64,000 nucleotides of DNA from Anaerolinea thermophila (GTDB lineage: Bacteria > Chloroflexota > Anaerolineae > Anaerolineales > Anaerolineaceae), in the NCBI RefSeq assembly GCF_020723905.1, contig NZ_DYHZ01000001.1, forward strand, positions 365,501 through 429,500, read 5' to 3'. The translations under genes and the position numbers were made by a program. Below are positions 1 to 64,000 of this stretch, in pieces (position 1 is the first letter of the stretch; each line of letters opens with the position of its first letter). The notes beneath the pieces were generated by a model, which had not been told where the DNA came from, ran no database searches, and saw nothing but the letters and a program-made list of their open reading frames with translations.

Positions 1-1175
1 CTCTGGGCATCCCGCTGAGCCTTGATGAGGCAGAAAACCTGCTCAGTCGGCTGGGATTCACCTGCCAGATCGAAGGCGATGTGCTTCATGTGCAGACTCC
101 GCCTCATCGGCTGGACATTGGTGAGGGTCTGGTGGGCAAAGCCGACCTGATCGAGGAAATTGCCCGCCTGTACGGCTTTGACCGCATTCCGGCGCGCCGC
201 CTGGCAGATCCTCTGCCCTCCCTGCAGGAAGACCCGAATCTAGCCCCCACCGATAAAGTGCGGGATGCGCTCGTCCGCCTTGGCTTACAGGAAGTCATCA
301 CCTACCGCATGACCACCCCTGAACGCGAGCATCGTCTGTATCTGGACGACGCCCCCGAGCGCAACGCTCCTTATCTGACGCTGGCAAACCCCATCTCGCT
401 GGATCGCAGTGTGATGCGGCGCAGTTTGCTGGCTTCGGTCATGGAGATTGCCGAGCGCAATACCCGCCTGCGCGAACGTCTGGCTTTATTCGAAATCGGT
501 CCGGTTTTCCTTCCTGTGGAAGGGCAACCCCGCCCCGACGAGGATTGGAGGGTTGCTCTGGTACTGACCGGAACCCGACAGCCGCCGGCATGGGACCGCA
601 AAGAAGCCACCCCCATGGATTTCTACGACTTCAAAGGCATCCTCGAAGGGCTTCTGGAAGCCCTGCACATCCCGGATGTGACCTTCCGCGCGGCGCAAAC
701 CAGTACCTTCCACCCCGGCAAGTGCGCCGAGGCGCTTTCCGGCGATCGGGTGCTGGGCGTGTTTGGCGAACTGCATCCCAAAGTAAAAGAGCATTTTGAC
801 TTCGGACCTGCGCCGGTGCTGGCAGGCGATTTCTCGCTGAAAGCCCTGCTGGAGAGCATGCCGGTGGCTTACGAAGTTGGCGCCGTGCCCGCCTTCCCGC
901 CGGTTCTGGAAGACCTGGCTGTTGTTGTGGATGAATCCATCCCTGCAGCGCGGGTCGAAGAAGTCCTGCGGCAGGGCGGCGGTAAACTGCTCACCGCCGT
1001 ACGGCTGTTCGATATCTACCGCGGCGAGCAAATCGGCGCCGGGAAGAAGAGCCTGGCATACCGTCTGACCTATCAAGCCCTCGACCGCACCCTGACCGAC
1101 AAGGATGCCACTTCGATTCGCCAGCGCATCATCCGCCGATTGGAGCAGGAACTGGGCGCAAAGATTCGGGGTTAG
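1..1175 (+). CDS. pheT: Phenylalanine-tRNA ligase beta subunit, 3' part (start lies outside the window)
   Basis: The reading frame is open from base 3, so this is the C-terminal half of the beta subunit of the alpha2-beta2 phenylalanyl-tRNA synthetase, which charges tRNA-Phe in the cytoplasm. The visible 390 codons contain the typical motif YGFDRIP after the B5 DNA-binding-like fold (around 171-191). Next comes the catalytic-like core of the beta subunit. The last ~95 codons look like the ferredoxin-fold anticodon-binding domain (LEDLAVVVDE, ending SLAYRLTYQALDRTLTD). The stop codon TAG is followed after one base by the GTG of the next gene, so the two are probably co-transcribed. The assignment is clear; only the 5' part is missing. 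Confidence 0.96.
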   Translation, partial: LGIPLSLDEAENLLSRLGFTCQIEGDVLHVQTPPHRLDIGEGLVGKADLIEEIARLYGFDRIPARRLADPLPSLQEDPNLAPTDKVRDALVRLGLQEVITYRMTTPEREHRLYLDDAPERNAPYLTLANPISLDRSVMRRSLLASVMEIAERNTRLRERLALFEIGPVFLPVEGQPRPDEDWRVALVLTGTRQPPAWDRKEATPMDFYDFKGILEGLLEALHIPDVTFRAAQTSTFHPGKCAEALSGDRVLGVFGELHPKVKEHFDFGPAPVLAGDFSLKALLESMPVAYEVGAVPAFPPVLEDLAVVVDESIPAARVEEVLRQGGGKLLTAVRLFDIYRGEQIGAGKKSLAYRLTYQALDRTLTDKDATSIRQRIIRRLEQELGAKIRG

Positions 1176-1176
1176 C

Positions 1177-1962
1177 GTGAACGACAATGAGGTGCTGGCA
1201 TACAACCGCCGGGCGTGGAATCGTCAGGTGGAGCAGGGAAACTGCTGGACGATTCCCGTGACCCATGAACAGGTAGAAGCCGCCCGTCGTGGGGAGTGGA
1301 GTATTTTTCTTACCCCGCTTATTCCCGTCCCCCGCGGGTGGTTTCCGCCTGCTGGTGCAGAGATTCTCTGCCTTGCCTCGGGCGGCGGACAGCAGGGTCC
1401 TTTGCTTGCCGCGGCAGGTTACCGTGTGACCGTGTTCGACCTTTCAGACGCGCAGTTGAACCGCGATCGCGAAGTGGCTGAGCGCGAAGGCTTGAACATC
1501 CGGCTGGTGCAGGGCGATATGCGGGATTTATCGGCATTTGCCGATGAATCTTTCGATACCATCGTCCATCCGGTCTCCAACTGCTTTTGTCCCGAGGTGC
1601 GTCCGGTGTGGCGCGAAGCATACCGGGTCCTGCGGCGTGGAGGCAGTTTGCTGGCGGGGTTTAACAACCCGGCGGTTTATCTGTTTGATACAACCGCCCT
1701 TTGGGAACAGCGCCGTCTGGAAGTGCGCTGGAAAATCCCTTATGACGATCTCCATGGGCTGAGCGAAGAAGAAAAACAGAAATACCGCGAAAAGGGGATT
1801 CCCCTGGAATTCAGTCATACATACAATGACCTGATTGGCGGTCAACTGGAAGCGGGCTTTGCCCTCACAGGCTTCTACGAAGACCGCAACCCTCCCGGAG
1901 AGGACGTTCTGAGCGAATACCTGCCGTGGTACTTTGCAACCCGAGCGGTCAAACTCAACTGA
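1177..1962 (+). CDS. Class I SAM-dependent methyltransferase
   Basis: A 261-residue protein with a Rossmann-type SAM-binding core: motif I is the glycine-rich CLASGGGQQGP near residue 65, followed by the acidic end of strand 2 (VTVFDLSDAQL), then VQGDMRDL and the post-I region with EAYRVLRRGGSLLAGF. The substrate cannot be told from sequence. The start is taken as GTG at 1177, one base after the pheT stop; an open frame extends further upstream but only inside pheT. A strong intrinsic terminator follows directly, so the gene closes the pheT transcription unit. It is probably a small-molecule methyltransferase of the UbiE/COQ5-like superfamily (inference). Confidence 0.85.
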   Translation: MNDNEVLAYNRRAWNRQVEQGNCWTIPVTHEQVEAARRGEWSIFLTPLIPVPRGWFPPAGAEILCLASGGGQQGPLLAAAGYRVTVFDLSDAQLNRDREVAEREGLNIRLVQGDMRDLSAFADESFDTIVHPVSNCFCPEVRPVWREAYRVLRRGGSLLAGFNNPAVYLFDTTALWEQRRLEVRWKIPYDDLHGLSEEEKQKYREKGIPLEFSHTYNDLIGGQLEAGFALTGFYEDRNPPGEDVLSEYLPWYFATRAVKLN

Positions 1963-1965
1963 CCT

Positions 1966-2003
1966 CATCCTCCCCCGACGGATTTCGGGGGAGGATGCTT
2001 TTT
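1966..2003 (+). terminator. Intrinsic terminator after the methyltransferase gene
   Basis: A 13-bp perfect stem (CATCCTCCCCCGA at 1966-1978 with TCGGGGGAGGATG at 1985-1997), a short loop, then CTTTTTA. It ends the pheT-methyltransferase unit and also lies just beyond the 3' end of the convergent gene at 2026. Confidence 0.9.
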
Positions 2004-2025
2004 ACGCCGGCAGACGCCTTCTGAT

Positions 2026-2505
2026 TCATTCTCCCAGTTCGTTCCACACCGCCTGGAGAAATGCGCCCTTCTCCGGCAGTACTCCTTTGCGAATCTCGAT
2101 GCGATGCAGGCGTTTCGTCCATTCCACCAGCAGGGTATCCTCCCCGCCCTTCTCCGAAGGAATGCGTTCGAGCGAGTACACCCCCGAGACATCCGAGGAA
2201 AGAATCAGCACACGGTAGGGGCGATACACCAGGGCAACAAAATAGGCTTCTCCAAACGATTTTGGCTCTGGCAGGGTGATGAGATAAATGGTGGTGCGGC
2301 GGTTGGGCTGATAGGTCAAATAATTCAAGCCAAAAGAATCGCGCAATCCCGTTGAACCGACCCGCTTTCCAGCCTCATCCCAGTAAAACCGCAACAGGCG
2401 TGTGCCGTCGCGTTCCAGCAAACGCACAAAAGTATCCGGGTTGCGATGAAACAACTCAGGCAATGCCTCATTTACAAATGCCTGTGACTGGGTTTTCTCA
2501 TTCAT
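2026..2505 (-). CDS. Hypothetical protein of unknown function
   Basis: A 159-residue soluble protein that I do not recognise. It starts at ATG 2505, chosen because GAGGAA lies nine bases upstream; an upstream TTG in frame is not needed. The sequence is rich in aromatic and charged residues, without signal peptide or membrane segment, and has a beta-rich look in the middle (RTTIYLITLPEPKS, YRVLILSSDVSGVYSLE). It has its own promoter and is transcribed divergently from the lysine aminomutase gene, with a shared terminator region at its 3' end. Length and codon use resemble its neighbours, so it is probably a real conserved gene, but no function can be assigned. Confidence 0.75.
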   Translation of the reverse strand: MNEKTQSQAFVNEALPELFHRNPDTFVRLLERDGTRLLRFYWDEAGKRVGSTGLRDSFGLNYLTYQPNRRTTIYLITLPEPKSFGEAYFVALVYRPYRVLILSSDVSGVYSLERIPSEKGGEDTLLVEWTKRLHRIEIRKGVLPEKGAFLQAVWNELGE

Positions 2506-2525
2506 AGAGCGGTTCCTCAATTTTG

Positions 2526-2554
2526 ATTATAACGGCTAGCGGGACGATTTTTAA
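2526..2554 (-). promoter_or_regulatory. Promoter of the hypothetical gene at 2026-2505
   Basis: On the minus strand TTAAAA (2549-2554) and a perfect TATAAT (2526-2531) are 17 bp apart, about 20 bases before the start codon. It lies back to back with the kamA promoter. Confidence 0.7.
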
Positions 2555-2596
2555 GAATGTGTACAAAAACAGTATCCTTGTTACCCTCCCAATAAT

Positions 2597-2625
2597 TTGA
2601 CCTGAAGGATGAGATTTTGTACAAT
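2597..2625 (+). promoter_or_regulatory. Promoter of lysine 2,3-aminomutase
   Basis: TTGACC (2597-2602) and TACAAT (2620-2625) with a 17-bp spacer, close to the sigma70 consensus. Transcription would begin near 2632, giving a leader of about 140 nt before kamA. Confidence 0.8.
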
Positions 2626-2631
2626 GAAAAC

Positions 2632-2771
2632 GTGAGAGCGTGGTACCTGACCGCTTTACCGTTAGGATTCTTCCGTCCCGATCACGATCCGCCACCGGGG
2701 AGGCGCCTTTCGTGAAGCGGATTCATGTTCCGGATCATTCTTTTTTATTTCTATGCCAAAGGAGTGTACAC
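2632..2771 (+). promoter_or_regulatory. Structured kamA leader with terminator-like hairpin (possible attenuator)
   Basis: The leader holds two mutually exclusive pairings. Bases 2687-2692 (ATCCGC) can pair with 2717-2722 (GCGGAT). Alternatively 2686-2691 (GATCCG) can pair with 2731-2736 (CGGATC), which is followed by a T-rich tract (TTCTTTTTTATTT, 2738-2750). This resembles a transcription attenuator or riboswitch expression platform. I could not match it to the lysine riboswitch consensus. The Shine-Dalgarno AAAGGAG (2758-2764) lies downstream. Confidence 0.4.
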
Positions 2772-4112
2772 ATGTCCCCGGTAGCATTTCCTGCCAATAA
2801 ACGTGCCCCGATTTACCGAGATATCCCCGATGAAAAATGGAATGACTGGCGCTGGCAATTGAGCCACCGCCTGAACAGCGCGGAGGATTTTGAACAGGTA
2901 CTGCGCCTGACCGACAGCGAGCGCAAAGCCCTGAATACACAGGGATTATTCCGCGTGGATATTACCCCCTATTTTGTCTCGCTCATCAACCCGGATGACC
3001 CCGAGGATCCCATCCGCAAGCAGGTCATCCCCCGCGCGGAAGAGATTGTGCCGTTCACCGGCATGATGGAAGATTCTCTGGCGGAAGACCGCCATTCACC
3101 GGTGCCGGGACTGGTGCACCGCTACCCCGATCGCGTGCTGATGCTGGTGACCACCCAGTGCGCCTCATACTGCCGGTACTGCACCCGCTCGCGCATTGTG
3201 GGGGACCCCAGCGCTACCTTCTCCCGCGCCGAATTTGAGATGCAGATTGAATACCTCAAACGCACCCCTCAGGTGCGCGATGTCCTCCTCTCCGGCGGTG
3301 ACCCGTTAACGCTGGCACCCAAACTGCTGGAAGAACTGCTCCAGCGTCTGCGAGAAATTGAGCACATCGAGATCATCCGCATTGGCAGCCGGGTGCCGGT
3401 ATTCCTGCCTCAGCGCATCACCCAGGAATTTTGCGATATGCTGGCAAAGTATCATCCGGTGTGGATGAACATTCACGTCAATCATCCTAACGAAATTACC
3501 CAGGAACTGGCAGATGCCTGCGATCGCCTGACACGGGCAGGTGTGCCGCTGGGCAATCAGAGCGTCCTGCTGGCAGGCGTCAACGATTGCGTGCACATCC
3601 AGCGCAAACTGGTGCAGGACCTGGTGCGCATCCGCGTGCGCCCGTATTATCTGTATCAATGCGACCTGGTGGAAGGCGCAGGGCACTTCCGTACCCCGGT
3701 AGCCAAAGGCATTGAAATCATCGAAGGACTGCGCGGACACACTTCCGGGTATGCCGTGCCTACGTACGTCGTGGATGCCCCTGGCGGCGGTGGCAAGATT
3801 CCCGTGATGCCCAATTACCTCATCAGCATGTCCGACCATAAAATCATCCTGCGCAACTACGAGGGGTACATCACGACCTACGAAGAGCCCATCACCTATC
3901 AACCTCACGACCCGAAAACCTGCCCGTACTGCCAGAACAAGCGCCCCGAACCCGGGCAGACGGGCATTACCGGCTTACTGGACGGCGATGCCATGTTCAT
4001 CAAACCCGAGCACTTTGACGAACTGCACAACCGCGGCGGCGGTCTGCACCGTCTGCGTGCGGATTCGGAAAAATGGAAACCTTTGGGAATTGGCAGCGGC
4101 GAAGAAATGTAA
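2772..4112 (+). CDS. kamA: L-lysine 2,3-aminomutase (radical SAM, PLP)
   Basis: A 446-residue enzyme that converts L-lysine to L-beta-lysine, the first step of lysine fermentation and also used to make N-acetyl-beta-lysine as an osmolyte. The radical SAM cluster motif is CASYCRYC (C130, C134, C137). The PLP lysine lies in VDAPGGGGKIPV (about K342). A C-terminal CPYC resembles the metal/structural cysteines of the family. The length fits KamA rather than the shorter EpmB that modifies EF-P. The start ATG 2772 is fixed by AAAGGAG seven bases upstream; the frame is open further 5' but that part is the leader. The following aldo/keto reductase is probably in the same transcript. No other lysine-fermentation genes (kce, kdd, kal) are next to it, so an osmolyte role is equally possible. 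Confidence 0.92.
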   Translation: MSPVAFPANKRAPIYRDIPDEKWNDWRWQLSHRLNSAEDFEQVLRLTDSERKALNTQGLFRVDITPYFVSLINPDDPEDPIRKQVIPRAEEIVPFTGMMEDSLAEDRHSPVPGLVHRYPDRVLMLVTTQCASYCRYCTRSRIVGDPSATFSRAEFEMQIEYLKRTPQVRDVLLSGGDPLTLAPKLLEELLQRLREIEHIEIIRIGSRVPVFLPQRITQEFCDMLAKYHPVWMNIHVNHPNEITQELADACDRLTRAGVPLGNQSVLLAGVNDCVHIQRKLVQDLVRIRVRPYYLYQCDLVEGAGHFRTPVAKGIEIIEGLRGHTSGYAVPTYVVDAPGGGGKIPVMPNYLISMSDHKIILRNYEGYITTYEEPITYQPHDPKTCPYCQNKRPEPGQTGITGLLDGDAMFIKPEHFDELHNRGGGLHRLRADSEKWKPLGIGSGEEM

Positions 4113-4145
4113 CCTGCCTTTTTCCACCTGCACGAGGAGGATAAC

Positions 4146-5105
4146 ATGCACTACCGCAGAATGGGACGTTCCGGTCTCAAACTCAGTGAAATCAGTCTGG
4201 GCGCCTGGGTGACCTTTGGCAATCAGGTTGACGAAAAAACTGCCACCGATCTCATCCATGCTGCCTACGATCAGGGCATCAATTTCTTTGACAACGCCGA
4301 CGTGTATGCCGGTGGAGAAGCCGAAGTGCTCATGGGGCGTGCCATTCGTGGCTTGCCCAGAGAAGCGCTGGTGCTTTCCAGCAAGGTCTTCTGGCCCACC
4401 ATGCCGGGACCCAACGGGCGCGGACTTTCCCGCAAGCATGTAATGGAATCCGTACATGCCTCGCTGAAACGCATGCAGGTGGAGTACTTTGACCTGTACT
4501 TCTGCCACCGCTACGACCCGGATACGCCGGTAGAGGAAGTGGTATGGGTGATGAACGACCTGATTCGTCAGGGCAAAATCCTCTACTGGGGCACATCGGA
4601 ATGGGAACCGCACCAGATCATGGAAGCCATCGGGGTTGCACGCGCCCTGAACCTGATCGGTCCCAGCGTGGAACAGCCTCAATACAACATGTTCCACCGC
4701 AAGCGGGTGGAGAACTTCCTCGCGCCGGTTTGCCGGGATTACGGCATTGGTTTGACCACCTTCAGCCCGTTGTACTTTGGCATCCTCAGCGGCAAATACA
4801 ACGAGGGCATCCCGGCAGGCAGTCGCGCATCCATGGAAAACATGGCATGGCTGAGGGATTTAATCACCCCGGAGCGCATCGCCATTGTGCGGCAACTCAC
4901 CGAACTTGCCAGCGAACTGGACGCCACCACCGCTCAACTTGCCATTGCCTGGATCCTGCGCCGAAAAGAGGTCAGCGCGGTCATCACCGGTGCATCCAGC
5001 CTGGAGCAAATGGACGAAAACCTGGGCGCCGCCGAAATTGCTGAAAAACTCGATGACGATTTGCTGGAGCGCATCGAAAACATTTTAGGGAATTTCCCCG
5101 AGTAA
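4146..5105 (+). CDS. Aldo/keto reductase (voltage-gated K+ channel beta-subunit/YghZ-like)
   Basis: A 319-residue NADPH-dependent oxidoreductase of the TIM-barrel aldo/keto reductase superfamily. It begins with the standard HYRRMGRSGLKLSEISLG strand, then the catalytic set Asp/Tyr in DNADVYAGGEAE, Lys in LSSKVFW and His in DLYFCHRYD. Cofactor-binding residues follow near the C-terminus (VITGASSLEQMDENL). ATG 4146 has GAGGAGG upstream. It sits 33 bp after kamA without a terminator, so co-transcription is likely, but the substrate is unknown. It is one of three different aldo/keto reductases in this window. Confidence 0.88.
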   Translation: MHYRRMGRSGLKLSEISLGAWVTFGNQVDEKTATDLIHAAYDQGINFFDNADVYAGGEAEVLMGRAIRGLPREALVLSSKVFWPTMPGPNGRGLSRKHVMESVHASLKRMQVEYFDLYFCHRYDPDTPVEEVVWVMNDLIRQGKILYWGTSEWEPHQIMEAIGVARALNLIGPSVEQPQYNMFHRKRVENFLAPVCRDYGIGLTTFSPLYFGILSGKYNEGIPAGSRASMENMAWLRDLITPERIAIVRQLTELASELDATTAQLAIAWILRRKEVSAVITGASSLEQMDENLGAAEIAEKLDDDLLERIENILGNFPE

Positions 5106-5125
5106 GGATTGTGGGTTAAACACAG

Positions 5126-5162
5126 ATCCCTCTCTCCAGCCTGCTCGAGAGAGGGATTTTTT
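5126..5162 (+). terminator. Intrinsic terminator of the kamA-aldo/keto reductase unit
   Basis: Stem ATCCCTCTCT (5126-5135) with AGAGAGGGAT (5148-5157), 12-nt loop, followed by six T. It lies between two convergent genes. Confidence 0.9.
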
Positions 5163-5180
5163 CATCTCTGCATTGATGGC

Positions 5181-6107
5181 TTAAGCCGGTTTGATCAGAC
5201 GCAGCGCCACCCAATCGTTAATTTGACGCTGTTCGACAAACTTCAAGTTTTTCTGAGCGGCGGCAAGCAAGACATCCGGCGCCTGCGTATCCAGAATGCC
5301 GCTAAGCACCAGCGTCCCGCCGGGGCTGACCAGATCCGCCAGACCGGTATCAAACAGACGAATGATGACCGGCGCCAGAATATTTGCCAGTACCAGCGGG
5401 GCTTGCTTAAGACTGAAGTTTCCCGCCAGAATCTCGCTTACCGACCCCTGCCCGATCTCCATCCGATCCAGCACCCCATTGGCTTCGGCATTTTCGCGGG
5501 TAGAAATCACCGCCGCCTGATCAATATCCACTGCCAGGGCATGGCTGGCGCCCAGTTTCAGCGCACCAATGGATAAAATTCCCGAACCACAGCCCACATC
5601 AATCACCGGCTGACCGGGGATGACCGTCTCCTCCAGAAAAGCCATGCACAACTGTGTGGTGGGATGCGTGCCAGTGCCAAACGCCATGCTCGGGTCAATC
5701 TTGACCGGGATACGGGTCTCGCCGCGGTCGGGCGCTATCCATGCGGGCAAAATGAGCAAACGCTCTCCCACCGGAATGGGGCGGTAGTGCTGTTTCCATG
5801 CCGCCATCCAGTCTTCGTCCTGAATGGTACGGAAGGATGGTTCCGGAAGAGGTTGAATCTGTCCAAGATGCCACAGGGCTTCGGTTACCTTCTGGCGGGT
5901 TTCTTCGATATGTTCATCAATGGGAAGGTAACCGTACACCTTCACCGGACCGTACGGGGTACCTTCATCTTCCGCATCGTTGTACCGTACGGCACTTTCC
6001 ACCACCACGCCACCGGAGACGAAACGGCTCAGCACTTCCGAAACGGCTTCACCCAGTTCCGGATCAACAGTGATGGACACTTCCAGCCAGTGGGGAGCAT
6101 TGGACAT
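5181..6107 (-). CDS. prmA: Ribosomal protein L11 methyltransferase
   Basis: A 308-residue SAM methyltransferase that trimethylates ribosomal protein L11. It shows an N-terminal substrate-recognition domain (HWLEVSITVDPELGEAVSEV), a linker with EDWMAAWKQHYRPIPVG, then the PrmA signature MAFGTGTHPTTQLCM and SAM motif I VIDVGCGSGILSIGA. The start ATG 6107 is chosen because GAGAGG precedes it; a GTG two codons upstream is unlikely. It is the last gene of the hrcA-grpE-dnaK-dnaJ operon, an arrangement also known in Gram-positive bacteria, but a hairpin precedes it, so its expression may be lower than that of dnaJ. Confidence 0.95.
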   Translation of the reverse strand: MSNAPHWLEVSITVDPELGEAVSEVLSRFVSGGVVVESAVRYNDAEDEGTPYGPVKVYGYLPIDEHIEETRQKVTEALWHLGQIQPLPEPSFRTIQDEDWMAAWKQHYRPIPVGERLLILPAWIAPDRGETRIPVKIDPSMAFGTGTHPTTQLCMAFLEETVIPGQPVIDVGCGSGILSIGALKLGASHALAVDIDQAAVISTRENAEANGVLDRMEIGQGSVSEILAGNFSLKQAPLVLANILAPVIIRLFDTGLADLVSPGGTLVLSGILDTQAPDVLLAAAQKNLKFVEQRQINDWVALRLIKPA

Positions 6108-6124
6108 ACACACCTCTCAAGAGA

Positions 6125-6153
6125 AAAGTTAAAGGGCGCTTCGCCAGCGCCCT
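6125..6153 (-). terminator. Hairpin between dnaJ and prmA (weak terminator)
   Basis: On the minus strand AGGGCGC-loop-GCGCCCT followed by TTAACTTTT. The T tract is interrupted, so it probably lets part of the transcription through into prmA. Confidence 0.5.
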
Positions 6154-6166
6154 GTGATAGTTTGTT

Positions 6167-7288
6167 TTAGAAGAAGTCTCGCAAGCGCTCAAAGAAACTC
6201 TTTTCCTGCGGCTTGACCTCACTGCCCAGGGTCTGGGCTAATTGCTCAAACAGACGCCGCTGTTCCGGCGTAAGACGACTGGGAACTTCCACATTTACGA
6301 TGACCAGTTGATCGCCGCGTCCGTTGGAGCGCAGGTGAGGAACGCCTTTGCCTTTCAGGGTGAAAACTTTGCCGGGTTGTGTTCCCGGCGGGATGTTCAG
6401 GGTGGTTTTCCCGTCAATGGTCGGAATCTCCACCTCAGCGCCCAGCGTAGCCTGAGCCACATTGATATTCAGGTTCAGCAGAATATCATCCTGTTTGCGG
6501 CGGAAGAAGGGATGCGGTTTGACCTGAATTTCGATATAGAGGTTGCCGTTAGGACCACCATTAATGCCGGGTTGTCCTTCGCCCGCCAGGCGAATTTGCT
6601 GTCCGTTGTCAATCCCTGCCGGTACTGCCACCACTTTTCGCACCGTCTTGCGTTCCAGACCGCGCCCCCGACAGGTTCGGCAGGGGGTATCAATGACCTC
6701 TCCGGCGCCATTGCAGGTCGGACAGGTAATTACCTGAACCATCGAGCCCAGGATGGTCTGCCGCACCTGCCGCACTTCGCCGCGCCCACCACAGGTAACA
6801 CAGCGCTGTGGGCGAGTTCCGGGTTCAGCGCCGCTTCCCCGGCAGGCAGAGCAAATTTCATCGCGGGTAAACTCCACCTCTTTTTCACAGCCGAAAATGG
6901 CTTCTTCAAAGGTGAGGGTGAGCGTGGCATTCAAATCGGCGCCGCGGCGGGGGGCATTGCGGCTGGACCGCCGGCTTCCCATCCCCATGCCGAAACCAAA
7001 CAGTTCTTCAAAGATGTCGCTCAGATCGATGGTTGAAAAGTCGGGCATTCCGCCCATGCCGTTCAAACCGGCATGTCCGTAGCGGTCATAGGCGGCGCGT
7101 TTTTCAGCATCCGAGAGTACCGCATAGGCTTCATTGATTTCCTTAAACTTCTCTTCCGCATCCGGACTTTTGTTCACGTCCGGATGATACTGACGCGCCA
7201 GGTTCCGGAAGGCAGATTTAATCTCCTCCGGGGTGGCGGTTCGCGGAACACCCAAAACTTCGTAGTAATCTCTCTGTGTCATAGTCAT
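6167..7288 (-). CDS. dnaJ: Chaperone DnaJ (Hsp40)
   Basis: A 373-residue type I J-protein that delivers substrates to DnaK and stimulates its ATPase. Visible parts are the J domain with YHPDVN, the Gly/Phe-rich linker (GFGMGMG), four CxxCxGxG zinc-finger repeats ([32 protein letters not shown]) and the two C-terminal beta-sandwich domains. Two closely spaced ATG codons (7288 and 7282) are possible starts; neither has a clear Shine-Dalgarno. An 11-bp hairpin ends only five bases upstream of 7288, so translation may be controlled by it. It is the fourth gene of the CIRCE-controlled operon. Confidence 0.96.
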
Positions 7289-7293
7289 CACTA

Positions 7294-7326
7294 AGCGAGT
7301 GGTCCTGAAAGAGAAGACCACTCGCT
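7294..7326 (-). promoter_or_regulatory. Hairpin directly upstream of the dnaJ start
   Basis: A perfect 11-bp stem, AGCGAGTGGTC at 7294-7304 with GACCACTCGCT at 7316-7326, and an 11-nt loop. There is no T tract on either side. In the mRNA it ends five bases before the dnaJ start and would cover the ribosome-binding region. Confidence 0.6.
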
Positions 7327-7345
7327 GAATTGTATCATGATTGCA

Positions 7346-7385
7346 GGGATTCCCCTCAGGGCAGATTTACCCCGAGAGGAATCCC
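7346..7385 (-). promoter_or_regulatory. Large hairpin after dnaK
   Basis: A 12-bp stem with one G-U pair (GGGATTCCCCTC at 7346-7357 with GAGAGGAATCCC at 7374-7385), eleven bases after the dnaK stop. There is no T tract, so it is more likely an mRNA-stabilising or processing structure than a terminator. Confidence 0.5.
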
Positions 7386-7395
7386 GTCTTATGGA

Positions 7396-9288
<1,893 letters not shown>

Positions 9289-9303
9289 GGTAAATTATGC
9301 CTC

Positions 9304-9936
9304 CTATCGCGCAACTCGCACCCTTGCGGGTCGTAAAACACGGTCTCCGAGTGTATACCCATCCTGCAACACTTCGATAATCTGCCCGCTTTCGTGATCC
9401 GGGCTGTCTTCATAGGTAATGGCTTCGTGCCGCATGGGGTCAAACATCTCCTGCTCAGCGGGGATGCGATGAATCCCTTCGGCATCGAGAATGCTCTGCA
9501 GTTTGCGATAGATCAGTTCAATCCCATCTGCCCAGGAAGCAGCTTCGCCATCCCTGGGACGCATCTTCATCGCACGGCTGAGATCATCCAGAATAAGCAG
9601 GTACTTCTTGAGGATTTCGCCAGTAATATTCTGGGTCAAACTTGCCTGTTCCCGCTCAATGCGCCGTTTGTAATTGGAAAAATCTGCCCGTTCACGCGCC
9701 CAGCCTTCGAAATACTCCTTTTGTTTCCCTTCCAGTTCGCGGATGTATTCCTCCAGCGCCCTGACGCGTTCGCGCAGGGCTTCAACCTCTTCTTTTAAGG
9801 CGTCTTTTTCCGCTGTCTCGGCGGGTTGAGATCCCTGCTCCCTGTTCGGCGAAGCGGCAGGTTGGGCTTCCGGCACAACGCCTTCCGCTTCTTGTTTCAT
9901 TTCTTCCTGTTTCACTGTTTTACTCCGTTTGCTCAT
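9304..9936 (-). CDS. grpE: Nucleotide exchange factor GrpE
   Basis: A 210-residue DnaK cofactor. The N-terminal ~55 residues are charged and probably disordered, followed by a long coiled coil (ALRERVRALEEYIRELEGKQ) that forms the dimer. The C-terminal beta domain contains LLILDDLSRAMK and the family-typical GD.VLRPARVRVA end. The start ATG 9936 is chosen because GGGTGAT lies five bases upstream; a GTG four codons earlier overlaps that site. It lies 20 bases after hrcA. Long GrpE coiled coils of this kind act as thermosensors in other bacteria (family knowledge). Confidence 0.95.
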   Translation of the reverse strand: MSKRSKTVKQEEMKQEAEGVVPEAQPAASPNREQGSQPAETAEKDALKEEVEALRERVRALEEYIRELEGKQKEYFEGWARERADFSNYKRRIEREQASLTQNITGEILKKYLLILDDLSRAMKMRPRDGEAASWADGIELIYRKLQSILDAEGIHRIPAEQEMFDPMRHEAITYEDSPDHESGQIIEVLQDGYTLGDRVLRPARVRVAR

Positions 9937-9956
9937 GGTATCACCCACGCATTGTG

Positions 9957-11015
9957 TCAGTTGGTATGATGTTCATCTTCCACCAGCGTTTCAGCGACCA
10001 GATCGCTGAGCAATCCAGCCAGAAAACGCAGCGTGGAAATGGTACGTCCATACGCCATCCGCATCGGTCCCAGCACCCCCAGCGTACCCGTCGCCTGCCC
10101 CGGCACCCCGTAACGGGTCAATAAGAGCGAACTCTGCCGGAGATCTTCCCAGGTGCCCTCACCGCCGATCAGCACCTGAACGCCACCTACAGCGTTGGTT
10201 GCAAATACCGTGCGAGCCAGCAGTTCCTGCAACAGGGTGCGTTCTTCCAGCAGACGCAACGCTCGACGGGCTTCTTCGGAATTGGAAAATTCCGGCTCTG
10301 CCAGCACATTGGTCAAGCCATCGGTAAAGATTTCTCCCGAAATAGTGCGTTCGGTTTTGTAAAGGTCGTCAATGACGTAGCCCAGGATGTCGTATGCCAG
10401 CCCGTCAAAGTGACTACGCAGGGCGCGAATGCTGTCGGCGTCGCGGTCTTGCAGTTGACGGGAAATCCGATCTGCCACCTCAGAAAGTTTCTCCTGTGGC
10501 ACCGGCTCCGAGAGGGTGAGGATGCGCTGACGGATTTCGCCACCGACGATGACCAGCACCATCAGCACCTGACGCCCGCGGGTGGAGATTAATTCCAGAT
10601 GCTTCAGGCGGGCTCGCTCCGGATGAGGAGCGGTCACCAGAGACGCGGCACGGGACTGATGCGCCAGCACGCTGGCGGCAAGGCGCATCCACTGCTCCAC
10701 ATCCGTGCCCATCTGATAGAACTGATGGGTAATGGTGTGTCGCATGGAATCGGGAAGGGCTGTTTCCTGCATCAACCGACCCACAAAAAAGCGATAGCCC
10801 TCTTCGGTAGGCACCCGCCCCGCCGAAGTATGCGGCTGACGCAGGTAGCCCATTTCGGTCAGCGCCGCCAGTTCGTTGCGCACCGTGGCAGAGGACATAT
10901 CCAGTTTGTACTGCTCCACCAGGGTAAGCGAACTCACCGGCATGGCTGTACGCACATATTCATGCACCACCAGCGCCAGCAAAAATTTTTGTCGTTCGGT
11001 TGGTTCCCGGTTCAT
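9957..11015 (-). CDS. hrcA: Heat-inducible transcription repressor HrcA
   Basis: A 352-residue repressor that binds CIRCE operators and depends on GroEL/GroES for activity. The N-terminal winged helix shows SSATVRNELAALTEMGYLRQPHTSAGRVPTE-type sequence, the family hallmark. A GAF-like domain follows, with a C-terminal GEGT..DLRQSSLLLTRYG segment. ATG 11015 is taken as the start. It is the first gene of the operon hrcA-grpE-dnaK-dnaJ-prmA, and a perfect CIRCE element lies 17 bp upstream, so HrcA represses its own operon. Confidence 0.97.
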   Translation of the reverse strand: MNREPTERQKFLLALVVHEYVRTAMPVSSLTLVEQYKLDMSSATVRNELAALTEMGYLRQPHTSAGRVPTEEGYRFFVGRLMQETALPDSMRHTITHQFYQMGTDVEQWMRLAASVLAHQSRAASLVTAPHPERARLKHLELISTRGRQVLMVLVIVGGEIRQRILTLSEPVPQEKLSEVADRISRQLQDRDADSIRALRSHFDGLAYDILGYVIDDLYKTERTISGEIFTDGLTNVLAEPEFSNSEEARRALRLLEERTLLQELLARTVFATNAVGGVQVLIGGEGTWEDLRQSSLLLTRYGVPGQATGTLGVLGPMRMAYGRTISTLRFLAGLLSDLVAETLVEDEHHTN

Positions 11016-11031
11016 GGTTCTCACTCTAAAT

Positions 11032-11058
11032 TTAGCACTCTAGCGGGTAGAGTGCTAA
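11032..11058 (-). promoter_or_regulatory. CIRCE operator (HrcA binding site)
   Basis: Perfect inverted repeat TTAGCACTC-N9-GAGTGCTAA, identical to the consensus. It lies between the -10 box of the heat-shock promoter and the hrcA start, so bound HrcA would block transcription initiation. Confidence 0.98.
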
Positions 11059-11071
11059 ATTATCGAAAACA

Positions 11072-11100
11072 ATCATACCATGCTCAAAGGTCATCGTCAA
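11072..11100 (-). promoter_or_regulatory. Promoter of the hrcA-grpE-dnaK-dnaJ-prmA operon
   Basis: On the minus strand TTGACG (11095-11100) and TATGAT (11072-11077) with exactly 17 bp between them, a good vegetative promoter, with CIRCE immediately downstream. Confidence 0.9.
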
Positions 11101-11139
11101 GCAGAGTGTCTTTTCTTTAATAAATTTCTGATATATCGC

Positions 11140-12123
11140 TTACATACCCTTTCCGCGGGCTTCTTCCGTACGATCTGTGGCTGGCGGCGGCTCCGGAGAA
11201 AGCGCAGAAATTTCAGCCCGCAGTTCGGGAGTCATCTGGATGTTCAAAGATTGAAGCGAATCTTCCAGTTGAGATAGATTGCGGGCACCGATGATGGGAG
11301 CGGTTACCGCGGGATGACTGCCCACCCACGCCACCGCCAGCGCCGCCGGAGAAAAACCTCGTTCCCGCGCAAAGCGCACAAAACGCTCGGCGACCTCATA
11401 CATCCATGCATCACTGTACCGTACCTGATAAATGGGATGGTCCACCAGTCTACCCTGTTCAGGGCGAGTGGTGGCGCCGTATTTCCCCGTCAGCAAACCG
11501 GCTCCCAGCGGGCTGTAAGGAATCACCCCTAACCCTTCCGAAAGCGCCATGGGGAGAATTTCCACCTCTGCCTGACGCTTGACCAGATTGTACATAGGCT
11601 GGATGACCGCAAACGGCGCCCACCCATAGCGCGCCGAGATGCCCAGCGCCTTGGCAATTTGCCAGGCGGCGAAGTTGCTGGCGCCCAGATAAAGCACCTT
11701 GCCCGCCTGCACCAGATCATCCAGCGCCCGCAGCGTTTCTTCGAGCGGGGTCAGTTCGTCAAAGCGGTGAATGAAATACACATCCAGATAATCGGTGCCC
11801 AGCCGACGCAGGCTTTGCTCAATGTTCAACAAAATGTTCCGGCGGGTTGCCCCACGGGCATTGACATCCTGACTGGGCGGGAAATACACCTTGCTGGTCA
11901 GAATGACCTCATGGCGATGCCCCCGGGTGAAACGCCCCAGCAGTTCCTCGGATTTGCCGCCGTTATACACATTGGCGCAGTCGAAAAAATTAATGCCCAC
12001 ATCCCGGCAACGACGATACAACGCCGCGGAAGTCTCTTCATCGGCATCCCCGCCAAAGGTCATCGTGCCAAAACACAACTGGCTGACCCGCACACCTGTC
12101 TTTCCAAGCAAACGATATTCCAT
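11140..12123 (-). CDS. Aldo/keto reductase
   Basis: A 327-residue NADPH-dependent aldo/keto reductase of the YajO/Kv-beta group: start EYRLLGKTGVRVSQLCFGTM, catalytic Asp/Tyr in FDCANVYNGGKSEELLG, Lys in LTSKVYFPP, His in DVYFIHRFDE, and the cofactor-phosphate end APIIGARNLSQLEDSL. The start is ATG 12123 with AGGAGGT upstream; the longer open frame is non-coding. It reads towards hrcA on the same strand, but the heat-shock operon has its own promoter after it. The substrate cannot be inferred. It is a different subgroup from the reductase at 4146. Confidence 0.88.
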   Translation of the reverse strand: MEYRLLGKTGVRVSQLCFGTMTFGGDADEETSAALYRRCRDVGINFFDCANVYNGGKSEELLGRFTRGHRHEVILTSKVYFPPSQDVNARGATRRNILLNIEQSLRRLGTDYLDVYFIHRFDELTPLEETLRALDDLVQAGKVLYLGASNFAAWQIAKALGISARYGWAPFAVIQPMYNLVKRQAEVEILPMALSEGLGVIPYSPLGAGLLTGKYGATTRPEQGRLVDHPIYQVRYSDAWMYEVAERFVRFARERGFSPAALAVAWVGSHPAVTAPIIGARNLSQLEDSLQSLNIQMTPELRAEISALSPEPPPATDRTEEARGKGM

Positions 12124-12275
12124 GAACCAGACCTCCTGTACGCACTCAACAATAAGAAGATTGTAGCACAGGCAAAATATTCCATACCCTGAACACGCAC
12201 TGCAACGAATAAGGTATAATTTTCCCTGACCGATTTGCAAATCTACTCGTGTACCCCTGACAGGAAAACACCCCC

Positions 12276-13454
12276 ATGGATCTTGAACAATTACAGAAAC
12301 GAATCGAATGGTTGGAAGGCGAGCGCCGCAAAGACAAAGCCATCATTGACACGCTGGAACAGCGGCTGGCAAACCTGGAAGCCGGTTTGCCCGACGTCCA
12401 GGGCAGGGTTAAAGAACTGGAAGCAGAAGTTGCCCGGCTGAGCACCCTTGGAAGCCGTTTTGATCAACTGGATGCCGCCATTCTTCAGGTGCGCAGTGAA
12501 TTTACCCGTACCATTGAGAACATTGAACGCTTGCGCGCCGAGTACAACCGTGACATGGAAAAAGTGCGCCAGGATGATCTGGATACCTTCAACCGCGCCA
12601 TCGGCGAACTGCGCAAGAACATCGAAATTCTGCCCGAACTGCGCAAAAACCTTCAGGCGCGGGTGGAAGAAGATTTCCGCCTCTCCCGCCTGATCGAAGG
12701 ACTGGAAGTCAAACTGGTCGAGTCCCGACGCTCCGAAGAAGAGTACCGCCGGGCGCAAAAACTCATTGAAGAAGCCCAGCGGCAGGAAACCAAACGTATG
12801 ACCGATTTGCAGGGAGAGGTCTCTGCCATTCGGAAACGGCTGGAAGAACTGCGCGGCAAAGTGGAACTGCTCGCCGATGGTAGTCGAAAACTGGAAACCC
12901 GCCTGACCGAAATCCAATCTGCCGAGAGCGAACGACGCCAGGCACAGACTGCTTTCATCGATAAAGTGAACATGATACAGGTTGAGCGCGAACGCATCTG
13001 GAAAGACTGGCAGTCGCGGTTTGAAGCCATCGAGCGGCTGGCTCAGGGGCTCGATTCGCAGGCACAGGCACTGGACACGACCCATCGCGCGGTTAAACGC
13101 GCTCAGGAAGCGTTTGAGGAAATCACCCAAAAGTTTGAGCGTCGCATCAATGAGATTACCGAAATGCAGCGCCTCACGGAAGAGCGGTTCCGCCAGGAAT
13201 GGATGACCTTCCGCGCCGACGATCAGAAACGCTGGACGAATTACACCCTGGTGCAGGAAGAACAACTGCGCGAAAGCGCCCGCCAGAACGAACGCATTCA
13301 GGATCAGTTGACGGCTTTACAGGACGCTTTACAGGACATCAACGATACCCTGCACAATATTACGCTGGAAACGCAGAAACGCCTGCAGACTCTACTGGCG
13401 CTTACACACCAGTGGATGGAGGAATACGACCGCACCTTCGGTCGTAGCAGTTAA
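12276..13454 (+). CDS. Long coiled-coil protein of unknown function
   Basis: A 392-residue, highly charged protein made almost completely of heptad-type sequence (for example QLQKRIEWLEGER, FDQLDAAILQV, EITQKFERRINEI). It has no signal peptide, membrane segment or enzyme motif, so it is probably a cytoplasmic fibrous or scaffold protein. AGGAAA precedes ATG 12276, and a TATAAT box lies at 12215-12220. It stands eight bases before selB and is likely co-transcribed with it, although a functional link to selenocysteine insertion is not evident. I do not recognise a named family; similarity searches would be confounded by its coiled-coil composition. Confidence 0.8.
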   Translation: MDLEQLQKRIEWLEGERRKDKAIIDTLEQRLANLEAGLPDVQGRVKELEAEVARLSTLGSRFDQLDAAILQVRSEFTRTIENIERLRAEYNRDMEKVRQDDLDTFNRAIGELRKNIEILPELRKNLQARVEEDFRLSRLIEGLEVKLVESRRSEEEYRRAQKLIEEAQRQETKRMTDLQGEVSAIRKRLEELRGKVELLADGSRKLETRLTEIQSAESERRQAQTAFIDKVNMIQVERERIWKDWQSRFEAIERLAQGLDSQAQALDTTHRAVKRAQEAFEEITQKFERRINEITEMQRLTEERFRQEWMTFRADDQKRWTNYTLVQEEQLRESARQNERIQDQLTALQDALQDINDTLHNITLETQKRLQTLLALTHQWMEEYDRTFGRSS

Positions 13455-13462
13455 GAGAAGAC

Positions 13463-15355
13463 ATGCGCGTCATTGGCACCGCCGGGCACGTTGATCATGG
13501 CAAATCCACGCTGGTTGCCGCCCTCACCGGCATTCACCCCGACCGGTTGAAGGAAGAGCAGGAGCGGGAGATGACCATTGATCTCGGCTTTGCCTGGATG
13601 ACCCTGCCCTCAGGTGAGGCGGTTGGGATTGTGGACGTGCCGGGGCATCGCGACTTCATCGAAAATATGCTGGCAGGGGTAGGTGGTATTGATGCGGCAT
13701 TATTCGTTGTGGCAGTAGATGAAGGCATCATGCCGCAAACCCGCGAACACCTTGCCATCCTGGATTTGCTTCAAATTCCTGCAGGGGTCATTGCGCTGAC
13801 CAAAGCCGACCTCGCTCCTGACGCTGAATGGCTGGAATGGGTGCGTGCAGACGTACAAAACACCCTGCGCGGCACCGTCCTGGAAAACGCTCCCATTGTT
13901 CCAGTTTCTGCCCGCACGGGAGAGGGACTTCCCCACCTCATCACCGCTCTGGAAGCCTGTCTGGCGCAACAACCACCCCGCCCGGACCTCAAACGCCCCC
14001 GCCTGCCCATTGACCGCGTCTTCACCATTTCCGGGTTTGGCACCATTGTCACCGGCACCCTGCTGGATGGAAGTTTTCGGGTCGGCGATGAGGTAGAAAT
14101 CCTGCCGGGCGGACTGCGCGGGCGCATCCGCGGGTTGCAAACCCACAAGATGAAAGAGCAAATTGCCGTCCCGGGAAGCCGCACCGCCATCAACATCAGC
14201 GGGGTAAATATGGAAGAGATCCGCCGCGGACAGGTGGTCACCCACCCGGGGACGTACCAGCCCTCGCAGGTGCTGGACGTCCATTTTCGCCTGCTCCCCG
14301 ATCTCGAACTGCCTCTACGCCATTCCAGCGAAGTCAAACTGTTCCTCGGTAGTTCCGAAGTCATTGCGCGGGTACGTCTGCTGGGAAACGATGTGCTGAA
14401 CCCCGGCGAAGAAGGCTGGCTTCAACTGGTCTTGCGCGAACCGGTGGTAACCGTGCGCGGCGACCGTTACATTCTGCGGCGCCCCTCGCCCGCCGAAACC
14501 CTGGGTGGCGGCGAGGTGCTGGATCCGCACCCGGCAAAACTGTACCGGCGGTTCGATGAAACAGTTCTTCAGCGGCTCCATGCCCTGCGAGAGGGCAATC
14601 CTGCTGAAATCATCCTTGAAGCCTTTCAACGCGCGGGCATTGCGTCGGTTCGAGAAACCCTTACCCGTACCCGCCTGGGCGCTGAACGTCTGGCGCCGGC
14701 TCTGCAAGACCTGTTCGATCAAAAGGCACTGATTGGGCTGGAAGAAGGCGCTTACTCCCCGGAATGCGACCTGCTGGCGGCTACTCAGGAACACTGGCAA
14801 AACGAATGCAACCGTCTGCGCAAAGAAATGCAGGCATTCCACGCGCGTTTTCCATTAAGACGCGGCATTCCTCGCGAGGAACTGAAAAGCCGTCTGAAAA
14901 TGTCGGCACGGGTATTCAATGCCTGCCTGAGACGCTGGTTACAGGAAGGCCATCTCCGCGAGGAGGCATCTTTTCTGGCTTTGCCAGAGTTTCAGGTGCG
15001 CTTCAGCCCTCAGCAACAAACGCTCATCGCTGGCCTGATGAACCGGTTTGCCTCCGCTCCCTTCACCCCCCCTTCGGTTAAAGAAGCACAGGCAGAAGTG
15101 GGCGAAGAAATCTATCAGGCTCTGGTGGAAAGCGGCAGACTGGTGCAGGTTTCCCCCGAGGTGGTCTTTCGCAAAGAGGACTACGACGCCATGCTGGACT
15201 GGGTCAAACGCCACTTTCAGCATTCCCCCACCCTGACCGTAATTGAGTTTCGCGATGCCCTGAACACCACCCGGAAATATGCCCTGGGCTTTCTGGAACA
15301 CCTGGACGCCATCGGCATCACCGTTCGAGAGGGCGATTTCCGTAAATTGCGCTGA
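13463..15355 (+). CDS. selB: Selenocysteine-specific translation elongation factor SelB
   Basis: A 630-residue EF-Tu-like GTPase that brings Sec-tRNA to in-frame UGA codons by recognising a SECIS hairpin in the mRNA. GTPase motifs: GTAGHVDHGKST (G1), DVPGHRDF (G3), TKAD (G4), SAR (G5). Beta-barrel domains 2-3 follow (ISGFGTIVTGTLLDG), and the last ~250 residues fit the winged-helix repeats that bind SECIS RNA (FHARFPLRRGIPREELKSRL; VIEFRDALNTTRKYALGFLEHLDAIG). Length is normal (E. coli 614). The gene implies that the organism decodes selenocysteine, but selA, selD and tRNA-Sec are not in this window. Start ATG 13463. Confidence 0.93.
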   Translation: MRVIGTAGHVDHGKSTLVAALTGIHPDRLKEEQEREMTIDLGFAWMTLPSGEAVGIVDVPGHRDFIENMLAGVGGIDAALFVVAVDEGIMPQTREHLAILDLLQIPAGVIALTKADLAPDAEWLEWVRADVQNTLRGTVLENAPIVPVSARTGEGLPHLITALEACLAQQPPRPDLKRPRLPIDRVFTISGFGTIVTGTLLDGSFRVGDEVEILPGGLRGRIRGLQTHKMKEQIAVPGSRTAINISGVNMEEIRRGQVVTHPGTYQPSQVLDVHFRLLPDLELPLRHSSEVKLFLGSSEVIARVRLLGNDVLNPGEEGWLQLVLREPVVTVRGDRYILRRPSPAETLGGGEVLDPHPAKLYRRFDETVLQRLHALREGNPAEIILEAFQRAGIASVRETLTRTRLGAERLAPALQDLFDQKALIGLEEGAYSPECDLLAATQEHWQNECNRLRKEMQAFHARFPLRRGIPREELKSRLKMSARVFNACLRRWLQEGHLREEASFLALPEFQVRFSPQQQTLIAGLMNRFASAPFTPPSVKEAQAEVGEEIYQALVESGRLVQVSPEVVFRKEDYDAMLDWVKRHFQHSPTLTVIEFRDALNTTRKYALGFLEHLDAIGITVREGDFRKLR

Positions 15356-15361
15356 TGGAGT

Positions 15362-15390
15362 TTGCGAAAATACGTCCGTGCTGGTATGAT
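15362..15390 (+). promoter_or_regulatory. Promoter of the Sua5-type gene (leaderless start)
   Basis: TTGCGA (15362-15367) and TATGAT (15385-15390) are 17 bp apart. The last base of the -10 box is 8 nt from GTG 15398, so transcription should begin at or next to the start codon. The ATG at 15386 lies inside the -10 box and is therefore unlikely to be used. Confidence 0.7.
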
Positions 15391-15397
15391 TGGGCAC

Positions 15398-16471
15398 GTG
15401 ACGCGATGTATACCCGTTGACCCATGCGCGCCGGCGCTTGATGCTCTTCAGGAAGCCGCTGAATGCCTGAAAAGCGGCGGGCTGGTGGCTTTTCCCACCG
15501 AAACCGTCTACGGGCTGGGCGGCAATGCCCTGGATGGTAGAGCCGTCCAGCGCATCTTTGAAGCCAAAGGGCGCCCTGCAACCGACCCGCTCATCGTACA
15601 TCTTCCGGCAGTAGAGGCACTCCCCATGGTGGTAAAGTCCATCCCGGATGTGGTCTCCACTCTGGCAGAACACTTCTGGCCCGGTCCTCTGACGCTCATC
15701 CTGCCCCGTGGAGAAAAGGTGCCCCTTTCGGTAACCGCCGGGTTGGATACCGTCGCTGTGCGGGTGCCATCTCACCCGGTGGCGCAGGCGCTGTTACGGG
15801 TCAGCGGATTAGCCATTGCCGCACCCTCCGCCAACCGTTTTGGCGGCGTGAGTCCCACCACCGCAGGGCATGTGTTGCGGGACTTAGAAGGGCGTATTGA
15901 CATGGTCCTGGATGGCGGCGCCACGCCGATCGGTGTGGAATCGACCGTGCTGGATATCAGCACCGCTGTGCCGCGCATTCTGCGTCCGGGGGGCGTCTCC
16001 CGCGAAGCCCTCGAGGCAGTTCTGGGACCGGTTGATTTGCTCGAACGCAAAGCCTCTCAAGAGGAAGCGCAGGCATCACCGGGCTTGCTGGAAAAACACT
16101 ACGCCCCTCACCATGCCCGCTTAATCCTTGTGGAAATTCCTCAGAACGAGGGGTTGCAGGAAGCCTTTGCCCATCTTGTCACCCAGGCAGAACAATCTGG
16201 AGCGCGGGTAGGAGCGCTGATCGCCGATGAAGACCTGGCATGGCTGGAAACACAATTTCCTGCCATGGCGCGGCTGGCACTGGGCTCGCTGAACGACCCG
16301 GGGACCGTTGCACGCAACCTGTATGCCGGAATGCGCGCCATGGACGAAGCCGGTATGGACGTGATTCTGGTGCGCGATTTTGGTACTGCCGGATTGGGGC
16401 TGGCTATTCGGGACCGGCTGTACCGCGCCGCCAGTCAGATTGTCCGCCACATTGCCCAAAACGGCGCTTGA
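15398..16471 (+). CDS. L-threonylcarbamoyladenylate synthase (Sua5/YwlC type)
   Basis: A 357-residue enzyme that makes threonylcarbamoyl-AMP from threonine, bicarbonate and ATP for the t6A modification of tRNA position 37. The YrdC domain shows GGLVAFPTETVYGLGGNA, KGRPATDPLIVHL, FWPGPLTLIL, VAVRVPSHPVA and APSANRFGGVSPTTA. The ~110-residue C-terminal Sua5 domain follows the linker SPGLLEKHYAPHHA. The start GTG 15398 gives the N-terminus usual for the family (MTRCIPVD...). No Shine-Dalgarno exists, and the promoter position suggests a leaderless mRNA. The stop codon overlaps the -35 box of the rplU promoter. Confidence 0.92.
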   Translation: MTRCIPVDPCAPALDALQEAAECLKSGGLVAFPTETVYGLGGNALDGRAVQRIFEAKGRPATDPLIVHLPAVEALPMVVKSIPDVVSTLAEHFWPGPLTLILPRGEKVPLSVTAGLDTVAVRVPSHPVAQALLRVSGLAIAAPSANRFGGVSPTTAGHVLRDLEGRIDMVLDGGATPIGVESTVLDISTAVPRILRPGGVSREALEAVLGPVDLLERKASQEEAQASPGLLEKHYAPHHARLILVEIPQNEGLQEAFAHLVTQAEQSGARVGALIADEDLAWLETQFPAMARLALGSLNDPGTVARNLYAGMRAMDEAGMDVILVRDFGTAGLGLAIRDRLYRAASQIVRHIAQNGA

Positions 16472-16496
16472 CAGACTCCCCATTCATCAGTATAAT
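16468..16496 (+). promoter_or_regulatory. Promoter of rplU-rpmA-rpmE
   Basis: Consensus TTGACA (16468-16473) and TATAAT (16491-16496) with a 17-bp spacer, overlapping the stop codon of the upstream gene. It is the strongest-looking promoter of the window together with the one at 43806. Confidence 0.95.
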
Positions 16497-16499
16497 TCC

Positions 16500-16611
16500 C
16501 CTTCGCCCCGGGCAGGTCACTGGCTGGGGTAAAAATCTGTTTCCCCAACTTCCCCTTGGGTCGGCGGGAAAGAAAAGATCGCGGATACCAAGGCGAAGTG
16601 AAGATTGAGGA
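16500..16611 (+). promoter_or_regulatory. Structured leader of the L21 operon
   Basis: About 115 nt between the promoter and rplU. CTTCGCC (16501-16507) can pair with GGCGAAG (16592-16598), closing a domain that contains further complementary runs (CCCC/GGGG at 16507-16530; CCCAA/TTGGG at 16544-16560). The Shine-Dalgarno GAGGAG lies just outside the closing helix. It could be an L21-type autoregulatory leader; I cannot match it to a named RNA family by eye. Confidence 0.45.
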
Positions 16612-16617
16612 GTGTGT

Positions 16618-16935
16618 ATGAAGTACGCAATTGTTGAATCGGGCGGCAAACAGTACAAAGCCGTCGAAGGCGACACGATTGAAGTGGACCTGCTCAAGGT
16701 AGAACCGGGGCAGTCGGTCAAACTGGATCGTGTCCTGTTGCTCGTGGATGGCGAGCAGGTGTCGGTGGGTGCGCCGGTCGTGAAAGGCGCAGCGGTGAAT
16801 GCAACCGTGGTCGAGCACTTCAAGGGACCCAAACTGATCAACTTCCATTATCGCCCCAAGAAGCGCATTCGCGTCAAGACGGGTCACCGCCAAACGTATA
16901 CCCGTTTGCTGGTAAATTCGATTGAAGCGGAGTAA
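16618..16935 (+). CDS. rplU: 50S ribosomal protein L21
   Basis: A 105-residue ribosomal protein with the normal L21 sequence: [18 protein letters not shown] at the start and the C-terminal signature [17 protein letters not shown] with basic rRNA-binding residues. ATG 16618 follows GAGGAG. It is the first gene of a ribosomal operon with rpmA five bases downstream, the common L21-L27 order. Its strong promoter and long structured leader suggest high, feedback-controlled expression. Confidence 0.98.
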
Positions 16936-16940
16936 GAGAT

Positions 16941-17216
16941 ATGGCGCACAAGAAAGGTGGCGGCTCAAGCCGCAATGGACGTGACAGCAATTCCCAACGC
17001 CTCGGCGTGAAACGCTATGCGGGGCAGAAAGTGCTCTCGGGCAACATTTTAGTTCGCCAGCGCGGCACCCGCATTAAACCCGGGCTGAACGTGAAGGTCG
17101 GAAAAGACGATACCCTCTTCGCTGTAGCAGATGGTATCGTGGTGTACCAGACCTTACCCAACGGGCGCAAGATGGTTTCGGTTATCCCCGAACCACAAGC
17201 CCCTGTGGCTGAGTAA
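16941..17216 (+). CDS. rpmA: 50S ribosomal protein L27
   Basis: A 91-residue protein starting [18 protein letters not shown], the typical glycine/lysine-rich N-terminal tail that reaches the peptidyl transferase centre. It continues [23 protein letters not shown]. There is no cleavable N-terminal extension of the Firmicutes type. It lies five bases after rplU and is co-transcribed with it. Confidence 0.98.
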
Positions 17217-17289
17217 TTCATTACCTCGCATCCGGCACCGTCCTGCCGTTTCCGAAAACAGACGGATTGCCGGTCGAAAGGAAAAGAGC

Positions 17290-17766
17290 ATGAAGAAAGA
17301 CATTCATCCCACGTACTACCCCGACGCTCAGGTGATCTGCGCCTGCGGCAACACCTGGACGACCGGTTCGACCAAAAAAGTCATCCGCACAGAAATTTGC
17401 TCCAAGTGCCACCCCTTCTACACCGGTGAGCAGACGCGCATCGTGGACACCGAAGGGCAGGTTGATCGCTTCTACCGCAAACTGCAGGCGCGTCAGTCCT
17501 TCGTGGAACAGCAAAAAGCCCGCGAAGAAGCCCGCACCTCGCTGGAGCGCCCCATCGCCTCGCTCAATCTGGGCACCCGCCCCACCGAAGCGCTGGCAAA
17601 AGCCGGCATCACCACGGTCGGACAGGTGCTTGCCCTCCTGGAACAGGGCGAAGCGGCTCTGCTCAATATCGAAGGCTTTGGACGCAAATCCCTCATTGAT
17701 ATGAAGAAGACCCTGCGCAGTCTGGGCTATCAGTTGCCCGCCGCGGCAGATGAAATCGTTGTGTAG
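17290..17766 (+). CDS. rpmE: 50S ribosomal protein L31 fused to an RNA-polymerase alpha-CTD-like domain
   Basis: A 158-residue protein in which residues 1-75 are a zinc-binding (C+) L31 ([19 protein letters not shown]17, C19, C37, C40 with [12 protein letters not shown]). Residues ~84-150 resemble the helix-hairpin-helix C-terminal domain of RNA polymerase alpha ([18 protein letters not shown], then [20 protein letters not shown]). Several alpha-CTD DNA-contact positions are kept: R97 (R265 in E. coli alpha), G131 (G296), K133 (K298), S134 (S299). N268 is replaced by Glu. Normal L31 is about 70 residues, so the extra domain is real coding sequence in the same frame. ATG 17290 has AAAGGAAAAG upstream. 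It follows rpmA by 73 bp and ends the operon at a strong terminator. Confidence 0.93.
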
Positions 17767-17787
17767 TTCCTCCTCCTTGTCTCATGA

Positions 17788-17824
17788 AAGAACGTGCCCC
17801 CTCAACCGGGGCATGTTCTTTTAA
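17788..17824 (+). terminator. Intrinsic terminator of rplU-rpmA-rpmE
   Basis: A 13-bp stem with one G-U pair (AAGAACGTGCCCC at 17788-17800, GGGGCATGTTCTT at 17808-17820), 7-nt loop, T-rich end. Confidence 0.88.
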
Positions 17825-17944
17825 AGGGTAAAAAAACCGTTCTTGTCTTGCGCAGTCTGCCCATGGCACTGGTATTCCACCCGTTTTATCCTTTCAAACT
17901 TCCCTCCTTGATCTCGTACTGGGGGAGCGCGGTGATTTCACTGA
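17825..17944. other. Non-coding stretch, nothing recognised
   Basis: Between the ribosomal-operon terminator and the pseudogene fragment I see no gene, promoter or RNA. It may be further decayed sequence of the ABC ATPase that follows. Confidence 0.5.
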
Positions 17945-18138
17945 GCCGAAATTTTCCAACGAGAAGGGAATGAGGTGATATTCCGGTTCGATCACCGGCA
18001 GGTGGCGGCAGTGGAGTTCATCCGCTGGCTGTTTGAGCATTACGCCATTGCCGATATTGAGGTCAGGCTCCTTCTCTGGAAGAGACCATCCGGCATATCT
18101 ACAACGAACGCCTGTTGATGGGAAGTTTGACGGAATAA
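17945..18138 (+). pseudogene. Decayed C-terminal fragment of an ABC-2 type transporter ATPase
   Basis: The frame from 17945 reads ...REGNEVIFRFDHRQVAAVEF and IRWLFEHYAIADIEVR. The expected continuation PSLEETIRHIYNERLL is in another frame, so a frameshift lies near 18066-18070. Together these match the C-terminal tail of DrrA/NatA-like exporter ATPases, where a small domain ends in a PSLEE..RxIY motif. The nucleotide-binding domain itself (Walker A, signature, Walker B) is missing and there is a stop codon at 17942. It is therefore a remnant, not a gene. No permease partner is present. Confidence 0.7.
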
Positions 18139-18142
18139 AGGG

Positions 18143-18520
18143 CTACTCTCTACCCTCACCTACCGCCACTGCCATTGCCACCGCATGGGTGCGCCCGTGG
18201 CTGATGCTCACCGACCAGACCGTCAATCCCAGCAACCGGGCAATCTCTGCGGCTTTGCCATGGAGATGGAGAACGGGAGCGCCGCTGGGGTCGCGGCGAA
18301 TCTCGATTTCCTGCCATGAAACCGGTCCAATCCCTGTACCCAGGGCTTTGGAAACGGCCTCTTTGGCGGCAAAACGCCCGGCAAGGCTGGCATACGATCC
18401 CCGCGCCAGTTCAATCTCCAGCGGCGTGAACACCCGTCGAATGAAGCGCTCCCGAATGGCAGGGTTGACCTGTTCGAGGCGTTGAATTTCCACAATATCC
18501 ACACCGGTTCGCAGAATCAT
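18143..18520 (-). CDS. acpS: Holo-[acyl-carrier-protein] synthase
   Basis: A 125-residue enzyme that transfers 4'-phosphopantetheine from CoA to acyl carrier protein. The Mg/CoA-binding residues of the family are visible: D8 in GVDIVEIQRLE and Glu in RFAAKEAVSKALGTG. The substrate-binding end SVSISHGRTHAVAMAVA is also clear. ATG 18520 starts one base after the stop of the upstream M16 gene, with GGAGTG as ribosome-binding site overlapping that stop. It is the last gene of a four-gene minus-strand operon. Confidence 0.95.
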   Translation of the reverse strand: MILRTGVDIVEIQRLEQVNPAIRERFIRRVFTPLEIELARGSYASLAGRFAAKEAVSKALGTGIGPVSWQEIEIRRDPSGAPVLHLHGKAAEIARLLGLTVWSVSISHGRTHAVAMAVAVGEGRE

Positions 18521-18521
18521 G

Positions 18522-19814
18522 TCACTCCATCGGAGGTCCCGCGCTGACAATGGCAAATCGTTCCGGATCCAGCCAGCGGCGGGAAACTTCCAGAATCTGT
18601 TCCGGAGTTACGCTTTCTACCAGCGCAGGATAGCGTTTGTAATAATCCAACCCCAGATTGAAGCGTTCGAGGTTCAAAATGGCGTGGGCAACCCCCGCAT
18701 TGGACTCCAGCGAGAGCGGCAATCGCCCCAGATAGTGCGACTGGCTGTCCCGCAGTTCTTCCCAACTGACCGGCTCAGAAATGAAACGCCGGATCTCCGC
18801 CAGGATGAGGTCAATTGCCCGCTGAAGGTTGGAAGGATTGACCCCGGCAGTCACTTCCCAGGTGCCGGCGTCCTTCCAGGCGTTTAAACTGGTACTGGCT
18901 TCGTAGGCTAAGCCTTCCTGTTCCCGTACCACATTGCCGATCCGCCCCATCAGCCCAAACTGCCCGAGGATGTTGTTTCCCAGGGAGGCAGGCATGAAAT
19001 CGGGAGAAAGGCGCGAAGGTCCCAGTGTCCCCATGACCAGTTCAGTCTGCACCTTACCCGGCAGAGAAATGTGCCGCCGAACCGTTTGCTCCAGTGGTGG
19101 GATGGAAGGAATTTCCGGGAAAGAAGGCTGAAGCGGATTGACCCAATCTCCCAGACAGCGTTGAACTTCTTCAACCGCCCGACTGGCAGATACCGCTCCC
19201 ACAATCACCACCGTCATCCCGCGCGGTCCAAAGGTGTGGTGATGGAACGCCAGCAAATCCTCGCGGGTGATGGAAGCAATGGTCTCACGGGTTCCATCGG
19301 TGGGTTTGCCAAAGGGATGATTGGGGAAAAGAATTTCATCAAACATCATCTCTGCCCGGTCGGCAGGGTCCTGATCGCGGATGGCAAGACCGGTGAGGAT
19401 CTGTCGTCGCAAACGCTCAACCTGCTTTACTGGAAAGCGCGGGGTGCGGAGACACTCTGCCAGAAGGCTCAACAGCAGAGGCAAATCTTCTGCCAGCGCG
19501 CGCCCGCCAAAGTTAATGTTGTACACACTGGCGCCGAACCCCAGAGAAGCGCCAACCGTCTCAAGACGATTGAATATGTGCTGAAAATGGTGGCGTTCCG
19601 TCCCACGCATCAGCCCCAGCGCGGTAAAATGCGCCAGTCCAGGTTTCTCAGGCGGGTCGAACAGTCCACCCGCCGGCAGATATCCGCTGAGCGTGACGGA
19701 GGCGCTCTCAAAATTGCTGCGCGCCAGCACCACAATGCCATTGGGCAATTCCACGCGGGTGATATCTTCCGGACCCGGCAGGGTTTGAAGAATTTCAGGG
19801 CGCACCAGTCTCAT
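18522..19814 (-). CDS. M16 family peptidase-like protein, non-catalytic member
   Basis: A 430-residue pitrilysin-fold protein (inverzincin family, as in mitochondrial processing peptidase). The fold is clear: LPNGIVVLARSNFESASVTLSGYLPAGG, FGKPTDGTRETIASITREDLLAFHH, and VVIVGAVSA. The zinc motif HxxEH is replaced by HFTAL (GLAHFTALGLMRGT), so it cannot bind catalytic zinc. Such inactive partners pair with an active subunit, encoded immediately upstream with ATGA overlap. GGAGGTG precedes ATG 19814. It probably forms a heterodimeric protease with the 19811-21109 product; the substrate is unknown. Confidence 0.9.
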   Translation of the reverse strand: MRLVRPEILQTLPGPEDITRVELPNGIVVLARSNFESASVTLSGYLPAGGLFDPPEKPGLAHFTALGLMRGTERHHFQHIFNRLETVGASLGFGASVYNINFGGRALAEDLPLLLSLLAECLRTPRFPVKQVERLRRQILTGLAIRDQDPADRAEMMFDEILFPNHPFGKPTDGTRETIASITREDLLAFHHHTFGPRGMTVVIVGAVSASRAVEEVQRCLGDWVNPLQPSFPEIPSIPPLEQTVRRHISLPGKVQTELVMGTLGPSRLSPDFMPASLGNNILGQFGLMGRIGNVVREQEGLAYEASTSLNAWKDAGTWEVTAGVNPSNLQRAIDLILAEIRRFISEPVSWEELRDSQSHYLGRLPLSLESNAGVAHAILNLERFNLGLDYYKRYPALVESVTPEQILEVSRRWLDPERFAIVSAGPPME

Positions 19815-21109
19815 GAAACACCTCCGGGGTGATTGTCCTCCGGAATGTAAAACCCCACCACCCTTCCCTGAGGATTGAGCACCTGTTGCGCCACCCGTTG
19901 CACATCCATGGGAGTGACACGGCTGATGCGCTCCAGATAATCCACAAACCAGTCGTAATGGTCAAACATCTCAGCATACCCCAGCCAGAAGGCTTGATTG
20001 GTGATATTCTCGCTCCCATAGGCGAAGAGAGCGCGAGCCTGTTTAATGGCGCGCTGAATTTCCTTCGGGGTTACCGGCGTTTCCATGATTCTCAAGATTT
20101 GCTCGTCAAAGGCTTTCAGCGTTTCTTCAGGGCGATACACCGGCGGAAGCGTGATGGTGATTTCAAAGAGGAAGGGGTCAATGGTGGCTTGCACCCCGCC
20201 GCCGACGCCCACCGCCAGTTCTTTCTCTACCAGCGCCCGATACAGCCGGCTGGTTTTGTTGGAAATCCCCCCCCCGCCAAACATGTTCAAACTGGCAGGT
20301 CCGGAGAGCAAACTGTCAATTACCATCAGCACGGCAAAGTCGGGATGCGCGGCAGGAAGGGCACGATAAGCAACCTGGATATAGGCGGTTTCCCCCGGAC
20401 CGTGAACCTCCAGACGGCGCTCTCCCGAAGGGGGTGGCTCAATGGGGACATTGCGCGGGGGAACATCTCCCGCCGGAATGCCCTCATACGCCTCGCGCAC
20501 GCGCTGGAGCATCTCCTCAATACGGAAATCGCCAGCAATGGCTACCAGGGCATTGTTGGGCACATAATACTGACGGTAATGCTGATATAAATCCTCACGG
20601 GTAATTTGAAGCAAATCCTCGCGGTTTCCAATCACCTCGTTCCGGTAAGGATGGTGTCGGAAACTTGCCTGTTGCACCGCCCGCCCTAACTGAAAAAGCG
20701 GTTCGTTTTCATTGCCCTCCAGTTCAGAGAGGATCACCGTGCGTTCCGCCTCAACCATTGCCGGGTCAAACACGCTGTTGACCATACGGTCGGCTTCCAG
20801 TTCCAGCGCCAGTCCAATCCGGTCAGCGGGCAGGGTTTCGTAATAGGTGGTCCAATCCATATAGGTAAAGGCATTCCAGACACCACCCTCCCGCGAAATG
20901 GCTTTATCCAGAATAGAGGGAGGGAAACGCGGGGTACCTTTAAACTGCAAATGCTCCACCCAGTGAGATAAGCCCGTCTTTCCCGGCATTTCGTTTCTGG
21001 ATCCAACACGATACCAGACCCAGTGGCTGATCAGCGGTGCGGTGTGAATCTCCTTCAGATGAACGGTTAAACCGTTGGAGAGTTTCGTCAGGAAAGCAGG
21101 TGAGTCCAT
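19811..21109 (-). CDS. M16 family zinc peptidase, catalytic member
   Basis: A 432-residue metallopeptidase with the inverted zinc motif HWVEH (H49-H53, in GLSHWVEHLQFKGT) and the third ligand Glu 76 residues later (SELEGNENEP region, about E129). The C-terminal half repeats the fold without the motif. ATG 21109 is chosen over upstream starts because it follows AAAGGTCAC closely. It has no signal peptide, so it is likely cytoplasmic or peripheral. It overlaps the gene of its probable inactive partner by four bases. Confidence 0.92.
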   Translation of the reverse strand: MDSPAFLTKLSNGLTVHLKEIHTAPLISHWVWYRVGSRNEMPGKTGLSHWVEHLQFKGTPRFPPSILDKAISREGGVWNAFTYMDWTTYYETLPADRIGLALELEADRMVNSVFDPAMVEAERTVILSELEGNENEPLFQLGRAVQQASFRHHPYRNEVIGNREDLLQITREDLYQHYRQYYVPNNALVAIAGDFRIEEMLQRVREAYEGIPAGDVPPRNVPIEPPPSGERRLEVHGPGETAYIQVAYRALPAAHPDFAVLMVIDSLLSGPASLNMFGGGGISNKTSRLYRALVEKELAVGVGGGVQATIDPFLFEITITLPPVYRPEETLKAFDEQILRIMETPVTPKEIQRAIKQARALFAYGSENITNQAFWLGYAEMFDHYDWFVDYLERISRVTPMDVQRVAQQVLNPQGRVVGFYIPEDNHPGGVS

Positions 21110-21129
21110 GTGACCTTTTTGAGGGTGAA

Positions 21130-21780
21130 TCATCGAAAGAGTGAATCGCACAGCGAACCTGCGGCTGACCGGCACAACAGTTCGCCCCAAGAATCCGGCA
21201 GGTCATCCAGCATTTTATAGTAGGGGCGTACCACTTCCTGCAAGCCCACAAAGGGCTGATGTAGTTCGGTCTGACTGAGCGGAATGTCCACCTGAACGTT
21301 GAGATTGACCGGAATCATCTGATCCACCGGCACATCCAGGTTGAGCGCCACAGGCAGGCGGGTTCCGGCAGGCAGGACAATATCCGCCGGAGCGTTGCGA
21401 ATGGTCAGCCCGCCGGTGCTCAATTCGCGCACCGTGGCGCCCTGCAGGAAAGTGTCTTCGGTCAGGACCACTTCGGTTTCAGTCTCCAGGGGCAGGGTAA
21501 AGCGCGCGGGAACTTCGGTGCTGACAGGGATGGTGGTGCGGATGTGTGCCTGATCCATGAGAATGAAGTTGCGGTAAAGCCCGCCCAGCACCTGTTCCTG
21601 CACCACCCGCTTGAGGGTGAATAACTGAGATGCCAGCACCAGCAAAACCGCAATCAGAATCAGGTTAATCACCAGAGAGAGGATGCTGGCAATCGTCCAA
21701 AATGCTGGAGCAATTTTGAGCGCGGAAAGAGAAAACGCAGGTTTGGAAGAATTTTCCGGAAGAGGTTGTGTGCTGTTCAT
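21130..21780 (-). CDS. Single-pass membrane protein of unknown function
   Basis: A 216-residue protein: a short cytoplasmic N-terminus, one strongly hydrophobic helix (IASILSLVINLILIAVLLVL, about residues 31-50) and a beta-rich outer part with repeated Val/Pro/Thr pattern (ETETEVVLTEDTF, LPAGTRLPVALNLDVPVDQ). It reads like other Anaerolineae envelope proteins of unknown role. ATG 21780 has no Shine-Dalgarno, and TATAAA lies seven bases upstream, which fits a leaderless mRNA. It heads the operon with the M16 pair and acpS; the M16 gene starts 20 bases after it. Confidence 0.75.
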   Translation of the reverse strand: MNSTQPLPENSSKPAFSLSALKIAPAFWTIASILSLVINLILIAVLLVLASQLFTLKRVVQEQVLGGLYRNFILMDQAHIRTTIPVSTEVPARFTLPLETETEVVLTEDTFLQGATVRELSTGGLTIRNAPADIVLPAGTRLPVALNLDVPVDQMIPVNLNVQVDIPLSQTELHQPFVGLQEVVRPYYKMLDDLPDSWGELLCRSAAGSLCDSLFR

Positions 21781-21786
21781 AGTTAA

Positions 21787-21792
21787 TTTATA
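21787..21792 (-). promoter_or_regulatory. -10 box of the membrane protein-M16-acpS operon (leaderless candidate)
   Basis: TATAAA on the minus strand; its last base is 7 nt from ATG 21780. No good -35 is visible at the usual distance and no Shine-Dalgarno precedes the gene. Confidence 0.45.
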
Positions 21793-21877
21793 GCATGACT
21801 TTTGAAAACGACCTGAGTAACCAATCGGGGTATAATACATCCAATACGTGCTCAATAGCACAGGGAGGGTTTGCCTG

Positions 21878-23251
21878 GTGGAAAAGATTCAACCGCTTAC
21901 AACACATCTGGTAGCAGTCATCGGCGCCGGTCCGGCAGGATTGTTTGCATCCCGCGAACTGGCAGAGAATGGGGTCAGGGTCTTTCTGTTCAACCGGGAC
22001 ATCAAACCGGGGGGGCTGGCTGAATACGGCATTTACCCCACCAAACTGCGAATGAAAACCGGATTGCGCACCCAGTTCAAACAAATTCTGGAACGGGATG
22101 GCATTGAGTATTACGGGAATGTGATCATTGGCAAACAGGGCGATTTCACCCTGGAGCAGTTGAAAGAGATGGGGTTCAGCGCTCTGCTGGTTGCCGTGGG
22201 GGCACAGGGGACCAAACGTCTGGGGATTCCCGGGGAAAACTTACGCGGTGTGTATCACGCCAAAGATATCGTCTATCACTACAATCGCCTGCCGCCCTAC
22301 AGTGAAATGACCTTTGACATTGGGAAGCGCGTGGCTGTGATTGGCGTGGGAAATGTCATGCTGGATATTGCCCAGTGGCTGCTGCGCGTTCGCCACGTGG
22401 ATGAGGTGATTGCGGTTGCCCGCCGGGGACCGGCTGAAGTCAAGTTCGATCCCAGGGAACTGGAGCATGTGATTAACTGCCTGGATGTGAATGCAGTGGA
22501 GATGGAACTGAACCGCGTCACCCCACAAATGGTGAGCCTTGGGCAGGATCCCAATCAAATGCGCGCGCTGATTCGTGCTTTGCTGGAAAAAGATCATGTG
22601 GAAGAGGGCTGTGGAGGTTCTTCCTTCCGTTTACAGTTTCTTGCCTCCCCTGTGCGCATTCTTGGAGATGAGAACGGACATGTGCGCGGATTGGAAGTGG
22701 AACAAACCATGCTCTATCGCCAGGAAAACGGCGAGGTGGTTGCCCGGGGTATGGGCAAGTACATCACGCTGGATGTGGATACGGTCATCTTTGCAATCGG
22801 CGACCGTGTAGATCCTTCTCTGGGGTTACCCGTGGAAGGGAACGAATTTGTCAAGAATCCGCAACCACGCTTCCCGGTAGAAGGCATCAGTTACGAAGCC
22901 TATGATCCTGCCACACAAAGCCCTGTAGAGGGTGTGTTTGTGGCAGGCTGGGCGCGAAAAGCCAGCACCGGACTGGTGGGCATTGCCCGGAAGGATGGCA
23001 TCAACGCCGCACGGGCGGTTTTGCAATACCTGAAGACATTACCCTTCCCTGCTTCCCTGGACCTGGATGCCATTCGTAACCGGATCTTAAGTCTGCCTCA
23101 TCCGGTTGTTACGTATCCATACCTCAAGCGGCTGGAGGAAGCGGAACGCCAGCGCGCTCAGGAACTGGGGGTGGAAGATTTCAAGTTTGAGCACAATCTG
23201 GAGATGCTGGAAGCCATGGGGTTGATTCGGTCTCTGGCACAGGGTTCGTGA
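21878..23251 (+). CDS. FAD/NADPH oxidoreductase, ferredoxin-NADP reductase (FprA/adrenodoxin reductase-like)
   Basis: A 457-residue flavoprotein that probably moves electrons between NADPH and ferredoxin. The N-terminal FAD motif is VAVIGAGPAGLFASREL. The substrate region KPGGLAEYGIYPTKLRMK resembles glutamate synthase small subunits. The NADP motif is VAVIGVGNVMLDIAQWLL, and the C-terminal FAD contact is VAGWARKASTGLVGIARKDG, the hallmark of the adrenodoxin reductase group. The start is taken as GTG 21878, nine bases after GGGAGG. A TATAAT lies at 21831. It is monocistronic, with a terminator behind. A role as a GltD-like subunit is less likely because no large subunit is near. Confidence 0.82.
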   Translation: MEKIQPLTTHLVAVIGAGPAGLFASRELAENGVRVFLFNRDIKPGGLAEYGIYPTKLRMKTGLRTQFKQILERDGIEYYGNVIIGKQGDFTLEQLKEMGFSALLVAVGAQGTKRLGIPGENLRGVYHAKDIVYHYNRLPPYSEMTFDIGKRVAVIGVGNVMLDIAQWLLRVRHVDEVIAVARRGPAEVKFDPRELEHVINCLDVNAVEMELNRVTPQMVSLGQDPNQMRALIRALLEKDHVEEGCGGSSFRLQFLASPVRILGDENGHVRGLEVEQTMLYRQENGEVVARGMGKYITLDVDTVIFAIGDRVDPSLGLPVEGNEFVKNPQPRFPVEGISYEAYDPATQSPVEGVFVAGWARKASTGLVGIARKDGINAARAVLQYLKTLPFPASLDLDAIRNRILSLPHPVVTYPYLKRLEEAERQRAQELGVEDFKFEHNLEMLEAMGLIRSLAQGS

Positions 23252-23273
23252 CCTTCATTGAAAACGTTTTCGC

Positions 23274-23304
23274 AACCTCGCTGGACTGGCGAGGTTGTTC
23301 TTTT
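23274..23304 (+). terminator. Intrinsic terminator after the FAD/NADPH oxidoreductase
   Basis: Stem AACCTCGC (23274-23281) with GCGAGGTT (23289-23296), 7-nt loop, followed by GTTCTTTT. Confidence 0.85.
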
Positions 23305-23459
23305 ATGCACATCTGCAACTCAATTTCAATATTCAAAACAACTTTTGTCTGTTACGATAATCATAGAGCGGTAAGGTAACTTTTTTATAACCTGCTGAAA
23401 ATTAAGTCATTTTAGATATTCAATAGACAGATTTTGGTTATTGGGTTGGAGCCGTACCT

Positions 23460-23975
23460 ATGAATATCAAATTTCCCTCAATCCGTGATTTGTTTGATCA
23501 AGCCATTGCAGTGCAAAAGGCATCGGAAGCCTTTTATGCACGATTGACGGCTTTGTTTACTTATCATTCCTCCGAAATTTCCGAGTTCTGGAATCGTTTT
23601 GCCGAAGAAGATCATGCCGCTGCGCTCTTCCTTGAGACCGTCCGCAAACGGCTTCCTCAAGAAAGGCTGGAACAAAACGCAGATCCGGGGATTTATGAGC
23701 GGGTCAAGAAATGTCTGGAAGAAACGCTGGCATTGACCGGAGAACCCATTGAGAATCTGGAAGATGCTTACCGGATCGCCCTAAAACTGGAAAGTTCGGA
23801 AAGCCACGCCATTTATGAATTTATGGTGTTAAACTTTGCCCCGCAAGAAATTACCCAGCCGTTGGGAGGCACTCATTTGAAAACCCACGAACGAATTGAC
23901 CGATTGAAACAACAACTTCCCCATGCCTTTCGCACATCTTCAGCCCGGAAAAAGGTCTCTGCTGACCCGGGGTAA
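23460..23975 (+). CDS. Ferritin-like (rubrerythrin-type) helical protein
   Basis: A 171-residue all-alpha protein. Four helices carry acidic/His pairs expected of a di-iron bundle: KASEAFYARL (helix 1), FAEEDHAAALFLE (helix 2), a helix with CLEETLALTGE, and LESSESHAIYEFM (helix 4). There is no rubredoxin domain. This points to the ferritin/rubrerythrin superfamily with possible iron or peroxide function, but the ligand set is incomplete by eye, so activity is uncertain. GGAG lies nine bases before ATG 23460. It stands alone between non-coding stretches of about 200 bp on each side. Confidence 0.6.
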   Translation: MNIKFPSIRDLFDQAIAVQKASEAFYARLTALFTYHSSEISEFWNRFAEEDHAAALFLETVRKRLPQERLEQNADPGIYERVKKCLEETLALTGEPIENLEDAYRIALKLESSESHAIYEFMVLNFAPQEITQPLGGTHLKTHERIDRLKQQLPHAFRTSSARKKVSADPG

Positions 23976-24197
23976 ACCAGAACAATCCCGCCTCATCCCG
24001 TGCAGGGAAAAACACTATTTTTTCAAAGCGGCTTGCCATAGACATCCGCATGGTTTTTGGTTTACCGCCGGTCTTTTTTTCGGAGAGCGAAGGGACCATA
24101 TCAGGGAAAGGGCTTTTCTTCAAGGCAGAGAAAGCCATCAGTGGGGGAAGGGGATTTAATCGCCCATGATAGCCGATTGATTTACAATTAATCTGCC

Positions 24198-25637
24198 ATG
24201 AACCGCCTTCCAGTAAATGCATGGATTTTTTCTACGGAAACGCTTTCGCAATCGCCGTATTCTGACGCCATCCAGACCATTCTCAACGCCGCCCTCAGGG
24301 CAATGGACCCCGCGCAGGCAACGGGTAGATTCATGCGACGGGAAGGAAATACCCTGCTTCTCAAAGAAAAACGATGGAATCTCTCTGCGTTTCGGCGGGT
24401 ACGCCTGCTTGCCGTGGGCAAAGCCGCCGAACCCATGGCACTGGCGGCTGCGGATATCCTCGGGACATTTTTACACGATGGATTGATCGTCATCAGAAGC
24501 GGTTCCCGTTCAAACCAGCCCATTCCACCTCAAATCACCTGTCTGGAATCGGGACATCCCATCCCGGATGAACGCAGTGTGCAGGCAGGAAAGCAAATTT
24601 TCGAGTTCCTGAGCGATTCTACCCCCGAAGATTTCTATGTGATTTTGATCTCCGGCGGGGCATCTGCGCTGGTAACGTTACCCCTCGTGGGGGTATCGCT
24701 GAATGACCTGCAACATCTCACCCAACTGCTCCTGCGCTCCGGGGCAGATATCCGCCAAATCAACACCCTGCGGAAACACCTTGACCTCCTGAAAGGCGGG
24801 GGGATGGCTCGCCTGCTGGCACCCGCAGAAGCGGCATGTCTGGTGCTCTCCGATGTGCTGGGCGATCCGCTGGAGGTCATCGCATCCGGTCCCACCGTTC
24901 CAGACCCCAGCACCTACGCCGATGCATGGAGCATCCTCCACCAGTACGACCTTGTACCGGCAATTCCTGACGGAATCAAAGCGGTTTTACAGGCTGGGCT
25001 GAATGGAAATCTTCCCGAAACGCCCAAACCCGGCGACCCCATCTTTGAGAGGGTGTTCACCACCGTCATCGGGAGCAACCGGCTGGCGGCAGAAGCGGCA
25101 TGCAGTCAAGCCCAAACCGCAGGCTTCCACGCCGCCATCCTCACTACCTTCTTGCAGGGCGAAGCCTCAACGGCGGGACAGTTTCTTGCCGCTATTGCCC
25201 GCGAAGAAGCCCTGCACGCATCTCCCCTGCCTTTACCCACCTGCCTGATTTGCGGCGGTGAAACCACCGTTACGGTGAGAGGGGATGGCAGGGGAGGAAG
25301 AAATCAGGAACTGGCACTGGGGGCTGTAGAAGGCATGGACGGCTTAAACGCGCTGCTGATCACCCTGGCAACCGACGGCAGCGATGGTCCTACCGATGCC
25401 GCCGGGGCTGTGGTTAACGGGGAAACCCTCAGCCGCGCCCGCTCGCTGGGGATGAATCCTGCCGAATTTCTGCGGCGCAATGATGCCTATGCCTTCTTTC
25501 AACCGTTGGGCGATTTAATCAAGATCGGTCCAACCCGCACCAATGTAAACGATCTGGCGCTGGTATTCGTCTGGGAAAATCAGGGACGGGCTTCCACCAG
25601 CGCCTCAACGGAAGAAATAGGCGCGCCAGCACTGTAA
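24198..25637 (+). CDS. Glycerate 2-kinase (MOFRL family)
   Basis: A 479-residue kinase that phosphorylates D-glycerate to 2-phosphoglycerate, which enters glycolysis through enolase (eno is at 46.7 kb). The N-terminal domain contains VRLLAVGKAAEPMALAAA, LESGHPIPDERSV and LISGGASALVTLP, followed by INTLRKHLDLLKGGGMA. The C-terminal MOFRL domain contains CLICGGETTVTVRGDGRGGRNQE and ATDGSDGPTDAAGAVV. ATG 24198 has no Shine-Dalgarno; TACAAT lies at 24183-24188. The 3' end overlaps that of the convergent lipoprotein gene by 58 bp. Confidence 0.93.
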   Translation: MNRLPVNAWIFSTETLSQSPYSDAIQTILNAALRAMDPAQATGRFMRREGNTLLLKEKRWNLSAFRRVRLLAVGKAAEPMALAAADILGTFLHDGLIVIRSGSRSNQPIPPQITCLESGHPIPDERSVQAGKQIFEFLSDSTPEDFYVILISGGASALVTLPLVGVSLNDLQHLTQLLLRSGADIRQINTLRKHLDLLKGGGMARLLAPAEAACLVLSDVLGDPLEVIASGPTVPDPSTYADAWSILHQYDLVPAIPDGIKAVLQAGLNGNLPETPKPGDPIFERVFTTVIGSNRLAAEAACSQAQTAGFHAAILTTFLQGEASTAGQFLAAIAREEALHASPLPLPTCLICGGETTVTVRGDGRGGRNQELALGAVEGMDGLNALLITLATDGSDGPTDAAGAVVNGETLSRARSLGMNPAEFLRRNDAYAFFQPLGDLIKIGPTRTNVNDLALVFVWENQGRASTSASTEEIGAPAL

Positions 25638-26554
25638 ACCACCCCCTCAAAGGGGATGCGCTGAGAGTCCCGGACGGGAACGTCCACCCGGCGAATGCCT
25701 GCCGGTTTCCCGGATTCACCGAACGCCTGAAGCGCCACCCAGAGGGTTTGAGGCAGTGCTGAGGTCTCTTCCAGCAGAATATTCCCCCGCAGAACTGCAC
25801 TCATCCCATCCGGGGCAATTTGCACGGCTTCCACCTCAAGCGTGGCAGGCAGGTAGCGCGTATCTTCGGCAGGGACGGGGTGCGCCATGCGCAGTTCAAC
25901 CGCCATTTGAGGCGATTCGGGGAACGGCGCCGGGAAATACGCGCTCAACACAATGCGTTTACCTGCAGGCAGGAGGTTGAGCGGGGCATATGCCAGGCGC
26001 TCCAGCACCTCTCCCTGCGCGCTGTTTGAAACGCGAATAACCGCCACCACATCTTCCAATGCCTGGCTCAGGGGGTTGAATACCGTCACAAAGCACCACG
26101 CGCCGCCATCCAGAGCAGGATAGCACACGGGTTCGCTGAGGGTTAACGGTTGCGGGGTAGGCGTGGGCACCTGACCGGTGGGCGTAGGCAGTCCCACTGC
26201 GGGAATCAGCAACACCGTCCCCACGCTCATCGCCCGTGGATTCACCGTGGGGTTGGCTTCCAGCAGGACCTGCGGAGCAATGCCATAACGAAGGGCAATG
26301 CCAAACATGTCCTCGCCTTTCTGTACCACATGGCGAATTGGGGTGGGCGTGGGCGAAGGCAGAGGCTGAGTCCAGGTGGGCGATGCCCGTGGGGAGGGCG
26401 TGGGCGTGGCAGTGTGATAGGGTCTCAACGTCCCGGCGCGGGTTGGTGTAACTGGAACATTTTCATCGGGGATTGGAGAAGACGTGCATCCCGTCCCCCA
26501 GAAAATAAGAAGTCCCAGCAGACTTCCGATGAGCCATCGGTGGAAGAATCTCAT
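25580..26554 (-). CDS. LysM-domain lipoprotein
   Basis: A 324-residue secreted lipoprotein. The signal peptide LIGSLLGLLIFWGTGC ends in a lipobox-like Cys near residue 23. A long Thr/Pro/Ser-rich linker follows (TATPTPSPRASPTW), then one LysM domain (HVVQKGEDMFGIALRYGIA, ending GTVLLIPAVG), then a beta-rich domain of unknown kind. LysM binds peptidoglycan or chitin-like glycans. ATG 26554 overlaps the TetR stop codon (ATGA), so both are translated from one mRNA. Its last 58 bp overlap glycerate kinase in antisense. Confidence 0.85.
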   Translation of the reverse strand: MRFFHRWLIGSLLGLLIFWGTGCTSSPIPDENVPVTPTRAGTLRPYHTATPTPSPRASPTWTQPLPSPTPTPIRHVVQKGEDMFGIALRYGIAPQVLLEANPTVNPRAMSVGTVLLIPAVGLPTPTGQVPTPTPQPLTLSEPVCYPALDGGAWCFVTVFNPLSQALEDVVAVIRVSNSAQGEVLERLAYAPLNLLPAGKRIVLSAYFPAPFPESPQMAVELRMAHPVPAEDTRYLPATLEVEAVQIAPDGMSAVLRGNILLEETSALPQTLWVALQAFGESGKPAGIRRVDVPVRDSQRIPFEGVVYSAGAPISSVEALVEARP

Positions 26555-27174
26555 ACGGTTTCTTCAGGAGGGGTGACCTTCAGCAAGGTCAGGAAAGAAT
26601 CAAACACAGCGCTCATCTTCACCTGTTCAGGATGAAAGAGCCACTGAATCTGCAGTCCATCCATCAAAGCCAGCACCATTGCCGTCAGGTGTTCTGCTGG
26701 CACATCGGTGCGGATTTCGCCCTTCTGCTGGGCTTTTTGGAGCAAAGTCATCATGCTTTCGCGCACCTGCTGGTAACGCTGTGAAAAATACCCATGGGCG
26801 GGATGTTCCGGTTGAATGCTTTCGGCGGCTAACACGATAAACAACTGCACCAGACCCGGCACGGTTTCGTTGTGCGCCACCAGCGCACGCAAGCCTTCCA
26901 TCAAGGGCAGACGCTCTTCCAGAATCGCCTGACCAAAGCGTTCATGATCCACACGGTCGCGCTCTTCCAGGACAGCAATCAGCAGATGTTCCTTGCTGGG
27001 AAAGTGATGCAGAAGCCCCGGCTCGCTCATACCCACGGCTTGGGCAATCTCGGCTAATTTGGCGCCGCGATAGCCGTATTCGGCAAACAACCGTGACGCC
27101 TCGCGGATAATCTTTTCCCGGCTGGCGCGGCGGCGTTCCGCCTGCGTGCGCCGTGGGGCGGTTTTTTCTGTCAT
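26551..27174 (-). CDS. TetR family transcriptional regulator
   Basis: A 207-residue repressor with an N-terminal helix-turn-helix (REKIIREASRLFAEYGYRGAKLAEIAQAVGMSEPGLLHHFPSKEHLL) and an all-helical ligand domain. There is no Shine-Dalgarno before ATG 27174; a perfect TATAAT ends 8 nt upstream, so the mRNA is probably leaderless. It shares the transcript with the LysM lipoprotein and lies directly after the lactate permease gene, which it might regulate (inference from position only). Confidence 0.92.
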   Translation of the reverse strand: MTEKTAPRRTQAERRRASREKIIREASRLFAEYGYRGAKLAEIAQAVGMSEPGLLHHFPSKEHLLIAVLEERDRVDHERFGQAILEERLPLMEGLRALVAHNETVPGLVQLFIVLAAESIQPEHPAHGYFSQRYQQVRESMMTLLQKAQQKGEIRTDVPAEHLTAMVLALMDGLQIQWLFHPEQVKMSAVFDSFLTLLKVTPPEETV

Positions 27175-27181
27175 GGGGCTA

Positions 27182-27187
27182 ATTATA
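27182..27187 (-). promoter_or_regulatory. -10 box of the TetR-LysM unit (leaderless)
   Basis: TATAAT on the minus strand, last base 8 nt before ATG 27174; a partial -35 (CTGAAG) lies 17 bp upstream. It sits between the TetR start and the lctP stop. Confidence 0.65.
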
Positions 27188-27206
27188 ACTCAGCCAGTCA
27201 CGCACT

Positions 27207-28817
27207 TCAGGGAAAAAGCACCTTTGCCGGTCCTGACAACCCCCACACCAGCAAGCCCGCCAGCGTCACCAGTGCAAGGCTGTGGAAGAGGACAAAGCGC
27301 AGCACTTCCCCTTCTCTGCCCTTCAGGTTGACTGCCGTACCTGCCACAACAATACTCTGTGTATTGATCATCTTCCCCATCACCCCGCCGGCAGTGTTGG
27401 CGGCAGACATCCACACCTCCGAAAAACCCAGTTGCCCGGCGGTGATGCGCTGAAGACTGCCAAACAACACATTCGATGAGGTATCCGAGCCGGTAATGAA
27501 CACCCCCAACCAGCCCAGCCAGGTGCCAAAAAACGGATAAAAGCCGCCTGTATAGGCAAAAGCCAGCCCCATGGCGGCATCCATGCCCGCGTAACGCAAG
27601 ACAAAGCCCATTGCCATCATGGTGCTCAAACTCAACAGCGATACTTTTACCCGTTTGAGCGTCTGCCCGTACTGGCGCAGAAGTTCCCCGGGACGATACC
27701 CCATGAGCAATCCTGCCACAATCCCTGCCAGCAAAATTGCCGTCCCGGAAGCCGAAAGCCATGGCAGTTGAAAGACCGCATCCTGCACCACAGGCTGGGG
27801 AACCACCGGCGGAACCCGCTGGACCAGTCCGTGCAGTCCCGGCACCGGGATGCGAATCAGTGTCCATGCATCCAGAAACGAGCGTACCTGAGGGATGCCC
27901 CAGAGGAATACCAGAACGGTCAGGATGATCCACGGCATCCACGCCCGCCAGACCTGACGGGAAGTCAATCCTCCTGAAGGGGTGGATACATTCTCACTCA
28001 TCTCATGGCGAGGCTTCCACACTCTCAGAAACAGCACCAGTGCCCCCATCGAAGCCACCGAAGAAAAGATGTTCACCAGCCAGGGACCATGAAAGAACGC
28101 CACCAGCACCTGTACTCCGGCAAAAGTGCCCCCGGCAACCAGCAAAGCAGGCGCCACTTCCAGCATGCGCTTCCATCCCACCCAAGCCGCCACCATCCAG
28201 AAGGGGATGAGCAGATTAAAGAGCGTTAACTGGAGCGCGGTAGCGCGGGTCAGGGATTGCAAATCCAGACCGGTAACGGTTTGCAGAGCAATCAACGGGA
28301 TACCCAAACCTGCATACGGGACAGGCGCGGTATTCGCCAGCAGAGAAAGCCCGGCGGCAGTGATCGGAGAGAAACCTAATCCCACCAGCAATGAAGCCGA
28401 GACCGCCACCGGCGTGCCAAAACCCGCGGCGCCTTCCAGAAACGCACCCAGGCAAAACGCCACCAGCACCAGTTGCAAACGTCGGTCGGAGGTAAGGTGC
28501 ATCAGACTCTGTTGAAGAGTTTGAAACAGCCCTTTCTGTTCAGTCAGGCGGAAAAGGAAAAGAACATTAAGGACAATCCACCCCACAGGGAGAAAGCCAT
28601 ACGCCACACCAAACACAGCGCTGGCAAATGCCATGCCAGCGGGCATACCAAATACCCCCACCGCCAGCAGAAGCGCCGCCGCCAGCCCAAGAGCGGCGGC
28701 ATAAAGCACCCTCAGTCGAAAAACGCCCAGTGCCACCAGTAAGAGCGCGGCAGGCAAAAATGCCACCAGCGCAGAAAGAAAAGGAGATTGAAAAGGGTCA
28801 TAAACCTGTGTCCACAT
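27207..28817 (-). CDS. lctP: L-lactate permease (LctP family)
   Basis: A 536-residue membrane transporter with 12 or more hydrophobic helices that imports lactate (and glycolate) with protons. Family signatures: GAFLEGAAGFGTPVAVSASLLVGLG, ANTAPVPYAGLGIP, and near the end FITGSDTSSNVLFGSLQ and AANTAGGVMGKMINTQSI. ATG 28817 lies 10 bases after the stop of the upstream radical SAM gene, whose last codons supply GAGGAG. The two therefore form an operon, suggesting a shared link with lactate/pyruvate/formate metabolism. Confidence 0.95.
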   Translation of the reverse strand: MWTQVYDPFQSPFLSALVAFLPAALLLVALGVFRLRVLYAAALGLAAALLLAVGVFGMPAGMAFASAVFGVAYGFLPVGWIVLNVLFLFRLTEQKGLFQTLQQSLMHLTSDRRLQLVLVAFCLGAFLEGAAGFGTPVAVSASLLVGLGFSPITAAGLSLLANTAPVPYAGLGIPLIALQTVTGLDLQSLTRATALQLTLFNLLIPFWMVAAWVGWKRMLEVAPALLVAGGTFAGVQVLVAFFHGPWLVNIFSSVASMGALVLFLRVWKPRHEMSENVSTPSGGLTSRQVWRAWMPWIILTVLVFLWGIPQVRSFLDAWTLIRIPVPGLHGLVQRVPPVVPQPVVQDAVFQLPWLSASGTAILLAGIVAGLLMGYRPGELLRQYGQTLKRVKVSLLSLSTMMAMGFVLRYAGMDAAMGLAFAYTGGFYPFFGTWLGWLGVFITGSDTSSNVLFGSLQRITAGQLGFSEVWMSAANTAGGVMGKMINTQSIVVAGTAVNLKGREGEVLRFVLFHSLALVTLAGLLVWGLSGPAKVLFP

Positions 28818-28826
28818 TGCTAAAAA

Positions 28827-29738
28827 TTACTCCTCTAAATGGATTAAACCGGCACGCCGGGCTTCTTCGCGTGCCTTATGCACCTCTTCCAGCGTCACCC
28901 GCCGGTTGAGGAGCGGGAATCGGCTGGCGAGATATTCGGGGCGGTACTGTCCCATCACATTGACATAGGTACGGGGTGAAATTTCCTGTGCCAGAAAGGT
29001 CATCACGGCACGGGTGCCCGCCAGACCATGAGGCAAAACCAGATGCCGAACCAGCAACCCCCGTTCGGCAAGCCCCCGGGCATTGATCTGTAAATCTCCC
29101 ACCTGACGGTGCATCTCCCGCACAGCAGCGCGGTTCACCCGGGGATAATCTTTCGCGCCCGAGTACTGGTGCGCGCTGGCAGAGTCGGCATATTTCATAT
29201 CGGGCATGTAGATATCCACCACCCCATCCAGCAACTGCAGGGCTTCCAGGGCGTCGTATCCGCCTGTGTTGTACACCAGTGGAAGGCGCAACCCCGCCTG
29301 TGCCGCCAGATACACCGCCGCTAAGATCTGCGGCACCACATGACTGGGAGAGACCAGATTGATGTTATGACACCCCATCGCCTGCAGGCGCAGGAAAATC
29401 TGCGCTAACTGCTCGGGAGTGACTTCCATGCCCTCATCGCTCTGGCTGATTTCGTAATTCTGACAATACACACAGCGCAAATTACAGCGGTTGAAAAAGA
29501 CTGTCCCCGAGCCTTTCCAGCCGCTCAGCGGGCGTTCTTCTCCGTAGTGCGGACCGTAACTGGCAACCCGCGCCAGTTCTCCGGTGTGACACACCCCCAG
29601 TTTTCCCGCCAATCGGTTGACACGACAACGGCGCGGACACCACTCACAGGATTCAAGCCCTGCGTAAGCGCGCTTCACCCGTTCCTGAAGTTCTCCGCTC
29701 TCCAGTAAAGCAACATAAGACGGAACAAATGCGGTCAT
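28827..29738 (-). CDS. Radical SAM protein, PflX/AmrS-like (pyruvate-formate-lyase activating enzyme-like)
   Basis: A 303-residue iron-sulfur protein. The N-terminal Cys cluster CEWCPRRCRVNRLAGKLGVC is typical of the PflX group, followed by the radical SAM motif CNLRCVYCQN. Further conserved parts are NLVSPSHVVPQI, VYNTGGYD, DIYMPDMKYAD and VNVMGQYRPEY. The group is homologous to pyruvate-formate-lyase activating enzymes, but its true substrate is unknown in most bacteria. ATG 29738 lacks a Shine-Dalgarno, and TACAAT ends 8 nt upstream, giving a leaderless start. Nine bases separate it from lctP. Confidence 0.88.
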   Translation of the reverse strand: MTAFVPSYVALLESGELQERVKRAYAGLESCEWCPRRCRVNRLAGKLGVCHTGELARVASYGPHYGEERPLSGWKGSGTVFFNRCNLRCVYCQNYEISQSDEGMEVTPEQLAQIFLRLQAMGCHNINLVSPSHVVPQILAAVYLAAQAGLRLPLVYNTGGYDALEALQLLDGVVDIYMPDMKYADSASAHQYSGAKDYPRVNRAAVREMHRQVGDLQINARGLAERGLLVRHLVLPHGLAGTRAVMTFLAQEISPRTYVNVMGQYRPEYLASRFPLLNRRVTLEEVHKAREEARRAGLIHLEE

Positions 29739-29745
29739 CCGGCTT

Positions 29746-29751
29746 ATTGTA
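29746..29751 (-). promoter_or_regulatory. -10 box of the PflX-lctP unit (leaderless)
   Basis: TACAAT on the minus strand, last base 8 nt before ATG 29738; TTCCCA is found 18 bp upstream as a possible -35. Confidence 0.6.
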
Positions 29752-29756
29752 ATTCA

Positions 29757-29823
29757 GAGTCATATCTATTGGGAATGAAGTCACAAAGAAAATCCATCGC
29801 TGTTATATCCCACAATATGACTC
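29757..29823. repeat. Inverted repeat in the divergent desaturase/PflX control region
   Basis: GAGTCATAT (29757-29765) and ATATGACTC (29815-29823) are perfect inverted copies 49 bp apart. They flank the region between the PflX promoter and the desaturase start and may be paired operator half-sites. Confidence 0.5.
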
Positions 29824-29879
29824 CAGATAGTTCTGCTTTCTTCAGATAACCCTTATCCTATGGGACAGGAGATAACTCT

Positions 29880-30941
29880 ATGGATACTTTAACGTTACCC
29901 GTACTTGAAACCAAACCAACCTTCGAAACGCCGCCGTCCGTTCAAAGACTGCCCACCATGAAAGAACTGAACCCCCTGCTTTTGCCTTTCCAGAAGCCGG
30001 AGTGGAAACCTGCCATCTGGCAACTGGTGAATACCCTGGTGCCGTTCTTTGCTTTGCTTGGACTGATGGGAGCCAGTTTACAGGTAAGTTACTGGCTGAC
30101 CCTTCTGCTGGCACTGCCCACGGCTGGATTTCTGGTACGCCTTTTCATCCTTTTTCACGACTGCGGACACAACTCATTTACCCCATCCCGCAAAGCCAAC
30201 AAAATCATCGGTTTTATTCTGGGTGTCATTACCCTGACGCCATCGGAACAGTGGTGGAAGTCCCATGCCATCCATCATGCCACCAGCGGAAACCTGGATA
30301 AGCGCGGTGTGGGTGATGTCACCACCCTGACAGTGGAAGAATACCGCGCCAAACCCTGGATTGAGCGCATGGGTTACGCTTTATTCCGCTTTCCCTTCAT
30401 CATGTTCGGTCTGGGACCAATCTGGATGTTCATCATCTCCCATCGTTTTGCCCTGCCACGCTTTTCCAAAAAGGAAACCATGAGCGTGGTGTGGACCAAC
30501 GTGGCACTGGTCTTTTACCTCGGCGGCATCAGTTTGCTGTTTGGCGGGGTATGGAACATGGTAAAAGTGATCCTGCCCGTATTCTGGCTCGCAGGAATGT
30601 TCGGCATCTGGCTGTTCTACGTTCAGCATCAATTTGATGGCGTGTACTGGGCACCCGATACCGAATGGGATTATGTGGCTTCGGCATTGAAGGGAGCCTC
30701 GTATTACCGTCTGCCGCGGATTTTACAGTTCTTCTCGGGCAACATCGGGTTTCACCACATTCACCACCTCAGCCCGCGCATTCCCAATTATCAACTGGAA
30801 GCCTGCTACAAAAGCAATCCCATTTTCCAGATTGAAGTGACTGAGATTGGCTTTCTGGAAGCCGTCAAGACGGTGCGATTGAAACTCATCGACACCGCCC
30901 GCAACAATCAGATGGTGACCTTCCAAGACATATTGGGTTGA
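29880..30941 (+). CDS. Membrane fatty acid desaturase (acyl-lipid, DesA-like)
   Basis: A 353-residue di-iron membrane enzyme that inserts a cis double bond into acyl chains using O2 and electrons from ferredoxin. The three histidine boxes are intact: HDCGHN, HAIHH and HHIHH. They are separated by hydrophobic segments (VPFFALLGLMGASLQVSYWL, FIMFGLGPIWMFIIS, VWTNVALVFYLGGISLLFG, VILPVFWLAGMFGIWLFYV). GGAGAT precedes ATG 29880. It is transcribed divergently from the PflX unit. The O2 requirement is notable if the host is an anaerobe. Function in membrane fluidity is inferred from the family. Confidence 0.92.
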   Translation: MDTLTLPVLETKPTFETPPSVQRLPTMKELNPLLLPFQKPEWKPAIWQLVNTLVPFFALLGLMGASLQVSYWLTLLLALPTAGFLVRLFILFHDCGHNSFTPSRKANKIIGFILGVITLTPSEQWWKSHAIHHATSGNLDKRGVGDVTTLTVEEYRAKPWIERMGYALFRFPFIMFGLGPIWMFIISHRFALPRFSKKETMSVVWTNVALVFYLGGISLLFGGVWNMVKVILPVFWLAGMFGIWLFYVQHQFDGVYWAPDTEWDYVASALKGASYYRLPRILQFFSGNIGFHHIHHLSPRIPNYQLEACYKSNPIFQIEVTEIGFLEAVKTVRLKLIDTARNNQMVTFQDILG

Positions 30942-30960
30942 GTAATCCTGCCGGTAAACG

Positions 30961-31000
30961 CAACCGCCGAAGGCTCACTCCCTCGGCGGTTGTATTTTTT
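30961..31000 (+). terminator. Intrinsic terminator after the desaturase
   Basis: CAACCGCCGA (30961-30970) pairs with TCGGCGGTTG (30983-30992), followed by TATTTTTT. Its last bases touch the 3' end of the convergent secA. Confidence 0.92.
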
Positions 31001-34000
31001 AATGGCGCTTATGGCGCTTTTTGCCACTTCGTGGGGAAGAAACCTCTGTGTTGCCGCTCCCGTTTCCGCGCACAGGCAGAGCCTCTTCGCTTTGCGCAGA
31101 AGATGAACCGGAAGGAACCGTCTCGCGCGGTCGGATGTTGAACATGCGGGCAATCACTCCCATGCGAATGTCGCCCAGCAACTGCGAGAACATCTCCGAA
31201 GCACGACTCTTGTATTGCACCAGCGGATCGCGCTGAGCATAGGCTTCCAGTCCAATGGAAACACGCAGGGCTTCCACCCGCGTCAGGTAGTCCACCCACA
31301 GTTCCGAAATGACGCTGAGCAGGAGAGAACGGTGAATTTCATTGGCGCGCCACCAGCCCAGGATTTCTTTCAGGATGTCGCGCTGTTCTTCTGTAAGCGT
31401 CTCCACCGGCGCGTCCAGGGCTTCTTCACCGAGGGATTCCACAATGTAGGGGTGGAGACGGGCATCCAGTTGACGCAGGGTCTGGCGCATCTGGGTAAGG
31501 GTGTAGTAGTCCACCTCGCCGTAGATGTCCTCAAGAAATTCCTGCGCTCCCTGCAAGTGCTCCAACACCTGCTGCGTGATGGTACTGGGATCGGCATCGC
31601 CCAGCATCTTCGCCGCCAGATACACCCAGCGCAGGCGGGTGGTTTGCTGAATGCCCTGCCGGTGAGTGCGGGGGTCAAACACCTTGCGCGTACCGGTAGA
31701 AATACGGGTCAACAGGTTCAGGATGAGTTGCTCATCCTGCCAGTCCGTATTGTCATCCCGCGCCTGGAGCGCGTTATCGAGATCACCGACCACCTGTCCG
31801 CTGGCGCCAAACAAACGTTCCCGCATCCGCGCGAGGAAGGCTTCCACTTCACCCATCAGGGCTTCGCTGGCTTCTTCCCAGTCCATGCCGCTGAACCGGT
31901 TCGGTCGCAGGTTAAGCGTCTCTCCCAGACGGCGCTCGACAGCGCCAATGACGCGGCTGAGATTCAGGTTGAACAGATAGGTCTCAATTTGCTCATGCAG
32001 ATAGTCTTTGAGCCGGTCAGGATCGCTGTCAAGCCAGCGCAGGGCTTCACCACTCAGACGGAAGTTAGGCAGGCGCGCCAGCGTGACCAGTTCTTCGGCG
32101 TATTCTGCCGGACGACGCTGAGGCATTTCTTCTTTGCGGTCATCAAGGGTATCGAAGAAGTTCTCCACCCCTTCCATGCGTTCCGCCACCTGCGCTTCGA
32201 TGGATTCGCCTGTTTTCTCCAGCAAATCCTGCAAGGAATGAATGAGATGCTGACTCTCGGCTTCAAAGGCTTCTTCTGCAATCCCCAGTACGGCATTGCG
32301 AAATTGTCCCTGAGAAGGACTGGACTTCAACCGTTCCTGCACCTCATCCACCAGCAGGCGCAGGGTAAAGGATGGGTAAATCCGATCGCCCCACTGCATG
32401 GGCGGCTGAACATCCTCAAGAAATGCCAGCAACTTCCAGGGTCCTTCATCCTGCTTCAGCGCTTGAGGGACGCGCTCCGCCAGTTCGGTTTTGAGCATCT
32501 CCTCGATATCCTCGCTCAAATCCACCTTGGTAAAGACGCGGTCGCGCTGTTCATAGATGCGTTTGCGCTGGGTATTGAGCACATCGTCGTATTCCAGCAG
32601 GTGTTTACGCACGTCAAAGTTTGCCCCTTCAACGCGTTCCTGCGATTGCTCCACCAGCCGTCCCACCACTCCGCTTTCAATCGGCATACTCTCGTCAATG
32701 TTAAGCCGTTGCATCAATGCGGTTACCTGTTGACCCCCAAACAGGCGCATGAGTTCATCATCCAGCGCCAGATAAAAGCGCGATGATCCCGGGTCGCCCT
32801 GGCGGGCAGCACGACCGCGCAACTGATTATCAATACGGCGGGCTTCGTGGCGTTCGGAGCCAATCACATGCAATCCGCCCAGTTCGCGGACTTTTTCCAT
32901 CTCTTCCATGTACTTCAGGAAAGCGCGCACCTGTTCATCATAAATGCCATATTCTTCGGGGGACATCTGCAGGAGGGCTTGACGGCGCTCTTCATTGGTC
33001 ATGTTATAGGCGTCATACCCCGCGCGTGCCAGTACCCGGTTGGTATCGCCAAGGATTTCTTCATCCAGTTCGCCGCCCAGTTTGATGTCTACGCCGCGCC
33101 CTGCCATGTTGGTTGCAATGGTCACCGCGCCAAAGGCACCCGCGCGGGCAATGATCTGGGACTCCTCATCATGTTTGCGGGCATTCAACACCTGATGGGG
33201 AATGCCGCCCTGCAAGGCGCGCTGAAGACGGCTCAGGTCGTGCCCTTCCACGCCCAGAATACGGGCAAGGCGCTGAATATTTTGCGGTTCTTCCACATTG
33301 AAGGACATGGGCAGGTTGAGCGTGCGTGCCAACTGGCGCAGTTCACCGGTCTCGATTTCTTCCAGTTTACGGTAAAGCGGTTGCAGTTCGGGAATCGCCC
33401 GTTCGATGATTTCAATTTTGCGCGTTTCAATGTACAGGTCGCGCAAAAGTTGAATCTGCGCCAGTTTGCGCAGGTAATCTGCATCCAATCGGCGGGAAAG
33501 CCGCTCGGAGTGTTCCACCGAGGTGGTTCCCACCAGTTGCGGTCTGCCAATCACGTAATACTTGAGGATTTCCATGGTGATGGCGCGCAGTTTGGCTTCC
33601 TCGGTGCGGAACACCATATCGGGGTAATCCTTGCGCTTCCAGAAGATGGGACGCTTCTGCGGGTCATCACGGCGCGCGTAGTAGGTAAATTTGTACCCTT
33701 CGGGGTCTTTGGCTTCCACCGGTGTATAAGGCGAATTGGGACGGCTGGCAAGATATTCCAGATTGGTAGGGATGGGAAGCACTTCGAGTTTATAGATTTT
33801 GTAGAACTCTTCGGACTCCGTCTCCGCTGTACCGCTCATGCCAGCCAGTTTCTGATACATGCGGAAGTAATTCTGGATGGTGATGGTAGCGTAGGTGACA
33901 TTCTCAGGTTCCACCTTGACGCCCTCTTTGGCTTCCACCGCCTGATGCAAGCCCTCTGACCAGCGTCTGCCAGGCATGAGGCGCCCGGTAAATTCGTCAA

Positions 34001-35090
34001 TGATGATGACCTTGCCACCCTGCACCAGATAATCCTTATTCCGTTTGTAGAGGAACTGCGCCCGCAAGGCTTGCTCCAGATACCCCAGCAGACGGGCTTG
34101 CTCAGGGTTGATATCTTCAGGGCGCTCAGGGTCTCGCAGTGGCTCTCCGAGCAGGGCTTCTACATGGGCTTCTCCCACCTCGGTCAGGGTGACGGTGCGG
34201 TTCTTCTCGTCAATTTCGTAATCTTCCGGATTTAACTGCTTGACCACTGCCGCCATGCGCACATACCATGCCGAATCATCCTGCGCCGGGCCCGAAATAA
34301 TCAGCGGGGTACGGGCTTCGTCAATGAGGATATTGTCCACCTCATCCACGATGGCATAGTAATGCCCGCGCTGAACACGGTCTTCCAGGCGCATGGCAAG
34401 ATTATCGCGGAGGTAGTCGAAGCCAAATTCACTGTTCGTGCCGTAAGTGATATCGGCTTTGTAGGCTTCAGCGCGCGAGACCATCTGCAGTTGATGCTGA
34501 TCTTCGTGCGGTGAGGTCTTGCTCAGGTCCACCAGAAAGGCGCTGCGACCGTTATCGGTGCGCGCCGCCATCTGCAGCACGCCCACGCTCATGCCCAGCG
34601 CCTGATAAATGGGCGCCATCCAGCGAGCATCGCGGCGTGCCAGATAATCATTCACTGTAACCAGGTGCACCCCGCGTCCGGTGAGCGCGTTCAGATACAA
34701 CGGCAGGGTTGCCACCAGGGTTTTCCCTTCGCCTGTGCGCATTTCAGCAATGCGCCCGTAGTGAAGCACCATACCGCCAATCAACTGCACGTCATAATGA
34801 CGCAAGCCAATGGTGCGTTTGGACGCCTCGCGGACCGCCGCAAATGCCTGCGGCAGGATCTCGTTCAGGGCGGTTTGCTCCGCCTGATAACGCTCGTTTT
34901 CGTCCTCAATGCCCTCCACAGCGGCGCGGATTCTCGCGCGGAACTCTTCGGTCTTGGCGCGCAGGGCGTCATCGCTCAGTTTTTCATATTCGGCTTCCAG
35001 CGCATTGATCTGCTCAACAATCTGCGCCAGCCGTTCAATTTCTCGTCTGTTCGGATCTAACCCTAAAAAATTGACCAGTTTTTTAAACAT
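30999..35090 (-). CDS. secA: Preprotein translocase ATPase SecA, unusually long
   Basis: A 1363-residue SecA motor (E. coli 901), which pushes unfolded preproteins through SecYEG. The DEAD motor is intact: MRTGEGKT (Walker A), VDEVD (Walker B), [14 protein letters not shown] and [21 protein letters not shown]. Two insertions explain the length. About 90 residues lie between [13 protein letters not shown] (~526) and [13 protein letters not shown] (~631) in motor domain 2. About 300 lie between [20 protein letters not shown] (~830) and [15 protein letters not shown] (~1261) in the helical scaffold/wing. The usual C-terminal zinc-binding CxC...CH is absent; the tail is basic (GKKRHKRH). ATG 35090 follows GAGG with a TATAAT at 35112-35117. 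Confidence 0.95.
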
Positions 35091-35111
35091 ACCCAAAACC
35101 TCTGATGCTGG

Positions 35112-35117
35112 ATTATA
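35112..35117 (-). promoter_or_regulatory. -10 box of secA
   Basis: Perfect TATAAT on the minus strand 21 bp upstream of ATG 35090; no convincing -35. A short leader with GAGG remains. Confidence 0.55.
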
Positions 35118-35229
35118 GCACAGCGCAGCCCCCTTATTTACGTTGGGTGTCCGGGAAAAAATTAAGCAATTTCTCACCCAAAAGAGTCAAAATTTTGTCA
35201 ACGTTCTTCCTCTCCCCGTTGAATTCTTC

Positions 35230-35235
35230 TATAAT
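35230..35235 (+). promoter_or_regulatory. -10 box of the zinc-ribbon/PLD operon (leaderless)
   Basis: TATAAT, last base 7 nt before ATG 35242; no Shine-Dalgarno and only a poor -35. The position fits the leaderless pattern seen at other genes here. Confidence 0.6.
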
Positions 35236-35241
35236 TCAATT

Positions 35242-36045
35242 ATGGCATCCCCCCTTCCTTCCACGGTCTTGACCTGCACCCAGTGCGGTGGCGAGTTGCA
35301 TCCCGATGAGGGACAAATTTTCCTCACCTGCCCGTACTGTAGCGCCACTGTGTACGTGGACAAAAGCCGCGTGGTGTTTCACTGGTATGTGGCACCCACA
35401 CTGGACGAAGCCCAGGCCCGCGCCGCCCTGCATCGCTGGATGTCGGGAAACGAGACGGTCAAGGATCTGGATAAAAAGTCGCAGGTGGTAGAAGTCCAGT
35501 TTCAGTATTTTCCTCTGTGGTACTTTCGGGTGAAAGAAAACAGCAGGGAGTCCATTCGTCTCCAGCCCGCTGCGGCAACCGCACAAACCGAAGTGACGCA
35601 CCTGCAAATCCCTGCGGGCGATTTGCGCCGCTATGAGCCTTCCCTCGACCCGCAAGCCGTCTCCCCAACCGTGCCCCTGGAGGCAGCGCTGGAATGGGTA
35701 AGCCAAAAGCAGGAGAAAATTGCAGTGGTAGAAAGCGCGCTTGTTCACGTCCCCCTGTACGTCTTTCGTTATATATTTCAGGGTAAACCCTTTACCGCAG
35801 TAGTGGATGGCTCCAGTGCGCGGGTGCTGGCAAACATTTACCCTGCCAAAGACGAACTACCCTACCGCATCGTTGGAGGCGTTGCGGCGGGCGTGTATCT
35901 GTGTCTGGCAATGATCCCGGTCTTCATGGGCATTACCGGCGGGGGCGAGGACGCCACAGCAGGCTTCTTTGTTTGTACCGGACTGGGCATCCTCATTGCC
36001 CCACTCCTGCTGGTGTGGGCTTTGTGGGTGGCGGCGAAAGTATGA
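35242..36045 (+). CDS. Zinc-ribbon membrane protein (first of three paralogue-like genes)
   Basis: A 267-residue protein with an N-terminal TFIIB-like zinc ribbon (LTCTQCGGELHPDEGQ, then LTCPYCSATVYVD). A soluble region contains the motif VQFQYFPLWYFRVKEN and later VHVPLYVFRYIFQGKPFTAVVDG. Two C-terminal hydrophobic helices follow (VAAGVYLCLAMIPVFMG and the last 25 residues). The layout recalls zinc-ribbon membrane proteins such as Bacillus YdjG (inference). It is the first gene of a tightly coupled unit; its stop codon overlaps the next start (ATGA). The function is unknown. Confidence 0.8.
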   Translation: MASPLPSTVLTCTQCGGELHPDEGQIFLTCPYCSATVYVDKSRVVFHWYVAPTLDEAQARAALHRWMSGNETVKDLDKKSQVVEVQFQYFPLWYFRVKENSRESIRLQPAAATAQTEVTHLQIPAGDLRRYEPSLDPQAVSPTVPLEAALEWVSQKQEKIAVVESALVHVPLYVFRYIFQGKPFTAVVDGSSARVLANIYPAKDELPYRIVGGVAAGVYLCLAMIPVFMGITGGGEDATAGFFVCTGLGILIAPLLLVWALWVAAKV

Positions 36046-37073
36046 GCACACAGGCACTCCATGGATTAACCTGTCCGCGATGTGGCGGCACCGTTCCCAT
36101 CCCGGAAGGGCAACGGCTGGTCATCTGTCCGTACTGCGATCTCCGATCGGTGATCAGCGGGGAAGAGGGCGTTCGGCGTTATCAGGTGCCTTTGCGTGTG
36201 GAACACGAGGCAGCCGAAAAAGCCTTTCGTGCGTTCCTCTCCAGCAGTCCATCCATCGCCCCGGGGGTTGCCCGCCAGGCGCAATTGAGCGAGATGTTTC
36301 TGGTGTACCTGCCCTTCTGGTCAGCATGGGGAAAGGGGGTAGCATGGGCATTTGGTCAGCAGAGAGTCGGATCAGGGGATGATGCCCGCTACGAGCCCCG
36401 CGAACGCCGCGCCACCGCCGAACTCAACTGGACACAGGTTGCCTGCGATGTCGGTGAATTTGGCGTGCAACGGATTGAACTCAAGGGCTGTCCGCTGGAA
36501 CCCTTCGACCCGGAAGCCCTGCACCGCAAGGGAATGGTGTTTGAGCCCATCGGCTCGCCCCAGCAAGCCCTGAAGGACGCACAACAATCCTTTAAAACTC
36601 ATATTCAGGAAAAAGTATCCCTCTCCAAAACCGCACAGGTGTTCACCCGCATTCTTAATCCCCGTCTGGGACTGGTGTACTACCCCGTCTGGGTGGTGCG
36701 CTACCTGCACCGGCAACGCGCCTATCAGGTCGTAATTGATGGATTTCACGGCACTGTGCTGTACGGAAAAGCCCCCGGCAACCTGCTCATGCGCGCGCTC
36801 ACGCTGATCGCGGGTATGGCTTTCGGCGCGATGCTTGCAGTAGACATTCCTGCGCTGATTCTGTCCATCTCAGACAGCGAAGATATCGTGGGGATTGCCC
36901 TGATCGCCTTTGGCGGCGGGCTTGCGCTCATGTATGGTGGGTATCACCGCTTCCGTCACGGCGAACACTACGAGTATCACCGTTTTAAAGGCACATCCTC
37001 TTCTTTGCTGGAACTGGGGGAAAACACCGACCTGTCGCAATTCTTAAAAGCCCTTCGGGAGTGGAACTCATGA
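36042..37073 (+). CDS. Zinc-ribbon membrane protein (second of three)
   Basis: A 343-residue protein with the same plan as its upstream neighbour: zinc ribbon LTCPRCGGTVPIPEGQ / VICPYCDLRSVIS, a middle part with FLVYLPFWSAWGKG, then LGLVYYPVWVVRYLHRQRAYQVVIDG, and two C-terminal membrane helices (TLIAGMAFGAMLAVDIPALI, DIVGIALIAFGGGLALMYGG). The repeated Y.P.W and VxDG motifs show that genes one and two are diverged duplicates. ATG 36042 overlaps the preceding TGA, and its own stop overlaps the next ATG, so translation is coupled along the unit. Confidence 0.8.
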   Translation: MSTQALHGLTCPRCGGTVPIPEGQRLVICPYCDLRSVISGEEGVRRYQVPLRVEHEAAEKAFRAFLSSSPSIAPGVARQAQLSEMFLVYLPFWSAWGKGVAWAFGQQRVGSGDDARYEPRERRATAELNWTQVACDVGEFGVQRIELKGCPLEPFDPEALHRKGMVFEPIGSPQQALKDAQQSFKTHIQEKVSLSKTAQVFTRILNPRLGLVYYPVWVVRYLHRQRAYQVVIDGFHGTVLYGKAPGNLLMRALTLIAGMAFGAMLAVDIPALILSISDSEDIVGIALIAFGGGLALMYGGYHRFRHGEHYEYHRFKGTSSSLLELGENTDLSQFLKALREWNS

Positions 37074-37612
37074 CACAGCCTGTGCGCTTGATTCCTCTGT
37101 TATGTCCGCATTGCCAGACCCCCATCCCAGCCCAGCCCGATGAGGTGGCATGGGTGTGCAGTAACTGTCAGAAGGGGGCACTGCTGGATGAAAAAAAGGG
37201 CGCTGTGCCGCTGAATGTGTTTTTTCATGCCAGCCTTGCGGCAGGCAAAAAAGGCGCGCCGTTCTGGGTCACCCGCGGCAAAGTTACCTTTCAGGAGCGA
37301 ATCACCTATCAGGGAAATGAGCAAAAAGCCATGCAGGATTTCTGGGCAGAATCCCGTCTCTTTGCCATTCCAGCCTTCGCCCTGCCCCTGGAAGAAGCCG
37401 TTGTCATGGGGGTTAAATTTTTACACCAGCCCATCCCCATGGAGATGGGCAAACCCGCGCCTTTCCCACCCATTGTGGTTCCCCCGCAGGATGTGCATCC
37501 GCTGGCGGAATTTATCGTCATGAGCGTGGAAGCCGAACGCAAAGACGCCCTGAAACACCTGAAATTCACCCTGACACTGGAGCCTTTACAATGCTGGATT
37601 CTCCCCGTCTGA
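37070..37612 (+). CDS. Small zinc-ribbon protein (third of three)
   Basis: A 180-residue protein with an N-terminal zinc ribbon (LLCPHCQTPIPAQPDE / WVCSNCQKGALLD) and a soluble domain (PLNVFFHASLAAGKKGAPFW, FPPIVVPPQDVHPLAEFIV). It has no membrane helix, unlike its two neighbours, so it may be the cytoplasmic partner of the set. Start ATG 37070 overlaps the previous stop (ATGA). Its last 22 bases overlap the PLD gene. I do not recognise a named family. Confidence 0.78.
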   Translation: MTQPVRLIPLLCPHCQTPIPAQPDEVAWVCSNCQKGALLDEKKGAVPLNVFFHASLAAGKKGAPFWVTRGKVTFQERITYQGNEQKAMQDFWAESRLFAIPAFALPLEEAVVMGVKFLHQPIPMEMGKPAPFPPIVVPPQDVHPLAEFIVMSVEAERKDALKHLKFTLTLEPLQCWILPV

Positions 37613-38619
37613 AACTGCGCTTACTGATTGCGCTGAGCCTTCTCGCCTTCCTGCTGGTTGCCTGCGAAGAGCCTGCTCCCTCTTCCACTGGCATTCAGGC
37701 TTACTTCACCAACCCCGCTTCTTCCTCTCAGAATCAAGCCCTTCAGGATGCCCTGCTGGACTCCCTGAACAATGCCCGCACTTCAGTGGATATTGCCATG
37801 TACAATTTCAATCTCCTCGAAGCCGGCAATGCTTTGCGCAAAGCCCGCAGCAACGGGGCAGCAGTGCGCATCGTTGTGGACTCGGACGCCATGGACAACA
37901 AACTGCTCCAGCAACTGCGCCGGGAAGGATTTGAGGTGCTGGGGGATCGGCGGGAAGGGCTGATGCACAACAAATTTATCGTCATTGACGGCAAAACCGT
38001 CTGGACGGGTTCGCTCAACCTGACCTACGGCGGACTGACCAATGACGAAAACAACCTGGTCCGGATTGAATCTCCCGACCTGGCGGAACGCTACACCGAA
38101 GAGTTCAATGAAATGTTTGAAGAGGATCTTTTTGGAGGCGGCACCCCTCTGGGTGAGCGTAGCGCCCTGACCCTCAATGGTAACCGGGCATGGTTGTACT
38201 TTTCTCCGGAGGATGTGCCCTCGCAAGCCATTCTGGAACGCATCCAACAAACCCAGACTTCCATTAACATGCTGGCATACGCCTTTACCCTGAACGACTT
38301 GCGCGACGCCCTGCTGGAATCGGCTCACCGGGGGCTGGATGTACGCATCGTCTTCGACGCAGGTCAATCCACTGCCACAGGGAGCGAATACCAAACGCTG
38401 AAAAACGCCGGTCTGGATGTCCGTCTGGATGGGAGTTCTGGTCTGATGCACCACAAGGTGATCATTCTGGACGGCAAAACCGTAATTTTTGGCTCGTACA
38501 ATTTCACCCGCAGTGCTGATGTCAACAACGATGAAAATGTGCTCATTGTGGAGAACGCGGAACTGGCAAAGCAGTTTACCCGCACCTTTGAGCGGATTTA
38601 CACCCAGGCTCAACCTTAA
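37591..38619 (+). CDS. Phospholipase D-like lipoprotein with two HKD motifs
   Basis: A 342-residue exported lipoprotein: signal peptide LRLLIALSLLAFLLVAC with lipobox LVAC (Cys about residue 26). Two PLD half-sites follow, HNKFIVIDGKTVWTGSLN and HHKVIILDGKTVIFGSYN, each of the form HxK(x)4D. Both sites are complete, so it should be catalytic. Family members act as phospholipases, cardiolipin synthases or nucleases; the compact ~150-residue repeats resemble the Nuc-type endonuclease group more than cardiolipin synthase. It is translated from an ATG inside the zinc-ribbon gene, which ties it to that unit. Confidence 0.88.
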   Translation: MLDSPRLKLRLLIALSLLAFLLVACEEPAPSSTGIQAYFTNPASSSQNQALQDALLDSLNNARTSVDIAMYNFNLLEAGNALRKARSNGAAVRIVVDSDAMDNKLLQQLRREGFEVLGDRREGLMHNKFIVIDGKTVWTGSLNLTYGGLTNDENNLVRIESPDLAERYTEEFNEMFEEDLFGGGTPLGERSALTLNGNRAWLYFSPEDVPSQAILERIQQTQTSINMLAYAFTLNDLRDALLESAHRGLDVRIVFDAGQSTATGSEYQTLKNAGLDVRLDGSSGLMHHKVIILDGKTVIFGSYNFTRSADVNNDENVLIVENAELAKQFTRTFERIYTQAQP

Positions 38620-38708
38620 CAACAGGTTAAGCGGGCAGGATTTCTCATCCAAAGGCACTGGAAAAGCATATAATCAAAAAGGTATATCATTCTTTTCTGG
38701 AGACTCTC

Positions 38709-39188
38709 ATGAAACAATGGAAAACCCCTCCCGCGATGATTATTGACCCCTCAAAAACCTACTACGCCATCATCGAAACCGAACGGGGAAACATTGAACT
38801 GGAACTCTATCCCCAGTACGCTCCCAAAACGGTGAACAACTTTGTGTTTCTGGCGCAGGAAGGCTTTTATGACGGTGCTGCCTTTCATCGCGTGATTGCC
38901 AATTTTGTCATCCAGGGCGGAGACCCCACCGGGACCGGCGCCGGTGGCCCGGGTTACCGTTTTGAGGATGAGGTCAAAAATAACCCCCTCAAACATGAAC
39001 GCGGGGTCATCTCCATGGCAAACGCGGGTCCCAACACCAACGGCAGTCAGTTTTTCATCACTCACTCACCACAACCGCACCTGAACGGGCGTCACACCGT
39101 CTTTGGCAAAGTGATTAAGGGAATGGAAGTGGTGGACGCCATCCGCCAGGGAGATAAGATGCTGAAGGTGACCGTCCGCGCCGGGTAG
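38709..39188 (+). CDS. Peptidyl-prolyl cis-trans isomerase, cyclophilin type
   Basis: A 159-residue cyclophilin that speeds proline isomerisation in protein folding. The active-site segments are complete: [37 protein letters not shown] and [11 protein letters not shown] (Arg, Phe, Gln, Phe and His of the catalytic pocket). No signal peptide is evident, so it is probably cytoplasmic. ATG 38709 follows TGGAG, and a TATAAT lies at 38669-38674. It is followed 24 bases later by a small membrane protein. Confidence 0.95.
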
Positions 39189-39212
39189 AAAGAATCTTCT
39201 CGAGCGCACGCC

Positions 39213-39725
39213 ATGTCCTTTCTGGAGACGTTACTCGAACGATACGAACTGCCCCGCCTGATTCTGTCTTTTGTCTTCGTGGTAGCCGGGCTGGGGATGG
39301 CATATCTGCTCGGGCAGGTGCATACCCTGAACTGTCAACGCACACAGGGACGCCAGCACTGCCAGATTGCCGTCTCATGGATGGGTATTGTTCCGCTTCG
39401 TCAAGAAACCCTCAACCCCCTTCAAGGCGCCCGGGTGGATGAATCCTGCGATGAGGATGGCTGTACCTATCGGGTCGTCCTGCGCACCGGTAGCGGAGAC
39501 GTGCCTCTGGGGGTTGGTTACTCCTCGGGTCTGAAATCCAAAGAGGACATGGCAGAAACCATTCAAGCCTTTGTGGCAAACCCTTCTCAGCCTGATTTAA
39601 AGGTGCAAACCGGGGGTGGGCTGTGGATAGCGTTTCCCCTGGTGTTCTTCATGGTAGGGCTCTGGATGGGCATTTCTCCAGTGATTTCATCCTTCCTGCC
39701 TTCCCGGGATGATACCCCCCTCTAG
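39213..39725 (+). CDS. Small membrane protein of unknown function
   Basis: A 170-residue protein with a hydrophobic helix near each end (LILSFVFVVAGLGMAYLLG, about residues 16-34, and LWIAFPLVFFMVGLWMGISP, near 140-160). Between them is an extracytoplasmic loop carrying four cysteines (LNCQRTQGRQHCQ, SCDEDGCTYRVVL), possibly disulfide-forming. No family is recognised. It follows the cyclophilin gene closely and is probably in the same transcript. Confidence 0.7.
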   Translation: MSFLETLLERYELPRLILSFVFVVAGLGMAYLLGQVHTLNCQRTQGRQHCQIAVSWMGIVPLRQETLNPLQGARVDESCDEDGCTYRVVLRTGSGDVPLGVGYSSGLKSKEDMAETIQAFVANPSQPDLKVQTGGGLWIAFPLVFFMVGLWMGISPVISSFLPSRDDTPL

Positions 39726-39802
39726 ATGGATGCAACCTTTGGGAACGAAATCCGTAGAAAATACAGGAACAACCGAAACCGGTTGAGAAGAGGTGATCAG
39801 AT

Positions 39803-40180
39803 ATGGAAAATCCGCAGGAAACTTCCTCATCATCTACTCCCAAAAACAGTTGGGATGAGGTTGCCAGCGAAATAAGCGCGCTGGGCAACAGCCTTGCCAA
39901 AGCCTTCTCCGCGCTATGGAGTCGGGTGGAAACCAGCGAGGAAGCCCATCAAATCAAAGAAGGGCTGGAATCGGCGCTTCAGCAGGTGGAACAAGCCCTG
40001 CAGGAAGCCGCACAAACCCCCGAAGCGCAGGAAGTCAAGGTTCATGCCCGCAACACCCTCGAAAGTCTGCGCGCGGCGGGAGAACAAACCATTCAGGAAG
40101 TCCAGCCCCAAATCGTAGAAGGTTTACAAAAAGTCAATGAGGAACTGGAAAAACTCATCGAGCAGTTAAGGCAGAAATAA
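39803..40180 (+). CDS. Small amphipathic-helix protein of unknown function
   Basis: A 125-residue acidic protein composed of long amphipathic helices (EISALGNSLAKAFSALWSRV, LQQVEQALQEAAQTPEAQ, INEELEKLIEQLRQK-like end). There is no signal or membrane segment. The pattern resembles membrane-surface or late-embryogenesis/apolipoprotein-like helical proteins, but composition alone can produce that. AGAGGTGAT precedes ATG 39803. It is 44 bp upstream of the polymer-forming membrane protein and probably co-transcribed. Confidence 0.7.
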   Translation: MENPQETSSSSTPKNSWDEVASEISALGNSLAKAFSALWSRVETSEEAHQIKEGLESALQQVEQALQEAAQTPEAQEVKVHARNTLESLRAAGEQTIQEVQPQIVEGLQKVNEELEKLIEQLRQK

Positions 40181-40224
40181 CGCTTCGGCGAGTTTTTTAG
40201 ATTTTTTCCAAAGGAGAGAGACAG

Positions 40225-41637
40225 ATGAAACGCATTCGTTTTCCGATTGCGGCATGGATTGCCATGCTTATCATCGGCGTTTGCCTGCTGGGACTTCAAG
40301 TTCAGCCTGTGCAGGCGGCAGTGATTGATGAAGACGGCAACGTCGGCGCGAAAGAAGTGATTCAGGATGACCTGATTATCGGGGGACAAAACGTCATCAT
40401 TGACGGTACGGTTAACGGCGCCGTGCTGGCTGCAGGCGAGCGCATCGTCGTCAATGGTACCATCAACGGCGATCTTTTCGCATGGGGGCAAAGCGTGCTG
40501 CTTGCCGAGAACGGGAAGGTGAGCGGAAATGTGTTCATTGGAGCACAATCCAGCGAGGTTCGCGGCAAGGTTGGCGGGAGTGTATTCACCGGTGCCACCT
40601 CCATGCTTCTGGGAAGCCAGGCGCGCATTGACCGCAACCTGTACTTTGGCGGCTACAGTTTGGAAACCCTCAGCGGCTCGGTGATTAAAATTGACGCGCT
40701 GGTGGGTGCCTATCAAATCATTCATGCAGGCGAAATTCAACAGAACCTCAAAGGTGGCGTTGCCGGCGCCGACCTGAAAGGTAAAGTGGGAAAAGATGTG
40801 AGCCTGGATGTCGCCGCACCGGGGGAAATGGGCTCCAATTTCTGGATGTTCGGGTTTCAACCCGGTATGCCGCGCGCCATTGAACCCGGTCTGCGGGTTG
40901 CGCCAGAAGCCATCATCGGTGGCAATTTGACCTACACCAGCCCCGCCGAACAAGCCAGCGCCATTCAGGCGCGTCCCAAAGGGCAGGTGATTTATCAGAC
41001 ACCCACCCCGGAAGAAAGCATGCGCTCGAAATCCCCTCTTCAGCGCTGGGAGGAACACCCCTTGCTGAAAACCCTGCTCCATCTGGTGCGGAATCTCATT
41101 GTCCTGCTGATTCTGGGCGGACTGGCGCTCTGGCTGATTCCGGGGCTGTTCCAGAAGACAGTGGAAGCGGCAAATGCAAAACCTCTGCCTGCCGCAGGCG
41201 TGGGCATTCTAACCCTGTTGGGAGGGTATGCCGGCGCGATTCTGGTGGGACTGCTGATTCTTGCCGTCGGCGTGATCCTCAGTCTGGTCACTCTGGGCGG
41301 GCTGAGCAATGCCATCTTCGGGATTGGGTTCTCGGCACTTGCCCTGGCGGTGGCAATCTTCACCCTGCTGGTGGGATACGGCAGTAAACTGGTGGTGTCG
41401 TTCTGGGTGGGCAAACTCCTGCTCGAAAAAACCGCCCCACAGACCCGCAACATGTCTACATGGGCACTGGTTCTGGGCGTGGCGCTCTACGCCATCGTAC
41501 GCGCCATTCCCTTCCTGGGATGGCTTGCTGGCTTGATTGCCACCCTGATCGGGCTGGGGGCAATGTGGTTCACCTATCAGAACAGGAAAACCCCTGCAGC
41601 CGAGCCAGTACCTGCACCGCTCCCTGAACAGGGATAA
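40225..41637 (+). CDS. Exported bactofilin-like/polymer-forming protein with C-terminal membrane domain
   Basis: A 470-residue protein: an N-terminal signal helix (WIAMLIIGVCLLGLQVQPVQA), about 200 residues of short beta-helix repeats (IDGTVNGAVLAAGERIVVNGTINGDLF type), then a Thr/Pro linker and four to five membrane helices (LIVLLILGGLALWLIPGLF, ILVGLLILAVGVILSLVT, AVAIFTLLVGYGSKLVV, LGWLAGLIATLIGLG). The repeats resemble the cytoskeletal bactofilins, here placed outside the membrane. An envelope organisation role is inferred. GGAGAG precedes ATG 40225, and a terminator follows. Confidence 0.8.
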   Translation: MKRIRFPIAAWIAMLIIGVCLLGLQVQPVQAAVIDEDGNVGAKEVIQDDLIIGGQNVIIDGTVNGAVLAAGERIVVNGTINGDLFAWGQSVLLAENGKVSGNVFIGAQSSEVRGKVGGSVFTGATSMLLGSQARIDRNLYFGGYSLETLSGSVIKIDALVGAYQIIHAGEIQQNLKGGVAGADLKGKVGKDVSLDVAAPGEMGSNFWMFGFQPGMPRAIEPGLRVAPEAIIGGNLTYTSPAEQASAIQARPKGQVIYQTPTPEESMRSKSPLQRWEEHPLLKTLLHLVRNLIVLLILGGLALWLIPGLFQKTVEAANAKPLPAAGVGILTLLGGYAGAILVGLLILAVGVILSLVTLGGLSNAIFGIGFSALALAVAIFTLLVGYGSKLVVSFWVGKLLLEKTAPQTRNMSTWALVLGVALYAIVRAIPFLGWLAGLIATLIGLGAMWFTYQNRKTPAAEPVPAPLPEQG

Positions 41638-41657
41638 GTTCATCGCATTTTCATTCA

Positions 41658-41687
41658 AAAGGCTTGGAACCCCCCAAGCCTTTTTGT
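41658..41687 (+). terminator. Intrinsic terminator after the polymer-forming protein
   Basis: AAAGGCTTGG (41658-41667) pairs with CCAAGCCTTT (41674-41683), ending in five T. Confidence 0.92.
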
Positions 41688-41719
41688 TTCCCCTTCTTAA
41701 CAATCACCCTTAAGGAGGA

Positions 41720-41749
41720 TGGACAATTAACCGGGAACGGGATTAGACT
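41720..41749 (+). promoter_or_regulatory. Promoter of the MFS transporter-TetR unit
   Basis: TGGACA (41720-41725) and TAGACT (41744-41749), 18-bp spacer. The operator begins at the end of the -10 box. Confidence 0.6.
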
Positions 41750-41772
41750 TTACTAAACGAACGTTCAGTAAA
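41749..41772 (+). promoter_or_regulatory. TetR-type operator upstream of the MFS gene
   Basis: A 24-bp imperfect palindrome with half-sites TTTACTAAACGA and ACGTTCAGTAAA (10 of 12 positions symmetric). It overlaps the likely transcription start and lies 11 bp before ATG 41784. It is most probably bound by the TetR protein encoded at the end of the same unit. Confidence 0.8.
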
Positions 41773-41783
41773 AAAGAGGAGCA

Positions 41784-43220
41784 ATGGACAATCGACAAAG
41801 AAACCGAATCCTGCTGGTGCTGTTTTTTGGCGTCTTAATGGGCGCACTGGATATCGCCATTCTGGGACCTGCTCTGCCCTCCATCCGCAAGCAGTTCGCC
41901 GTGAATGAGCGCACGCTGGCGTGGATTTTCAGCAGTTATGTGCTGATGCAATTAATCAGCACCCCGTGGATGGCGAAACTGTCTGACCTGTATGGCAGAC
42001 GCTGGATTTACATGCTGGATATTGCTTTATTTGCTTCCGGTTCGCTTCTGGTGGCGCTTGCTCCGGCATTCTGGGTGGTGCTTCTGGGGCGCGCCATTCA
42101 GGGCTTCGGCGCTGGGGGCATCTTCCCGGTTGCCAGCGCAGTGATCGGTGATACCTTCCCGCCCGAAAAACGGGGAAGCGCGCTGGGGATGATTGGAGCG
42201 GTCTTCGGTCTTGCATTCCTGATCGGTCCTCTGCTGGGCGGGGTCATTCTGGCAGTGGCATCGTGGCACTGGTTATTTTTGATCAACCTTCCCATTGCAC
42301 TGTTCATCCTGATCTTTGCCGCCCGCCTTCTGCCGGTCAGTCGTCCGGAAAAAACCAGCCGACTGGACTCGGTTGGGTTACTGCTCCTCAGTCTGACGCT
42401 GGTTTCGCTGACAATTGGCATCAATCAACTGGACTCCAGCCAGTTCTTCACCAGCATTCTGCAAATCCAGGTGGGTGGGCTTATTTTGCTTGCCCTGCTC
42501 CTGCTGGCGGTCTTAATTCAATACGAAAAGCGGGTGGACTCTCCTTTACTGCCTGCCCGCCTGTTCAACCGCCGTCAACTGGGGCTGGCTTACACCCTCT
42601 CGTGGGGCGCAGGCTTTACCGAAGCCAGTCTGGTATTTGTGCCGCTCATGGCGGTCAGCGGACTGATGTCTCAGGGAATCACCGAGAAGAACGCCACATG
42701 GCTGTTGATACCGGCGGTGCTGGCAATGATGATCGGAGCGCCGCTCAGCGGACGGATGCTGGATAAATTCGGCTCGCGTTCAGTAATTCTCACCGGCACA
42801 GCCGTGATGAGTCTTGGATTTCTCATGTTGAGCGCTCTGGGGACAAACCTGTTCTGGTTCACCTTCTCCGGAATATGGATTGGAGTGGGGCTGAGCGCCC
42901 TGCTGGGTGCTCCCCTCCGCTATATCATGCTGAATGAAGCCCTTCCAGAGGAGCGCTCGCTGGCACAGGGGATCATTACGCTGTTTTCCAGCATCGGTCA
43001 ACTGACCGGAAGTGCCTTCATCGGCGCGCTTGCCGCATCATTTGGAAAAGCCGACACATTTGCAGGATACCGGGCAGCGTTTGGATTTGTGCTCTTTATC
43101 AGTGTGGCAATGCTGGCAAGCGCCATGTGGCTGAAAAAGCGCCAGGACGAGTTATCCGGGGAAAGTACTTATGTCCGCACTGGCTCACCCGCAGGCGAAG
43201 ATGCGACCGCGCATTCTTGA
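41784..43220 (+). CDS. MFS drug efflux transporter (DHA2/EmrB-QacA type)
   Basis: A 478-residue membrane transporter with about 14 hydrophobic helices. It carries the DHA2 N-terminus (MGALDIAILGPALPSIRKQF), motif A (KLSDLYGRRWIYMLD), LGRAIQGFGAGG and motif C-like LAFLIGPLLGGVI. It should export drugs or toxic compounds by proton antiport. GAGGAG precedes ATG 41784. The TetR gene overlaps its 3' end by 50 bp and a palindromic operator overlaps its promoter, so it is probably induced by a TetR ligand. Confidence 0.92.
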   Translation: MDNRQRNRILLVLFFGVLMGALDIAILGPALPSIRKQFAVNERTLAWIFSSYVLMQLISTPWMAKLSDLYGRRWIYMLDIALFASGSLLVALAPAFWVVLLGRAIQGFGAGGIFPVASAVIGDTFPPEKRGSALGMIGAVFGLAFLIGPLLGGVILAVASWHWLFLINLPIALFILIFAARLLPVSRPEKTSRLDSVGLLLLSLTLVSLTIGINQLDSSQFFTSILQIQVGGLILLALLLLAVLIQYEKRVDSPLLPARLFNRRQLGLAYTLSWGAGFTEASLVFVPLMAVSGLMSQGITEKNATWLLIPAVLAMMIGAPLSGRMLDKFGSRSVILTGTAVMSLGFLMLSALGTNLFWFTFSGIWIGVGLSALLGAPLRYIMLNEALPEERSLAQGIITLFSSIGQLTGSAFIGALAASFGKADTFAGYRAAFGFVLFISVAMLASAMWLKKRQDELSGESTYVRTGSPAGEDATAHS

Positions 43221-43758
43221 AGAAGCCACCCGTCAGTTCGTAGAGCGCGGCTTTGACGGCGTCTCCATCCGCGACCTTGCCAGAGCCTGCGAGGTAACCA
43301 ATGCCGCGCTTTACTATCACTTTCCAGATAAAGAGCATCTATTTCTGGAAGTACTGGAACACGGGCTGGAAAAATTTACCCGATTGCTTTCGGAAGCCCG
43401 GAGCAAATATCCTGCTTCCACGCGGGACTGTCTGCGCGAATTCATCCTTGGGATCTTTGCGTACATTCCGCCCGAGACGCGCGGCATCATCCGCCTTGCC
43501 TCGCAGGAAATGGATAAATTTTCTCCCGAGAACCGTGAAAAATTCCGGGAAGTGTATGCCCGTGAATTTCTGTACCCTCTCGAAGCGATCATTGAGGAAG
43601 GACAAAAGCGGGGAGAAATCCGCCCCTTCCCTCCCGAACTGCTGGTATGGGCATTTCTGGGAATCTTTTATCCCTTTTTGAACCAGCGCCAGTTTGCTCT
43701 CACTCCTGAAGCCATTGATTTGCTGTTAAGCATGTTCTGGGAAGGGGTTGCCCCCTGA
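43171..43758 (+). CDS. TetR family transcriptional regulator of the MFS transporter
   Basis: A 195-residue repressor with N-terminal helix-turn-helix RILEEATRQFVERGFDGVSIRDLARACEVTNAALYYHFPDKEHLF and an all-helical ligand domain with a C-terminal tryptophan-rich pocket region (LLVWAFLGIFYPFLNQRQF). ATG 43171 (GGGGAAAG upstream) lies inside the 3' end of the transporter gene; ATG 43201 is an alternative. Genes in this order, with a palindrome before the transporter, normally form a self-controlled efflux unit. Confidence 0.92.
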   Translation: MSALAHPQAKMRPRILEEATRQFVERGFDGVSIRDLARACEVTNAALYYHFPDKEHLFLEVLEHGLEKFTRLLSEARSKYPASTRDCLREFILGIFAYIPPETRGIIRLASQEMDKFSPENREKFREVYAREFLYPLEAIIEEGQKRGEIRPFPPELLVWAFLGIFYPFLNQRQFALTPEAIDLLLSMFWEGVAP

Positions 43759-43805
43759 TGCTCTCTCTGAAGGCAATTACTTTGTGAAATTTTTTGCACG
43801 CGGAA

Positions 43806-43834
43806 TTGACATAACCTCAATGGAGCGGTATAAT
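43806..43834 (+). promoter_or_regulatory. Promoter of the S1-domain protein
   Basis: Consensus TTGACA (43806-43811) and TATAAT (43829-43834) with 17 bp between them, 43 bp before ATG 43878. It suggests strong constitutive expression. Confidence 0.93.
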
Positions 43835-43877
43835 CGCCTTCCGTGACAATTATCCCGGGAGAGGTAAGGTAAAGACG

Positions 43878-44756
43878 ATGGAATCGGAAGTAACCACTCA
43901 AGGGGTCGAAAATACCCCCCAAATTCAACCCAAACAGCACTTTCGGGCGAAAGTGCTCAAAGTTTCGCTGGCAGGAGCGGCAGTTGACCTGGGAATCGGT
44001 CAGCCGGCATTCCTGCACATCTCACAGATTCAGCCATTAGATGATGAGCCCATCAAGCGGGTCAGCGACGTCCTGCAGGAAGGGCAGGAAATTGATGTGT
44101 GGGTGAAACGCGTCAAAGAAGGACGCATTGAAGTCACCACCTTCAAACCGCTGGATCTGGAATGGCGCGACCTGAAAAAAGGGATGGTCGTCAAGGGGAA
44201 AGTCGTGCGCCTGGAAAAATTTGGCGCTTTTGTAGAAATCGGCGCGGAACGCCCTGCCCTGCTGCACATTTCGGAAATGGCGCACGGATACGTGCGCGAG
44301 CCTTCCGAAGTGGTTAAAGAAGGCGACGAAATTGAAGCGCAGGTCATTGACTTCAACCGCAAGAAGCGCCAGATTAAATTGAGCCGCAAGGCGCTGTTGC
44401 CCGAACCCGTCAAAGAGGAAGAACCCATCCAGGCATTCATCGAAGCCCCCAAACGCGAACGCCCCAAAGATCGCGATAAGGACAAAGAGAAAGACAAAGA
44501 AAAGGCTCAGCGGCGCAAGAAAGCCAAAGCCCCTCGCTCGCGGGAAGAGGACACCATCAGCGTGGATGCTCTGCTCGAATCGCTGGGCGAAGAACCTCAG
44601 CCTGAGGTTGAAACCGCAATGGCAATTGCCTGGCGAGAGGCAATGGAACGCGCCAAAGCCCGCAAAGCCGAAGAGAAAGGGCGCAAGAAAGCCGCCTCTC
44701 AGGAACAGGAAGATATCCTTGCCCGCACTCTGGAAAACAAAGTGCAGACTTCCTGA
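43878..44756 (+). CDS. S1 RNA-binding domain protein (RpsA-like, two S1 domains)
   Basis: A 292-residue protein with two S1 domains: residues ~20-92 (HFRAKVLKVSLAGAAVDLGI, HISQIQPL) and ~98-172 (KGMVVKGKVVRLEKFGAFVE, LLHISEMAHGY, DFNRKKRQIKLSRKAL). A highly charged, low-complexity Lys/Asp/Glu tail follows (RPKDRDKDKEKDKEKAQ), probably disordered. It is likely an RNA-binding protein associated with ribosomes or RNA decay. It has fewer domains than classical ribosomal protein S1, so it is either a short S1 or an auxiliary protein. Strong consensus promoter upstream; terminator after the gene. Confidence 0.85.
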   Translation: MESEVTTQGVENTPQIQPKQHFRAKVLKVSLAGAAVDLGIGQPAFLHISQIQPLDDEPIKRVSDVLQEGQEIDVWVKRVKEGRIEVTTFKPLDLEWRDLKKGMVVKGKVVRLEKFGAFVEIGAERPALLHISEMAHGYVREPSEVVKEGDEIEAQVIDFNRKKRQIKLSRKALLPEPVKEEEPIQAFIEAPKRERPKDRDKDKEKDKEKAQRRKKAKAPRSREEDTISVDALLESLGEEPQPEVETAMAIAWREAMERAKARKAEEKGRKKAASQEQEDILARTLENKVQTS

Positions 44757-44789
44757 AAAAGGCTGCCTGCCTCTCCTCTCCCATCGGGA

Positions 44790-44825
44790 AGAAAGAGACA
44801 CCCCAAAACGGGGTGTTTTCTTTTG
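44790..44825 (+). terminator. Intrinsic terminator after the S1-domain gene
   Basis: ACACCCC (44798-44804) with GGGGTGT (44810-44816), AAAA-type loop, followed by TTTCTTTT. Confidence 0.85.
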
Positions 44826-44849
44826 TGGACAGATTTTTATGGTAAACTT

Positions 44850-44878
44850 TTGACAGGTTTATACACCCCCATCAGAAT
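44850..44878 (+). promoter_or_regulatory. Promoter of pyrG
   Basis: TTGACA (44850-44855) and CAGAAT (44873-44878), 17-bp spacer; the -10 is weak. The transcript would start near 44885, giving a ~110-nt leader. Confidence 0.6.
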
Positions 44879-44930
44879 ATCGTTCCATGATGGTGAGAAA
44901 AGCAATGAAAACCGGGGATTCATTTCGTGA

Positions 44931-46619
<1,689 letters not shown>

Positions 46620-46703
46620 GGGGAGTTTGTTTGCTTTTTCACATTCTGTATTATACTTACCGAGGCAATCAAAGCCCGGAATAATCATCAGAAAGGATGT
46701 TAA

Positions 46704-48014
<1,311 letters not shown>

Positions 48015-48036
48015 TCCTCACCTTCCCGTCTAAGGT

Positions 48037-48073
48037 TAAAACTCCCACCCCGAACAAGGGTGGGAGTTTTTTA
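48037..48073 (+). terminator. Intrinsic terminator of eno
   Basis: AAAACTCCCACCC (48038-48050) pairs with GGGTGGGAGTTTT (48058-48070), ending in T. Confidence 0.95.
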
Positions 48074-48200
48074 TGAGAGTCTCCTCATCTGACAAACATT
48101 ATACATGTATAGCGTTTGTATTGGTTTTTCTCCACAAACCGGTAAAATAAGGTCATCGTTCAATCCATTCTTACAGGTTCAACAAGAAGGAGAATTAAAG

Positions 48201-50372
48201 ATGAACCGTATCACCCTGTTTTCCCTGTTTATCGCACTCGCCCTGATTCTGGCAGCGTGTGCCCCTGCCGCTACCCCGGCACCCTCACCCACCCCGCTTC
48301 CGCCCACGCCTATGCCTCAACCTACCCCAACGGAAGCCCCCAAGACCATCGTTGATCTTGCTGTCGCGGATGGCCGTTTCAACACCCTGGTCGCCGCTGT
48401 GCAAGCCGCCGGGCTGGTAGACACTTTGAAAGGGGAAGGTCCCTTCACCGTGTTTGCCCCCACCGATGACGCTTTTGCCAAACTGCCCGCCGGGACACTG
48501 GATGAACTGCTCAAACCCGAAAACAAGCAAAAACTGACCGACATTCTGACCTACCACGTTGTGGCTGGAAAGGTCATGGCGGCAGATGTGGTCAAATTGA
48601 GCGAAGCCGAGACCCTCCTGGGTACGCCGGTAATGATTAAAGTGGATGGCAACATGGTCAAGATCAATGACGCCACCGTGGTGATCACCGACGTAGTAGG
48701 TAGCAATGGCGTGATCCATGTGATTGACAGCGTGCTTTTACCCCCTGCTGACATCGTTGACAGCGCGCTTGCCGATAAGCGCTTCAGCACCTTAGCCGCA
48801 GCAATCCAGGCAGCCGGGCTGGTGGACACCCTCAAAGGCAAAGGACCCTTCACCGTTCTCGCTCCCACCGATGATGCTTTTGCCAAACTGCCCGCCGGGA
48901 CTCTGGATGAACTGCTCAAACCCGAGAATAAAGATACCCTGATCAAAATTTTGACCTACCACGTCATTCCGGGACGGTATAACAGCGCTTCGCTCTCTTC
49001 GCAGAAAGAAATTGCCACCGTTGAAGGCAACACTGTTGACCTGAAAGTCGATGGCAAAACCCTCAAAGTCAATGATGCAAACGTTATTGTCGCCGATGTT
49101 CTGGCACGAAACGGCATCATTCACGCCATTGACACTGTCATCCTGCCTCCCAAGGACATTGTGGATACCGCAGTTGAAAATGGCAGTTTCAACACTCTGG
49201 CTGCCGCCCTGCAAGCCGCCGGTTTAGTGGATACTCTGAAAGGCAAAGGACCCTTCACCGTCTTTGCCCCCACGGATGAAGCCTTTGCCAAACTGCCTGC
49301 CGGAACCGTTGAGACTCTGCTCAAACCCGAGAATAAAGATCTGCTGGTGAAAATTCTGACCTACCATGTCGTGCCGGGCAAACTGAAAGCCGCCGATGTG
49401 CTGGCTGCCAGTGAACTCAAGACCGTGCAGGGCTTCCCCGTGCAGATTCGCACCGAAGACGGTAAAGCCTTCGTGGACAATGCTCAGATCGTTCTGACCG
49501 ATGTCAAAGCCTCAAATGGCGTCATTCATGTGATTGACACGGTCATTATTCCACCGGATGACATTGTAGACACGGCTATCAAAGATGGTCGCTTCAAGAC
49601 TCTGGTCGCCGCCGTGCAAGCCGCCGGGCTGGTGGAAACGCTGAAAGGCGAAGGTCCCTTTACCGTGTTTGCCCCCACCGATCAGGCATTTGCCAAACTG
49701 CCCGCTGGCACGCTGACCACGCTGTTGAAACCCGAAAACAAACAGCAACTGGCAGACATTCTCACCTACCATGTGGTGGCTGGTAAGTTACCCGCGGCTC
49801 AGGTCGTCAAACAGTTCGAGATCAAAACAGTACAGGGTCAACCCGTGCTCGTCAAAGTGGATGGAGATAAAGTCTTCATCAACAATGCTCAGGTGATCAT
49901 TACGGACGTTCGTGCGGGCAACGGCATTATCCACGTCATCGACGCGGTCATCCTGCCCCCCAAGGACATTGTTGACACCGCCGCAGGAGATGCGCGCTTC
50001 AAGACTCTGGTTGCCGCCGTGCAAGCCGCCGGTCTGGTGGAAACGCTGAAAGGCGAAGGTCCCTTCACTGTATTCGCTCCCACCGATCAGGCGTTTGCTA
50101 AACTGCCCGCTGGCACACTGGATGAACTGCTCAAACCCGAAAACAAGCAAAAACTGACCGACATTCTGACCTACCATGTGGTCTCAGGCAAAGTGTATGC
50201 CAAAGACGTAGTCAACCTGAAAGAAGCCACCACCGTACTGGGTAAGAATGTCACCATCAAGGTGATGGACGGCAAGGTGTACATCAACGACGCTCAGGTC
50301 ATCATTACCGACATTCTCTGCTCCAACGGCGTGATTCACGTGATTGACACGGTCATTCTGCCGCCGCAATAA
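48201..50372 (+). CDS. Lipoprotein with five tandem fasciclin (FAS1) domains
   Basis: A 723-residue exported lipoprotein: signal peptide [15 protein letters not shown] with lipobox LAAC, a Thr/Pro linker ([18 protein letters not shown]), then five FAS1 domains. Each has the H1 motif [17 protein letters not shown], the YHV box ([10 protein letters not shown]) and H2 ([14 protein letters not shown]). FAS1 domains mediate cell adhesion; bacterial ones are often surface proteins. Every repeat is 135 codons long without any insertion or deletion. AAGGAGAA precedes ATG 48201. The gene stands alone between terminators. Confidence 0.95.
48348..50372 (+). repeat. Five exact-length 405-bp tandem repeats (FAS1 units)
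   Basis: Units start at 48348, 48753, 49158, 49563 and 49968, each with (I)VD and then AVQAAGLV(D/E)TLKG. Period is 405 bp with no indel over 2025 bp. Units 1 and 5 share about 60 nearly identical bases around the [10 protein letters not shown] segment, and units 4 and 5 share most of the first 100 bases. Confidence 0.92.
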
Positions 50373-50412
50373 AGCCATCTCCTCCCGCCTGGAACAGGCG
50401 GTGAATCCCCCC

Positions 50413-50452
50413 GGATGAGTGCAGAGAATTTCATCTGCACTCATCCTTTCAT
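50413..50452 (+). terminator. Intrinsic terminator after the FAS1 lipoprotein
   Basis: GGATGAGTGCAGA (50413-50425) pairs with TCTGCACTCATCC (50434-50446), followed by TTTCATT. A smaller hairpin (CCGCCTG/CAGGCGG) precedes it. Confidence 0.88.
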
Positions 50453-50489
50453 TACAATTGTCACACAAATCATATCAGAGAGGTATTTT

Positions 50490-51386
50490 ATGGAAACCAC
50501 AGACTTAACCGGAAAAACCATCTTAATCACAGGCGCCACCGACGGCATTGGCAGAGAAACTGCCCGGCAACTTGCCAGACTGGGCGCACACATCATCCTC
50601 ACCGGCAGAAACCCGCAGAAAGCCGAAGCCGCTGTTCAGGAACTTCGTCAATCTACAGGTAACCCCCACATTGAATTTCTCATCGCAGATCTTTCGAGTC
50701 AGCGGCAGATTCGAGCCCTCGCGGAGACTGTCAAAGGGAAAATCTCCTCTTTATATGCCCTGATCAACAATGCCGGCGCAATTTTCATGCAACGGCAGGT
50801 GAGCGAGGATGGTATTGAAATGACCTTTGCTCTGAATCACCTGGGGTATTTCTCACTCACCCTACTTCTGCTGGATGTGTTGAAAGGTAGCGCTCCCGCC
50901 CGTATCATCAACGTGTCCTCCGCCGCACATCGCGGCGCCAGACTCGACTTTGAGGATTTACAGAACGAACGCTCGTATCAGGGATGGCGGGTGTACAGTC
51001 AGTCCAAACTGGCTAACCTGCTCTTCACCTATGAACTGGCGCGCCGCCTGGAGGGAAGTGGAATCACCGTCAACGCGCTCCATCCGGGGTTTGTGGCAAC
51101 CCGGTTTGGAAGGAGCAATGGTGGCATCTTCGATCCGCTCTTCCGCCTGTTTCAATTCGCTGCCATTTCACCCGAAGAAGGCGCGCGCACCAGCGTGTAC
51201 CTTGCCGCTTCCCAAGAGGTAGAGGGCGTGAGCGGGAAATATTTCGAAAAATGCAGGGCGGTTCCCTCATCGCCGGAGTCGTACGACCTCGCCTCTGCCC
51301 GACGCCTGTGGGAAATCAGTCTGCAGATGACTGGACTCAGCGAGCCAGAAATTTTGCGCTCCCCAGCCGCCGAATCACCCGCTTAA
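50490..51386 (+). CDS. Short-chain dehydrogenase/reductase (retinol dehydrogenase-like)
   Basis: A 298-residue NAD(P)-dependent oxidoreductase of the SDR family. Cofactor motif TILITGATDGIGRETA, conserved NNAGAIF, active-site serine in IINVSSAAHRG and catalytic Tyr-x-x-x-Lys as YSQSKLAN. The sequence layout is that of the retinol-dehydrogenase/WWOX-like classical SDR group, common in bacteria with unknown substrates. ATG 50490 follows AGAGAGGT. It has no operon partner on its 5' side; moaA follows 51 bp later with its own TATAAT at 51403. Confidence 0.9.
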   Translation: METTDLTGKTILITGATDGIGRETARQLARLGAHIILTGRNPQKAEAAVQELRQSTGNPHIEFLIADLSSQRQIRALAETVKGKISSLYALINNAGAIFMQRQVSEDGIEMTFALNHLGYFSLTLLLLDVLKGSAPARIINVSSAAHRGARLDFEDLQNERSYQGWRVYSQSKLANLLFTYELARRLEGSGITVNALHPGFVATRFGRSNGGIFDPLFRLFQFAAISPEEGARTSVYLAASQEVEGVSGKYFEKCRAVPSSPESYDLASARRLWEISLQMTGLSEPEILRSPAAESPA

Positions 51387-51437
51387 TTGGACAATTTATG
51401 TGTATAATGGATTAAAAATTTCTCCCTGGAGTTATCC

Positions 51438-52418
51438 ATGGCATACGACCGTTTCGGGCGAAACATTCACTATCTGCGCATCAGTGTGACCGATCACTGC
51501 AACCTGCGCTGTGTGTACTGTATGCCAGAAGATATGACCTTCCGCCCAAATGCAGAGATGATGCAGGATGACGAACTGCTCCTTCTTGTGCGTCTCTTTG
51601 CCAGTTTAGGAATCGATAAAATCCGCCTGACCGGTGGAGAGCCAACCGTGCGCGCCCACATCGTCCGCCTGGTGCGGGAGATTGCCTCCACGCCGGGCAT
51701 TCGCACGGTGACGATGACCACTAACGGCATCCTGCTGGGAAAACTGGCAAAACCGCTCAAAGAAGCCGGGCTTCAACGGGTGAACATCAGTCTGGATACA
51801 CTTGACCCCGGCAAATTCCGCCGTCTGACCCGCTGGGGAACCTTTGAGCAGGTCTGGGAAGGCATCCGCGCTGCCGAAGAAGCCGGCCTGACTCCCATCA
51901 AAATTAACGCCGTGGTGGTGCGGGGATACAATGAAAAAGATGTGGTTGACCTGGCACAATTGACCTTTGAACACGACTGGCAGGTGCGCTTCATCGAAAT
52001 GATGCCCTTTGCGGGCGCCACCGAACTTCAACAAACGCAGGTGGTCACCACCCGCGAGATGATTGAGCGCATTGAACAGGGGCTGGGAAAACTGGAAGCG
52101 GTGCGGGATGGAGAACTGGATGGGGAGGCGCGTATCTACCGCCTGCCCGGCGCCAGAGGCGAGGTAGGATTCATCTCAACCGTTTCGATGCCCTTCTGCG
52201 CCTCCTGCACCCGCGCCCGACTGACCGCCGATGGCAAGTTGCGCCTGTGCCTGTTGCGGGAAAAAGAAGTGGACCTGCTCACCCCTTTACGGGAGGGCGC
52301 CAGTCCTGCTGATTTACGCCGCATGATTCTGGACGGCATCTGGCAAAAGCCGTGGGGACACGGCTTAGCGGAAGGCAGCGTTCCGCTCAACCGGGTGATG
52401 AGCGAAATTGGCGGATAA
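51438..52418 (+). CDS. moaA: GTP 3',8-cyclase (molybdenum cofactor biosynthesis MoaA)
   Basis: A 326-residue radical SAM enzyme for the first step of molybdopterin synthesis, the conversion of GTP to 3',8-cyclo-GTP. N-terminal cluster CNLRCVYCMPE. LTGGEPTVRAHIV and VRFIEMMPF match the core. The second cluster is CASCTRARLTADGKLRLCL, and the sequence ends in the Gly-Gly tail (SEIGG) needed for activity. TGGAG precedes ATG 51438. Other moa/moe genes are not in the window. Its presence shows that the host makes molybdenum or tungsten enzymes. Confidence 0.96.
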   Translation: MAYDRFGRNIHYLRISVTDHCNLRCVYCMPEDMTFRPNAEMMQDDELLLLVRLFASLGIDKIRLTGGEPTVRAHIVRLVREIASTPGIRTVTMTTNGILLGKLAKPLKEAGLQRVNISLDTLDPGKFRRLTRWGTFEQVWEGIRAAEEAGLTPIKINAVVVRGYNEKDVVDLAQLTFEHDWQVRFIEMMPFAGATELQQTQVVTTREMIERIEQGLGKLEAVRDGELDGEARIYRLPGARGEVGFISTVSMPFCASCTRARLTADGKLRLCLLREKEVDLLTPLREGASPADLRRMILDGIWQKPWGHGLAEGSVPLNRVMSEIGG

Positions 52419-52446
52419 GAAAAAAGCCCTGTCTCAGGGCTTTTTT
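52419..52446. terminator. Bidirectional intrinsic terminator between moaA and the GGDEF gene
   Basis: AAAAAAGCCCTG-TCT-CAGGGCTTTTTT works on both strands. The GGDEF stop codon lies inside its loop region, so the hairpin is partly coding. Confidence 0.93.
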
Positions 52447-53807
52447 CGTCGTTTTTCCAGATACATCATGCGGTCAGACCGATTGAAAAGGGTATCTATT
52501 TCATTGGGGTTTTCTGCCACTGCCCAGCCACAGGAAAGTGAGAGGGAAAGTTCGGGCTGGCGAATGTTGTAGAGGTTCTGAAGAGAGCGAATCCGCTCCA
52601 CTACCTGTTCAGCAGCGTACTCATCGGCAGGAGCCAGTAGAATGGCAAATTCATCCCCTCCCAAGCGTGCCACCACATCATCTGCCCGGCAGGCGTGATG
52701 GAGCAGATCCACAGTCTGACGGAGCAGATTGTCGCCTGCTTCATGCCCTTTCTGATCATTGATGATCTTCAGTCCATCCACATCTACCATCACCATCGCC
52801 ACAGGGAAACGCCTGCCCAGTTGCATGCGGCGCAGTTCCAAATCGAAGTACGCACGATTATAAGCACCCGTCAAGCCATCCTGCATGGAAAAGCGCTGAA
52901 GTTCCTGCTCGCGCTTCATTTGCTCGGTAAAGTCATGGAACAACCAGACGCGGTACAGTCCGTCCATCCTGGGCAATTGAAGCACACGGGAGCGGCACTC
53001 CAGCCAGCGTCCACTGGTGGTTTCATACACTTCCAGACTTTCGCCCGAGGTTTCCTGAATGGTTCGATCCAGAAAATGCAAAAAACGATCCGGATGGCGC
53101 ATCAAACGCGCCATTTTTCCCCGCCAGCCAATTAAACCTGTGTCAAAAGTCTGTTCGGGAATTCCAAAGGTTTGAATCAGAGAGTTGGAGCGGTAGATGA
53201 CCCTGCCCATAGGGTCAGTAATCATCATGCCATTGTGATGATCGGAGAGGGTCGCTTCCAGCAGAGCAAGATTACATTGAAGTTTTTGCTTTTCCTCAAA
53301 AAAGCGGGTTACATCCTGCAGGGTCACCAGACGAACACCCGGAAAGCCGGGTTTCCAGCCGGAACGGCTCACCCGCACATGCACATAACGGGCAGGCTGG
53401 ATAGTATCCAGGTGGAGATCCAGATTCATCACCGAAGACGCCGAGGCGCGCCGCAGGGTCTGCTCCAGAGCAGAGCCAAAAATTTCGCCGACCGGCTGGT
53501 TTCTGAGGGCTACGCGCGCTTTACCCACCCATCCAGCACCCGCCTCATTGATATCCAGGAGCGTGGCATTTCCATCCACCATCAGAACGGCAATATCCAT
53601 TTGATTCAGCACGCCATCCTCATCCATGAGCGACAGCCTTTGTTCGCGGGATATTGCCATGGCAAGCGGCAGGAAAGCCCAGCCCACAACCGTCAGAAGA
53701 TTTCCCCCGTGAAGAAAAAAAAGGCCGGCAAGGATAACAAAAACCAATATCCCCCCCACTCCTGCCCACCATACTGGAAGGGGGGGGCGCTTACTCCGAA
53801 GATTCAT
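52434..53807 (-). CDS. Membrane-bound PAS-GGDEF diguanylate cyclase
   Basis: A 457-residue sensor: two N-terminal membrane helices (WWAGVGGILVFVILAGLFFL, NLLTVVGWAFLPLAMAI), a PAS domain (MDIAVLMVDGNATLLDINEAG), a second PAS-like domain (GMMITDPMGRVIYRSN) and a C-terminal GGDEF domain (LTGAYNRAYFDLELRR, VMVDVDGLKIINDQKGH, RLGGDEFAI). The active-site GGDEF is intact and the product-inhibition I-site RADD lies five residues before it, so it should make cyclic di-GMP with feedback control. There is no EAL domain. GAGGGT precedes ATG 53807. Confidence 0.92.
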   Translation of the reverse strand: MNLRSKRPPLPVWWAGVGGILVFVILAGLFFLHGGNLLTVVGWAFLPLAMAISREQRLSLMDEDGVLNQMDIAVLMVDGNATLLDINEAGAGWVGKARVALRNQPVGEIFGSALEQTLRRASASSVMNLDLHLDTIQPARYVHVRVSRSGWKPGFPGVRLVTLQDVTRFFEEKQKLQCNLALLEATLSDHHNGMMITDPMGRVIYRSNSLIQTFGIPEQTFDTGLIGWRGKMARLMRHPDRFLHFLDRTIQETSGESLEVYETTSGRWLECRSRVLQLPRMDGLYRVWLFHDFTEQMKREQELQRFSMQDGLTGAYNRAYFDLELRRMQLGRRFPVAMVMVDVDGLKIINDQKGHEAGDNLLRQTVDLLHHACRADDVVARLGGDEFAILLAPADEYAAEQVVERIRSLQNLYNIRQPELSLSLSCGWAVAENPNEIDTLFNRSDRMMYLEKRRKKP

Positions 53808-53923
53808 TTTGTACCCTCGTGTACAAATAACAAGATGAAAACAAAATCCTTATGAATTTTCTTATAGTGTACAAAAAAACGCTTTACGATTCAATAATAA
53901 ATACAGGCAATTCTCAAATTTAT

Positions 53924-54484
53924 TTATACACTTAATCCGCTGGGCTGGTACACCCGCAGGTTGAGGAGCGGGAAAAAATCTTTAGAACGGGCAGGCTGGT
54001 GTTCCATCTCCAGGGCATGAATGGTTTCGCGGTACTGGCGGGCATTGGCGCGAATCTGCCTCATGGCACGGCGGGTCAACTGATCGGCAGCATGATTCTT
54101 TCGCCGCGGCGTCCACGTCCACAGTAAACGATGAAAACGGTTTGCCAGGCGTTGTGCGCGGCGATACAGCGGACGGGTGCTGGGAGAGTTCACCGCTGCC
54201 CGACCCACCATTTGATCAATGACCGAACGTGCGTCTCCAATGATTTCTACGGCTTCGTCCTCTGCGCCCATATCCAGCAGGGCTTCCAGTCCTTCAATCA
54301 AGCCAAGATACTCGGCAATGTTGGAACTGGCGTCGGAACGGCGCATGTACCCCCCATGTCCGCGGGCAATGGGTTTGCCGTTCCGGCTGATCACCCAACC
54401 GTAACACATGACTCCCGCATGAGGGTCACTGCCCCCTTCCTGAGTCACTGGACGATACAGACCGTCAAAACGAAGTGTCAGCAT
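53924..54484 (-). CDS. Ribonuclease HI family protein
   Basis: A 186-residue RNase H-fold protein. The catalytic carboxylates can be placed as Asp in LRFDGLYRP, Glu in SNIAEYLGLIEGLE, Asp in IIGDARSVIDQM and Asp in NHAADQLTRRAM. It therefore probably cuts the RNA strand of RNA-DNA hybrids. The basic C-terminal extension (~45 residues) is longer than in E. coli RNase HI. ATG 54484 is the start (AAAGGAG upstream), not the more distal ATG at 54511. Its mRNA leader contains a very stable hairpin. Confidence 0.88.
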   Translation of the reverse strand: MLTLRFDGLYRPVTQEGGSDPHAGVMCYGWVISRNGKPIARGHGGYMRRSDASSNIAEYLGLIEGLEALLDMGAEDEAVEIIGDARSVIDQMVGRAAVNSPSTRPLYRRAQRLANRFHRLLWTWTPRRKNHAADQLTRRAMRQIRANARQYRETIHALEMEHQPARSKDFFPLLNLRVYQPSGLSV

Positions 54485-54508
54485 AGGCTCCTTTCCCGAC
54501 TTAAGCGA

Positions 54509-54550
54509 CACGGTCGGCGGGCAAGGGTCGCCGCCGACCGTGTTTTTTTT
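54509..54550 (+). terminator. Strong hairpin with eight T on the + strand, in the RNase HI leader
   Basis: CACGGTCGGCGG (54509-54520 region) pairs with CCGCCGACCGTG, followed on the + strand by TTTTTTTT. The T tract faces the + strand, but no + gene lies upstream. On the minus strand it is a 12-bp leader hairpin of the RNase HI mRNA. Confidence 0.6.
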
Positions 54551-54597
54551 CGTTGAAGGGTAAATCGTCGTCTTCGGAACAACATCATCTTACCCCC

Positions 54598-54625
54598 ATT
54601 ATGGCAAAGGACGCCAAAAAGTCAA
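54598..54625 (-). promoter_or_regulatory. Promoter of the RNase HI gene
   Basis: TTGACT (54620-54625) and CATAAT (54598-54603) on the minus strand, 16-bp spacer. It gives a leader of about 105 nt that includes the strong hairpin. Confidence 0.65.
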
Positions 54626-54680
54626 TAAAAAAGAGTTAACAACCGGTTATCAATTTGTAAATTCCACCCCGACAAAGCGC

Positions 54681-55529
54681 TCAAATCCACTCGAACAGAG
54701 TGATTTCCGGCATACACTGAAACCGCAAAGGAAGGGTGGTCGTGCCCAACCCCCGATTGGTGTACAGAAACATCTTCCCCACGCGATACAGTCCCAGCGG
54801 GTAACGCCGCCCCATCTCCGGTAATAACATGGCTCCCAGAAGAGGCAAACGCACCTGTCCACCGTGCGAGTGTCCGCTCAACTGGAGAGAAAACCGCCCC
54901 AGAAAGGCGCTGTAATCTGCACCGTCGGGTTCGTGAAGAAGCAAAACAGCAGGTTTACCCGGTGGTAAAGACTCCGCCAGTTCCCTCACCCCACCCCATT
55001 GTGCAAGGAGACTGCCGCTCCCGGCAAGAATTAAGTCATCCCCTCCCAGAGAAAGCGATTCCCAGCGGTTATCCAGAAGGTGAACACGGCTCTGTTGAAA
55101 AATATCCAGCAGTTTCTGCCGCTCCGCACCATAATCGTGATTGCCCCTCACCGCGTATACCGGGAACCATTTCGCCAGTTCAGGGAGAAATTCCTGTAAA
55201 TCCTGGAGAGCGCGCTGGATACTGCCTCCCCGCGTGAGGTAATCCCCCGTCATCACAACCAGATCAGGTTTGAGTTCGTTAAGACGCTTCAGGACAACCT
55301 GTGCCTGTTCCAGCGTATAAAAACCGCCAAAATGCAAATCGCTGATTTGCGCCACACGCTTTCCCCGCCAGGCACTGCCGAGTTCAGGCAGGGAAAGTGG
55401 CTGGCGCACGACTTCGATCTGGTAAGGCTCCAGCAAAGCGGCATCCAGTCCCGACGCAGCGCATACAGTTCCTGCTAAACCACCGGCGAGCAATTGCAAT
55501 GCCTTCCGGCGTGAAATTTTCCTATCCAT
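54681..55529 (-). CDS. Tat-exported metallophosphoesterase (YkuE/YaeI type)
   Basis: A 282-residue calcineurin-like phosphoesterase. The N-terminus has a twin-arginine signal (ISRRKALQLLAGGLAGTVCA). The metal-binding motifs are complete: ISDLHFGG, VMTGDYL, VRGNHDYG, LLHEPDGAD and LSGHSHGGQVRLP. This pattern matches YkuE/UDP-2,3-diacylglucosamine-hydrolase-like phosphodiesterases, which act outside the membrane on lipids or nucleotides. ATG 55529 has no Shine-Dalgarno, and a perfect TATAAT ends 8 nt upstream, so the mRNA is probably leaderless. Confidence 0.92.
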   Translation of the reverse strand: MDRKISRRKALQLLAGGLAGTVCAASGLDAALLEPYQIEVVRQPLSLPELGSAWRGKRVAQISDLHFGGFYTLEQAQVVLKRLNELKPDLVVMTGDYLTRGGSIQRALQDLQEFLPELAKWFPVYAVRGNHDYGAERQKLLDIFQQSRVHLLDNRWESLSLGGDDLILAGSGSLLAQWGGVRELAESLPPGKPAVLLLHEPDGADYSAFLGRFSLQLSGHSHGGQVRLPLLGAMLLPEMGRRYPLGLYRVGKMFLYTNRGLGTTTLPLRFQCMPEITLFEWI

Positions 55530-55536
55530 TGCACGC

Positions 55537-55542
55537 ATTATA
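55537..55542 (-). promoter_or_regulatory. -10 box of the metallophosphoesterase gene (leaderless)
   Basis: TATAAT on the minus strand, last base 8 nt before ATG 55529; the -35 region is poor. Confidence 0.6.
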
Positions 55543-55817
55543 CCGAAAAATCCCTTTCCGTTGATTTTTTGGATGCAGATTCACCTGTACACACCCCAGC
55601 CAATCCCCGCTCTGCTTTACAACTTTGCAAACTGGCAATTTCGAAAGCCGTAATGGTATCTGGTTTTTCTATAATTAACAGTGAACCTCACCCGTTACGG
55701 TGATTCTTGCAGACATGCCTGCGGCAAACACAAACCCTGCTCAGGCAAATCACCTGAAAAATTACCAGCCTGGCTGGCAATATGCACTCTCAGAATCTCA
55801 CAGAGTAGAAAACCTCG
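55543..55817 (+). other. Non-coding region before the GH29-like gene
   Basis: It contains a perfect TATAAT at 55670-55675 on the + strand without a good -35. About 130 nt with several short inverted repeats follow (TCACC/GGTGA near 55687-55702; CCAGCC/GGCTGG near 55766-55778). The downstream part may be a structured leader, but I recognise no RNA family. Confidence 0.4.
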
Positions 55818-56789
55818 ATGGCAATGAATGAATTCCCTTCTATGGTCATGCAATCCCCCTCTCTCAACCCTTCACCCCTCCTCAACCGATGGCAAGGGGC
55901 GCGGCTGGGGCTGTTGTTTGAGTGGAGAGACGGTTCATCCCCTTCGGTCACGCCCAACTTCTGGGCTTCTCTATGCCAGAAGGCAGGCGCACGTTATGCT
56001 GTCTTCAGCCCCTCTTCTCAGGATGAACTCTCCGATGAAGACGCCAACTACTTCCAAACCGTCCTGAGCATCTGCGCCCGTCAGAACTTGCTGACAGGGT
56101 TTTCCACGACTGCCGCCAGTGTGGATCTGATGAGCCGCTGGCAACATCTGGAAGCCCTGCAGATTGCCTGGACACCGCCGCATGATTCTGTCCCAAGCCC
56201 AAAAGAAGGAAACGAAGCCCTGTTCAGCAACCATCGCCACCGGGCTGCGCCAGATTTCCTCACTCTGGAGCGGGATATGGGTGAATGGCTTGCCCCTCAC
56301 GCCTGGGAAACACTGGACTGGTTGACACTTGACCCTGATGATCCCCTGCATTCTCCCATGCGTTCCCTGCGCACATTGATTCACCTGCTCGTGCGCACTG
56401 CCGTCCGCGGCGGCAATCTACTGCTCAGTGTACCGGTATCGTCTCAAGGCGTTGAAAATCGCCTCCAGCGCCGTCTGGAGCAACTGGGGAACTGGCTTCG
56501 CCTTTACGGTCATACCCTGTATGACACGCAGGCAGGTCCATACCCTCCGCAACTGTGGGGCGGATGTACATGGCGGGAGAATTGTCTTTATGTGCACGTC
56601 CTTGACTGGGTGGATGAAGAGGTTACATTCCCCCTGCCAAACGGTCACATTCGCAAAGTGACCTGCCTGACTGCCGCTTCGGTTGGCATCCAGCGCACCC
56701 CCACCACCCTCTCCATTCGGGTGCCTCCGGAAGATCAACAGGAAGCGGACACGATCATCGAAATCGAAGTGGATCAGCCCTGGGCTTAA
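55818..56789 (+). CDS. Degenerate alpha-L-fucosidase-like (GH29-related) protein
   Basis: A 323-residue protein that reads as a shortened GH29 fold. ARLGLLFEWRDGS stands where fucosidases have KFGxFIHWG. GARYAVFSPSSQDEL corresponds to AKYxVLTxKHHDG. GGNLLLSVPVSSQGVENRLQ and LGNWLRLYGHTLYDTQAGPY match the family's GGNLLLNxGP...G.WL..NGEaIY. The C-terminal ~70 residues resemble its beta-sandwich. The catalytic Asp segment (WFDG) and the His motifs are not found, so hydrolase activity is unlikely. No signal peptide is evident. The start ATG 55818 is uncertain; ATG 55824 is possible. Confidence 0.6.
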   Translation: MAMNEFPSMVMQSPSLNPSPLLNRWQGARLGLLFEWRDGSSPSVTPNFWASLCQKAGARYAVFSPSSQDELSDEDANYFQTVLSICARQNLLTGFSTTAASVDLMSRWQHLEALQIAWTPPHDSVPSPKEGNEALFSNHRHRAAPDFLTLERDMGEWLAPHAWETLDWLTLDPDDPLHSPMRSLRTLIHLLVRTAVRGGNLLLSVPVSSQGVENRLQRRLEQLGNWLRLYGHTLYDTQAGPYPPQLWGGCTWRENCLYVHVLDWVDEEVTFPLPNGHIRKVTCLTAASVGIQRTPTTLSIRVPPEDQQEADTIIEIEVDQPWA

Positions 56790-56828
56790 GAAAAAAATCA
56801 GCGGAGTCGCCAGAAACGACTCCGCTGA
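56790..56828 (-). terminator. Intrinsic terminator of the minus-strand membrane protein gene
   Basis: On the minus strand TCAGCGGAGTCG and CGACTCCGCTGA pair (12 bp), followed by seven T. It lies between two convergent genes. Confidence 0.92.
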
Positions 56829-56858
56829 CGGCTTATTCTCGGGAGAAAAACGCTCTTT

Positions 56859-57785
56859 TCAGGCGTTTACCGGCACCACATCCACCACCTCAGACTGGGC
56901 TGTGCGCCCGGTCAAGCGGCGGAAGACCAGCGTCCATGCCGTTTCCAGATAGGCGGTGAGAACCCCGTTGAGGAAGATAAATACCGGCAGGTAAAGGCAC
57001 AGTAAGACGATGGTGACAATCATGCCGGTACTGCCAAACGCCTGCCCACCATTCATCATCACCGAGCCGAGGAACGGCGCCACGGCGATGAGAAACGGGA
57101 TGCCCAGGATGATGCGCACCACCAGACTCCCCAGTCCCAGCACCAGCCCCATGACGATGTACTCGCCCAGATGCGCCATGAAAATCTGCCAGGCCCGCGA
57201 GATTGCCCCACCGATGGAAAGGTTCTCTGACACCATGGCAACAATGACCTGTTCCACCCAGACCTGCAACAGCCACGCCAGAGGGATGAGCAGGCACAGG
57301 AACGGCAACAGACAAATCAGCCCGATTCCCAGCGTCATAACCGTGCCGAGAGCAACAAAGATGCCCAGCGCCACGCCTACAATCAGGAAAATAACGAAAA
57401 GCAGGAAGGAAAATCCCAGTACGCGCCAGAAGTACTCCCCGCTTTCCGACCATAACTCTGCAAAGGAGAGTTTCACAGCGCCTTCATCGGCTTTCCACGC
57501 ACCGCGAATCAAGCCAATTCGTCCGTAAGTTCCCAGCACCAGAAAGATCAACACCAGAGCGAGGACTACCAGAATGATGAGCCCCACGACCCAGAGGTTT
57601 TGATTAACCCATTCCTCCAGGCGGTAGCCAAAAACATCCGGTGTGGTGGAGCGGTAATCCTCTCGATAATTCGTACCCGGGTTGCCTCCACCCCCAAGGA
57701 ACCCCGCCAGAATGCCGAAAACCCAGAGCACTTTGTGCTTCCAGATGATCTGCCACGCTTTCGATAGTACTTCTCCGTAACTCAT
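56859..57785 (-). CDS. Polytopic membrane protein of unknown function (DUF4013/GDPD-anchor-like)
   Basis: A 308-residue protein with about six hydrophobic helices (LWVVGLIILVVLALVLIFLVL, VLGFSFLLFVIFLIVGVALGI, LICLLPFLCLLIPLAWLL, LGEYIVMGLVLGLGSLVVRI, MIVTIVLLCLYLPVFIFLNG). The N-terminal SYGEVLSKAWQIIWKHKVLWVFGILAG is typical of a widespread group of small membrane proteins of unknown role. There is no enzyme motif. GGAGG lies four bases before ATG 57785. It follows guaA by 66 bp and is probably partly co-transcribed with it. Confidence 0.8.
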   Translation of the reverse strand: MSYGEVLSKAWQIIWKHKVLWVFGILAGFLGGGGNPGTNYREDYRSTTPDVFGYRLEEWVNQNLWVVGLIILVVLALVLIFLVLGTYGRIGLIRGAWKADEGAVKLSFAELWSESGEYFWRVLGFSFLLFVIFLIVGVALGIFVALGTVMTLGIGLICLLPFLCLLIPLAWLLQVWVEQVIVAMVSENLSIGGAISRAWQIFMAHLGEYIVMGLVLGLGSLVVRIILGIPFLIAVAPFLGSVMMNGGQAFGSTGMIVTIVLLCLYLPVFIFLNGVLTAYLETAWTLVFRRLTGRTAQSEVVDVVPVNA

Positions 57786-57851
57786 GCGCCCTCCATTATG
57801 TTTTTACCAGAACGCCAGCAGCGTCTGGATGTCATGCTACTTCAATATACG

Positions 57852-59411
57852 TTATTCCCACTCAATGGTTGCAGGAGGTTTACTGGTCAGATCGTACACC
57901 ACGCGATTGACCCCGGGCACCTCATTGACAATACGGCTGGCAATTCTGGAAAGCAGTTCGTGGGGAATCCGCGCCCAATCTGCAGTCATGAAATCTTCGG
58001 TGGTCACGGCGCGCAGAGCAACCACTTCCTGATAGGTGCGCGAGTCGCCCATCACCCCGACCGAACGCACCGGCAAGAGCACAGCAAACGCCTGGGCAAT
58101 AGAACCGGGTTCATCCATCAGACGCTGATTGAGTAACCCGGCGGCGGTCAACTCCCCGGTAAAAATGGCATCGGCTTCGCGAAGACGCTCCAGCCGTTCC
58201 CAGGTAATTTCCCCAAGACAGCGCACTGCCAGACCCGGTCCCGGGAAGGGTTGACGCCACACCAGTTCCGGAGGTAACCCCAGCGCCTCGCCGACCAGAC
58301 GAACCTCATCTTTGAACAGGTATCTCAACGGCTCCACCAGTTGGAAAGTCATATCCTCAGGCAAACCGCCCACGTTATGATGGCTTTTGATTTTATGGGC
58401 TTTCTGGCGGTCAGGCGCGCTCGATTCAACCACATCGGGATAAATGGTGCCCTGCACCAGGAAAGGCGGATTGCCCAGTTGCCGGGCTTGACTCTCAAAA
58501 ATGCGGATGAAGGTTTCGCCAATTCTTTTTCGTTTCACTTCAGGATCAGTAACCCCTTCGAGACGATCCAGAAACTCTTCCACCGCATTTACGGTGATGA
58601 GCCGGACACCCAGATTCTTGCGAAAGGCTGTCTCCACCTGTTCCCGCTCGCCCTTGCGGAGCATGCCGGTATCCACGAACACCGCAGTCAGTTGATCGCC
58701 CACCGCACGGTGGACCAGCGCAGTTGCGACGCTGGAATCCACCCCGCCACTCACCGCCGAAAGGACGGGAGCCGTGCCTACCTGCTCCCGCACACGGCGC
58801 ACCCCCTCGGCGATGATCGATTCGGAGGTCCATTCCTGCTTTGCGCCACAAATATCCACCACAAAACGGCGCAAGATTTCTTTGCCAATGGGGGTATGAT
58901 GCACCTCAGGATGAAATTGCACTCCAAACCAGCGGCGCTCCAGATGCGCCATCGCCGCGTAGGGGCTTCCTTCACTGCTGGCAAGCGCTACAAAACCCGG
59001 CGGTAACTGTTCAATGCGGTCCCCGTGGGACATCCACACAGAATGCTCTCCCGAAGGAATCAGCGGATTTTCCTGCAGAGTGTGCAGGAAGGCATGACCG
59101 TACTCCCGGGTGAGCGCCTGCGCCACCACACCGCCCAGGGCATGGGTGAGCAACTGCATCCCGTAGCAAATTCCCAGAATGGGCAGGTCCGTTTCCAGCA
59201 AACCGGCAGGAAGCACAGGAGCATCCTTTTCGTACACTGAACGAGGACCTCCGGAAAGAATCACGCCTTTGGGATGAACAGCAAGGATTCTTTCCAGCGA
59301 GACATCCCAGGGCAGATACTCGCTGTACACCTGTAATTCCCGCACCCGCCGGGCAATCAATTGAGTGTACTGAGAACCATAATCCAGAACAACAATGGTG
59401 TCCACCGCCAT
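57852..59411 (-). CDS. guaA: GMP synthase (glutamine-hydrolysing)
   Basis: A 519-residue enzyme that converts XMP to GMP. The N-terminal class I amidotransferase domain carries the nucleophile Cys in [16 protein letters not shown] and the His-Glu pair in [12 protein letters not shown]. The ATP-pyrophosphatase domain has [17 protein letters not shown]. The C-terminal dimerisation domain contains the XMP site ([28 protein letters not shown]) and ends [12 protein letters not shown] 59411 is preferred (GAGAGG four bases before); ATG 59423 overlaps the xpt stop. It is co-transcribed with xpt, so both genes feed the guanine nucleotide pool. Confidence 0.97.
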
Positions 59412-59419
59412 CCTGCCTC

Positions 59420-59998
59420 TCATAAGTCACCGGCAAAATAAATGCCGGTTTCGTCCATACGCTCAATCACCGCCAAGGAGTGGATGGGAACGTTGAGATG
59501 CGCCAGCGCTGCCCGCCCACCTTCAAAAACCTTTTCGATGAGCGTACCAATGCCCACCACCTGCGACCCCGCCGCCTGCGCCAGCCGCACCAGCCCCAGG
59601 ATGGTGGCACCGGACGCCAGAAAGTCGTCAATGATAAGCACCCGCTCACCGGCTGATAGATATTCCGGCGAGACGATTAACTCGGTCATCACCCCCTTGG
59701 TGTGGGAGGGCGCCACGGTCAGATACACCGTATCGGGCATGGTGATGGGCTTGCTTTTCCGGGCATACACCACCGGCAGATTCATGTGACGCCCGGTCAT
59801 CAGCGCGGGAGCAATGCCGGAAATTTCTGCAGTGAGGATGCGCGTGGCGCCCACACCGGCAAACCGGCGGGCGAATTCCTCCCCGCAGGCGTCCATCAGA
59901 GCCGGATCCACCTGATGGTTGATAAAGTTATCCACCTTGAGGATGCCCCTTCCGAGATACTTACCATCCTTCAAAATCCGCTGTTTGAGTGCTTCCAT
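59420..59998 (-). CDS. xpt: Xanthine phosphoribosyltransferase
   Basis: A 192-residue purine salvage enzyme that makes XMP from xanthine and PRPP; XMP is then the substrate of GuaA encoded next. The PRPP motif is [13 protein letters not shown]. The N-terminal [31 protein letters not shown] and the segment [12 protein letters not shown] are typical of Xpt. ATG 59998 follows GGAAGG. The promoter is clear, and the leader contains a hairpin that could act in regulation. Confidence 0.95.
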
Positions 59999-60015
59999 CT
60001 TTCCTTCCTCGCTTT

Positions 60016-60055
60016 AAAAGAATTGTCCGGTCAGAGGAGACCGGTATAGACAACT
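60016..60055 (-). promoter_or_regulatory. Hairpin in the xpt-guaA leader (possible attenuator)
   Basis: On the minus strand CCGGTC-TCCTCT-GACCGG, extended by TTGT/ACAA across a bulge and followed by TTCTTTT. It looks like a weak terminator. The loop TCCTC is complementary to GAGGA of the ribosome-binding region. No purine-riboswitch core is visible. Confidence 0.45.
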
Positions 60056-60064
60056 TTTGCCCCC

Positions 60065-60093
60065 ATTTTACATCCGGATAAACGAGAATGCAA
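60065..60093 (-). promoter_or_regulatory. Promoter of xpt-guaA
   Basis: TTGCAT (60088-60093) and TAAAAT (60065-60070) on the minus strand, exactly 17 bp apart. Confidence 0.75.
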
Positions 60094-60127
60094 TTCCATG
60101 CAGGGATGAAATTCCTTTTATGAACGC

Positions 60128-60156
60128 TTGCTTTCATCCCCAATCTGTGGTTTACT
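60128..60156 (+). promoter_or_regulatory. Possible leaderless promoter of the S51 peptidase gene
   Basis: TTGCTT (60128-60133) and TTTACT (60151-60156), 17-bp spacer. The last -10 base is 7 nt before ATG 60163, which has no Shine-Dalgarno. Both boxes are weak. Confidence 0.4.
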
Positions 60157-60162
60157 GAATCC

Positions 60163-60876
60163 ATGCTGGAACTGAAAACGAAACTTCCGGGCGAAGGCAT
60201 TCTGGCGCTGGTAGGAGCAGGCGAATACCAGCCCGAGATGGAAGCCGTGGACAGGTATCTGCTTTCTCTGCTGAATGAACCCGCCAGAGTGATTTGCCTG
60301 CCAACCGCCGCAGGCACTGAGGGACAAAAACGCGTGCAGTTCTGGATGGATCAGGGCATGGCACACTTCCGGCGTCTGGGAGTGGAACAGGTTCAGGCAT
60401 TGCCCCTCACAGATCGAAAAGACGCGTTTCATTCGCCCTTTGTCGAGCAACTCCAGCAGGCAAATTTTGTCTATCTTTCCGGGGGTAAACCGGCGTATTT
60501 ATATCAAACGCTGGCAAACACTCCTGCATGGGACGCCATTCAGGGCGTCCTGCAAAAAGGAGGAGTGGTGGCAGGCTGCAGTGCCGGCGCGATGATCTTT
60601 GGAGAGCGCGTCCTTGCATCACCCGCTGGCACAGGAACCTTTCAGGGATTCGGGTACGTGCAAAATGCCTGCATCATCCCCCACTACGATGAGATTCCCC
60701 GCCTCATGCTGGAGAGCGCCGCCATCCTGCTCCGTCAGTGGCTCTTTTTGGGCATTGAGGGCTTTACAGCCCTGATTTTCACCCCGCAAGGCACCTGCGT
60801 GCGGGGAAGAGGGAAAGTCGAACTGCGCTTTGCGGGCGAGCGGCTGCCTCGCTTTGAACGCGATGGCATGTGGTAA
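60163..60876 (+). CDS. Peptidase S51 family protein (cyanophycinase/dipeptidase E-like)
   Basis: A 237-residue serine hydrolase of the class I amidotransferase-like fold. The nucleophile elbow is GCSAGAM (Ser about residue 143); other family parts are ILALVGAGEYQPEM, VICLPTAAGTEGQ, YLSGGKPAYLYQTL and IIPHYDEIPRL. Related enzymes split alpha-aspartyl dipeptides or cyanophycin, but the exact substrate cannot be given. There is no signal peptide, so it is cytoplasmic. It converges with polX, six bases apart, without a terminator between them. Confidence 0.85.
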   Translation: MLELKTKLPGEGILALVGAGEYQPEMEAVDRYLLSLLNEPARVICLPTAAGTEGQKRVQFWMDQGMAHFRRLGVEQVQALPLTDRKDAFHSPFVEQLQQANFVYLSGGKPAYLYQTLANTPAWDAIQGVLQKGGVVAGCSAGAMIFGERVLASPAGTGTFQGFGYVQNACIIPHYDEIPRLMLESAAILLRQWLFLGIEGFTALIFTPQGTCVRGRGKVELRFAGERLPRFERDGMW

Positions 60877-60882
60877 CCCGGT

Positions 60883-62628
60883 TCATGCAGAGCCGCGCTT
60901 TCTCAGCCATTCCAGGAGCATTTCCCGCGTCCAGGTGTTGATGACCTGTGGTGCGGTCAACCATGCCCGGCGCGCCACCGAAACGCCAAAAACCATTTCT
61001 TCCATCCCCACCGGAGCATGGGCATCGGTATTGATGACAACGGGAATGCCCAGTGAAGCCGCATGACGCACATGCACATCGTCGGCATCCAGGCGGTACG
61101 GACTGGCGTTAATCTCCAATGCCGCTCCGGAAGCCTGCAGGGCGGGATAAACCTGCCCCCAGTCCAGATCAGCCCCGGCGCGGTCGGGTAAGAGCCTGCC
61201 GGTGGGGTGTGCCAGAATGTCCACATGGGGATTGCTCAGGGCATTCAGGACCCGCGCGGTAATCTGCTCGCGGGGTTGGCGCAGACTGGCATGCAGTGAA
61301 GCGATAACGAGATCCAGTTGTGCCAGCACTTCGTCGGGATAATCCAGCGTGCCATCCGCGCGGATGTCCACCTCGGCGCCGTGCAAAATAAGAATCTGTT
61401 TCCCCCATCGCTGGCGCACCGCTTCCACTTCTTCTCGCTGGCGCAGGACATCTTCCGGTTTCATCCCACGCACAATCCCCATATAACTGGAATGGTCGGT
61501 GATAGCGATCACTTCATATCCACGGGAAACAGCGGCGCGCACCATCTCTTCGATACTGACCGCGCCATCCGACCAGGTGGAATGGGTGTGCAATTCCATA
61601 TGGATATCCCGCACTTCGACCAGATGGGGCAGACGTCCTTCGCGGGCAGCCTCCACCTCACCGCGGTCTTCGCGCAGTTCAGGGGGAATCCATGCCAGTC
61701 CAAGCGCCGCATAGCCTTCTTCTTCGCTGGCAATCCGGCGCAGATTGCCTTGCTCATCCGCCAAACCGCGCTCGGAGAGCGACCATCCCTGTCGCTGCGC
61801 CAGTTCACGCATGCGCACGTTGTGGTCTTTCGAGCCGGTAGCGTACATCCACAACGCCCCGAAGGATTCGGGCGGCTGTGCCCAGATTTGAATGCGGGCA
61901 CCATCCTGCAATTCCACACTGGACTTGTTTTCCCCCTGCCCCAGCACCCGTTTCACATCAGGATGATGCACAAAAGCCTCCATCAGCGGTGCAGAGTCGC
62001 GCGTTGCCACCACCAGATCAAGGTCACCCACCGTTTCCTTCCAGCGGCGGAGACTGCCCGCCGGTTCAGCCCGTTCCACACCGGGCTGAGCCCGAAGCCA
62101 CTCCAGCCAGCGATTTGCCAGCGTCCAGGCGCGCGCCAGCGTCATGCGCTGACTGCGCTGAGCCAGTGCGGCAATGCCATCCAGAATGGCTTTTTCCGAT
62201 TTTTCTCCCATGCCAGGCAGAGAACGCAATCGTCCCTCTCGAGCGGCTTTTTCCAGTTCTGCCAGGGTAGTGATGTGCAGGGTCTTCCAGAACAGCGCCG
62301 CTTTGCGCGGTCCAACGCCGGGAATACGCAGCAGGTCCAGCAAGGTGGGCGGGACTTCCTGTTCCAGACGCTCCAGAAAGCCCAGTTTCCCCGTGGTGAG
62401 CAGTTCTTCGATTTTCTCGGCAATGGCTTTGCCAATTCCGGGAACCTGAGTGAGTTCTCCCCGTTGCGCCAGCAGGCTGGCTTCCTCGCCCAGAGAGCGC
62501 AAACTCTCAGCGGCTCGCTCATAAGCGCGGATTTTAAAGACCATTTCGTCTTGAATTTTCATCAAATTGGCGATGCGTTCAAAAACATCCGCCAGTTCTG
62601 CATTGGTCATGTGCTTTTTCTCGTCCAT
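60883..62628 (-). CDS. polX: Family X DNA polymerase with PHP domain (PolX), polymerase site altered
   Basis: A 581-residue repair protein: an 8-kDa/HhH N-terminus (NAELADVFERIANLM, QVPGIGKAIAEKI, RIPGVGPRKAALFW), a Pol-beta-like palm and a C-terminal PHP nuclease. The palm has the first two carboxylates in VGDLDLVVAT, but where the third Asp is normally found (VDLR-type motif) it reads ARIQIWAQ, so Gln (about residue 247) replaces it. PPESFGALWMYATGSKDHN follows normally. The PHP metal sites are complete (HTHSTWSDG, ITDHSS, GAEVDI, ASLHAS, AHPTGR, NTDAHAP). It is thus probably a 3'-5' exonuclease/AP endonuclease with weak or no polymerase activity. Start ATG 62628 is tentative. Confidence 0.9.
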   Translation of the reverse strand: MDEKKHMTNAELADVFERIANLMKIQDEMVFKIRAYERAAESLRSLGEEASLLAQRGELTQVPGIGKAIAEKIEELLTTGKLGFLERLEQEVPPTLLDLLRIPGVGPRKAALFWKTLHITTLAELEKAAREGRLRSLPGMGEKSEKAILDGIAALAQRSQRMTLARAWTLANRWLEWLRAQPGVERAEPAGSLRRWKETVGDLDLVVATRDSAPLMEAFVHHPDVKRVLGQGENKSSVELQDGARIQIWAQPPESFGALWMYATGSKDHNVRMRELAQRQGWSLSERGLADEQGNLRRIASEEEGYAALGLAWIPPELREDRGEVEAAREGRLPHLVEVRDIHMELHTHSTWSDGAVSIEEMVRAAVSRGYEVIAITDHSSYMGIVRGMKPEDVLRQREEVEAVRQRWGKQILILHGAEVDIRADGTLDYPDEVLAQLDLVIASLHASLRQPREQITARVLNALSNPHVDILAHPTGRLLPDRAGADLDWGQVYPALQASGAALEINASPYRLDADDVHVRHAASLGIPVVINTDAHAPVGMEEMVFGVSVARRAWLTAPQVINTWTREMLLEWLRKRGSA

Positions 62629-62776
62629 ACTTAATAGGGTATCACAATCCGTAAGAAAGAGGATGGAGGAATTCTCTGGAAAAAAAATCGGTCCAGACAT
62701 CATCCCTTCTGAGGATATTCACTCACCCAATCTTTGACGTATACTATAAATACAACCAAAAATAAGGAGGGTTGCC

Positions 62777-63634
62777 ATGATTGAAAAACTTCCCTTTGGA
62801 CGCACCGGGCACCTCAGCACGCGTACCCTGTTTGGCGCGGCGGCTTTCTGGAATGTGACACAGGAAGAGGCTGACCGCACGATGGAAATTCTGATGCAGT
62901 ACGGTGTCAACCACATTGATACTGCGGCATCCTATGGCGATTCAGAGATCCGTCTGGGCCCGTGGATAGAAAAATACCGTGACCAATTTTTCCTGGCAAC
63001 CAAAACCGGCGAACGCACCCGCGAGAAAGCCCGCGAGGAAATTTATCGTTCGCTGGAGCGCCTGCGCACCGACCACGTGGATCTGATTCAATTGCATGCG
63101 GTCATCGAAGACGGGGAACTGGAACAAGCCCTGGGTCCCGGCGGCGCACTGGAAGCCGCACTGGAAGCCCGTGAAGAAGGTCTGGTGAAGTTTATCGGCA
63201 TCACCAGTCATACGTTACACGCGCCGGTCATTCATCTGCGTGCGCTGGAATGTTTCGACTTTGACTCGATACTGCTCCCCTGCAATTTCATGCTACTGCA
63301 GAACCCCGAATATGCCGAAAACTTCCACAGGGTGCTTACCCTGTGCCGCGAGAAGAATGTGGCGGTGCAGTGCATCAAGACTTTACAGCGCCGTCCTTAT
63401 GGAGATGGACCACACACGCATGCCACCTGGTACCAGCCATTCGATGAACCACAAGCCGTTCAAATGGCGGTTCACTGGGCGCTGGCAATTCCCGGGATTT
63501 TCATTAACACAGTGGGCGATATCCACGTGCTCCCATTGATGCTGGAAGCCGCCGCCAACCCCAAGCCCGCCCCATCGGATGATGAAATGAGAGAACTGAT
63601 GTCTCGATATGAAGCCGCCCCCCTGTGGGCGTAA
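62777..63634 (+). CDS. Aldo/keto reductase-like oxidoreductase
   Basis: A 285-residue TIM-barrel protein of the aldo/keto reductase superfamily: LPFGRTGHLSTRTLFGAAAF, catalytic Asp/Tyr in HIDTAASYGDSE, Lys in FLATKTGERT, His in DLIQLHAVIED. It is shorter than the other two reductases in the window and its C-terminus differs (IFINTVGDIHVLPLMLEA). GGAGG precedes ATG 62777. It is divergent from polX and 52 bp upstream of a CBS-domain gene. The substrate is unknown. Confidence 0.88.
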   Translation: MIEKLPFGRTGHLSTRTLFGAAAFWNVTQEEADRTMEILMQYGVNHIDTAASYGDSEIRLGPWIEKYRDQFFLATKTGERTREKAREEIYRSLERLRTDHVDLIQLHAVIEDGELEQALGPGGALEAALEAREEGLVKFIGITSHTLHAPVIHLRALECFDFDSILLPCNFMLLQNPEYAENFHRVLTLCREKNVAVQCIKTLQRRPYGDGPHTHATWYQPFDEPQAVQMAVHWALAIPGIFINTVGDIHVLPLMLEAAANPKPAPSDDEMRELMSRYEAAPLWA

Positions 63635-63686
63635 GCGCGTTCACCCACCTTCAAATTCCATGCATGCACAAGAAGGGAGAAACCAT

Positions 63687-64000
63687 ATGATTCAAACCGT
63701 TCGACACATTCTGGAGGTGAAAGGCACAGACGTATGGTCCATTGGACCCAACGCCACTGTGTTTGACGCCTTGCGCATGATGGCAGATAAAGACGTAGGC
63801 GCCCTGCTGGTCATGGAAGACGACAAAGTGGTGGGCATCATCTCCGAGCGGGACTACGCCCGAAAAATCATTCTGCACGGGAAATCATCCAAAGAAACGC
63901 TGGTGCGCGAAATCATGAGCACCAGCCTGTATACCATACATCCCGATCAAACCGTAGAAGAAGCCATGGAACTCATGACCAACAAGCGCGTCCGGCATCT
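63687..64000 (+). CDS. CBS-domain protein, 5' part (runs off the window)
   Basis: The frame from ATG 63687 is open to the end of the window (104 codons). It encodes a CBS pair: first domain VWSIGPNATVFDALRMMADK / ALLVMEDDKVVGIISERDYA, and the beginning of the second, REIMSTSLYTIHPDQTVEEA. CBS pairs bind adenine nucleotides and sense energy state. If the protein ends soon after the window, it is a stand-alone two-CBS protein of about 145 residues, common in bacteria. AAGGGAGA precedes the start. Confidence 0.88.
   Translation, partial: MIQTVRHILEVKGTDVWSIGPNATVFDALRMMADKDVGALLVMEDDKVVGIISERDYARKIILHGKSSKETLVREIMSTSLYTIHPDQTVEEAMELMTNKRVRH

Follow-up and report, generated by a model that had tools for sequence, protein, structure and literature searches.

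A conserved trio of YdjG-type zinc-ribbon genes linked to SPFH genes, with a lineage-specific exported PLD-family lipoprotein in Anaerolineales

Introduction

Membrane-stress systems built on PspA and SPFH proteins are known mainly from Bacillus subtilis and Proteobacteria. In B. subtilis, the membrane localisation of both the SPFH protein YdjI and PspA requires YdjG and YdjH (PMC8581546). YdjG contains two zinc ribbons, a YpeB-related domain and a transmembrane (TM) segment, and some proteobacterial PspA/flotillin operons are reported to include PLD genes (PMC11237479). A DNA-binding role has been suggested for the YdjG ribbon by Popp et al. (PMC9239133).

Here we describe a four-gene locus, A-B-C-D, of Anaerolinea thermophila, found in a stretch of 64,000 nucleotides that was analysed as a whole (the window). 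Genes A, B and C represent the YdjG/YdjI (SPFH) membrane-stress architecture in a form built on three paralogues, with PspA undetected and a PLD-family gene, D, added in one lineage. As in the B. subtilis pspA-ydjGHI locus, A and B have the YdjG-family domain plan and a membrane hairpin, and outside Chloroflexota the trio is linked to a YdjI-type (Band_7_1) SPFH gene. The locus differs from pspA-ydjGHI in having three one-ribbon paralogues, one of them soluble, in place of a single two-ribbon YdjG; in the lack of a detectable PspA in the window's genome and of any TPM gene found nearby; in an SPFH gene that is unlinked and HTH_17-fused in this genome; and in the added exported PLD. It also resembles the SPFH and TFIIB-type zinc-ribbon gene pairs on plasmids of Comamonas, Paracoccus and Tsukamurella, where a YdjG-family protein is encoded directly after SPFH, but these pairs have one long double-ribbon protein where A-B-C has three. 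D matches Nuc/NucT and mitochondrial cardiolipin hydrolase of the PLD superfamily by sequence; unlike them, it is a predicted lipoprotein with two HKD motifs, and it scores below the curated NucT and cardiolipin synthase cut-offs.

Results

Organization of the A-B-C-D locus

All four genes lie on the + strand, with overlaps of 4 bp (A/B), 4 bp (B/C) and 22 bp (C/D), exactly the ATGA, ATGA and 22-bp overlaps given in an earlier sequence-only reading of the window. The genes and their features are as follows.

35242..36045, +, gene A, YdjG-type paralogue 1 (267 aa): zinc ribbon, YPxW/VDG domain and two C-terminal membrane helices
35275..35340, +, zinc ribbon of A, C12 C15 C30 C33, invariant in 56 sequences
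35860..36042, +, membrane hairpin of A, residues about 207-267, from hydropathy
36042..37073, +, gene B (343 aa), second YdjG-type paralogue, overlapping A by ATGA
36072..36137, +, zinc ribbon of B, C11 C14 C29 C32, invariant in 60 sequences
36780..36959, +, membrane hairpin of B, residues 247-306, from the B model and hydropathy; flanked by basic residues, with a short acidic loop predicted to face outward
37070..37612, +, gene C (180 aa), a soluble protein with a zinc ribbon and no membrane helices, the third and most distant paralogue, overlapping B by ATGA
37103..37168, +, zinc ribbon of C, C12 C15 C30 C33, invariant in 59 sequences
37591..38619, +, gene D (342 aa), a lineage-specific companion encoding an exported lipoprotein of the PLD family, overlapping C by 22 bp
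37591..37665, +, lipoprotein signal peptide of D, with lipobox cysteine C25 (LLVA-C25)
37966..37989, +, first HKD motif of D, HNKFIVID, residues 126-133
38449..38472, +, second HKD motif of D, HHKVIILD, residues 287-294

A SecA gene is divergent from gene A (window 30999-35177, - strand) and encodes about 1360-1390 aa; a typical SecA is much shorter.

Conservation of A-B-C

A B-profile scan of 84,980 species genomes gave 127 relatives, and the 80 best were retained. Among these best 80 of 127, A lies directly upstream of B in all 75 testable loci, the five others starting less than 400 bases from a contig end, and C lies downstream of B in 78 of 79, with L136 as the exception and L190, cut by a contig end, left out of the count. 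Median gaps within the trio are 4 and -4 bp; in a small number of loci, A and B are separated by an extra gene or by as much as 1.1 kb. The extra gene at the two ignavibacterial loci L184 and L186 encodes 165 aa.

Judged from the record titles, the bacterial hosts belong to Chloroflexota (Anaerolineae and others), Ignavibacteria/Chlorobi, Bacteroidetes and Acidobacteria, and the archaeal ones are an ANME-2 archaeon and a Euryarchaeota MAG; the list may include MAG binning errors. The distribution is patchy: A-B-C was found in 8 of 150 sampled genomes of the class, and a B-type gene in 14 of 61 near relatives, in some of which contig ends cut A or C. The internal order stays constant amid many different surroundings. 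Since the ordered trio recurs in 80 loci (the best 80 of 127 relatives) from several phyla, its order is far beyond chance. The four-gene order persists in part: A-B-C is kept across phyla and is the conserved core unit, while D is adjacent only in a subset of Anaerolineales.

A and B are YdjG-family paralogues and C is a soluble, more distant member

Profile comparison of A and B by hhalign gave a probability of 99.7%, or 99.8% with deeper alignments, which bears out their proposed descent as diverged paralogues, each with a single CxxC...CxxC ribbon and a pair of hydrophobic helices at the C-terminus. C likewise has a single ribbon, as opposed to two in YdjG, and is without a C-terminal TM segment; as had been proposed for it, the predicted structure comprises a ribbon and a soluble domain, the latter predicted well (pLDDT 96).

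To place the proteins relative to YdjG, we took an Enterococcus zinc-ribbon protein, encoded in an SPFH-ZnR-TPM locus, as a stand-in for B. subtilis YdjG. This protein is encoded next to a TPM domain protein, and the locus is likened to ydjGHI because the gene set (SPFH, ZnR, TPM) is the same. The B profile matched it over positions 9-239 (E 1.3e-15 at Z=1e5), and further matches of B included proteins of Comamonas, Paracoccus and Tsukamurella, each encoded directly downstream of an SPFH gene. The profiles B60 and A56 match YdjG-family proteins of SPFH loci across most of their length, and profile comparison identified a homologous YPxW...VDG/NG domain between the ribbon and the TM segment in both A and B. 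By sequence, we thus assign A and B to the YdjG family as paralogues, and C as a more distant, soluble third member whose link to the family is weak outside the ribbon.

A family of long, double-ribbon Chloroflexota proteins is also related to the trio (hhalign 99.6, 99.8 and 96.1% for A, B and C, with C the weakest). With a member of this long family as query, plasmid-borne relatives were found directly downstream of SPFH in Comamonas, Paracoccus and Tsukamurella, along with the Enterococcus SPFH-ZnR-TPM array, whereas the same plasmid search with B as query gave no match. No SPFH neighbour was present beside the long Chloroflexota proteins in 20 fetched regions. They occur as tandem pairs at L214, L215, L216 and L229 and singly elsewhere; at one locus such a gene (L133:5707-7131) lies immediately upstream of A-B-C.

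Scans of A, B and C against Pfam, NCBIfam and PADLOC returned only ribbon-level noise and no model describing them, and we found no published description of the trio, in agreement with the initial impression that no system of this composition had been described. Foldseek and VIA-align searches against the PDB left the B and C domains unmatched beyond the ribbon and a helical hairpin, which does not count as evidence for a new fold. The ribbon and main domain of B are predicted to face the cytoplasm, given the basic flanks of the hairpin and the acidic loop between its helices.

The SPFH partner

In 17 of 17 testable loci outside Chloroflexota, among them loci of Ignavibacteria, Acidobacteria and archaea, A is immediately preceded by a Band_7_1 (PF13421, YdjI-type) SPFH gene, with gaps of 11-361 bp; these do not represent 17 independent events, since the sample consists mostly of Ignavibacteria. 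The 18th such locus, L177, begins 195 bases before A and is left out of this count. Those SPFH proteins that were scanned carry SHOCT or a zinc ribbon at the C-terminus. A small helical protein is encoded in 5 of the 17 loci and was seen directly upstream of SPFH in four. Together with the profile homology to YdjG-family proteins of SPFH-ZnR(-TPM) loci, this linkage supports the envelope-stress relationship to YdjG that the sequence-only reading had offered as a lead.

In Chloroflexota, none of the fetched flanks of A-B-C (up to 8 kb) contains an SPFH gene. The window's genome encodes one Band_7_1 SPFH protein, on another contig (L193:8907-9953, equivalent to G000:C2:174909-175952, - strand), which is the orthologue of the SPFH proteins encoded upstream of A elsewhere. 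At its C-terminus it carries HTH_17, an excisionase-like DNA-binding domain; the fusion of a membrane scaffold to a DNA binder is unusual. The SPFH protein of the Comamonas plasmid, encoded beside a zinc-ribbon protein, bears the same HTH_17 fusion. Next to the SPFH gene of the window's genome is a gene for a small helical protein (L193:9971-10504, - strand), homologous to the helical protein encoded upstream of SPFH-A-B-C in Ignavibacteria, Bacteroidetes, ANME-2 and Acidobacteria (E 5e-21 to 3e-19). It weakly matches the NCBIfam model LIMLP_15305 (52.5 bits against a cut-off of 210) and is a possible substitute for PspA.

Within the class, the SPFH gene is found in 127 of 150 genomes and the helical protein in 122 of 150, compared with 8 of 150 for A-B-C. 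SPFH is therefore independent of A-B-C in this class, and the co-occurrence of the trio with the SPFH-helical dyad at genome level is uninformative, since the dyad is near-universal there. A search for PspA (PF04012) gave no match in the window's genome and matched 9 of 14 control genomes. No TPM gene was detected among the ORFs of the A-B-C flanks by single-sequence phmmer, which was applied to the flanks only.

The PLD-family lipoprotein D

D had been read as an exported PLD with two complete HKD sites, and the predictions agree: the protein has the lipobox and two full HxKx4Dx6GSxN motifs, starting at residues 126 and 287, and matches PF13091 with 196.9 bits over two stretches. Among the 80 loci (the best 80 of 127 relatives), D adjoins A-B-C in 23, all of them in Chloroflexota, and in 19 of these 23 it overlaps the trio or lies within 150 bp. 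Among the non-Chloroflexota A-B-C loci it is adjacent in 0 of 18.

When 23 linked and 20 unlinked PLDs were placed in one tree, the linked sequences grouped together with support of 99/94. The same group takes in six PLDs of family f2, a family whose genomes keep D and in which A-B-C was not found. The linked/unlinked label requires 2 changes on this tree, compared with 14.6 in shuffles. This topology suggests one linkage event in Anaerolineales, followed by one separation of D from A-B-C in the sister family f2. On that history, D would be an old companion of the trio in Anaerolineales that lies outside the core, so the view of the four genes as a single system is only partly right: it holds for A-B-C, and the PLD appears as an addition in one lineage.

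The nearest solved relatives of D in the PDB are a bacterial endonuclease, which is the best match, and mitochondrial cardiolipin hydrolase. This mixed pair leaves both lipid and nucleic acid as candidate substrates of D, and D may have a role in lipid remodelling.

Discussion

We consider it reasonably likely that A-B-C is a three-subunit, YdjG-like membrane anchor or sensor for an SPFH scaffold, joined in one lineage by an exported PLD-type phosphodiesterase. The trio probably anchors a flotillin-like, membrane-stress-responsive scaffold to the membrane. The three proteins would act as one complex, in which A and B are held in the cytoplasmic membrane by their C-terminal hairpins, the ribbon and the beta-rich domain lie on the cytoplasmic side, and C serves as a soluble partner. 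Modelled on the anchoring of YdjI and PspA by YdjG and YdjH, this complex would anchor a YdjI-type SPFH scaffold, perhaps with gating by the state of the membrane. In the window's genome the SPFH partner would be supplied in trans, from its place beside the small helical protein, and its HTH_17 domain means that the output of the system may include gene regulation. D, which would have joined in Anaerolineales, is a putative lipid-anchored phosphodiesterase outside the membrane and may act on phospholipid or nucleic acid upon envelope damage.

A more elaborate version of this model, in which a PspA-independent three-subunit sensor holds SPFH-HTH at the membrane, damage causes its release or reorganisation and thereby a change in transcription, and the Anaerolineales-specific PLD is a membrane-remodelling effector, appears unlikely as a whole. 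Transcriptional control is also central to a different proposal, that A-B-C acts as a regulatory complex tethered to the membrane and binding DNA or RNA polymerase through its ribbons, with the SPFH link secondary. The ribbons are weakly similar to those of TFIIB and RNA polymerase, DNA binding has been proposed for the YdjG ribbon (Popp et al., PMC9239133), and the SPFH protein of the window's genome carries its HTH_17 domain; but A and B are predicted membrane proteins whose strongest conservation outside the ribbon is in the YPxW/VDG domain beside the membrane helices, and no constant target gene lies near A-B-C in Chloroflexota. We therefore regard such a complex as quite improbable.

The remaining alternatives turn on D. 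If A-B-C-D were one lipid-remodelling or membrane-repair system, A-B-C would sense damage and D would cleave phospholipids of the outer face. The tight coupling of C and D, the single clade of linked PLDs joined only by those of family f2, the cardiolipin hydrolase among the PDB relatives of D, and the PLD genes of proteobacterial PspA/flotillin operons (PMC11237479) all fit this idea. It is nevertheless a rather poor prospect: D is missing beside A-B-C outside Chloroflexota and is retained without A-B-C in family f2, its best PDB match is the endonuclease, and D and the ribbons of A and B are predicted on opposite faces of the membrane. A nuclease-based anti-phage defence system, which the sequence-only reading had raised, would draw on the similarity of D to Nuc and NucT, both PLD nucleases, and to the superfamily of DISARM DrmC. 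The closest curated model is the DrmC model NF038319, with which D scores 81.4 bits, under the cut-off of 133, and the PADLOC matches of D extend to the PLD superfamily only; A, B and C have no PADLOC match, D is an exported protein, the neighbours that were inspected included no recognised defence genes, and the conserved partner is an SPFH protein. A defence role is very improbable, and we rejected it because no marker supports it.

Compared with the described systems, the new element is a set of three YdjG-type proteins, encoded in fixed order in several bacterial phyla and some archaea, for which there are no curated models. If the role favoured above, that of anchor or sensor, is correct, SPFH scaffolds have a membrane-anchoring partner that works without PspA, and the SPFH-HTH fusion would tie the state of the membrane to gene control.
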